Assembly: GCA_022824685.1 (NCBI GenBank)
Contig: JAJDZJ010000042.1
Coordinates: 1 to 32,881 of the forward strand
Source: Caldilineaceae bacterium
GTDB lineage: Bacteria > Chloroflexota > Anaerolineae > Caldilineales > Caldilineaceae
Length of the DNA: 32,881 nt
Reading direction: 5' to 3'
Positions 1 through 32,881 of the stretch are shown in pieces. The notes under the pieces are model-generated. The model was not told where the DNA came from. It ran no database searches and was given only the letters and a program-made list of their open reading frames with translations. How positions within the stretch are numbered: the stretch's first letter is position 1; every line of letters starts with the position of its first letter. A program made the position numbers and the translations under genes.

Positions 1-2
1 AG

Positions 3-138
3 GCCCTCAGTCGGCGAGATAAGTTAAATTCTCCGTCTACGTGCCATCTTTCGTACATTTCCCTGTGTCTTACCCCGACCTGGAAGAGTATTCGGCTGCA
101 TTTCGATGTTCTGACCCAATTTAGATGCAATCGCCCTG
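3..138. repeat. Left arm of 136-bp terminal inverted repeat
   Basis: Bases 3-138 are the exact reverse complement of 32746-32881, with position p pairing with 32884-p; I compared every base and found no mismatch. Identity stops sharply at 138/139. No transposase or known IS end is recognisable inside. The likely meaning is that both contig ends run into the same multicopy repeat in opposite orientation. An assembly fold-back is the alternative. Confidence 0.95.
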
Positions 139-177
139 ATAATAATCCCCTTTGGCAAATGTGTTACAATATCTTCT

Positions 178-741
178 ATGGACGCAAATGAAGTAGCCGA
201 ACGCATATGGGACCAGATGCACGATTCCCTTCGTAAAGGGAAGTATTATTCTGAGCTCTCACTCCAATATAGAAAAAGATACAAATGGATAGCGCTTGGT
301 ATAAATTCTGCTCCTTTGATAGCGCTTGCCTCTGTCCAACTTGCCCCATTCTTGACTTCCTCGAATGAGTCTGGCTCTGGTCAGCGCGATCCTTTTGAAA
401 TCAGTGGATGGATCGTATCTTTAATTCTACTCTTAGTCTCACTCGCTGAAGGTTACATCGCACAATCTAATCTCAGAGGTGATATTTCTGCGTCTCGTAT
501 CATGGGCGTCCAATTCCATAAGTTGGCTGAAAGATGGCGCATCTTGTATTTTCATCAAGACAGGGAGAACATAGTCGAATGGGTTGAGCTTCTCGATGAT
601 CTCACGAATCATATGGCAGTCGAACATCTTGAAATACGTAATTCAGACCTAAACGAACAGTGCATGAAGGATGCAAATTATGAGCTCTCGCAGCGGTTCG
701 GGGAGGCCGACTCCTCCTCCGAAGCCCAAACCAGATGTTAA
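178..741 (+). CDS. SLATT-like two-TM protein
   Basis: The 187-residue product has a charged amphipathic N-terminal helix (about 1-35, including a YYSELSLQYRKRYKW stretch), two hydrophobic segments (about 37-58 and 75-96) joined by a polar loop, and a long helical C-terminal cytoplasmic part. This is the architecture of SLATT proteins, membrane effectors predicted to form pores and usually linked to nucleotide-sensing or SMODS-type conflict systems. No CD-NTase or SLOG partner is visible, but the contig ends just upstream, so one may lie outside. The ATG lacks a Shine-Dalgarno sequence. A TACAAT box at 165-170 is so close that a leaderless transcript is possible. GC is clearly lower than in the metabolic genes, which suggests transfer. 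The family assignment rests on topology and sequence feel, not on a search. Confidence 0.7.
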   Translation: MDANEVAERIWDQMHDSLRKGKYYSELSLQYRKRYKWIALGINSAPLIALASVQLAPFLTSSNESGSGQRDPFEISGWIVSLILLLVSLAEGYIAQSNLRGDISASRIMGVQFHKLAERWRILYFHQDRENIVEWVELLDDLTNHMAVEHLEIRNSDLNEQCMKDANYELSQRFGEADSSSEAQTRC

Positions 742-832
742 GAAGAATGATCCTGGCAGCGGGCGTCCACGGGTTCCTCGAAACCCACGTCCGGATTCAA
801 AGCCAGCCTCGCAGCCCAAACAGAAATCATAG
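680..832 (+). CDS. Proline-rich basic small protein overlapping the SLATT gene
   Basis: A 50-codon ORF begins inside the 3' end of the SLATT gene in another frame and runs 91 nt past its stop. It has a good ribosome site (AAGGA at 667-671, 8 nt before the ATG) and is followed at once by a terminator. The product is almost entirely Pro, Lys, Arg, Ser and Gly (for example RPTPPPKPKP), so it is probably disordered. An upstream in-frame ATG at 671 has a worse ribosome site. The overlap and shared terminator suggest translational coupling to the SLATT gene. I know no function; it could be a partner or regulator of the membrane protein, or non-functional. Confidence 0.5.
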   Translation: MSSRSGSGRPTPPPKPKPDVKKNDPGSGRPRVPRNPRPDSKPASQPKQKS

Positions 833-851
833 GGCACTTCAACATGAGGAG

Positions 852-890
852 ACAGGTGGGCCGACTTTTGCCGGCCCGCCTGTGGTTTTT
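852..890 (+). terminator. Rho-independent terminator after the SLATT operon
   Basis: A 12-bp GC-rich stem (852-863 with 872-883, one G-T wobble) encloses an 8-nt loop and is followed by a T run ending at 890. It lies 20 nt after the small ORF stop and closes the SLATT transcription unit. Confidence 0.85.
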
Positions 891-1170
891 CATCCGCCCC
901 ACTAGTCTTGTCTAGCACTGCATAAAATTCCCCTTTGGCTACTCATATATATAATCCCCGTGACTAGGCAGACACTGGTGGCACTATTCGATTTAGTCCC
1001 CAAATTTTGTTGCGGGTATTTCTTGTAGACTGATTTTATCCACTGGAACGCACAGTTCCCCAAGAGCAGCCCACTCCCATCCTCTGGGAAGAGTTCCGTT
1101 TCTTCAGTCTTCTTTCAATTTGGGCATCAATCTATGTCGATGCTATCAGCACTAAATTACAGCAGATCAG

Positions 1171-1581
1171 TCAAGCTGCGTTCAGTTCGCTTCTCGAACC
1201 CTCTGGCAGAGGCCTTATCTTCTCCTCCAGCCACGGACACAGCTGCGCGAACCGAAACGATTTCTGCTCAAACAGCCCTATGAAAAACTCGTAGGCTTCG
1301 ACGCTGTCACAGTCGATAAAGTGGCCGTTCAGGCGCAGAAAAGCGTCAGTGACGAAGAAAGCGACCCGCTTGTTGCCGTCCACGAAAGGATGATTGTTGG
1401 CCAGGCTCTCCATCATCGCGGCCGCCTCCTCGATCAGGCTGTCGTAGTACCCCAACTGGGGCCGCATCAGGGCCGAGGCCAGCGCGCCCTCATCACGCAT
1501 GCCCACCGAGCCGCCAAACTCGCGAATCAAAGCGCCGTGCATCGCGATCGCTTCGCCAATCTCCGGGTAGTTATACTTCAT
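1171..1581 (-). CDS. doc: Doc-type Fic toxin
   Basis: The 136-residue protein matches the compact Doc branch of the Fic fold, the normal length for this family. The active-site loop HPFVDGNKR is at residues 64-72, with the catalytic His first and the phosphate-binding G-N-K-R last. Phage P1 Doc phosphorylates EF-Tu and stops translation; that activity is inferred here from the family. The start ATG overlaps the antitoxin stop by 4 nt (ATGA), so the two genes are translationally coupled, antitoxin first. No residue of the loop is missing, so the toxin looks intact. The gene reads away from the left contig end and has no downstream partner. Confidence 0.9.
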   Translation of the reverse strand: MKYNYPEIGEAIAMHGALIREFGGSVGMRDEGALASALMRPQLGYYDSLIEEAAAMMESLANNHPFVDGNKRVAFFVTDAFLRLNGHFIDCDSVEAYEFFIGLFEQKSFRFAQLCPWLEEKIRPLPEGSRSELNAA

Positions 1582-1805
1582 TCGGCGAGCAGCTCAGCCA
1601 GGCGGCGGTTCCGCTCAACGCTGGCACGGAAATGCGCCATCACCTCGGGACGGGGAGATTTCTGGTTGCGGTTCACAATATACTCCTCCATAGCCTCTTG
1701 AACCACGGCCTGGAATTGGCGTCCCTCACTGCGCGCGATCTCCCGCATGGAGGACAGCACCTCCGGTGAAGCCTGACTGGAAAATTTCACTCTTTGCATA
1801 CCCAT
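1578..1805 (-). CDS. Ribbon-helix-helix antitoxin partner of Doc
   Basis: The 75-residue product starts MGMQRVKFSSQ and looks like a ribbon-helix-helix DNA-binding domain (a short beta strand, then two helices to about residue 45), followed by a charged C-terminal tail that would wrap the toxin. The start at 1805 is chosen because AGGAGG (1813-1818 on the plus strand) lies 7 nt upstream; a longer frame to 1985 would cross the promoter and has no ribosome site. It overlaps doc by 4 nt. Autoregulation is expected, and a palindrome covers its promoter. This is an RHH-type antitoxin rather than the classic Phd fold; that assignment is by pattern only. Confidence 0.82.
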   Translation of the reverse strand: MGMQRVKFSSQASPEVLSSMREIARSEGRQFQAVVQEAMEEYIVNRNQKSPRPEVMAHFRASVERNRRLAELLAE

Positions 1806-1832
1806 CACACATCCTCCTTTGTGTTTTTTCAA

Positions 1833-1873
1833 ATTATGGTACAGTCTGACAGATCTGTCAAGATTTGTCTTGA
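1833..1873 (-). promoter_or_regulatory. Promoter and operator of the antitoxin-doc operon
   Basis: On the minus strand a consensus -35 TTGACA (plus-strand 1856-1861) is separated by exactly 17 nt from CATAAT (1833-1838). A perfect 14-bp palindrome, TGACAGATCTGTCA (1847-1860), covers the -35 and spacer. A second inverted repeat, TCAAGA-4 nt-TCTTGA (1858-1873), abuts it. This is the arrangement expected for an autorepressed toxin-antitoxin operon. Confidence 0.8.
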
Positions 1874-2293
1874 CGAAAGTTGATAGAGCTGCGTTCCGCC
1901 GCTCTATTCCGCCTGCGCCAGGTTCAAAAAGGATTGCAACAGCCGTGGTGGCGGGGCGCCTGCGGCCGCTGCCGTCAAGCCGCAACGACCGTGCGCACGA
2001 TAAGACCCGGCGAAAGTGATACCAAGTGGTTGAAGACCTTTCTTCTTCCGGCTGTCGTTTACAGAACGCTATGGGCTGACGGCCGCCAGAAACGAACTGT
2101 GGGGCAAGTATTCACAGACGCATAGGAACACCCTGGCCCTTTCCAGCTCAGCATGCAGGCGCCTGCCTGATGGCTGGGCAATGGTGACGCGCCCCCTCAG
2201 CCATCCAGGTATGCCCCCCCGCACAGGAATCGACCCATCGCCCGATTCACAGTTCAGCCACATTTGCACCTCATTCCTGTTGGAACCACAACA
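1874..2293. other. Intergenic stretch with no supported gene
   Basis: This stretch of about 420 nt between the antitoxin promoter and the next promoter contains only short, low-quality open frames without ribosome sites or recognisable domains. I see nothing functional in it; it could be remnant DNA. Confidence 0.5.
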
Positions 2294-2335
2294 TTCAGGA
2301 TACGATTTGGCATATCCTGAAACAGGCAGTACAAT
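2294..2335 (+). promoter_or_regulatory. Promoter with overlapping inverted repeat
   Basis: TTGGCA (2307-2312) and TACAAT (2330-2335) are 17 nt apart. A perfect 9-bp inverted repeat (TTCAGGATA 2294-2302, TATCCTGAA 2313-2321) straddles the -35 box and could be an operator. It would drive the gene at 2523 with a leader of about 180 nt. Confidence 0.6.
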
Positions 2336-2522
2336 TCTTTAGAACATTCGTTTGTGGACCTCGCGCAGCCACTCTTCACCCCTGCCGCGAGCGGAAATTC
2401 CCGGCCCAGGCGGCGCTTCCGCCGCGGCATGATGGACGGCAAGAACGAACGCGAGCCGCAGCGACTCTTGTCGTCTCAACGAATGAACAACACCGTCGCG
2501 GCGACAACCGGAGGACATATAC

Positions 2523-3452
2523 ATGCCGAAGATCCCTTGTAAAGGCATCAACAAAGATGGCACCCCCTGCAAAGGGAACGGCCTGCCCGCCCTGGACGGC
2601 TACTGCATCGCCCACGGCTCCGCCGAGAAAACGCGCGAGTGGCGCGTGCGCGGCGGCAAGAACTCCTCCACCGCCGCCAGGGCCGACCAGCGCACGCCCG
2701 AACGGCTGCGGCGTGCCTTCGAAGAGCTCGAACAGGGCCTCGTCGATGTGCGCGAGGATAAACTCGCCCCCGCCGCCTACACTGCAATGTCCCGCGGCGT
2801 TATGGCGATGCTCGCCCTCCACCGCCGCTCCGATGAGGAAATGGATCTGATCCGCAACGAAGAAACCGAAACCGCCGCCATGGAGGTCCTCGGCGACCAC
2901 GGCGACCTAGCCATCCTCAACGCCGCCGCCCAAATCGCCGACCAGCAAAACCGGAACAGAATCGAATCGCTCATCGCCCAGGGCCTGGCTACGCTCGAAC
3001 AGTCGCAGGACGCCGGCGAACCCGCCGAACCCGTCCTCACAGACAAAGGCAGACGGCGCTTCGGCTACCAGCGCCTGACCAGCTACACGCAAGAGGACCT
3101 CGACCACCTGAAATATGTGCTGATGGAAAGGGGTTTGGACGGGCATCAAGTTCCCGACCTGCGAGACGCTCTGGCCAGAATGCGCTCCGCCATGGAAGAG
3201 GCCTTGGCCGACCTCGCAGGCAACCCCGATCCACCCCGCGACCCCCTGACCGGCCAGCCCTTAACCCAGCTGCCCGCCGGCGTCAAAACCGGCCTGCTTA
3301 CAACCGCCAATCCTGTCAGCGCTGAACAGGCCGCAAAAATCCTGAAGGATCAGATCCGGCAGACAAAAAAACTTACCCTTGAATTCAACGAACAATATGA
3401 AGACGAGCAGGTTGACGGTACCTTGGACAGGCTGACCGCCAACTCGCACTGA
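2523..3452 (+). CDS. Uncharacterised protein with N-terminal CCCH zinc motif
   Basis: The 309-residue product starts with a compact Cys/His cluster: C6-x9-C16-x11-C28-x2-H31, of the CKG...PCKG...YCIAHG kind seen in small zinc-binding modules of phage-like and uncharacterised proteins. The rest is charged and helical, with Ala/Glu-rich segments (about 55-170) and a C-terminal stretch rich in Lys and Glu. There are no membrane segments. The start is secured by GGAGG at 2510-2514, 8 nt upstream. It stands alone, with its own promoter. DNA or RNA binding through the zinc motif is a guess. Short zinc modules of this type also occur in some small terminase-like proteins, but no terminase is nearby. 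Confidence 0.7.
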   Translation: MPKIPCKGINKDGTPCKGNGLPALDGYCIAHGSAEKTREWRVRGGKNSSTAARADQRTPERLRRAFEELEQGLVDVREDKLAPAAYTAMSRGVMAMLALHRRSDEEMDLIRNEETETAAMEVLGDHGDLAILNAAAQIADQQNRNRIESLIAQGLATLEQSQDAGEPAEPVLTDKGRRRFGYQRLTSYTQEDLDHLKYVLMERGLDGHQVPDLRDALARMRSAMEEALADLAGNPDPPRDPLTGQPLTQLPAGVKTGLLTTANPVSAEQAAKILKDQIRQTKKLTLEFNEQYEDEQVDGTLDRLTANSH

Positions 3453-3711
3453 CTTGACCGCGCCACCCCTTCTCTCTCCCGCCGTCACGCGTTATGACTG
3501 AATATCAAATAAATAATACATCACTTTTTGCCCTCTTGCATGGAATGAAACGTCCAAGCGTCTGCCGCCGTTTCCCGGCATTAACCATATCTCCAACCGT
3601 ATCCTTCTGTGCGGACCCTGCAAGCGTCTAAAGCTCAACACTTTCGCCCTGTCTGGTCTTCGTCGGGAAAACAACAGACCGGGTTACATGATCAGCCAGT
3701 AGGAGTCTGAT

Positions 3712-3798
3712 ATGTTTGCTTTCACTGCTTTGATCCTGTTTGCAGTTGCTTGGGCAATTTGGATCATTTATTCGGACCGGAAGAAGAAGGGCCGATGA
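3712..3798 (+). CDS. 28-residue single-TM small protein
   Basis: A short ORF has a near-ideal ribosome site (AGGAG at 3701-3705, 6 nt before the ATG). It encodes about 20 hydrophobic residues, then a polar/basic tail SDRKKKGR. This is the typical make-up of a bacterial single-span membrane peptide with the basic tail in the cytoplasm. It stands alone in a 650-nt space without other genes. It could be a small membrane regulator or a type I toxin-like peptide; no antisense RNA could be identified by eye. Confidence 0.5.
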   Translation: MFAFTALILFAVAWAIWIIYSDRKKKGR

Positions 3799-3903
3799 CC
3801 AAGTGAGAATTCAGGATCTTTCATCTTTTGGGTCTGGGCAGAGGAAATCGCCTTACCTTGTTCCCCAACCCCCAAACGACTGATTCCCAGCTTCTTATCC
3901 GCC

Positions 3904-3967
3904 AAACGCTCGTAAACACTCGTAAACGCTCGTGAACGCTCGTCCAACGCTCGTACGAGCGTTCACG
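3904..3967. repeat. Decamer tandem repeat ending in a long inverted repeat
   Basis: Four consecutive 10-bp units of the type AAACGCTCGT (3904-3943) are followed by CC, another unit, and its inverted copy. CGTGAACGCTCGT (3931-3943) pairs perfectly with 3955-3967 across an 11-nt spacer, and 3946-3963 is itself an 18-bp perfect palindrome. More degenerate ACTCGT units follow to about 4002. It could be an iteron-like protein-binding site, or a relic of repeat expansion. Confidence 0.85.
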
Positions 3968-4100
3968 TGTTAACTCGTCCATCAGCTCGTGCGTCAACTC
4001 GTCCTTTTTCGCCCCTTCTCGACGGTCTTGCGGCATGATCTAACGCGCCGGCGTGCCAGCGCTGCTGTCGTTTTGGATGCAAGTGTGGGGGGCTGGGAGA

Positions 4101-4468
4101 CTATCCGGCAACCAACTCGATATGGTCTGCGTAACGGCGAAAGTCAGCCGCGTTGAAAGTCAGCAGCCTGCGCTCCCCGTAGGCCGGCATGGCGGCGACG
4201 ATACTGGCGCCGTGAATCTGTTTGCCTCCTGCGTCGCTTTGGCGGCAAAGCGCCGCGAGCCAGTCGGTAACCGCGGGCCCGTCCTCCAACACCTCAAAAG
4301 AAGCGGCGAATCGGTTTACGTCGTCAAGTGCATCGCAGCGGGAAATTGCCACAGTCCAGGCCTGCGGTCGGGTGACGACTGCCATGTATTCGCGCAGGAT
4401 CTGGCGGCTTCATGGTCCGGGGCTTCCAGAAATCGGGCCTTTACCAGCACGTTGGTGTCTACATACAT
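4101..4468 (-). pseudogene. PIN-domain (VapC-like) toxin, broken by frameshift/deletion
   Basis: The 5' part (from ATG 4468) reads MYVDTNVLVKARFLEAPDHE, the first strand and acidic residue of a PIN ribonuclease. The 3' part, in another frame, reads EYMAVVTRPQAW through GGKQIHGASIVAAM to a typical LLTFNAADFRRY ending at 4101. The junction is near 4395. From the usual spacing in the family, about 25 residues between HEAAR and the ILREY-type segment appear to be missing, so a deletion that also shifted the frame is likelier than a single-base error. As it stands no intact PIN nuclease can be made. It follows the broken DUF7662 gene at the spacing of an antitoxin-toxin pair. Confidence 0.75.
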
Positions 4469-4488
4469 AATGGAGGCTGGCTTCTCTC

Positions 4489-4849
4489 TTAGTAGATATC
4501 CTCTCGTCTGAGACTGAGATCTTCCGGCCATCCCCCAGCGGAATGTACGGGTAAAACTTCGTCCAGATTGAATCTGCGGGCCGAATCCACAGCTTTGCGG
4601 CGGAGAAGCAGTGTCTCGGCATCCATAGTCCACCTCGGCGGTCTCCCATCCGGCGGCGGCCCAAGCCAGCGCCTGGCTATGGCCGATACGCCCGGACTGA
4701 TTGGACCACCAGGGCCGGTGAAGTCGGGCTGACGGGGGCAATCCGAAGCCGATGATCGTCTCGACCTCGCTGAAGGTGGTTCTCCACTCCTGCATAGTAA
4801 GACTGCACAGATGCGTGTAAAGCCGCCGGTACTTGCCCCTCGCGGCCAT
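4489..4849 (-). pseudogene. DUF7662 domain with antitoxin-like tail, frameshifted
   Basis: From an ATG at 4849 the frame reads MAARGKYRRLYTHL, then a conserved-looking core with LPPSARLHRPWW and HSQALAWAAAGWETAEVD, which I recognise as a DUF7662-type domain. A single extra T (minus strand, position 4627) then breaks the frame. Without it the sequence continues as MDAETLLLRRKAVDSARRFN to a stop at 4489, matching the expected end of the domain plus a basic, antitoxin-like tail that ends in LSLRREDIY. The tail can also be read as a separate 45-residue ORF from ATG 4626. It lies 20 nt upstream of the PIN remnant, so this was probably a two-gene toxin-antitoxin unit. Confidence 0.6.
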
Positions 4850-5081
4850 TTTGCGGTACTGCCGCTCTCTTTCCATCGCCTTACCCAGCCTCCTCGACAA
4901 CGAAAATGGGTTTTGCCATCCGATACGTGCCATTGTAGTTGGTTCGCACTTATGGCGCATATCCTTGCTTACATCCTGCAGTCTGGAGCATAGAGGGCAG
5001 CTCTTGACGAATCCTCATGTTCTCAAGTGGTATCTGCGTCAAAAGGACTGCCCATTGGGACTCGTTCCAGCTTACCGTTCG

Positions 5082-5110
5082 TTGACCAGCGGGGGGACGT
5101 GGGCTATACT
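5082..5110 (+). promoter_or_regulatory. Sigma70-type promoter of the first PhyH gene
   Basis: TTGACC (5082-5087) and TATACT (5105-5110) are separated by 17 nt. The predicted transcript start is near 5117 and leaves a leader of about 44 nt with AAGGAG at 5148-5153. This is one of the best promoter matches in the window. Confidence 0.75.
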
Positions 5111-5160
5111 TCAGGCGGCCTCTTACCCGCTTCTCCCGCGCGAAAATAAGGAGTAACGCA

Positions 5161-6198
5161 ATGGCATCTCTACAGACGGCAGCGGTCGCTGGGCATGTCG
5201 GCCCGGCTGGGGTTGCACCGGCGTCCTATGTACCGGAAACGGGGAACGGGATGACGGCGGCGGCTGAATCCGGCGAAAGCATCAGTGAGTTCTATGCTGA
5301 GAACGGTTACTGTATTCTGCCGGAGGCGCTGACGCCGGTGGAGGTGGAGGAGTTGCGGGCGGAGACGACGGCGATCTGCCGGGGTGAGCGGGGCAGTGTA
5401 GACGGGTTCGAACCGAGCGTTCCGGGGGAGAGCGAGGAGGATGCGCTGCGGCGGTATCTTTGCATCCACTTTCCGCACAAGATCTCCGAGATCATGTTGG
5501 ACTATCTCGGCCACTCGCATATCGCCAGGGTGCTGACGCAGGTAATCGGGCCGAACGTGAAGTGTATGCAGTCGATGCTGTTCATCAAGGCGGCGGGCAA
5601 GCCGGGCCAGGCATGGCACCAGGACGAGTTTTCGATTCCTACACGGGACCGCACGCTGACGGGCGCGTGGATCGCGCTGGATGATGCCACGGTCGAGAAC
5701 GGCTGTCTGTGGGTCATCCCAGGGTCGCACAAGCGGGGCATCATCTGGCCGCAGCATTACCACGAGGACCCGCGGTTCGACTGCGCGGGCGAGGCGTACG
5801 GATTTCCCTATCGTGATGAAGACTCGATTCCGGTGGAGGTGAAGGCCGGCGCGATCGTCTTTTTCAACGGCTATCTGCTGCACCGCTCCTTTCCGAACCG
5901 GGCCCAGAGCGGATACCGGCGGGTGCTCGTAAATCACTACATGAGCGCGGAATCGCTGCTGCCGTGGCGAAGCCCGAAAGAAGGGGAGCACATGGCGGTG
6001 GCCGACTACCGGGATGTCCTGATGATCGCGGGCGAGGACCCCTACCCCTGGAAGGAGTACGAGGAGCTGGCGGCGCCGCAGGTGCGGCCCACGCTTGAGG
6101 GCGGCTGTGAAACGTGGCGGCGAGGACGCAAACGGGAGATTCTGCCCTTCTTCAAGGATGGATTCCGGCCCGGAGACGCGCCGGAAGATGACGACTGA
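5161..6198 (+). CDS. Phytanoyl-CoA dioxygenase (PhyH) family protein, copy 1
   Basis: The 345-residue protein belongs to the Fe(II)/2-oxoglutarate oxygenase superfamily. The metal triad is visible: H153-x-D155 in AWHQDEF and distal H241 in LLHRSFPN, with R253/R254 (GYRR) placed to hold 2-oxoglutarate. Such enzymes hydroxylate an unactivated carbon and release CO2 and succinate; the substrate cannot be told from sequence. The start has AAGGAG 7 nt upstream and a strong promoter. A near-identical paralogue follows at 6547 with the same upstream AAGGAGTA spacing. Just past the copy 1 stop, the sequence keeps the first bases of the amidase that follows copy 2 (ATGACGACTGATCTC at 6188-6202), evidence that the duplicated unit was longer. 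The first 40 residues are variable and probably disordered. Confidence 0.88.
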   Translation: MASLQTAAVAGHVGPAGVAPASYVPETGNGMTAAAESGESISEFYAENGYCILPEALTPVEVEELRAETTAICRGERGSVDGFEPSVPGESEEDALRRYLCIHFPHKISEIMLDYLGHSHIARVLTQVIGPNVKCMQSMLFIKAAGKPGQAWHQDEFSIPTRDRTLTGAWIALDDATVENGCLWVIPGSHKRGIIWPQHYHEDPRFDCAGEAYGFPYRDEDSIPVEVKAGAIVFFNGYLLHRSFPNRAQSGYRRVLVNHYMSAESLLPWRSPKEGEHMAVADYRDVLMIAGEDPYPWKEYEELAAPQVRPTLEGGCETWRRGRKREILPFFKDGFRPGDAPEDDD

Positions 6199-6546
6199 TC
6201 TCAGCGTTCACAGGGCGACGTTTCAAAGCGGATCAGGTTCCGCTGATATTTTGCGAAGGCCGTTTGACAGTCAACCAGAGGGATACGCTTTCGGGTCCGT
6301 TCGGGATGTTTGTCGATTGGATCTAATGTTGGACAAGACCGGTTGATCCGCGAAGGCACGCGAAGGGGCGCGAAGAACACCGAAGGCGTGCCGGATTTTC
6401 TGCATGACGGCGGGGGCCTGGGCTGATTCAGGCACACTTTGCTCCCGCAGCTCGCCGTCCCGACAGGCGTCGGCAAGCCCTGGTCATCGGGCGGTTGCAC
6501 GCGGCATAGTTGAGGATATTCACTTCCATTGATAAGGAGTAGCGCA
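6199..6546. other. Intergenic space with amidase-start remnant and decamer repeats
   Basis: This 348-nt space between the PhyH copies begins with a relic of the amidase 5' end and holds four tandem 10-bp units, CGAAGGCACG-like, at 6351-6390. No gene with a ribosome site is present. Copy 2 may be transcribed by read-through or by a weak promoter I cannot place. Confidence 0.6.
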
Positions 6547-7584
6547 ATGGCATCTGTTCAGACGGCCCCGGCCTCTCAGTTGAACGGCTCGCCCGATCCG
6601 GCGCTGGCGGCCAGCGGCTTGGAACCGGGCAACGGCGCGGCTGCAGGGGCGGCATCTTATGGGAGCATCAGGCAGTTCTATGCTGAGAACGGCTACTATA
6701 TTCTGCCGGATGCGCTGACGCCGGTGGAGGTGGAGGAGCTGCGAGCAGAGACGACGGCTATCTGTAAAGGTGAGCGCGGCGATGTGGACGGATTTGAGCC
6801 GGGCATGCCGGGGGAGAGCGAGGAGGATGCGCTTCGGCGGTATCTTTGCATCCATTTTCCGCACAAGATCTCCGAGATCATGTTGGACTATCTCGGCCAC
6901 CCGCATATCGCCAATGTGCTGACGCAGGTGATTGGGCCGAACGTGAAGTGTATGCAGTCGATGCTGTTCATTAAGGCGACGGGCAAGCCGGGCCAGGCGT
7001 GGCACCAGGACGAGTATTTCATCCCCACGCGGGACCGGACGCTGACCGGCGCGTGGATCGCTTTGGACGATGCGACTATGGAGAACGGCTGCCTCTGGGT
7101 CATTCCCGGCTCGCACAAGCGCGGCATCATCTGGCCGCAGCACGACCATGACGATCCGCGCTTTGACTGCGCGGGCGAAGCGTACGGCTTCCCTTACACG
7201 GACGAGGACTCGATTCCGGTGGAGGTGAAGGCGGGGGCGCTGGTCTTCTTCAACGGCTATCTGCTGCACCGCTCGTTTCCGAACCGGGCGCAGAGCGGAT
7301 ACCGCCGCGTGCTGGTGAACCACTACATGAGCGCGGAGTCGCTGCTGCCGTGGCGGAGCCCGAAGGAGGGCCAGCACATGGCGGTTGCGGACTACCGTGA
7401 CATTGTGATGATCGCGGGCGAGGACCCCTACCCCTGGCAAGGGTTTGAGGAGCTGGCGGCGCCGAAGGTGCGGCCGACCGGCGAAGGGGGCTGCGAGCAG
7501 TGGCGGCGAGGCGACAAACGCGAGAAACTACCCTTTTTCAAAGATGGATTCCGCCCCGGAGATGCGCCCGAAGATGACGACTGA
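6547..7584 (+). CDS. Phytanoyl-CoA dioxygenase (PhyH) family protein, copy 2
   Basis: This is the tandem paralogue of the gene at 5161, also 345 residues. Residue numbering is preserved: H153-x-D155 (AWHQDEY), H241 and the GYRR arginines. The two proteins differ mainly in the N-terminal 45 residues and near the active site, where copy 1 has DEFSIP and copy 2 DEYFIP, and HYHED becomes HDHDD, so substrate range may differ slightly. The start at 6547 is fixed by AAGGAG (6534-6539), 7 nt upstream, exactly as in copy 1. The stop overlaps the amidase start by 11 nt, so dioxygenase and amidase are translationally coupled and likely act on the same compound. A non-heme iron oxygenase acting with a hydrolase on an amide substrate is plausible but inferred. 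Confidence 0.88.
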   Translation: MASVQTAPASQLNGSPDPALAASGLEPGNGAAAGAASYGSIRQFYAENGYYILPDALTPVEVEELRAETTAICKGERGDVDGFEPGMPGESEEDALRRYLCIHFPHKISEIMLDYLGHPHIANVLTQVIGPNVKCMQSMLFIKATGKPGQAWHQDEYFIPTRDRTLTGAWIALDDATMENGCLWVIPGSHKRGIIWPQHDHDDPRFDCAGEAYGFPYTDEDSIPVEVKAGALVFFNGYLLHRSFPNRAQSGYRRVLVNHYMSAESLLPWRSPKEGQHMAVADYRDIVMIAGEDPYPWQGFEELAAPKVRPTGEGGCEQWRRGDKREKLPFFKDGFRPGDAPEDDD

Positions 7585-9049
7585 TCTCTGCTTTCGCAAC
7601 GCAAGGGAACTGGCCGCGGGCATCCGCGGCGGAGAATACAGCAGTGTCGAGGTTACCGAGGCGCACATTGCACAGATCGAGCGGGTGAACCCGTCGGTCA
7701 ATGCGGTGGTGACCTTTTTGCCGGAGCAGGCGCTGGAACGCGCCAGGGCCGCGGACGAGGCGCTGGCGCGGGGCGGAGTGGTTGGGCCGCTGCACGGGCT
7801 GCCGATGCTGCACAAGGACACGACGGACACGGCGGGGATCCGCACGACGTACGGTTCGCCGATTCACCGGGACAATGTGCCGGCGCAGAGCCAGCTGATC
7901 ATCGAGAGGCTGCATGCGGCCGGCGCAATCCCGATGGGGAAGACGAACGTGCCGGAGTTCGGGGCCGGTTCGCAGTCGTTCAACCCGGTGTTTGGGGCGA
8001 CGGGCAATCCGTACGACCCAAGCAAGACGTGCGGGGGGTCGAGCGGCGGGCAGGCGGTGGCGCTGGCGTGCGGGATGACACCGGTTGCGGACGGCAGCGA
8101 CATGGGCGGTTCGCTGCGCAACCCGGGCAACTACTGTAATGTCGTGGGCTTCCGAGTTTCACCGGGCCGGGTTCCGGTATGGCCGAGTTTGGCAGGTTGG
8201 TCGGGGCTGTCTGTGCAGGGGCCGATGGGGCGTACTGTGGCGGACGTTGCTTTTCTTTTGAGTGTGATTGCGGGGCCGGACGCACGTTCGCCGATCGCGC
8301 AGTCGGAGCCGGGCAGCGTTTTTGCACGTCCGCTGGCGCGCGATTTCAGCGGCGTGCGGATTGCGTACAGCGCGGATTTGGGCGGCGAGTTCCCGGTTGA
8401 CCCGCGGGTGAGGAACGCGATCGAGGCGCAGCTGCCGGCGTTCGGTGAACTTGGATGCGAGGTGACCGATTTCAGCGGCGCGGGCGCGGGGCGGCCGCGG
8501 GGTGACGGTCCGGGTTTGCCGGATTTCGGCGGCGCGGACGAGATTTTCAAGACGTTGCGGGCGTGGAGCTTCCATCATTCGCACGGGCCGCTTCTGGCGG
8601 AGCACCGCCATCAGATGAAGGACACGATCATCTGGAACGTCGAACAGGGGGCGAAGCTGAGCGGCGCAGACCTGGCACGCGCCGAAGAGATGCGCACGAC
8701 GTTGTATCAGGCGATGCGCGTCTTTATGGAGACGTATGAGTTCCTGCTGCTGCCGGTGAACCAGGTCCCGCCCTTCTCGGTGGACGTGCCGTATCCGACC
8801 TCCATCGACAGCGGGAACGGGATTGTGGAAATGGAGACCTATATAGACTGGATGAAGTCGTGCTACTTCATCACTGTGACGGGCCATCCGGCCATTTCGG
8901 TACCCTGCGGGTTCACGCCAGAGGGGCTGCCGGTGGGCGTGCAGATCGTGGGCCGCCACCGGGATGATTTCGGCCTGTTGCAGCTGGCGCATGCGTTTGA
9001 ACAGGTGACGAGGGTGGGGGAACGCAGACCGGCACTGGTCAGTGCTTAG
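7574..9049 (+). CDS. Amidase signature family enzyme
   Basis: The 491-residue protein has the Ser-cisSer-Lys triad of amidase-signature hydrolases: K81 in LHKDTTDTAG, the cis-Ser in GGSSGG (155-159) and nucleophile S180 in GSDMGGSLRNPG. The length is normal for the family. I chose the start at 7574 (MTTDLCFRNA), inside the end of the PhyH gene, because the family begins about here; a longer frame would lie wholly inside PhyH. The enzyme hydrolyses a carboxamide; the substrate is unknown. It lacks the GatB/GatC neighbours of Gln-tRNA amidotransferase, so a GatA role is unlikely. The coupling to PhyH copy 2 suggests a shared catabolic pathway. Confidence 0.9.
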   Translation: MTTDLCFRNARELAAGIRGGEYSSVEVTEAHIAQIERVNPSVNAVVTFLPEQALERARAADEALARGGVVGPLHGLPMLHKDTTDTAGIRTTYGSPIHRDNVPAQSQLIIERLHAAGAIPMGKTNVPEFGAGSQSFNPVFGATGNPYDPSKTCGGSSGGQAVALACGMTPVADGSDMGGSLRNPGNYCNVVGFRVSPGRVPVWPSLAGWSGLSVQGPMGRTVADVAFLLSVIAGPDARSPIAQSEPGSVFARPLARDFSGVRIAYSADLGGEFPVDPRVRNAIEAQLPAFGELGCEVTDFSGAGAGRPRGDGPGLPDFGGADEIFKTLRAWSFHHSHGPLLAEHRHQMKDTIIWNVEQGAKLSGADLARAEEMRTTLYQAMRVFMETYEFLLLPVNQVPPFSVDVPYPTSIDSGNGIVEMETYIDWMKSCYFITVTGHPAISVPCGFTPEGLPVGVQIVGRHRDDFGLLQLAHAFEQVTRVGERRPALVSA

Positions 9050-9079
9050 TGGGGCCTCATTCCTGTTTTGGAAACTCCC

Positions 9080-9104
9080 ACGGGGTGACAGGCCCCGTCT
9101 TTAA
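9080..9104 (+). terminator. Possible weak terminator after the amidase
   Basis: ACGGGG (9080-9085) pairs with CCCCGT (9093-9098) across a 7-nt loop and is followed by C and a short T run. It lies 31 nt after the amidase stop. The T tract is too short for a confident call. Confidence 0.4.
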
Positions 9105-9176
9105 CCTGCCGCTTCCCTTATCCGGTCCGAACGAAATTTCAACGAACCCCGGCCCACACCTCCGAAAGGGTTGTCT

Positions 9177-10811
9177 GTGAACACACTCCGTACCGGCGGC
9201 GAAGCGCTTGTGCAAGGCCTTCTCTCCCACGGTATCGACACCATCTTCGGACTGCCCGGCGTGCAGAACGACCACTTCTACAACGCCGTTTACGACGCCG
9301 GGCACCAAATGCGCGCCATTCATACCCGCCATGAGCAGGGCGCAGCCTACATGGCCCTCGGCTACGCGCTCGCCTCCGGAAAGACCGGCGTCTATGTCGT
9401 CGTACCCGGCCCCGGATTCCTCAACACCACCGCCGCGCTCGCAACCGCCTACGCCACAAATGCGCCCGTACTCTGCCTCGCCGGCCAGATCCATTCGGAC
9501 CAGATCGGCCGCGATTACGGTATGTTGCACGAGATCCCGGATCAACTGGCTGTTATGCGTTCGCTGAGCAAGTGGGCGCGCCGCGCCGAAAGCCCCGGCG
9601 AGATCCCCCAACTGCTGGCTGCGGCGCTCAGCGAAATGCGTTCAGGCCGCCCGCGGCCGGTCGGGCTGGAACTGCCCCTGGACGTTCTTGCTGCCAAGGC
9701 GGAAATGAACAACGCCCCACTCCCCCTGACCGTGCGCCGGCCAGCAGTGGATACCGACACCATCGAAGAGGCAGCTCGGCTCCTCGGCAAGGCGCGCAAC
9801 CCGGTGATATTCGTCGGCGGCGGCGCAATGGACGCAGGCGAAGAAGTCCGCGCACTGGCCGAAGCCCTCCAGGCCCCCGTCATCGCCAGCGGCCGCGGGC
9901 GAGGCATCCTCTCCAGCCGCCATCCATTCAGCCACACCTACGCAGCCGGTGAACCCCTCTGGGAACAGGCCGACCTGGCCATCGCCATCGGCACACGACT
10001 GACCAAGCCGCTGATTCAGTGGAAGAGCCCCGATCATCTTTCTCTGATACGCATCGACATCGCGCCGCAGGAATCAGGCTTCCTGGCCCCCGCAGACGTG
10101 ACTGTCGCGGCCGACAGCAAGGATGCCCTGCGTGCGCTGCTGCCGGTCCTGGCGCGCTACAACCGCCAGCGTCCATCCCGCACTGCTGAAATGCTAGCGC
10201 TGCGCAAGGAGATTAAGGAACTCTTTGACTCGTTCCAACCCCAGACGGACTTCGTTCGCGCCATCCGCGACACTTTGCCCGATGACGGCATCTTTGTCGA
10301 TGAGATCACGCAGGTTGGCTATGCCAGTATTCTGGCAATGCCCGTTTACCAGCCGCGTACATTCCTGACCCCCAACTATCAGGCGACCTTGGGCTGGGGC
10401 CTGCCAACCGCACTCGGCGCAAAAGCGGCCGCCCCCGATCGATCGGTCCTCTCGATCAGCGGTGACGGCGGCTTCCTATTTTGCGTAACCGAACTGGCCA
10501 CCGCGGTGCAGCATGGCATCAACACCGTTTCGGTCGTCTTCAACGATGGAGCATTTGGCAACGTGCGCCGCATGCAGAAGGAGCTCTACGCCGGCCGCGT
10601 CATCTCCTCGGATCTGGTAAATCCTGACTTTGTTGCTCTGGCAGAGTCCTTCGGCGCCTTGGGGGTCCGCGTACACTCCGCCGACAGCCTGCGCGACGCG
10701 CTGACCGATGCTTACGCGGCAGACCGGCCCGTTGTGATCGAAGTGCCGGTCGCGGAGATGCCTGGGCCCTGGCGGGGCCTGTATCCCGCCGAGGTCTTGA
10801 TCGAAAAGTGA
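9177..10811 (+). CDS. Thiamine diphosphate-dependent enzyme (acetolactate synthase-like)
   Basis: The 544-residue protein has the three domains of the POX/acetolactate synthase family: an N-terminal pyrimidine-binding domain with the catalytic Glu (E53 in TRHEQGAAYMALG), a central domain with an IFVGGGAMDAG segment, and a C-terminal PP domain with the GDG...N cofactor motif (GDGGFLF ... VVFNDGAFGN). The GTG at 9177 is preferred over the TTG at 9171 because AAAGGG lies 6 nt upstream of GTG and directly against TTG. No small regulatory subunit follows, and neighbours are not branched-chain genes, so a catabolic ThDP enzyme (decarboxylase or carboligase on a 2-oxoacid) is as likely as true acetolactate synthase. 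It sits between the PhyH-amidase unit and pheA. Confidence 0.85.
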   Translation: MNTLRTGGEALVQGLLSHGIDTIFGLPGVQNDHFYNAVYDAGHQMRAIHTRHEQGAAYMALGYALASGKTGVYVVVPGPGFLNTTAALATAYATNAPVLCLAGQIHSDQIGRDYGMLHEIPDQLAVMRSLSKWARRAESPGEIPQLLAAALSEMRSGRPRPVGLELPLDVLAAKAEMNNAPLPLTVRRPAVDTDTIEEAARLLGKARNPVIFVGGGAMDAGEEVRALAEALQAPVIASGRGRGILSSRHPFSHTYAAGEPLWEQADLAIAIGTRLTKPLIQWKSPDHLSLIRIDIAPQESGFLAPADVTVAADSKDALRALLPVLARYNRQRPSRTAEMLALRKEIKELFDSFQPQTDFVRAIRDTLPDDGIFVDEITQVGYASILAMPVYQPRTFLTPNYQATLGWGLPTALGAKAAAPDRSVLSISGDGGFLFCVTELATAVQHGINTVSVVFNDGAFGNVRRMQKELYAGRVISSDLVNPDFVALAESFGALGVRVHSADSLRDALTDAYAADRPVVIEVPVAEMPGPWRGLYPAEVLIEK

Positions 10812-10962
10812 CCTTCCCGGATATTCGCACAGCGCATCCGCTTTGCTGATCCTGGCGCAAACCGCCGCCTCGCAGCGCGGTCACGACCCCAGCGGCGAAC
10901 GGCGGTTTCTCGTTCTATAGGCCTCATCTTCTTGCGGCTCATTGATAGTGGGGAGTGGTCCG

Positions 10963-11820
10963 ATGACAGTGATCGCATTTCAAGGGGAGCATGGCTCATT
11001 TTCCGAACAAGCAAGCCACCAACAGTTCGGGGCCGGGGCCCACACCCTGTCCTGTAAGACCTTTGAAGAGCTCTTTTCATCTCTGGACGACGATCGCGCC
11101 GCAATGGGAGTCGTGCCGGTGGAGAACTCCGCCGCCGGCAGCATCAACAAGGCCAGCGATCTGTTGTTGAACCATGACCTGCGAATTCAAGGTGAAATCA
11201 TTTTGCGGGTGCAACTCAACTTGCTGACGGTGCCTGGCAATGGCGACAAGATCAAGCAGGTGCGCAGCCATACACAGGCATTGTCGCAGTGCGAAAATTT
11301 TCTCAACCGCAACTGTTTCGAGGCCGTTCCCTGGTATAATACGGCCGGCAGCGCCAAGGATCTGGCGGCGTGCCCGGAGCCGAATGTGGGCGTAATTGCC
11401 AGTTCGCTGGCCGCAGACATCTATGGCCTGGAGATCGTCCAGCGCAACATAGAGGACATGAGCTACAACTATACGCGCTTCGTTGTCATCGGAAAAGGCG
11501 AAACGGGGCAGACACAAAATGCCAAAACATCGATCGTCTTTGCCACACCGCACAGCCCAGACGGGTTGTCAACCTGCATCCGGGAGTTTGCCGACCGCAA
11601 AATCAAGCTTCTCAGGTTGGTGAGCCGCCCGCGCCGCGATTTTCCGTGGCAGTATGTATTTTATATGGACGTCGAGGGCCACTGGCGAGAGCCCGACTGC
11701 GGCGCTGCCATTCTAGGCCTAGTAAACCATGCGGCGTTCGTCAAAATGTTGGGTAGCTATCCCGCGGCAGTACAGCCCATTGAGGATCGATACGCACAGA
11801 AGACAATGTTGCAGGACTAG
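10963..11820 (+). CDS. pheA: Prephenate dehydratase
   Basis: The 285-residue protein converts prephenate to phenylpyruvate in phenylalanine synthesis. The N-terminal catalytic part has the FQGEHGSFSEQA opening, the VPVENSAAGS stretch (52-60) and the invariant T-R-F (171-173). An ACT regulatory domain follows, with SRP at 221-223; the usual ESRP is VSRP here, which may alter Phe feedback. The start at 10963 has GGGGAG about 8 nt upstream. It is monofunctional: no chorismate mutase domain. It appears to be a single transcription unit, convergent with the amidohydrolase. Confidence 0.92.
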   Translation: MTVIAFQGEHGSFSEQASHQQFGAGAHTLSCKTFEELFSSLDDDRAAMGVVPVENSAAGSINKASDLLLNHDLRIQGEIILRVQLNLLTVPGNGDKIKQVRSHTQALSQCENFLNRNCFEAVPWYNTAGSAKDLAACPEPNVGVIASSLAADIYGLEIVQRNIEDMSYNYTRFVVIGKGETGQTQNAKTSIVFATPHSPDGLSTCIREFADRKIKLLRLVSRPRRDFPWQYVFYMDVEGHWREPDCGAAILGLVNHAAFVKMLGSYPAAVQPIEDRYAQKTMLQD

Positions 11821-12062
11821 GTACAGGAGATACAAGTGCCGACTTCGTTCTGCCCGTTGGGCGAGCAGAATTTGAGGAGGCAGCCCTGTTAGGGGCAGGC
11901 GCACTGCGCGCTGGCCATCTCTTGCGCTTGGCGGACGCCGTGGTTGCATGCTGCGAATTGTTCATTCCTGACTCACTGTCAGCGGCGAAGCCTTGGTCGA
12001 CGCTCATGTGCATGTAGTAGGTACGAGTTAGCGACTGCAGATGCAGGTTAATGTTCCGGCGT

Positions 12063-12917
12063 TCAGTCAGAAGGCTTTGCCAGACCCCAGATGCGGGCGG
12101 CTGTACCCCCCAGGATTTTCTCCTTGTCATCCTCGCTGAGGAACGGCAGTCCCTCTCTGATCAGACTCAGTTCTTGGGCAAGCGAAGGCCAGTTGTGCTT
12201 GGCGCGATGGCGGCCGGGGTATCCGGTGCCCCAGATAATACGCTCGGACCCGAAGGCTGAAAAGATACGAGCGATGAAGGGATGGACGTCGGCGTGGGGA
12301 TAGCTCTGGCGGGAGTGTCCGTTGACGTCGGACAGCTTGACGTGAACGTTGTCGTAGCGGGCGAGGTCGACGATGGGCTGGTAGGCGGCTTCGGGGGCCT
12401 CGACCTGGGGGTAGCCGAGGTGGTCGAGGATGAGCGTCAGGCGCGGAAAGCGGCGGGCGATGGCATCGATCTGGTCGGCCTCCGCCGCGGTCAGGTGAAA
12501 CTGGATGACCGCGCCGGCGGCGGCGATCTCTTCCCACATTGGCCCGTTTTGGGCAGTTAAGAGAATCTTCTCATCGGGATAGTACATGGGATGGAAGCGG
12601 AACCCGGCGAGGCCGCGTTCCTGGATCCAGTAGCGCACTTGCTCGGCGTTGTTTGGGTCCTGGGGGTCGATGAGACCGTGTCCGATGAAGCGATGGGGGA
12701 AGCGGGCGGCGGAGTCGGCGATGTAGCCGTTATCCCAGGTGGACCAGCTGGTTTGCACGAGCACGGCCCAATCGACGCCGTGGGCGTTCATTTCGGCCAG
12801 CAGCTCGTCGGCGGCGCCGGGTTCATCGGGGTAGGTGTTCCAGGTGGGGGCGGTAGGGCCGACGGGGTATTTGGGCGGATCGATCTCCCAGACGTGAACG
12901 TGGGTGTCGACAAGCAT
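12063..12917 (-). CDS. Amidohydrolase (TIM-barrel metal-dependent hydrolase)
   Basis: The 284-residue protein opens with the metal-binding H-x-H at residues 6-8 (VDTHVHVWE) and later has FRFHPMYY, the strand-4/5-type IQFHLT, LILDHLG and WGTGYPG segments. This is the ACMSD/amidohydrolase-2 layout (PF04909), which covers lactonases and decarboxylases of aromatic or sugar acids. The usual acidic metal ligand near the C-terminus (often GTDYP or GSDWP) reads GTGYP here, with G in place of D, so metal binding may differ. It is a single gene on the minus strand, convergent with pheA and divergent from the lipoprotein gene. The ribosome site is weak. Confidence 0.85.
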   Translation of the reverse strand: MLVDTHVHVWEIDPPKYPVGPTAPTWNTYPDEPGAADELLAEMNAHGVDWAVLVQTSWSTWDNGYIADSAARFPHRFIGHGLIDPQDPNNAEQVRYWIQERGLAGFRFHPMYYPDEKILLTAQNGPMWEEIAAAGAVIQFHLTAAEADQIDAIARRFPRLTLILDHLGYPQVEAPEAAYQPIVDLARYDNVHVKLSDVNGHSRQSYPHADVHPFIARIFSAFGSERIIWGTGYPGRHRAKHNWPSLAQELSLIREGLPFLSEDDKEKILGGTAARIWGLAKPSD

Positions 12918-13219
12918 TTTTGGGGCTTTTCAGGGTTGGCAACAGCGCTTGCGGCTGGCCGGATGTGTTTGGCGGGGCGGCTTCTGCTTTGGCATAATGA
13001 CGAGTGACGCCCGCCCACTCTCTGGATGTTTCTCTTCCCTCGGCGATCGGCAGACACAGGGATCTCGACGGGCTGCCAAGGAAGGCGACCAGTCAGGTGG
13101 CAGAGTCACGCGACGGGTTTGATTCTACTCGTGTGGAGAAACATGATCAAGTGCAAAGCGCGTTCAGTTTGTTGTAACAGGACGCGGGCAAAGGCGCCGC
13201 CGTCCGAGGAGGAAGGTCG
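12918..13219. other. Divergent intergenic region
   Basis: This 302-nt spacer separates the amidohydrolase (minus) and the thioredoxin-like lipoprotein (plus). A possible plus-strand promoter is TTGGCG (12969-12974), 18 nt, CATAAT (12993-12998). AGGAGG just before 13220 is the ribosome site of the lipoprotein. I see no gene in it. Confidence 0.45.
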
Positions 13220-13762
13220 ATGACAGCAGTTCACAGGCAGTTTGCTCTCGTTGTTCTTGTGTTGGCCCTGGCGCTGTCGGGCTGCAACGCGTTAACCGGC
13301 GAGGAGGCGCCGGCCGCGGCGGAAGAGGTCGCGCAGGATACGGAGGCGCCGGCGGTTGAGGAGGCAACGGCCACGCCGGAGCCGGAACCGACCGAGGTTG
13401 CGATCGGACCGCCGCCGGCCTTCAGAGAAGAGTTGCAGCCGACCGACCCGGCGACTGTTGCGCTGGGCGTCGGCCAACCCCAGGTGGTCGAACTCTTCGC
13501 TTTCTGGTGACCGGTCTGCGTCCGCTTTGCCCCTGTGGTTCACAGGCTCGAGATTGATTACTGGGGACAGGTCGAGTTCATCTATCTGGACATTGACGAT
13601 GCGAACGTGGCACCCTACAAGCAGCAGTTCAACTTCCGCTACCAGCCCCACCTGATCCTGCTGGACGGAGAGGGGAATGTGGTGCAGGAGTACGTCGGTG
13701 CGCAACCTGAAGCGGATCTGCGCGCCGCGCTGGACAATCTGATTGCGGTAAGCAGCGAATAG
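13220..13762 (+). CDS. Thioredoxin-like lipoprotein, putative selenoprotein (in-frame TGA)
   Basis: The frame from ATG 13220 (AGGAGG upstream) encodes a lipoprotein signal peptide (LALALSGC, lipid Cys 22), an acidic Pro/Glu/Ala-rich linker (about 28-62), then VVELFAFW followed by TGA at 13508-13510 and, in the same frame, PVCVRFAPVVHRL to a stop at 13762. In thioredoxins the sequence at this point is W-C-P-x-C, so the TGA replaces exactly the first active-site Cys, giving a W-U-P-V-C redox site in a 180-residue protein. The part after the TGA is a normal thioredoxin fold (FIYLDIDD; YQPHLILLDGEGNVV with the strand before cis-Pro region). A hairpin suited to a bacterial SECIS lies just downstream. 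Without Sec insertion only a 96-residue stub would form. A chance nonsense mutation is the alternative. Confidence 0.75.
13511..13546 (+). promoter_or_regulatory. Candidate bacterial SECIS hairpin after the TGA
   Basis: CCTGTG (13532-13537) pairs perfectly with CACAGG (13541-13546) around GTT; opening the last pair gives a GGTTC loop. The loop begins 26-27 nt after the TGA, within the 16-37 nt usual for bacterial SECIS elements, and starts with G as these loops do. The lower stem is weak. Support comes from the position relative to the TGA codon rather than from the fold alone. Confidence 0.55.
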
Positions 13763-13857
13763 CAGGCAAACGCGATGGCTCGTGGATAGCGGGGCGTTGA
13801 CCGCGACTGCGCGGGAGGCGGTCGCGGTTTGGGCTGCGGAAAGACGGCCATGAAGTT

Positions 13858-15390
13858 ATGAAAGAAGAACTTGGCGAAGTGACGATCGTCCAACTGCAGG
13901 AGGATATGGCCGCGGGCGTGCGCACGGCCGTCAGCATTACCGAGGGCTATCTGGCGGCGATTGCTGCGTTGGACGACATTCTGCGCTCGGTGATCGAGAC
14001 CAACCCGGACGCGGAGGCGATCGCGGCGCGGCTGGACTCTGAACGCGCCGCGGGCCGTGTGCGCGGGCCGCTGCATGGCATTCCCATTCTATTGAAGGAC
14101 AATATCGATACGGCTGACCGCATGAAAACAACGGCGGGCTCCCTGGCTCTGCTGGGGTCGCGGCCGGCGCGGGATGCGACGGTGGCGGCCGCGCTGCGGG
14201 AAGCGGGCGCGGTGATTCTCGGCAAGGCCAACCTGAGCGAATGGGCCAATTTCCGATCGACGAAATCGACGAGCGGTTGGAGCGGGCGCGGGGGCCAGTG
14301 CCGAAACCCCTTTGATCCGGACCGCAACCCTGGGGGCTCCAGCTCCGGTTCGGGAGCGGCGGTGAGCGCGAATCTGGCGGCGGCGGCGCTGGGCACGGAG
14401 ACGGACGGCTCGATCGTGAACCCGTCGGGCGCGTGCGGCATCGCGGGCATCAAGCCGACAGTGGGATTGAGCAGCCGGGCGGGCGTCATTCCGATCTCGC
14501 ATACGCAGGATACGGTGGGGCCGATGGCGCGCACCGTCGCTGACGCGGCGGCTGTGCTGGGCGCGCTCACCATGGCAGACGGGCGCGACGCGGCGACGGG
14601 GGCCAAGGGGAGACGTGCACACGGCGACTACCGGCAGTATCTGGACGCCGACGGTTTGCGGGGCGCGCGCATTGGGGTGGCGCGCAAAGTGGTTAGCGGC
14701 TATGACGGGCCGACGGACGGGGTGTTCGAGGAGGCGATCCGGGCGATCCGCGACGCGGGCGCGGAGGTGATCGACCCTGCCGACATCCCGACGGTTGAGG
14801 ACGAAAGAATGGGCGCGAGCGAATTGGTGGTCATGGAGACGGAGTTCAAGCATGGCATTGCCAGCTATCTGGCGACGCGAATCGCGGCGGATGGGGAGAT
14901 GCCCCGGCCGCGAACGCTGGCTGATCTGATCCGTTTCAACGAGGCGCACGCGGAGCGGGAACTGGCCCATTTCGGCCAGGAGCGTTTTGAACGCTCGCAG
15001 GCGCGGGGTCCTCTCGACGGCGAGGAATATGTGGAGGCGCTGGCTACGGGCAGGCGGCTGGCGGGCGCGGAAGGGCTGGACGCGGTGCTGGACGAGCATG
15101 GATTGGACGCGCTGATTGCGCCGACGGGCGGGCCGGCGTGGCCGCTCGACCCGGAGGCGGGGGATGCCGTTCATGGCGGGAGTTCGCGCTGCGCCGCGGT
15201 GGCGGGCTATCCGCTGGTGACGGCGCCGGCCGGCTTTGTGCCGCAGGGTACCGAGAGCGGGGCGGGAAAGGACCTGCCGATTGGGCTTACCTTTATGGGG
15301 CGCGCGTGGAGCGAGCCGGTGCTGATCCGCCTTGCCTATGCTTTTGAACAGGTTACGCAGGCGCGGCGTCCGCCGGAATTGGAAGGATAG
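13858..15390 (+). CDS. Amidase signature family enzyme (second)
   Basis: The 510-residue protein carries the amidase triad: K80 in ILLKDNIDT, the cis-Ser within GGSSSGSG (159-166) and nucleophile S185 in GTETDGSIVNPSG. A Gly-rich insert (TSGWSGRGGQCRNPFDPDRN) before the Ser loop is typical of the long amidases related to plant and bacterial GatA-like proteins that are not Gat subunits. It is only distantly related to the amidase at 7574. The start is the first ATG of the conserved region; the ribosome site is weak. It is followed after 67 nt by a CBS protein, perhaps in the same transcript. The substrate is unknown. Confidence 0.88.
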   Translation: MKEELGEVTIVQLQEDMAAGVRTAVSITEGYLAAIAALDDILRSVIETNPDAEAIAARLDSERAAGRVRGPLHGIPILLKDNIDTADRMKTTAGSLALLGSRPARDATVAAALREAGAVILGKANLSEWANFRSTKSTSGWSGRGGQCRNPFDPDRNPGGSSSGSGAAVSANLAAAALGTETDGSIVNPSGACGIAGIKPTVGLSSRAGVIPISHTQDTVGPMARTVADAAAVLGALTMADGRDAATGAKGRRAHGDYRQYLDADGLRGARIGVARKVVSGYDGPTDGVFEEAIRAIRDAGAEVIDPADIPTVEDERMGASELVVMETEFKHGIASYLATRIAADGEMPRPRTLADLIRFNEAHAERELAHFGQERFERSQARGPLDGEEYVEALATGRRLAGAEGLDAVLDEHGLDALIAPTGGPAWPLDPEAGDAVHGGSSRCAAVAGYPLVTAPAGFVPQGTESGAGKDLPIGLTFMGRAWSEPVLIRLAYAFEQVTQARRPPELEG

Positions 15391-15396
15391 AACTGC

Positions 15397-15417
15397 AGTG
15401 GATAGTGGATAGTGGAT
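15397..15417. repeat. Heptamer array AGTGGAT x3
   Basis: Three perfect 7-bp units, AGTGGAT, lie just after the amidase stop. The same AGTGG-type heptamer recurs at 19688-19701 and 21801-21835, so it is a family of short tandem repeats confined to intergenic spaces. Confidence 0.75.
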
Positions 15418-15457
15418 CTTGTGGTGTAGATGGTTTTTGGGGGGATGGAGTAAGAGG

Positions 15458-15940
15458 ATGACTTTGCAGAATGACCTGAAGTCGGAGCTTGTCAGCCATT
15501 TGGTTGTGAGCGGCTTTTCGCAGGTGGCCGCGGGGACGCCGGTCCGAGATACGCTGGCACGGATGCGTGCGGACCGCCAGGTGGTCTGCCTGGTGGTTGA
15601 CGGGGATGAGGCGGCGGCGGTGCGGCTGGTGGGCATCTTTACAGAGCGGGATGTGATGCGCAAGGTGATCGATGTTCCGGGGATGCTGGACAGGCCGGTG
15701 GATGAGGTGATGACGCCGGACCCGATTACGATTGGTCCGGACGCGTCGGCGGCGGACGCTTTGCGGTTGATGGACGAGAACCATGTTCGCAATCTGCCGG
15801 TCGTGGATCGAAGCGGCAGGCTGCTGGGGATCATGGCGCACCAGGCGATCATCCAGTTTCTTGCAGACCGCTATCCGGTGGAAGTTTTGAATCGCCCGAT
15901 CGATCCGGAACAGTTCCCGCGCAAGGCGGAGGGTGGATAG
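15458..15940 (+). CDS. Tandem CBS-domain protein
   Basis: The 160-residue protein consists of two CBS motifs, a Bateman module that binds adenine nucleotides. Landmarks are VGIFTERDVMRKV and VMTPDPITIGPDASAADAL in the first half and VRNLPVVDRSGRLLGI in the second. It has no catalytic domain. The start at 15458 (MTLQND) is preferred over an upstream ATG at 15419 because the domain begins there and purine-rich GGAG/AAGAGG precedes it. It lies 256 nt before korA, and KorB itself carries a C-terminal CBS pair, so both may sense energy charge for the same enzyme; that link is inference. Confidence 0.85.
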   Translation: MTLQNDLKSELVSHLVVSGFSQVAAGTPVRDTLARMRADRQVVCLVVDGDEAAAVRLVGIFTERDVMRKVIDVPGMLDRPVDEVMTPDPITIGPDASAADALRLMDENHVRNLPVVDRSGRLLGIMAHQAIIQFLADRYPVEVLNRPIDPEQFPRKAEGG

Positions 15941-16196
15941 AGAAAGGCGAGGAGAGAGTGAAGAGAAGTGAGGAGTGAGTAAAACCTCTTCGCTTAGCTT
16001 GTTTTTCGCGAGATGACTGTGGTTGGGTGGTTACGAGAACACACTTAGGCTTTTGCGCAACTCATGGTCGATAAACTCGGGAACCATGCCAGGTGCCCTA
16101 TTTTTTGGGCCTGTGGGGGCCTGATTCGTGTCGGGTTTTGGGATTTTTTGAGGGTGGCGATAGCCCTTTTTGAATGGAGGTCAGCGGAGAACGGAG

Positions 16197-18074
16197 ATGA
16201 CAGCTAGTTTGCGCGAAGAGACATATGTAGTGGAGGAGCTGGAGTCGGTTGCGATCCGGTTTGCCGGGGACTCGGGCGACGGGATGCAGCTGACGGGGAC
16301 CCAGTTCACGAATACGTCGGCGGTATTCGGCAATGACATCAGCACGATGCCGGACTTTCCCGCCGAGATCCGGGCCCCAGCCGGTACGCTGGCCGGAGTG
16401 AGCGGATTTCAGGTTCACTTTTCGAGCCAGAATGTGCTGACGCCGGGGGATGCGCCGCAGGTGCTGGTGGCGATGAACCCGGCGGCGCTGAAGGCCAGTC
16501 TGCCGGAGCTGCAGCGGGCGGGAACGATCATCGTGAATACGGATTCGCTTACGCGGCAGAACCTGGCGAAGGCGGGCTACGCCGCGAACCCGCTGGAAGA
16601 TGACTCGCTGGAAGGGTACCAGGTTCTGGCGATTCCGATGACTTCGTTGAACCGGGAGGCGCTGGCCGATTTTGACGAGCTGAGCAACAAGGAGCGGGAC
16701 CGCTGTCAGAACTTCTTTGCCCTGGGCATGGTTTTCTGGATGTTCGACCGCTCGATGGATACGACGCGGGAGTGGCTGTTCAAGAAGTTTGCGCGCAAGC
16801 CGGTGATCGCCGAGGCCAACCTGAAGGCGATGGAGACGGGCTACTTTCTGGGCGAGACGACGGAGACGTTTCAGCAGCGGTTCATGGTGCAGCCCGCGGC
16901 GCTGCCGCCCGGCACATACCGCAAGGTAACCGGCAACGAGGCGCTGTCGATGGGGCTGGTGACGGCGGCGCAGAAGATGGGCAAGCCGCTGTTCTACGGC
17001 TCCTATCCGATCACGCCGGCGAGTGACATTCTGCACGCTTTGTCCCCCTTGCGCCACTTTGATGTGCGCACGTTTCAGGCGGAGGATGAGATTGCGGCGA
17101 TCTGCGCGGTGATCGGCGCCGCGTTCGGGGGCGCGCTGGCGGTGACGGGGACAAGCGGGCCGGGCATTGCGTTGAAGAGCGAGGCGATCAACCTGGCGCT
17201 GATGCTGGAACTGCCGCTGATCGTCGTGAATGTGCAGCGGGGGGGACCGAGCACCGGTCTGCCGACGAAGACGGAGCAGGCGGATCTTCTGCAGGCGATG
17301 TTCGGGCGCAACGGCGAGAGCCCGATCCCGATCGTGGCGCCGGCGACGCCGTCGGACTGTTTCGAGATGGCGTTGGAGGCGGCGCGGCTGGCGGTGCGGG
17401 CGATGACGCCGGTCTTTCTCCTGTCGGAGGGTTTTCTGGCGAACAGCGCGGAGCCTTGGCAGGCGCCCAAGGCGGAGGAGATTCCCGCAATCGAGGTGAA
17501 GCACCCGCAGGGGCACAGGAACGGGAACGGACACGGGCCGTTTCTGCCCTACGAGCGGGACCCGGAGACGCTGGCGCGGCCATGGGCGCTGCCGGGCACG
17601 CCAGGCCTGGAACACCGGCTGGGCGGGCTCAGCAAGGCCCCGGTCACGGGCAACGTTTCGTATGACCCCGAACACAACGAGCAGATGATCCGCGACCGGG
17701 CGGAGAAGGTGGCGCGGATGGCGGATGTCATCCCGGAGCAGGAGGTATTCGGCGCGGAGGAGGCCGAGCTGCTGATGGTCAGCTGGGGAGGCACATTCGG
17801 GGTGGTGCGATCGGCGGTGGCCGCGGCGCAGCGGGCCGGCAAGTCGGTGGCGCATGCCCACGTACGTTACCTGAATCCGTTTCCGAGCAATTTGGCGGCG
17901 GTGTTGAAGCGGCACCGCAAGGTGGTTGCGCCGGAGTTGAACAGCGGTCAGCTGGCGCTGCTGTTGCGGGGCAAGCTGGGTGTTGATGTGGAGACGTACG
18001 CGAACCTTTCGGCGCGCCCGCTCAAGATTGCTGAGGTGCGGGACTTGATTGACTCAGTTTTGGGGAGAGCATAG
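16197..18074 (+). CDS. korA: 2-oxoacid:ferredoxin oxidoreductase, alpha subunit with fused gamma domain
   Basis: The 625-residue protein joins an N-terminal gamma domain ([15 protein letters not shown], about residues 12-190) to the alpha (pyrimidine-binding) domain ([15 protein letters not shown] ... [16 protein letters not shown]) and a C-terminal transketolase-like domain. This gamma-alpha order is the usual KorA form. With KorB it oxidatively decarboxylates 2-oxoglutarate (or a related 2-oxoacid) to the CoA thioester and reduces ferredoxin. The ATG at 16197 has GGAG upstream; the ATG at 16170 has none. A Gly/Asn/His-rich insert ([12 protein letters not shown]) lies in the linker. korB begins at the next base after the stop, so the pair forms an operon. 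Substrate choice between 2-oxoglutarate and others is not proven. Confidence 0.9.
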
Positions 18075-19628
18075 ATGAGCACAGCAGCGACAGAGGAAAT
18101 CACGCTGACGCGTAAGGATTTCATATCGGATCAGACGGTGCGTTGGTGCCCCGGCTGCGGCGACTACTCGATCCTGGCGCAGATGCAACGAATCCTGCCG
18201 GAGACGGGGGTGGCGAAGGAGAAGACGGTCTTTATTTCGGGCATCGGCTGCTCGAGCCGCTTCCCCTACTATATGAACACCTATGGGATCCACAGCATTC
18301 ACGGGCGGGCGCCGGCGCTGGCGACCGGCCTGGCGATTGCCAACCCGGAGTTGAGCATCTGGGTGATCACCGGGGACGGGGACGGCCTTTCGATCGGCGG
18401 CAACCATCTGCTTCATGCGATCCGGCGCAATGTGAATCTGAACATCGTTCTCTTCAACAACAGGATTTACGGACTGACGAAGGGGCAGTATTCGCCCACG
18501 TCGCGGCCGGGAACGGTGACGAAGTCGTCGCCGATGGGCTCGGTGGAGCAGCCGCTGAACCCGATTGCGGTTGCGCTGGCCGCGGAGGCGACCTTTGTGG
18601 CGCGCTCGATCGATTCGCATCCTCAACACCTGGCCGCGATCCTGGAACGGACTGCCGAACACCAGGGGGCCTCCTTCCTGGAGATCTATCAGAACTGCGT
18701 GATCTTCAACCCGAACGAGTGGACGGAGTTGAGCGACCGCAGGAACCGGGACGACTCGATCCTCTACCTGGAGCACGGCAAGCATATGATCTTCGGGAAA
18801 AACCGGGACAAGGGGATCCGGCTAAACGGCTTTACGCCGGAGGTCGTATCGCTGGACGAGGTGGATCTGGATGAGGTCCTGGTTCACGATGCGACGTCGA
18901 GGCCGCTGGCGTCGATTCTAGGCAGCATGGAGTTTCCCGACTATCCGGCGGCGATGGGTGTGATCCGCGACGTGCGCAAGCCGGATTATGGGGGCGAGAT
19001 GATGGCGCAGGTGGAGACGGCGCAGGCGCAGCGGGGCGCGGGCGACCTGAACCAGCTTTACCTGGCGGCGGACCTGTGGACGGTGGAGGAGAGAGAGGAG
19101 GCCGAGGAGAGGGAGATCACGCCGGTTGCCTCCGATCTCGACGAGATGCCGATCACTGGGCTGGACGAAGAGTATATCGATGAGATGGAGAAGCCGGCAG
19201 AGGCCCTGTCGGAGTTTCAGGACCTGCTGGTGACGAGTACGCTGGCGGAGCTGGAACCGAATGTGCCGATCACCATAGGCAAACGAAGCTCGCTGGCGCG
19301 GACGATCCGGCAGATGAACCGGCACAATATCGGCTGTGTGGTGGTAACGGATGAAGAGGACCGGCTGGTGGGCATCTTCACGGAATGGGATGTACTCAAC
19401 CGGGTTGCGGGGCTTGTCGATGACCTGGCGCAGCAGACGATCACGGACTACATGACGCCTGACCCGCTGACATTGAAGTCGGACCTGCCAATCGCGCAGG
19501 CGCTGAACCTGATGTCGATCCACGGCTTCCGTCACCTGCCACTGGTGGATGACAGCGGCCATCCGACCGGGATTGTTTCTTTCCGCGATGTGGTCGGGTA
19601 TTTGAATGAGGCGTTGGAAGAAGATTGA
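18075..19628 (+). CDS. korB: 2-oxoacid:ferredoxin oxidoreductase beta subunit fused to a CBS pair
   Basis: Residues 1-345 are a KorB beta subunit: C25 and C28 in WCPGCG, C59 (GIGC) and C208 are placed to hold the 4Fe-4S cluster, and GDGDGLSIGGNH (100-111) binds thiamine diphosphate. After an acidic linker (about 340-385, rich in Glu), residues 385-515 form two CBS motifs (VGIFTEWDVLNRV; MTPDPLTL; FRHLPLVDDSG). The beta subunit is normally about 300-350 residues, so the tail is an extra regulatory module, probably binding an adenine nucleotide. The gene follows korA with no gap, and a free CBS protein is encoded upstream. The fusion is continuous with no sign of a frameshift. Confidence 0.9.
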   Translation: MSTAATEEITLTRKDFISDQTVRWCPGCGDYSILAQMQRILPETGVAKEKTVFISGIGCSSRFPYYMNTYGIHSIHGRAPALATGLAIANPELSIWVITGDGDGLSIGGNHLLHAIRRNVNLNIVLFNNRIYGLTKGQYSPTSRPGTVTKSSPMGSVEQPLNPIAVALAAEATFVARSIDSHPQHLAAILERTAEHQGASFLEIYQNCVIFNPNEWTELSDRRNRDDSILYLEHGKHMIFGKNRDKGIRLNGFTPEVVSLDEVDLDEVLVHDATSRPLASILGSMEFPDYPAAMGVIRDVRKPDYGGEMMAQVETAQAQRGAGDLNQLYLAADLWTVEEREEAEEREITPVASDLDEMPITGLDEEYIDEMEKPAEALSEFQDLLVTSTLAELEPNVPITIGKRSSLARTIRQMNRHNIGCVVVTDEEDRLVGIFTEWDVLNRVAGLVDDLAQQTITDYMTPDPLTLKSDLPIAQALNLMSIHGFRHLPLVDDSGHPTGIVSFRDVVGYLNEALEED

Positions 19629-19635
19629 CTGCAGT

Positions 19636-19701
19636 TTTTTGGTTTTTGGTTGCTAGTTCTTAGTTGCTCGTGACGCCGGTGAAATGCAGTGGTCGGTGAT
19701 C
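19636..19701. repeat. Degenerate heptamer arrays after korB
   Basis: TTTTTGG twice (19636-19649) is followed by TTGCTAG, TTCTTAG and TTGCTCG (19650-19670), five units in 7-bp register. A second pair, AGTGGTC-GGTGATC, is at 19688-19701. The T-rich start could also help terminate korB transcription, but no hairpin precedes it. Confidence 0.6.
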
Positions 19702-19833
19702 AGGGGCGGGGAAAAGGGATGGTTGAGTTTGCCGCGATTGGTGTGTGATTTTCTTGAGCGTACTGGGACTGGTTAGATTGATTGAACGCGTTCGTCGCCA
19801 GCCAGTGGCGCTGGCAACCAGAAAGGGGGCACT

Positions 19834-20853
19834 ATGAAGATTCTTGTCGCCGGCGCGGCCGGTCAGGTGGGCTGCCGGTTGGTCCGGCAGCTGCTGGAGC
19901 GCAACCACGAGGTGCGGGGAACGGTGCTGCCGGACGACCCGGCGCTGGAGCGGCTGGACGGGCTGGATATTGAGCTGGCGGCGGGCGATCTGACGGACGA
20001 GGCCTTTGTGGATGGCGCGGTGGCCGGGGTGGACGCGGTGATCCATACCGCCAACATTGTCGGGCCGCAGTTTGACAACAATATGCAGATCGACCGGCTG
20101 ATCGCCCGCGTCTGCGGCGCCCACGCGGACCGGCTGGAGCGGCTTGTGTATACGAGCTCTTCGGGCGTTTTTCCGAACAACGGGGAGACGATCGCGTGCG
20201 CGTACCATCCGGTGGACGAGCGGCATCCGAAGCGGCCCATGGGTGAGTATTCGCTGGGCAAACTGATCGGCGAGGAGTTCACGAAGATGGCGGCGCGGGA
20301 GACGGGGTTGCGCTACTCGATCGTGCGGCCTAGCCATGTGCAGTCGGGTGACGCGATACTGAGCCGGTTTACGGTGGGCGCGGTTGCGGGGCTGCTGGAG
20401 CGGGGGCAGAACGCGCCTCTGGGCGAACTTTACATGGCGGACGGCACGGAGCTGTGGCACGATGTGCTGGCGCGGGCGGAGGACGAGAACCAGCCGTGCA
20501 GCGTGCGCGATCTGGATGGCCGCCCGTGGGTCTACCAACCGAATGACGCGCGCGATATCGCGCATCTTCTGGTGTGCGCGGTGGAGGAGCCCGGCGCGGT
20601 GGACGACTCGTTCAACTGCGGGGCGCCGGCGCCGTTCAGCTTCCCGGAGGCGGCGGCGATCCTGGCGGAGAAGAGCGGCGTAGATCCGCTGGAGGTGCGG
20701 GTGCCGGTGCGCTACCAGTACGACCATGACAACACGAAGGCCCGAAGTTTGATCAATTTCCGGCCGCGCGGCGACCTGCGCACGATGATCGAGACGGCGC
20801 TGCTGGTGCGGGATGAAGGTTTCATTGACTACGACTGGGAAGGAGTTTCCTGA
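19834..20853 (+). CDS. NAD-dependent epimerase/dehydratase (extended SDR)
   Basis: The 339-residue protein has the Rossmann motif GAAGQVG (7-13), a Ser-rich catalytic strand (YTSSSGVF, 106-113) and the Y139-x3-K143 pair of extended short-chain dehydrogenases. It likely acts on a sugar or steroid-like substrate with NAD(P); the substrate is unknown. AAAGGGGG precedes the ATG. The stop overlaps the start of the Gfo/Idh gene by one base (TGATG), so the two are translationally coupled and probably act in one sugar-modification or catabolic route, followed by a cupin. Confidence 0.9.
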   Translation: MKILVAGAAGQVGCRLVRQLLERNHEVRGTVLPDDPALERLDGLDIELAAGDLTDEAFVDGAVAGVDAVIHTANIVGPQFDNNMQIDRLIARVCGAHADRLERLVYTSSSGVFPNNGETIACAYHPVDERHPKRPMGEYSLGKLIGEEFTKMAARETGLRYSIVRPSHVQSGDAILSRFTVGAVAGLLERGQNAPLGELYMADGTELWHDVLARAEDENQPCSVRDLDGRPWVYQPNDARDIAHLLVCAVEEPGAVDDSFNCGAPAPFSFPEAAAILAEKSGVDPLEVRVPVRYQYDHDNTKARSLINFRPRGDLRTMIETALLVRDEGFIDYDWEGVS

Positions 20854-21809
20854 TGATTCGAACCGCTTTTATCGGCGCGGGCAGACGCAGCCAGGGCGCG
20901 CATTATCCGAACGTGAACCGGCTGGCGGACGTGGAGATGGTGGCCGCGTGCGAACTGGACGAGGAGCTTCTGCACCAAGTGGCTGTGGCCTACGATTTCC
21001 AGTACCGCTACGACGACCACCGGCGCATGCTGGAGGAGGTGGACCCGGACGTGGTCTACTGCGTAATGCACGAGCGCTGGCTGCTGCAGACGGCGCTGGA
21101 CTGTCTGAACGCGGGCAAGCATACGTTTATCGAGAAGCCGCCGGGCATGAACATGGACGAGGTGCAGCAGATCCACGATGCGGCAGTGGCCAACGATGTC
21201 ATCTGCGCGGTGGGTTTCCAGCGGCGCCATGCCGCGGTGACGCGGGAGGCGATGCGGCAGGTGGCGCGGCTGGGACCGGTCTCGACAGCGGTGGGCACAT
21301 TCCATAAACGTATGCTGGGCGAGGACGCGTTCAGTTTCACGACGACGAACTGGGACGATCTGTGCCACGCGGTCGACATGGTGCGCTATATGGTCGGCGG
21401 CGAGCCGGTGGAGGTGACGGCCTACCAGGACAGTTTCGACAGCGATTACCGCAACTGCTACACGGCGCTGGTGCGCTTCGACAACGGCGCGACCGGCTTC
21501 ATCCACGGGAACCGGGCGTCCGGCGGCCGCGTGCTGCGCGGGGAGCTGCACGGCACGGGTGTGGGCTGTTATTTCAAGATCCCGCACGAGATCGAGATCG
21601 CGGAGGACAACGAGGCGCGCACGCTTGGCGGCTGGGAGATCGATGGCGTGGATGAGGCGGACACGAGCCGCTATGACGGCGTCCTGACGATGCACGAGCA
21701 TATTGTAGACTGCGTGCGCAAGGGCGAAAAGCCGTTGACGGATATTCGCGATACGATCCATTCGATGGCGCTGGTGGCGCAGCTGGAGGGCGTAAACGGC
21801 AGTGGTTAG
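20853..21809 (+). CDS. Gfo/Idh/MocA family oxidoreductase
   Basis: The 318-residue protein begins with a Rossmann domain (FIGAGRRSQG, 7-15) and has the hallmark EKPPG at 94-98, where the Lys is catalytic. The C-terminal alpha/beta domain has CHAVDMVRYMVGGEP in the usual substrate-site helix. It is an NAD(P)-dependent sugar or inositol dehydrogenase-like enzyme; the substrate is unknown. The start shares one base with the epimerase stop. The stop lies inside the first unit of a heptamer repeat array. Confidence 0.9.
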   Translation: MIRTAFIGAGRRSQGAHYPNVNRLADVEMVAACELDEELLHQVAVAYDFQYRYDDHRRMLEEVDPDVVYCVMHERWLLQTALDCLNAGKHTFIEKPPGMNMDEVQQIHDAAVANDVICAVGFQRRHAAVTREAMRQVARLGPVSTAVGTFHKRMLGEDAFSFTTTNWDDLCHAVDMVRYMVGGEPVEVTAYQDSFDSDYRNCYTALVRFDNGATGFIHGNRASGGRVLRGELHGTGVGCYFKIPHEIEIAEDNEARTLGGWEIDGVDEADTSRYDGVLTMHEHIVDCVRKGEKPLTDIRDTIHSMALVAQLEGVNGSG

Positions 21810-21835
21810 TGGTCAGTGATCAGTGGTCAGTGGGG
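21801..21835. repeat. Heptamer array AGTGGNN x5
   Basis: Five consecutive 7-bp units (AGTGGTT, AGTGGTC, AGTGATC, AGTGGTC, AGTGGGG) start within the last codons of the Gfo/Idh gene and supply its stop codon. The unit is the same as at 15397 and 19688. Confidence 0.75.
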
Positions 21836-21864
21836 TCCATACGCAACACAGTTGGGAGAGGGAG

Positions 21865-22197
21865 ATGAGTGTATATCGTTTGGATGAGGTGAAGGAGCGG
21901 GGTTTGTTCCCAGGATTTGTGGGGAAGTTCATTCACAGCGAAAATATGACGTTTGTGTACTGGGATGTTGCGGCGGATTCGCCGCTGCCGGCCCATTCGC
22001 ATCCGCACGAGCAGGTGATCAATATGTTTGAGGGTCAGTTTGAGATCCGGATCACGGACGGGGAGACGCGGGTGCTGGGGCCGGGGGATGTGTATGTGAT
22101 TCCGGGCGGAGCTGAGCATTCGGGGAAGGCGATTACGCGGTGCCGGATTTTGGATGTGTTTCAGCCGGTCCGGGAGGAGTATGTTTGGGAGGATTGA
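21865..22197 (+). CDS. Small cupin-domain protein
   Basis: The 110-residue protein is a single cupin barrel. The first motif (H44, H46 and H48-E49, then G57 in SHPHEQVINMFEG) and the second motif (LGPGDVYVIPGGAEH with H85) supply the metal ligands. Such single cupins isomerise or bind sugar-like or keto substrates. The start at 21865 has a GGGAGAGGGAG ribosome site; an earlier ATG at 21823 lies in the repeat. It follows the epimerase and Gfo/Idh genes on the same strand, consistent with a shared sugar pathway. Its role cannot be set from sequence. Confidence 0.88.
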   Translation: MSVYRLDEVKERGLFPGFVGKFIHSENMTFVYWDVAADSPLPAHSHPHEQVINMFEGQFEIRITDGETRVLGPGDVYVIPGGAEHSGKAITRCRILDVFQPVREEYVWED

Positions 22198-22343
22198 GGA
22201 TCAGCATTACTCACTGAGCCAAGAATGCTATGGTATCCTGTGCCTGCCGTGACAGAGTCGCAGTGGGACAAATGGAACGCAAAACGCCAAACAGGGAGAA
22301 ATCTTTGTCCAATCGAGACCCCGGAAGAAAAGGAGGATAGCAA

Positions 22344-22580
22344 ATGAACAGCAATGGTTTTCGTTACTATGGTTTCAATTTGCCATCCATTCTGAGTGGA
22401 ATTTCGCGTATTCTTGATGTGGGCGGCACTTTGGAGGACTATGACCCAGTATTTCGCACTGGTCCCGAGGAGGATTTGGCTGCACTGAGAAGTGACTGGA
22501 TTGTCATCGGTCAAGACTTTCGAGACGCAATTGCGACATACGCAGACCGTGAAATTTCCGAGCGTCTGACACATGAATGA
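22344..22580 (+). CDS. Uncharacterised 78-residue protein
   Basis: I do not recognise this family. The product is acidic and soluble, starts MNSNGFRYYGFNLPSI, has a Leu/Ile-rich first half and a helical end (FRDAIATYADREISERL). AGGAGG lies 7 nt before the ATG, so the start is firm. It overlaps the DUF2335 gene by 8 nt and is therefore translated with it. GC is lower than in the neighbouring metabolic genes, which suggests an accessory origin for the pair. Confidence 0.75.
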   Translation: MNSNGFRYYGFNLPSILSGISRILDVGGTLEDYDPVFRTGPEEDLAALRSDWIVIGQDFRDAIATYADREISERLTHE

Positions 22581-23073
22581 CGCTGGTGAGCACAAGCCCT
22601 CGGAACCCCCGGTCGTACAGGAAACTGGCAGTGCTTCAGTTGAAGTCCTCAGGGAAGTAAGAGTCCGTTCTAGTTCATGGAGCGGGCCACTTCCCTCACC
22701 TGCAGATCTCCAACTCTTCGAAGAAATCATACCCGGCGCTGCGAACCGGCTCCTGACTCTGACTGAGAAGCAATCGGAGCATCGGATGGATCTGGAGCGT
22801 TCGGTTGTACATGAAAACCTCAAGCAAAGTAAGTTGGGTCTTATCGCCGGTTTTGTTCTGTCAGCGATGGTTATACTTGGTGGTATCTTCCTCATTTTTC
22901 TCGGGCACGAGTGGGCCGGCGGCATTCTAATCAGCATCAATCTGGTAGGTTTGGCAGGTGTATTTGTATATGGGTCTCGTTCTCTTCGCGCTCAGCGCAG
23001 AGAAAGGCGCGAAAGCCTCGCCCAAAGAGCGCACATGAATCCTGAAGGCGAACGACTCCAGGATCCAGGCTGA
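22573..23073 (+). CDS. DUF2335-type two-TM membrane protein
   Basis: The 166-residue protein has a disordered N-terminus, then SGPLPSPADLQLFEEIIPGA and a helix with SEHRMDLE, which fit the DUF2335 signature, followed by two TM segments (about 89-110 and 113-134) and a highly basic tail (RAQRRERRESLAQR). The topology puts both ends inside the cell. DUF2335 proteins often occur in accessory DNA and have no known function. It is coupled to the 78-residue gene upstream by an 8-nt overlap. Confidence 0.75.
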   Translation: MNDAGEHKPSEPPVVQETGSASVEVLREVRVRSSSWSGPLPSPADLQLFEEIIPGAANRLLTLTEKQSEHRMDLERSVVHENLKQSKLGLIAGFVLSAMVILGGIFLIFLGHEWAGGILISINLVGLAGVFVYGSRSLRAQRRERRESLAQRAHMNPEGERLQDPG

Positions 23074-23163
23074 GCAGCTGGCAGCAGGCGCCGAAAGTCC
23101 TTCAGTTCCAACCTACTCCTACTTAGAGCCGCTGTCGGCGAATTCAAGGCTGTCGACCTTTTC

Positions 23164-23248
23164 CACGGAGTACCGCGGAGAACGGCGACGGCAACTTCCT
23201 TTTTCCGCGAAGGGTCGCGAAGAGCATCTTCTTCTGACCGCGAAGAGC
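23164..23248. repeat. Decamer repeats of CGCGAAGNNN type
   Basis: CACGGAGTAC-CGCGGAGAAC (23164-23183) and CGCGAAGGGT-CGCGAAGAGC (23206-23225) are 10-bp tandem pairs; another CGCGAAGAGC is at 23239-23248. They are the same kind as the array at 6351-6390 and lie between convergent genes. Confidence 0.65.
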
Positions 23249-23298
23249 GCTATTTGCTGGGCTCACGCAGGGTCGGTTGCTGAGTCGAGGGCGGGTTG

Positions 23299-24219
23299 TC
23301 AGACGGGGAGGGTGAGTGACAGAGTTCGATCTGCGACGAGGGCAAGGAATACGAGGGCGAGGTAGAGCATGGAGTACTTGTAGAGGGAGAGGGCTTCTTG
23401 CCGGTCCACTTCGCGGTCGTCGTCGACTTGGCGGTGCAGGATGACCACTTTGCTGAGCAGGAGGATGTCGAGCAGGAGGACGACGCCTGCGTAGAGCCAT
23501 CCAGCCTCGTTGAGGACGAGCGGGGTGAGGGAAGCGAGTATGGTGAGGATGGCGTAGATCAACATCTGTTGCAGGGTGCGCTTGTTGCCGAGCACTGCGG
23601 GCGCCATGGGGATGCCTACGGCCGCATACTGGTCCTTGACCAGGAAGGCCAGCGCCCAGAAATGCACGGGCGTCCAGAGGAAGATCAACATAAACAGCAG
23701 GACGGCCATCCAGTTGAGGCCGTTGGTGACCGCGGCCCAGCCCAGCAGGGGCATGACAGAGCCGGCCACGCCGCCGATGACGATGTTTTGCCAGGTGCTC
23801 CGTTTGAGCCACGCGGTATAGACAAACACGTAGAACAACAGGCCGAACCAGGCCAGCAGGGCTGTGAGCAGATTGGCCGTTTGCCACAGGATCACAAAGG
23901 CGCCGACGCTGAGCAGTAGCCCGAACAGGACAGCGTTGCGCACAGTGATGACGCCGGTGACGAGGGGTCTCTTGGCGGTGCGGCGCATGTGGCCGTCTAT
24001 GTCGCGGTCGAGCACCATGTTGAAGACGCCGGCGCCGCCGGTGGCCATGTATCCGCCGACGAGGACGCCGAGCAGGGGCAGCCAGGGCGGGAGGCCGCGG
24101 GCGGCGATGAACATGGGGCAGACTGCAGTAAAGAGCAGCAGGGAGATGACTTTGGGCTTGGTGAGGGCCAGGTAGTCTCGCCAGGTGGCGGCAGGCAGCG
24201 TTGGCGTGGTGTTGATCAT
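23299..24219 (-). CDS. ctaB: Protoheme IX farnesyltransferase (heme O synthase)
   Basis: The 306-residue membrane protein (about nine TM helices) of the UbiA family adds a farnesyl group to heme B to make heme O for cytochrome oxidase. The prenyl-diphosphate/Mg site is seen as N67-x3-D71-x3-D75 (NMVLDRDIDGHMRRTAKRPL), followed by the YTAWLKRSTWQNIVIGG and GSVMPLLGWAA segments and FLWTPVHFWALA, all typical of CtaB. I take ATG 24219 as start because it overlaps the ctaA stop by 4 nt (ATGA) and matches the family's N-terminus (LALTKPKV). It is co-transcribed with ctaA; oxidase genes are not in the window. Confidence 0.93.
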   Translation of the reverse strand: MINTTPTLPAATWRDYLALTKPKVISLLLFTAVCPMFIAARGLPPWLPLLGVLVGGYMATGGAGVFNMVLDRDIDGHMRRTAKRPLVTGVITVRNAVLFGLLLSVGAFVILWQTANLLTALLAWFGLLFYVFVYTAWLKRSTWQNIVIGGVAGSVMPLLGWAAVTNGLNWMAVLLFMLIFLWTPVHFWALAFLVKDQYAAVGIPMAPAVLGNKRTLQQMLIYAILTILASLTPLVLNEAGWLYAGVVLLLDILLLSKVVILHRQVDDDREVDRQEALSLYKYSMLYLALVFLALVADRTLSLTLPV

Positions 24220-25172
24220 GAGGGTTGGGTCTCTTTCGCCTGCCAGGATACGGAGGGCAGGACGCTGCCGGCGCGGGGTGAAGTGAGGGTCAGCCAACCG
24301 ACGACGGACCATAGACCGAAGGCGGCAACGGCCATCGCAAGATGCAGAAGCTGAAGCGGAATCGGCCCCAGCATGACCAGATTGACTGTCCCGACCAGCA
24401 GTTGCACGGCGTAGACGGCCAGAAGCAGGTTACGGAAACGGCGGGCTTGTGGCGCGGGCTTGAGCCAGCCGGTGAGCGCGTGGCTGAACCAGAGAAAGAC
24501 CCCGACGCCGATCGACAGGAATGGATGCAGGATCCGCAGGCGAATGAGCGGATGGGACTGTGAGCTGAAGTCCTCGCTCAGTCCCGCTTGCAGGGATTCC
24601 GGCGGAAACATGGTATTGCCCATGGCGGCGATGCCACCGGAGAACATCACGACCATCATTCCCAGCAGGCTTACACCGATAAGAGCTTTCAGGCCGGTCT
24701 GCCCTGCCCAGACGGGCGGCCAGGTTTGGCTGGGATAGGCGTGCACGGTGGTGAGCGCGAGCGCGCCGACCAGCAGCATGGAGTTGAGCAGGTGAAATGC
24801 GACCAGCAGGCCGCGGGCCACGGATACATTGTCTCCGGTGAGTCCAGTGAGGACAGTAGCCGCGCCGATCAGGGCTTCGAACAGGAGGAAGACGGCTGAA
24901 GCAGTGGCGAAAGGCAGGAAGCCGGGCAGGTCGCTCCGCAAGCGGATGGCTTTGACAAGCAGCCAGATGCCCATCAGCAGGGCCACCCCGGAGAGTGCTC
25001 GATGCGAAAACTCTATCCAGGTAGCCAGGCCGTGCTCCAGGGGAAGGATTTCGCCCTGGCAGCGGGGCCAGTCGCGTCCGCAGCCGGCGCCGGTGGCTCT
25101 CACGACGGCGCCCTGGAGGATGACGATGACGTTAACGGACAGGGTGGTCCAGGCGAGGGCGGGGGCTTTCAT
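24216..25172 (-). CDS. ctaA: Heme A synthase (COX15/CtaA family)
   Basis: The protein is an eight-helix membrane enzyme oxidising heme O to heme A. The paired helices contain the expected His ligands: EFSHRALSG, AFHLLNS, LRILHPFLS and LLHLAMA. The first extracellular loop has GAGCGRDWPRCQGE, with the Cys pair used in redox. Two starts are possible: 25172 (MKAPALAW, 318 residues) and 25241 (341 residues). Neither has a good ribosome site, and the shorter form fits the usual N-terminal helix. The gene is the first of the ctaA-ctaB operon and indicates an aa3- or caa3-type oxidase, hence aerobic respiration. Confidence 0.9.
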   Translation of the reverse strand: MKAPALAWTTLSVNVIVILQGAVVRATGAGCGRDWPRCQGEILPLEHGLATWIEFSHRALSGVALLMGIWLLVKAIRLRSDLPGFLPFATASAVFLLFEALIGAATVLTGLTGDNVSVARGLLVAFHLLNSMLLVGALALTTVHAYPSQTWPPVWAGQTGLKALIGVSLLGMMVVMFSGGIAAMGNTMFPPESLQAGLSEDFSSQSHPLIRLRILHPFLSIGVGVFLWFSHALTGWLKPAPQARRFRNLLLAVYAVQLLVGTVNLVMLGPIPLQLLHLAMAVAAFGLWSVVGWLTLTSPRAGSVLPSVSWQAKETQPS

Positions 25173-25310
25173 TGGGGTTTGGCTGGCTCGTTTCGTAGTG
25201 CTGTTGGCCGGGAAAGACGCAAATCGCTTCCATGATGCCATAGGTATGGGGTTGTGGGCTAAATTGGGGTGGAGGCGTGGGAGAGTGCGGGGGGGCCTGC
25301 CGAGGGGCGA

Positions 25311-25344
25311 AGTGTCCAGTGGCTGCAGCCACTGGACACTTTTT
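25311..25344. terminator. Perfect 30-bp palindrome with T tract
   Basis: Bases 25311-25340 form an uninterrupted palindrome (arm AGTGTCCAGTGGCTG) followed by TTTT on the plus strand. It lies 10 nt beyond the stop of the DUF499 gene, which reads leftward, so it probably ends that operon, although the T tract is on the wrong side for that direction. It also isolates the island from ctaA. Confidence 0.6.
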
Positions 25345-25353
25345 GCAGTGCTC

Positions 25354-28185
<2,832 letters not shown>

Positions 28186-28248
28186 GTCGGGGTGGGGGTT
28201 GACGACGTCGCGCCAGGCGGGGAGGCCGCTGGCGGCGGTCGCGGTGAC

Positions 28249-28346
28249 AGGGGCTGCAGCGCGGCGGCGCTGGCTGCGGGCCTGTTCCTCGAAGCGCAGG
28301 GGCTGCAGCGCGGCGGCGCTGGCTGCGGGCCTGTTCCTCGAAGCGC
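28249..28346. repeat. Perfect 49-bp tandem duplication inside the DUF499 gene
   Basis: Two adjacent copies (28249-28297 and 28298-28346) are identical at all 49 positions. The length is one more than a multiple of three, so it shifts the frame. The near-match CTGCAGC[G/C]CCTG (minus strand) at both junctions suggests it arose by slippage or recombination between short repeats. Confidence 0.95.
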
Positions 28347-28789
28347 AGGCGCTGCAGCTCGCTCTTCATCTTTTCGACTTGGGGCGCCTGCTTGGAGGAG
28401 ACGGCGGTCAACAGCCGCTGCGCGGAGTCCAGCATGCGGATTGTATCATCGCCGGTGAATCGCTCCTGGTGGGCCCAGGCGTTGCGGTACTCCCGCAGTT
28501 CGCTCACCAGACTGCGTTCCATGCGGCCGAGCGTCAACGAAAAGACTTCATTCCATGAAACCCACATCACGCGCAGGAGGTCGGTAACATCCATATGATG
28601 GAACGGTCTGTTCGGCTCGGTATGGGAGAAGATGCGTCTCTGGTCATGGGGTCGGTCGAAGATCCGCGCCAGTTCGGTCTTGGCGGCGCCCTTGTGGCGG
28701 GCGACAAACTCGCGCGAAACGTAGGGCGCCAGGCCGGCCTTGAGGAGATCCAGCGCGAGACCGACGCGTTCTCGATTGGTGGGTGCCAT
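28298..28789 (-). CDS. Swt1-type HEPN domain, N-terminal part of the frameshifted DUF499 gene
   Basis: The frame from ATG 28789 reads MAPTNRERVGLALDLLKAGL and continues through MWVSWNEVFS and YRNAWAHQE (the R-x4-H-like HEPN motif), the N-terminal HEPN module usual for Swt1-HEPN/DUF499 proteins. It then has a helical linker (MKSELQRLRFEEQARSQRRR) and hits the duplication; beyond it the frame stays open as meaningless basic sequence to 27002. Removing one 49-bp copy joins it to the ATPase frame. HEPN domains are often RNases; here the activity is inferred. The start lies 13 nt after the DUF3226 stop, so it belongs to that operon. Confidence 0.8.
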
Positions 28790-28802
28790 AGTGTGTTCTC
28801 TC

Positions 28803-29444
28803 TTATCCCATTTCTGGGTACAGCTCTTTTAGCCAGCTTACAAATGCGGTAGTATTCGCGACTCCTATGGCCAGGTCATTCAGTCCGATAGCCGAACCCA
28901 TCTTACGGGGTTCCTTTCTTGTGGCAAGCCACGCATGAATTTCTGCCCTCAGGACTTTGCCCTGCTTGAACTTGCGATCTCCTTCTGGAATGCTATCGAT
29001 GTAATCTCTCGACAACGGCCATACAGGATCTCTGGATGGAATCATTTTTTCAATAAAGTCTTCAAGCTCCCCAGGCGATTTGTTATCAGGCATCAACCAA
29101 ATGCCGATGCGGCAGTTTCCTTCAATTATCGTCCCAGTAGGTTCAGGTGTTTCCGGCAAGTCGGATTGGTCGAAAAAAGCACTCCCCAATTCTCTCAGCC
29201 TATGCGTTACCGCATTCCATCTAGCATTCAGATCATCGTCTGCGTCCAACACTATTCCTACCACGCTGCGCCCGGGAGCTTTGATTTCTGCTGGGATAGA
29301 TCTGAGAAGCTCCCTATAGTTGTTCTTTTCCCTTATACAGAAGGTCTGCTCCAGGCCCTTGCGTGCACAAATGTGCCTGACTACATGCTTGTCATCTTGC
29401 CCTTCAACAAGAAGAACTTGATTTTGAGAGTCGGAATCTTGCAT
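28803..29444 (-). CDS. DUF3226 TOPRIM-type protein
   Basis: The 213-residue protein has the TOPRIM signature split in the usual way: E14-G15 in LLVEGQDDKHVV and the acidic strand GIVLDADDD (D67, D69-D71), followed by a GIWLMPDN segment as in DUF3226/OLD-like nucleases. It most likely cleaves nucleic acid with Mg2+. It starts 4 nt after the AAA gene stop, with AGGTGA as ribosome site, so the two are one unit. A free-standing TOPRIM protein next to an OLD-like ATPase recalls the AriA/AriB split of PARIS. The AriB family is DUF4435, however, so this would be a distinct pairing. GC is lower than in the metabolic region. Confidence 0.85.
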   Translation of the reverse strand: MQDSDSQNQVLLVEGQDDKHVVRHICARKGLEQTFCIREKNNYRELLRSIPAEIKAPGRSVVGIVLDADDDLNARWNAVTHRLRELGSAFFDQSDLPETPEPTGTIIEGNCRIGIWLMPDNKSPGELEDFIEKMIPSRDPVWPLSRDYIDSIPEGDRKFKQGKVLRAEIHAWLATRKEPRKMGSAIGLNDLAIGVANTTAFVSWLKELYPEMG

Positions 29445-29448
29445 GGCA

Positions 29449-30624
29449 TCACCTGACTTCTATGTTCTGCTCGGCGGCAGTTTGGAGGTCCTCTTCGGTG
29501 TAGCGGACAGCGCGCACTCCTTCATCCCCTTTCTCAAGGCGTACTAGCACTCCTTCTACGTTCTCATCTTCCGTAGCCGCTGTGGCGAAACCCCGCACAC
29601 AGTCCCAGCTATGCGTCGTGGCAAAGACCTGCACGTTGTTTTCGTGGGCAGTTTGCAACACCATGCGCCAGTAGTCTCGCTGCACGCTGTGGTGAATGCC
29701 ATTCTCTGCTTCGTCGATAAGGAGGAATCCGTCGCGGCTGTTGGCGAGCGCCAAAGCAATTCCGAACAGCCGCAGCGCTCCATCGCCTAAGCTTTTCAAC
29801 GGCACAGGGCGAGCGTTACCCTTTAGTCTTACGATGGCCCTTCTACCCCCTCGCATAGACACTGAACTTTCGTCACCGACTACGGCGACTCGCTCCGCTT
29901 CACCGCCGTAAACTAGATTAAGGGCGTGGGTGGCTTGGCCTTCGTCTTCTGTCAAAGCCACTTTGTCCCAGAACCGGGACAACACATAATTATTGATCAG
30001 TCCCGGACCTATCTCCTCACAAGTTGTTGGGGGTGGCAATTTGGACTCATCCCACCGAATCCGATAAGAAAGATCTAGCCCCCGCCGTTTGTCGCCTCCT
30101 ACAACAGTGGAAACACGCTGATCACGAGAAAAAAATGCTGGGACTGTCCAAGTATCACCCTGAAATACCGTTTTCAGAGTATGCGTTCCTCCTTCCAAAA
30201 AGGACTCGGGAAAAAACCTTCCTAGACTATCAAGCTCTTCATCGGAAAGTTCCGATAGGCCAACCGTGTCTATCTTGAGTTGGTCACGATGCTGGCTCGG
30301 CCCTATGAACAATCCACTGGTCTTAGCAGTGTGTCGGCCAAAAAAGAGAGCCCCCCAGTCGGGCTCAAGAATGCTATCACCATCTTCATCCGTGGCGACC
30401 GAAAATTCTTCCCGGCTGGTTAGCAGTGCTCGCAATACAGCATATCTCGCTCGCGTTGCGTAAACTTGAATGGCTTCGAGGACAGTAGTCTTGCCAACGC
30501 CGTTGCGGCCGGCAAGTAGAGTCACGCGCCCCAAACTAGGTATAGATAACCTCTTAATCCCACGGAAATTGTCTATCGACAGATCTGGGAGCAAGAGGGC
30601 GTTCTCGATCTGGTTATTGGTCAT
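29449..30624 (-). CDS. AAA/OLD-like SMC-type ATPase
   Basis: The 391-residue protein is an ABC/SMC-type ATPase of the AAA_15/21 class. It has Walker A GRNGVGKT (39-46), a signature-like LKSLGDGALRLFGIALAL (276-293), Walker B FLLIDEAENGIHH (300-312) with D304-E305, and the switch His in ATTHSWD (H338). It has no TOPRIM of its own; that is supplied by the DUF3226 gene 4 nt downstream. Such ATPases sense phage components and activate the paired nuclease. The ATG at 30624 is preferred over the TTG at 30642 because AAGGAAA precedes it. A 216-nt gap separates it from the MNT gene; I could not place a promoter there with confidence. Confidence 0.88.
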   Translation of the reverse strand: MTNNQIENALLLPDLSIDNFRGIKRLSIPSLGRVTLLAGRNGVGKTTVLEAIQVYATRARYAVLRALLTSREEFSVATDEDGDSILEPDWGALFFGRHTAKTSGLFIGPSQHRDQLKIDTVGLSELSDEELDSLGRFFPESFLEGGTHTLKTVFQGDTWTVPAFFSRDQRVSTVVGGDKRRGLDLSYRIRWDESKLPPPTTCEEIGPGLINNYVLSRFWDKVALTEDEGQATHALNLVYGGEAERVAVVGDESSVSMRGGRRAIVRLKGNARPVPLKSLGDGALRLFGIALALANSRDGFLLIDEAENGIHHSVQRDYWRMVLQTAHENNVQVFATTHSWDCVRGFATAATEDENVEGVLVRLEKGDEGVRAVRYTEEDLQTAAEQNIEVR

Positions 30625-30840
30625 TTTGTCGTTTCCTTTCAATCCCCCACATACTATAGTGGTCGAAAGAGAAGTGATCTCGCATTCCTACTGCCTTGAC
30701 ATCCCTGGCCGTGTGACCACGAGTCATAGGAATCCCCAAACGCCACTCAATCTTAGTTCAGACTATAGACTTTGTCCTATCTTCTCACGATATGTCCAAT
30801 GCCTCTACGTCATATCCCATTTGGTCTTGCCGGTTTGTAG

Positions 30841-31170
30841 TCAAGAGCCTTGTTCCCCTTTTTCGTATACGACCTTCCCCTCGCGCAGCGCAGCGCGGAG
30901 CACGCTGCCGACGAGGTGACCGCGACGCGCGATCTCCTCCGGCGTCGTTACCACGATGTCCTTGCCGACCGGCAGGTCGCTAAGCACGCGGCTTATTTCG
31001 ACTGCGGCGCGGCGTTTGTCGGCCACCTCCTCCATGACGACGAGCAGATCGACGTCGCTCCAGCGGTTGTCCGTGCCGCGCGCCCGCGAACCGAAGAGCA
31101 GAATGCGCGACGGTTCAAAACGGGCGACGATGCGATTTACCATGGTGTCGACAATGGTTTCGGTCGTCAT
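30841..31170 (-). CDS. MNT-type nucleotidyltransferase
   Basis: The 109-residue protein is a minimal nucleotidyltransferase: G27-S28 followed by 10 residues and D39-x-D41 (LLFGSRARGTDNRWSDVDLLVV), the metal and nucleotide site. MntA-type enzymes detoxify HEPN toxins by AMPylation. No separate HEPN gene is adjacent, but the DUF499 gene has an N-terminal HEPN domain. The start overlaps the methylase stop by 4 nt (ATGA), so it is translated with it. It is probably a regulator or antitoxin of the island, which is inference. Confidence 0.88.
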   Translation of the reverse strand: MTTETIVDTMVNRIVARFEPSRILLFGSRARGTDNRWSDVDLLVVMEEVADKRRAAVEISRVLSDLPVGKDIVVTTPEEIARRGHLVGSVLRAALREGKVVYEKGEQGS

Positions 31171-32759
31171 TGCGTCGGTTCAGCCCCGTCGATCAACTCC
31201 GCTTGCGCCACGCGCGGGCGCTCTCGGGCGAGGCGGGCGATCTCCGGCCAGCTTTGTACGAGGGCATTATACCCCAAGGCTTCCTGGGCGCGGTTTTTCT
31301 GTTCGCAGATGCGGTAGAGGCGGTATGCGAGCTCGCGGGCGGGCTCCGCGTCGGCGCGCAGCTTGGCCAGCAGGGCTGCGGCGCCCCCCTCCCCGGCTTG
31401 GTTATGCACGCGGATCAGGTGGTGGACCATCTCCCAGACGGTGCGACGGGTGTCGGTTTCGGGGTCCCAGTCGTCGGGCAGTTCGGCGGGGCGCAGGAGG
31501 CGCACCTTGCCGCCGCCGGCGCTGAGGATGCCGGCCTCGACCATCCCCTCCACACTATTTATCGTGGCTTTGGAGAGCTTTTCGGCCTCTCCAAAGTTCC
31601 CCTCGCTAAAGCCTTCCTGCTCAAACCACGTGATGGCCCAGCGTGTATCGTTGTCAAAGTTTCCCGTCTGCTCAGCGAGCGTCTCGTCCAGCGTCTGGCT
31701 GATGAGTGATAGAGCATCGCGAACCGAGAGCGGTCTGCCTCTGACGTCCATTACATGAGTGTAGCGGCTGAAGATGGAGATACCGGGCCCAATGGATGCC
31801 TGCTTCAGATCCACCGGCGCGATGCTGCCCGCTTGCATGGTACGGACCGCCTCGGGTAACTTTTCAGTGAGCGAATCGACAAACTGTCGGCGTGTTGATA
31901 ACTGGGCATTTGCGGGTCTTGGCCGACACGCCAATACGATGCTTGAAGCGAGTGCGTTGGACCCGATCGCCCTAGGTCTATTGCCCAATTCCGTACGTAT
32001 TGGCCACATGCCAGTGATCTGAAATCCCGTGCGAATTAGCCCTTCCAACATGGTTTCCCAACCAGTTGAAGTCGCACCATCTCTAGTAAATTCTGCCTGC
32101 TTATATGCGTAATAGACCGTCAAGGGATGAGTAGAAAGAGCCGACTCCTTCACGTTGGCGAAGGCTTGGGTCAAACCATTCTCGAAAAAGTCCCTCGCTC
32201 TTGATTTGCTACCTTCGAAACGGTGGGGAGTTGCCACCAGTTCCTCAACTCTGGGTACTGCCAACGTGGAAAAATTTTCCGGGAAGACGCCCTTCAGCGA
32301 GCGACGTAGCCAGACATAGAAAAAATCCGAGAGATCGGCGTACGGAACGTTGTCGTAGTATGGTGGATCAGTAGAAGCCATACAGTCTTTGCGGACGACT
32401 TGGGTTGCGGCATCTGCTTGGTAAGCCTCACCGCAAGGTCGTGCTGGCATAGTCTTTACCGATTTCCATACCCAGTCAACCATCGCCAAAAAATTGCCGG
32501 ATGAACTGCAGAAGGGATTGCATTCTGCGAAGTCCCAAAACATTTGGATCGCTTGACGACTAAACGTATTACGGATTTTCTCGCCAGATTTGTGCCAACT
32601 GCATATCGACGACCAGTAGTCAGCAACCTTATCTACTACGAACGCCAAGTAAACGCCTACAGCTTCGGCGTAGGCAGTGGACCCAGTTCCACCATCCCGC
32701 AAGGGAACCCCGTCATCCGCAATTCCAGCGACCACCGAGTCTGCACAGGGCGATTGCAT
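31167..32759 (-). pseudogene. DUF1156 DNA methylase, N-terminally truncated at the contig repeat
   Basis: The 530 residues match the C-terminal half of COG1743/DUF1156 adenine-specific methylases, normally about 900-1000 long. GTGSTAYAEAVGVYLAFVVDK, QAIQMFWDFAECNPF and the catalytic motif IV DPPYYDNVPYADLSDFFYVW are present. Missing are the N-terminal WWARRP-type segment and the AdoMet-binding loop. The first four to five codons lie in the inverted-repeat arm, and a TAG directly precedes the ATG, so the gene is cut where the repeat starts. Either the repeat inserted into the gene or the contig joins wrongly here. It is coupled to the MNT gene by an ATGA overlap. As it stands it cannot methylate DNA. 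Confidence 0.8.
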
Positions 32760-32881
32760 CTAAATTGGGTCAGAACATCGAAATGCAGCCGAATACTCTT
32801 CCAGGTCGGGGTAAGACACAGGGAAATGTACGAAAGATGGCACGTAGACGGAGAATTTAACTTATCTCGCCGACTGAGGGC
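32746..32881. repeat. Right arm of 136-bp terminal inverted repeat
   Basis: This is the exact inverted copy of 3-138. Its inner edge (32746) falls inside the reading frame of the truncated methylase and introduces the upstream stop. No flanking target-site duplication can be judged because the outer flanks are outside the window. Confidence 0.95.

Follow-up and report, generated by a model that had tools for sequence, protein, structure and literature searches.

A putative selenocysteine-containing thioredoxin-like lipoprotein of Caldilineaceae with relatives in other Anaerolineae

The locus and its product

The window, which designates here the whole stretch of 32,881 nucleotides analysed (contig JAJDZJ010000042.1 of the Caldilineaceae assembly GCA_022824685.1), carries a gene for a thioredoxin-like lipoprotein whose reading frame contains an internal TGA. 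Its features are the following.

12969-12998, + strand: candidate promoter (TTGGCG, 18 nt, CATAAT), suggested by a by-eye reading of the intergenic alignment
13220-13762, + strand: putative gene of a selenocysteine (Sec)-containing thioredoxin-like lipoprotein, TGA taken as Sec, 180 residues, stop TAG; single frame, match to PF00085, TGA at the same codon in 16 orthologues of the genus
13220-13285, + strand: predicted signal peptide and lipobox LALALSGC, with the lipid-anchored Cys22 at codon 13283-13285; read from the sequence, Cys invariant in 16/16 genus members
13508-13510, + strand: in-frame TGA (candidate UGA-Sec) that opens the U-P-V-C active site; found at this codon in all 16 genus members and in 18 more Anaerolineae orthologues, replaced by TGC or TGT in Cys homologues
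13517-13519, + strand: TGC, presumed resolving Cys of U-x-x-C, invariant in the genus and in the wider alignment
13531-13547, + strand: bSECIS-like hairpin with stem 13531-13537/13541-13547 and loop GUU at 13538-13540, recognised by its position, compensatory pairs and low synonymous change

When TGA is read as Sec (U), frame 13220-13762 contains this single TGA, ends at TAG and codes for 180 residues, with 83 sense codons on the 3' side of the TGA and a W-U-P-V-C active site around it. The Pfam Thioredoxin domain PF00085 spans the TGA (residues 86-172, E 2.3e-11, 44.1 bits against a cut-off of 23.5). Alignment with solved thioredoxins, and above all with the best structural match, places the TGA opposite the first Cys of W-C-x-x-C. 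The claims of the sequence-only reading that one frame is broken only by TGA at the first active-site Cys, and that it stays open with thioredoxin sequence for 83 more residues, are thus borne out. So is its expectation that a standard gene caller would miss the enzyme: gene calling with table 11 yields a 96-residue ORF and possibly a separate piece starting at the in-frame GTG at 13535.

The protein is composed of a hydrophobic signal with lipobox, a linker rich in Pro, Ala, Glu and Thr, and a carboxyl-terminal thioredoxin domain. The lipobox was read by eye from the hydrophobic stretch followed by LALALSGC, and a comparable one is present in other Anaerolineae orthologues. The full-length protein, when modelled from few aligned sequences, gave a poor structure (pLDDT 49), and a model of the domain alone, for which the input was the domain together with Cys homologues (pLDDT 91), was used instead. 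Its top Foldseek matches are m-type and bacterial thioredoxins, with TM of about 0.7-0.8. The window protein is a member of the thioredoxin superfamily by Pfam and by its predicted fold. The Gln that precedes the presumed cis-Pro (YQPH) is retained in Sec and Cys members.

The gene is flanked upstream by an amidohydrolase gene on the opposite strand and downstream by an amidase gene, an arrangement kept in all 15 genus loci examined. These neighbours are not kept around the Cys homologues, so the neighbourhood offers no functional clue. Two amidase genes (PF01425) are found in the window, at 7445-9049 and 13858-15390. The intergenic box TTGGCGGGGCGGCTTCTGCTTTGGCATAATG at 12969-12998 is retained in most members of the genus and is, judging from its sequence, a possible promoter of the thioredoxin-like gene.

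Conservation of the TGA codon and selenocysteine machinery

Of the 17 genomes of the genus, 16 carry the gene, each with TGA at this codon; three of these genomes (G017, G019, G020) consist of a single contig. The genome in which it was not found is 81% complete and split into about 730 contigs. The public records matched are metagenome-assembled genomes of Caldilineaceae; the remaining 29 genomes of the family gave no orthologue at E 1e-12. A first scan for more distant homologues relied on a pair of peptide patterns; as one of them demanded a Cys codon at the site, the scan was biased against distant TGA forms. It identified seven homologues from Anaerolineae and other Chloroflexota with TGC or TGT at the codon. 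A profile built from Sec and Cys members was then searched against 400 Chloroflexota genomes (E 1e-18) and matched 21 of them, namely the window's own, 18 others whose match contains a single TGA, and two in which Cys is encoded instead. Confinement of TGA to one genus, as the pattern scan had suggested, is therefore wrong, an artefact of the Cys-codon pattern that the profile search corrected. The TGA occupies the same active-site position in the 17 further loci read out of 18 (L139 was left out), and the alignment of homologues displays either Cys or TGA at exactly this codon. Two candidate orthologues, L040 and L041, were rejected as ordinary CGPC thioredoxins. Note that most of the distant Sec orthologues (among L133-L148) have the core FRFT-U-G/S-T-C, in which Thr replaces the usual Trp before the first Cys.

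The genome that holds the window (a draft of 5.2 Mb, 98.7% complete with about 3.6% contamination) has all four of selA, selB, selC (tRNA-Sec) and selD, the genes whose presence the earlier reading had put forward as a check. A tRNA-Sec, searched for in this genome, scores above the Rfam cut-off and is called SeC(tca) by ARAGORN; selA and selB are above their cut-offs, the product of the latter featuring a GTPase and the SelB wing_2/wing_3 winged-helix domains, and selD has an in-frame TGA of its own within AGUASKLPPG. These genes sit on contigs other than that of the window. They are not an accident of binning, because selB is found in 42 of the 46 genomes of the family (24/24 of those of high quality) and selD, which almost always has a TGA of its own, in 43 of the 46. 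SepSecS is an archaeal and eukaryotic enzyme, and its absence from the window genome, searched with PF05889, is thus expected. Among the genomes matched by the profile, selB is above cut-off in 18/18 of the further TGA genomes and in neither of the two Cys genomes, which argues that use of Sec follows the machinery.

A true stop at the UGA would leave a lipoprotein stub of 96 residues and a small thioredoxin piece initiated at the GTG at 13535. This is the outcome of table 11, and several neighbouring genes of the window end in TGA, which is therefore also an ordinary stop codon here. In every orthologue read, however, thioredoxin sequence is kept both before and after the TGA, and no orthologue has a different stop codon at the position; termination would cut inside the active site and delete the first catalytic residue, and the homologues with Cys there have one unbroken frame. 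Termination is accordingly very improbable, and the decoding of this UGA as Sec is the reading pursued below.

The hairpin downstream of the TGA

The published bSECIS model defines a loop of 3-9 nt starting with G, a spacing of 16-37 nt and a minimum free energy of at most -7.5 kcal/mol (PMC13188914, Fig. 2). Loop and spacing of the hairpin at 13531-13547 agree with this model. The G that opens its loop is the 28th base past the TGA, with 27 nt between them, in keeping with the loop starting with G at 26-27 nt that had been noticed from the sequence alone. In the 15 other members of the genus the hairpin reads GCCUGUG-GUU-CACAGGC (27 nt past the TGA, the loop being GUC in one), with 7 bp and -9.8 kcal/mol. 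In the window copy, and in it only, the outermost pair 13531-13547 is a C facing a C, leaving an uninterrupted stem of 6 bp that accounts for -6.4 kcal/mol (this stem only), short of the -7.5 of the model. The window copy is thus slightly weakened, the one respect in which this particular locus is weak. The 53-nt window RNA folded alone prefers another structure and has no significant hairpin (z -0.23), and a score at least as good as that of the window hairpin is reached at 11% of the TGAs of the window. As the hairpin is unremarkable in the window RNA alone, the argument rests on comparison, that is, on conservation and covariation in the relatives.

Anaerolineae orthologues have at the same place, among others, GCCCAUG-GUU-CAUGGGC, GUCCAUG-GUU-CAUGGAC, AGCCCGU-CGUGC-ACGGGCU and AGCCUAC-CGUGA-GUAGGCU. 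When 28 sequences are aligned without gaps, 97.9% of the cells are paired, and pairing falls to 15-51% when the partner strand is slid. Both sides have changed in 4 of the 7 pairs (e.g., CG to UA and AU to GC). Such changes fill 25 cells against 8.9 in shuffles, none of 500 shuffles reaching 25; note that cells are sequences and not independent events, and that the changes involve four different pairs in several lineages. RNAalifold recovers the same helix unprompted. Within the genus, the codons for F-A-P-V-V-H-R show a synonymous divergence of 0.036 per pair compared to 0.314 elsewhere (permutation p about 2e-4), and all 16 members share, within the hairpin, two codons that are rare among the window genes: CCT, which makes up 6% of Pro codons there, and AGG, which makes up 5% of Arg codons. 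Conservation of the hairpin in the relatives, with compensatory changes, in this way strengthens the proposal of a bSECIS-like element at a suitable distance from the TGA.

The selD gene of the window genome (L021, TGA at 271-273) is a selenoprotein gene itself and has a clear hairpin, TTGTCGCA-GGTCG-TGCGGCAG. Its GGUCG loop lies 32 nt past the TGA on a stem unrelated to that of the thioredoxin gene, whose own loop reads GGUUC once the top pair of the stem is opened.

That a suppressor tRNA of another kind inserts Cys or Trp at the UGA is less probable still than termination. Transfer RNAs that decode UGA as other residues are known, but the genome has a tRNA-Sec with UCA anticodon together with a complete sel set; the covarying hairpin fits a SelB signal and would be needless for suppression; selB accompanies the TGA form in 18/18 genomes and is missing from the genomes with the Cys form (2/2); and selD is a second Sec gene of the same arrangement. 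A sequencing error or pseudogene, conceivable in a metagenome-assembled draft, is the least credible explanation and is already refuted by the orthologues: the same TGA recurs in 16 genomes of the genus, three of which are single-contig, and in 18 more distant ones, and the coding sequence past it is conserved.

Proposed function and relation to known proteins

Sec decoding thus provides the best explanation: the gene almost certainly encodes a selenoprotein, in which UGA codon 97 is decoded as Sec in a membrane-anchored thioredoxin-like lipoprotein. The identification put forward in the sequence-only reading, a putative selenoprotein of this type, finds support in the machinery, in the Cys and TGA homologues and in the covarying hairpin. 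SelB carrying Sec-tRNA(Sec) would insert Sec at this codon, directed by the small stem-loop inside the coding sequence with its loop 27 nt downstream of the UGA. The protein would probably be located at the outer face of the cytoplasmic membrane. It is probably a thiol/disulfide oxidoreductase. For its chemistry and redox direction it is proposed that Sec97 would attack the disulfide of a substrate, or else an oxidised sulfur group of another type or a peroxide, and that Cys100 would resolve the selenenylsulfide.

A Sec-containing thioredoxin (PF00085, UxxC) is known (PMC13188914, Table 1; source there, Kim et al. 2015). The window protein shares with it the thioredoxin fold and Sec as the first residue of U-x-x-C; it differs by its signal peptide, lipobox and long linker. 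Its motif is UPVC, and those of its relatives are UGTC, UPTC, USTC, UYTC or UVSC, in contrast to the classical CGPC pattern. In the TIGR01068 thioredoxin equivalog it reaches 43.5 bits, below the cut-off of 96.8. A second known group is NF041057, the NCBIfam family of Rcas_1661 thioredoxin-like (seleno)lipoproteins of Chloroflexota, which appears as 'DsbG-like' in a 2026 catalogue (PMC13188914). Its members are likewise thioredoxin-like lipoproteins of Chloroflexota with UxxC, and several have TGA. The window protein is not matched by NF041057 at E 0.01; 9 of 16 orthologues match, the best at E 1.7e-4 (the family cut-off is 190 bits). No NCBIfam cut-off is passed by the window protein or by four Anaerolineae orthologues. 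The window genome holds three other NF041057 matches, the best of which (C197:524-1126) has an open frame without TGA. The Cys-containing thioredoxin-like lipoproteins of Anaerolineae and other Chloroflexota (L057-L063) are alike in identity over the domain (40-47%), in their FAFW-x-P-x-C core and in the lipobox architecture; they differ in having TGC or TGT in place of TGA, and no stable hairpin was found in them.

As NF041057 and the Sec-thioredoxins are known, an extracytoplasmic selenoprotein of such type is not unprecedented. The earlier description as an 'unusual extracytoplasmic selenoprotein' stands for the identity of the protein, but 'unusual' was somewhat overstated for its location, NF041057 being already catalogued. 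Relatives sharing these features are spread over a class of Chloroflexota, which lends good support to a new branch within a known kind of protein, a new and apparently uncatalogued subfamily. No paper on this protein was found by title or abstract (Rcas_1661; Caldilinea with selenocysteine; Anaerolineae with selenoprotein). The overall picture, considered likely, is of a subfamily of Sec thioredoxin-like lipoproteins, uncatalogued as such, that occurs widely in Anaerolineae in step with selB, gives way to Cys forms in genomes lacking that gene, and would serve an extracytoplasmic selenium-based thiol pathway.

Such a subfamily would extend the prokaryotic selenoproteome by a thioredoxin-like branch that is anchored in the membrane and occurs in uncultured Caldilineaceae and other Anaerolineae. 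Standard annotation would split the gene and lose the enzyme in every carrier genome. If the overall picture holds, Anaerolineae would run a selenium-based thiol pathway outside the cytoplasm. The genes also supply naturally occurring Cys/Sec pairs, with use of Sec following selB, and have a SECIS hairpin with covarying pairs inside the coding sequence; together these render Cys/Sec exchange and the minimal requirements of a bSECIS directly testable.

One Cys homologue, L057, codes for the same P-V-V-H (3298-3340) and has a 4-bp remnant, CGTGGTTCATG, at the position of the hairpin, and may represent an intermediate stage in the exchange of Cys and Sec.

Follow-up and report, generated by a model that had tools for sequence, protein, structure and literature searches.

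The two adjacent minus-strand genes described here are best read as an autonomous two-gene split OLD-type defence module of the PDC-M38 family, inserted as cargo into a slot of an HMA locus and probably working like PARIS and AbiL as a member of neither; we put the probability of this reading at roughly 0.7. The operon, the near-obligate pairing and co-divergence of the two families, the intact ATPase motifs, the insertion in a variable slot and the existence of the pair outside HMA were observed directly. For the TOPRIM protein, structural modelling predicts an OLD-like fold with a conserved two-metal residue set.

The window, meaning the whole stretch of 32,881 nucleotides that was analysed, is identical with contig C44 from a 5.2-Mb draft genome of a bacterium in a lineage of uncultured Chloroflexota. 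Its minus strand reads, in gene order, HmaB, MNT, ATPase, TOPRIM, HmaC in two parts (HEPN_Swt1, then DUF499) and finally cytochrome-oxidase assembly genes (Table 1). The nearest named relatives by locus are Caldilineaceae metagenome bins.

Table 1. Features of the window at and around the gene pair.
Feature	Coordinates	Strand	Remarks
HmaC, DUF499 ATPase (943 aa), downstream part of the host HMA locus	25354..28185	-	HmaC 1067.9 bits
49-nt tandem duplication, 2.3 copies, 98% match	28248..28358	.	between HEPN and DUF499 parts; not a multiple of 3
HEPN_Swt1 N-terminal part of HmaC	28356..28789	-	in another frame than the DUF499 part
M38B-type stand-alone TOPRIM (DUF3226), 213 aa	28803..29444	-	DUF3226 E=1.2e-52; PDC-M38B 2.2e-42; model pLDDT 95
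M38A-type OLD/ABC ATPase, 391 aa	29449..30624	-	PDC-M38A E=2.4e-83, AbiLi 6.4e-47, AriA 1.2e-21; model pLDDT 89
MNT minimal nucleotidyltransferase (MntA/PDC-S09-like)	30841..31170	-	4-nt overlap with HmaB end
HmaB, DUF1156-type adenine methylase, C-terminal half only	31167..32759	-	profile 449-963 of 967

An open reading frame check returned both genes of the pair with the lengths and the 4-nt spacing given in the first-pass annotation, the gap lying between the ATPase stop codon (TGA) and the TOPRIM ATG. The ATPase was read from the ATG at 30624; its longest TTG start gives 29449-30642 and 397 aa. Scanning around the pair found promoter-like sites at about the shuffled level (2 against 1.6) and terminator-like sites in weak excess (5 against 2.5).

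Pfam assigned the TOPRIM to DUF3226 and matched the ATPase to AAA_15 (2.1e-19) and AAA_21 (2.2e-17), both above the cut-off, and NCBIfam had no match for the TOPRIM. 'AAA' is a Pfam label only on this protein, whose predicted fold is an SMC/Rad50-type ABC ATPase head. The best PADLOC models, both matched over their full length, were PDC-M38B for the TOPRIM and PDC-M38A for the ATPase, followed for the ATPase by AbiLi (PDLC02336) and AriA. On these profile matches, the pair is assigned to PADLOC's uncharacterised phage defence candidate family PDC-M38, with M38A and M38B adjacent. The catalogued family, from a class found by guilt-by-embedding (PMC12988326), has the same M38A plus M38B make-up and is likewise embedded in a known defence locus; nothing essential is different, and what the window contributes is the location next to MNT in an HMA slot. 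A literature search found no text naming PDC-M38, no paper naming DUF3226 and no experiment on any DUF3226 pair. The earlier suggestion of an uncharacterised module thus holds in that PDC-M38 is itself uncharacterised and falls short in that PADLOC has already catalogued it and PMC12839542 reports the DUF499 association.

The ATPase carries the features of OLD-family ABC ATPases: a Walker A motif (approximately G39-T47), a signature-like S278-L-G-D-G282, Walker B residues D304/E305 with E307, and an H-loop (H338). It ends in E389-x-R391, and a C-terminal E-x-R is common to all 78 ATPases whose C-terminus could be placed beside a TOPRIM. K45 of Walker A, D304/E305 of Walker B and H338 occur in every one of the 74 aligned ATPases. 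In the TOPRIM, the putative two-metal catalytic set typical of OLD-family proteins consists of E14, D18, D67, D69, E126, E128 and R166. Across 76 sequences, E14 is present in 76, D18 in 74 (the other 2 having E), D67 in 76, D or N at position 69 in 26 and 50, E126 in 61, E128 in 75 (plus 1 D) and K or R at position 166 in 75. In the OLD protein of B. pseudomallei (BpOLD), metal A is bound by E400, D455 and D457 and metal B by E404, T506 and E508, with K562 in addition (PMC6755086). E14-D18-D67-D/N69-E126-E128-K/R166 would correspond to E400-E404-D455-D457-T506-E508-K562 by motif order and spacing, not by superposition. The TOPRIM thus appears to retain an OLD-like residue set; we infer its catalysis, because position 69 is N in 50/76 relatives where OLD has Asp, and position 126 differs from the Thr of BpOLD.

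AlphaFold2 models were built from alignments of 76 TOPRIM sequences (mean pLDDT 95.0) and 74 ATPase sequences (mean pLDDT 89.1). The TOPRIM alignment held 75 of the 80 loci described below and the window, omitting L052, L092, L115 and L124 (a stop in the reading, in L124 from an over-long reading) and L046; the ATPase alignment held 73/80 loci and the window, omitting six partial or missing sequences and L046, which was left out of both as a near-duplicate of L045. The best fold match of the TOPRIM model was PH0156 (2p62; Z 12.0, rmsd 3.6, 185 aligned), a likeness by fold alone and not shown to be DUF3226 by sequence. It was followed by the C-terminal region of BpOLD (Z 11.2, rmsd 4.8, 167 aligned), full-length OLD of T. 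scotoductus (TsOLD; Z 10.4, rmsd 3.1, 131 aligned), retron Eco2 (Z 8.5, rmsd 4.4, 176 aligned), GajA (Z 7.4, rmsd 4.2, 155 aligned) and the PARIS nuclease chains 8ux9_A (Z 6.7, rmsd 5.5, 167 aligned) and 8v46_D (Z 6.7, rmsd 5.2, 165 aligned), taken as AriB from their length and fold. Foldseek gave no match below E=0.001 for this model, its best being an OLD protein at 1.3e-3. The structural placement of the TOPRIM rests on the model, because PDB sequence searches with the protein or its profile returned chance-like matches only. The ATPase model matched SMC/Rad50 heads (Z up to 17.9, rmsd 3.6, 270 aligned), GajA (Z 16.9, rmsd 4.1, 258 aligned), PtuA (Z 16.8, rmsd 3.8, 273 aligned) and the AriA-type chain 8v46_B (Z 15.9, rmsd 3.6, 258 aligned), which puts its predicted fold at Z 16-18 to ATPases of this type. 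The comparison with AriA/AriB and OLD, proposed earlier for the complex, was made on single proteins, and in it the predicted TOPRIM resembles OLD nucleases more closely than AriB. Together with the PADLOC matches, the two predicted folds support the claim that an OLD nuclease is supplied here in two halves, one per protein.

Pairing of the two families was assessed in two draws that overlap in at least 7 contigs, with counts taken from tblastn and from HMM/ORF scans, as a first ORF chaining had missed the TOPRIM in 9/80 loci. A scan of genome contigs yielded 432 TOPRIM relatives, of which the best 80 were retained. By tblastn, 79 of these best 80 had an ATPase match; the lone exception is L116, whose contig extends just 115 nt further upstream, and in L115 a 47-residue ATPase fragment is left. 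The ATPase C-terminus could be placed beside the TOPRIM in 78 loci, with a gene spacing of 20 nt or less in 74 and a fusion in none. Independently, a search for DUF3226 across 61 relatives and 400 genomes from the phylum gave 69 distinct places (window included); eight weak or duplicate ones were left out and 60 examined. A profile-matched ATPase lay directly upstream in 56/60, at one more (L184) the upstream ATPase was recognised by its Walker A, and at the other three the contig extends 5, 205 and 10 nt upstream, too short for an ATPase. L180, L184 and L181 are the weakest places, with TOPRIMs marginal to DUF3226 and seemingly nearer DUF4276/HEC-01. Conversely, DUF3226 adjoined 21 of the 22 ATPase places in 61 genomes (E<=1e-30), G014 being an ATPase with no TOPRIM beside it. 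These two counts answer the question raised by the first-pass annotation, whether the families are neighbours in other genomes: their pairing is far beyond chance and nearly obligate.

The partners have also diverged together, as the TOPRIM and ATPase distance matrices correlate at r=0.80 over 71 loci (0/2000 permutations as high). Net purifying constraint was found in the pairs tested (omega 0.16-0.84), and three TOPRIMs of relatives have in-frame stops. By their titles, the 80 loci belong to Chloroflexota, Gemmatimonadetes, Latescibacteria, Nitrospirales, Acidobacteria, Proteobacteria, Spirochaetaceae, Rhodothermales/Bacteroidetes, Acidimicrobiia, Lentisphaerae and Verrucomicrobia (36-60% identity), a spread over phyla as expected for a transferred unit.

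In the window, the pair is flanked by HmaB and HmaC, so that its placement in a methylase/DUF499 locus was correctly recognised at the outset. The host locus itself appears damaged. HmaB is 5'-truncated near the contig edge and lacks approximately 442 N-terminal residues; this half was not found in the genome, and an intact HmaA lies on another contig (C191). HmaC is split over two frames, where L045 has HEPN_Swt1 (E=4.3e-32) and DUF499 in one 1121-aa ORF. The HEPN partner of MNT, present in relatives, is absent from the window.

Among 61 relatives (E<1e-280), a pair lies between HmaB and HmaC in 5 of 11 close HmaC places (G000, G001, G004, G006 and G010), and the slot holds no pair in the other six. 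In those six, it measures approximately 150 nt (G018) or holds MNT and HEPN (G046), an AAA/DUF3696 protein with a HEC-03A protein (G027), a DUF1828 protein and others (G015), a 146-aa protein (G043) or a VapBC-like pair (G019), so labelled from sizes and sequence, not from a family scan. Where the pair is present, it may be accompanied by MNT and its HEPN partner (L045, L046, L131), by MNT as in the window, or stand alone (G004). The G+C content is 48-53% in the pair, 56% in HmaB and 61-66% in HmaC, the HEPN part and MNT. Since the slot is variable and the G+C of the pair lower, the HmaB-HmaC slot of the HMA (DUF499) locus is a cargo site and the pair its cargo. This comparison agrees with the published accounts (PMC12839542, PMC12988326): HMA/DUF499 'BR' loci are described with HEPN-fused DUF499, MNT-HEPN and TOPRIM-linked OLD-ABC back-ups (PMC12839542), and HMA-embedded defence candidates have been reported (PMC12988326).

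Over the wider set of loci, neighbours of the pair were counted as plain tallies, with no random-locus control. The nearest upstream genes in 75 loci included mad3-type (7), mad8 (5), mad2 (4), HmaB (4), DrmMI (2) and IIG methylase genes (2), and also UvrA (5) and unrelated metabolic genes; downstream, in 77 loci, HmaC (3), HmaB (2), type I methylases (2) and MFS transporters (5) were found. As mad3 is itself an ATPase family, mad3 matches mark fold kinship as much as context. Defence context is not universal, because many neighbours in other genomes are housekeeping genes.

The TOPRIM matched 134 plasmid records, 124 of them from Klebsiella. The pair makes up nearly the whole cargo of ColRNAI Klebsiella plasmids of approximately 4.2 kb with no HMA gene annotated; NZ_CP076014.1 (4167 bp, ColRNAI), for example, has four annotated genes, for an HTH protein, Rop, the ATPase and the DUF3226 protein. 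On small E. coli and Citrobacter plasmids the pair is accompanied, apart from replication control, by one to four further annotated genes. The DNA of the Klebsiella pair was matched by 144 plasmid records, 110 of them to at least 80% in a single place, and among the matches listed 50/60 were records of 5 kb or less; it was present in 9/5426 E. coli genomes, on plasmids every time. Aligned with the window, the Klebsiella proteins share 37/196 and 73/322 identical positions. E126 is not conserved in them, but E14, D18, D67, D69 and E128 are, as are a Lys at position 166, the motifs of the ATPase and its C-terminal E-x-R. In Plesiomonas, the pair follows phage tail genes, and on one Acinetobacter plasmid the ATPase is split. 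No homologue of the pair was found in 50,697 phage records, and a broad literature search found no paper on small Klebsiella plasmids with this cargo. The pair thus exists without HMA and is not bound to the DUF499 locus in which the first-pass annotation noticed it.

Two alternative accounts of what the pair is for turn on these contexts. Its tight placement between HmaB and HmaC on the same strand could mean that it belongs functionally to HMA, serving the DUF499/methylase machinery as a TOPRIM effector arm, and TOPRIM and other nucleases have been called compensatory in DUF499 loci (PMC12839542). We regard this as very improbable, given that the slot is without the pair in 6/11 close HMA loci and that the pair occurs without HMA in many contexts, the small plasmids included. 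Those plasmids, with the pair as nearly their sole cargo, weigh instead towards a mainly toxin-antitoxin/plasmid-maintenance or anti-plasmid module, in which a TOPRIM toxin would be restrained by the ATPase and phage defence would be secondary; in toxicity assays, TOPRIM_OLD toxins that stand alone are neutralised by AAA proteins, and the same study reports that AF2 gives poor interfaces for genuine AAA-TOPRIM pairs (PMC10440598). Against this stand the chromosomal copies, some of which lie in restriction/defence loci (with HMA, MADS, type I and IIG neighbours), and PARIS, where either gene could be deleted without toxicity (PMC9122126), and we consider such a primary role unlikely. The gene order ATPase-TOPRIM does not discriminate between these toxin-antitoxin and defence readings.

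Another proposal concerns the target and is compatible with the preferred reading of a defence module: the TOPRIM may be a DNA nuclease acting on phage or plasmid DNA, as in OLD/Gabija, and not an RNase/tRNase like AriB or retron Eco2. Among characterised proteins of solved structure, its fold comes nearest to the C-terminal regions of OLD, which nick as well as cleave DNA (PMC6755086). On the other side, retron Eco2 (Z 8.5) is an RNase with an E374/D378 pair (PMC12405507), whose spacing of E to D at +4 is that of E14/D18, whereas OLD has E at +4, and fold does not decide substrate. We see the DNase proposal as a genuine possibility with somewhat less than even chances. With a fold that leans towards OLD (DNA) and the E..+4 D spacing of the Eco2 RNase, the TOPRIM may cleave either DNA or RNA.

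Besides PDC-M38, several known systems resemble the pair. PARIS is likewise a two-gene cassette of an OLD-type ABC ATPase and a separate TOPRIM nuclease (PMC9122126, PMC12409363), and the AAA_15/AAA_21 ATPase by which AriA is recognised is present here, yet the AriA match (1.2e-21) is far below that to M38A (2.4e-83). Unlike the DUF4435 TOPRIM of PARIS (AriB), the TOPRIM of the window is DUF3226, with no PF14491 match in Pfam and no AriB match in PADLOC at E<=0.1; its profile aligned with DUF4435 in a 68-column N-terminal match only (probability 61%). PARIS is further characterised by triggering through the anti-restriction protein Ocr and by cleavage of tRNA. It is also sometimes fused, in contrast to the DUF3226 pairs (0/78), and the TOPRIM model scores Z 6.7 to AriB against 11.2 to OLD. 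Membership in PARIS was accordingly rejected, the TOPRIM family being different; of the PARIS-like label given at first, the two-gene split architecture is what stands.

AbiL shares the two-gene architecture, and the ATPase matches one AbiLi model including the C-terminus (6.4e-47; 1e-58 for the Klebsiella plasmid ATPase), whereas RloB-linked ATPases match the other AbiLi model. The TOPRIM had no AbiLii match in PADLOC and no RloB match in Pfam, and hhalign against RloB gave a probability of 0.3%; RloB proteins do match the AbiLii model, which shows that the model works. AbiL membership was rejected for want of an AbiLii/RloB partner. OLD nucleases and GajA likewise combine an ABC ATPase head with a TOPRIM carrying the two-metal residue set, but OLD classes 1-3 do so in one polypeptide instead of two, and the DUF3226 TOPRIM has Asp at +4 and DxN in most relatives. 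Gabija also has a UvrD-like GajB, which has no counterpart next to the pair in the window. The OLD-ABC/TOPRIM back-up modules of BREX and DUF499 'BR' (HMA) loci are the same kind of association; OLD-ABC plus nuclease associations are counted in at least 1242 taxa in all, and TOPRIM-linked OLD ATPases in DUF499 loci are already in print (PMC12839542), in a report whose main text does not name DUF3226. New here are counts that show the pairing to be nearly obligate, an OLD-like catalytic set suggested for DUF3226, the comparison of slots among HMA loci and a form of the pair on plasmids that lack HMA.

By analogy with PARIS, where the ATPase gates the TOPRIM nuclease (PMC12409363), and with AbiL/TOPRIM_OLD toxins neutralised by AAA proteins in toxicity assays (PMC10440598), the pair is most likely a sensor ATPase restraining or gating a two-metal TOPRIM nuclease. 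We favour this mechanism because the anatomy of the two proteins supports it; the trigger, the substrate and the defensive role proposed below are inferences. The ATPase would form an oligomeric ABC sensor or scaffold that binds and restrains the TOPRIM, until a phage product (e.g. an anti-restriction protein) or a nucleic-acid state made by infection alters it. The TOPRIM, freed or activated, would then cleave nucleic acid (tRNA/RNA or DNA), and this cleavage could lead to arrest of the infected cell. In an HMA locus, the pair may serve as a back-up once the first barrier is overcome, as described for OLD-ABC modules in BREX/DUF499 loci (PMC12839542).

A wider proposal, which we offer tentatively and at just short of even odds, is that DUF3226 is a distinct class of free-standing OLD TOPRIM nuclease and that, together with its ATPase, it makes up a portable anti-phage (or anti-element) immune system that is complete in itself. 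The pair would travel between phyla as a unit, guard restriction loci against anti-restriction and be what small 'cryptic' ColRNAI plasmids in clinical Klebsiella are hiding as their function. Should the pair defend, it would be a further separable pairing of one OLD ATPase design with interchangeable TOPRIM nucleases (cf. AriA-AriB, AbiLi-RloB and DUF4276/HEC-01-type pairs), and, the ATPase and TOPRIM being separable, one could ask directly whether trigger and target are each set by the one part or the other. The small-plasmid version provides a two-gene test object of less than 1.8 kb, and a defensive role would give a function to plasmids whose only other annotated genes are those for Rop and an HTH protein.

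The ATPases of the pair all terminate in the same C-terminal motif, E-x-R, which was found in 78 of 78 of those encoded at loci L045–L124 (the 80 best loci among 432 TOPRIM relatives), with the form EVR in 70. This end directly precedes the TOPRIM gene and is possibly a docking tail. Broken copies of the pair were also seen: the TOPRIM gene has in-frame stops at three of the 80 loci (L052, L092 and L115), and on one Acinetobacter plasmid (L213) the ATPase is split.

In the window, HmaC has its HEPN_Swt1 part in one frame and its DUF499 part in another, whereas the two form a single ORF in relatives; the difference may be a real frameshift or an assembly error. The window has also lost the HEPN partner of MNT and retains MNT alone; both genes occur in relatives (L045, L046, L131 and L186).

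Beyond the end of HmaB homology, no likeness to HmaB was detected in any frame of the final ~140 nt of the contig, and a search of the genome for the N-terminal ~442 residues of HmaB did not find them. The missing part is probably an assembly gap; it may alternatively be a real truncation. HmaA is intact on contig C191, close to the contig end. Further stand-alone TOPRIM genes, besides the DUF3226 gene of the window, were observed in the same genome (G000).

Locations of features in the window, the source genome (G000) and a plasmid
Feature	Location	Remark
49-nt tandem duplication	28248-28358	2.3 copies, 98%; between HEPN_Swt1 and DUF499 parts of HmaC
Site of the missing HEPN partner of MNT	30625-30841	
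End of HmaB homology	32741-32744	region 32741-32881
DUF4276/HEC-01-like pair	G000, L180	contig C243
DUF4435 (AriB-type) pair	G000, L197	contig C227
RloB gene	G000, L204	contig C170, at its start
Plasmid L210	NZ_CP076014.1	4167 bp

Elsewhere, the ATPase-DUF3226 pair is the main or almost sole cargo of tiny ColRNAI/ColE10 plasmids (L210, L211 and L212), hosted by Klebsiella, E. coli and Citrobacter.
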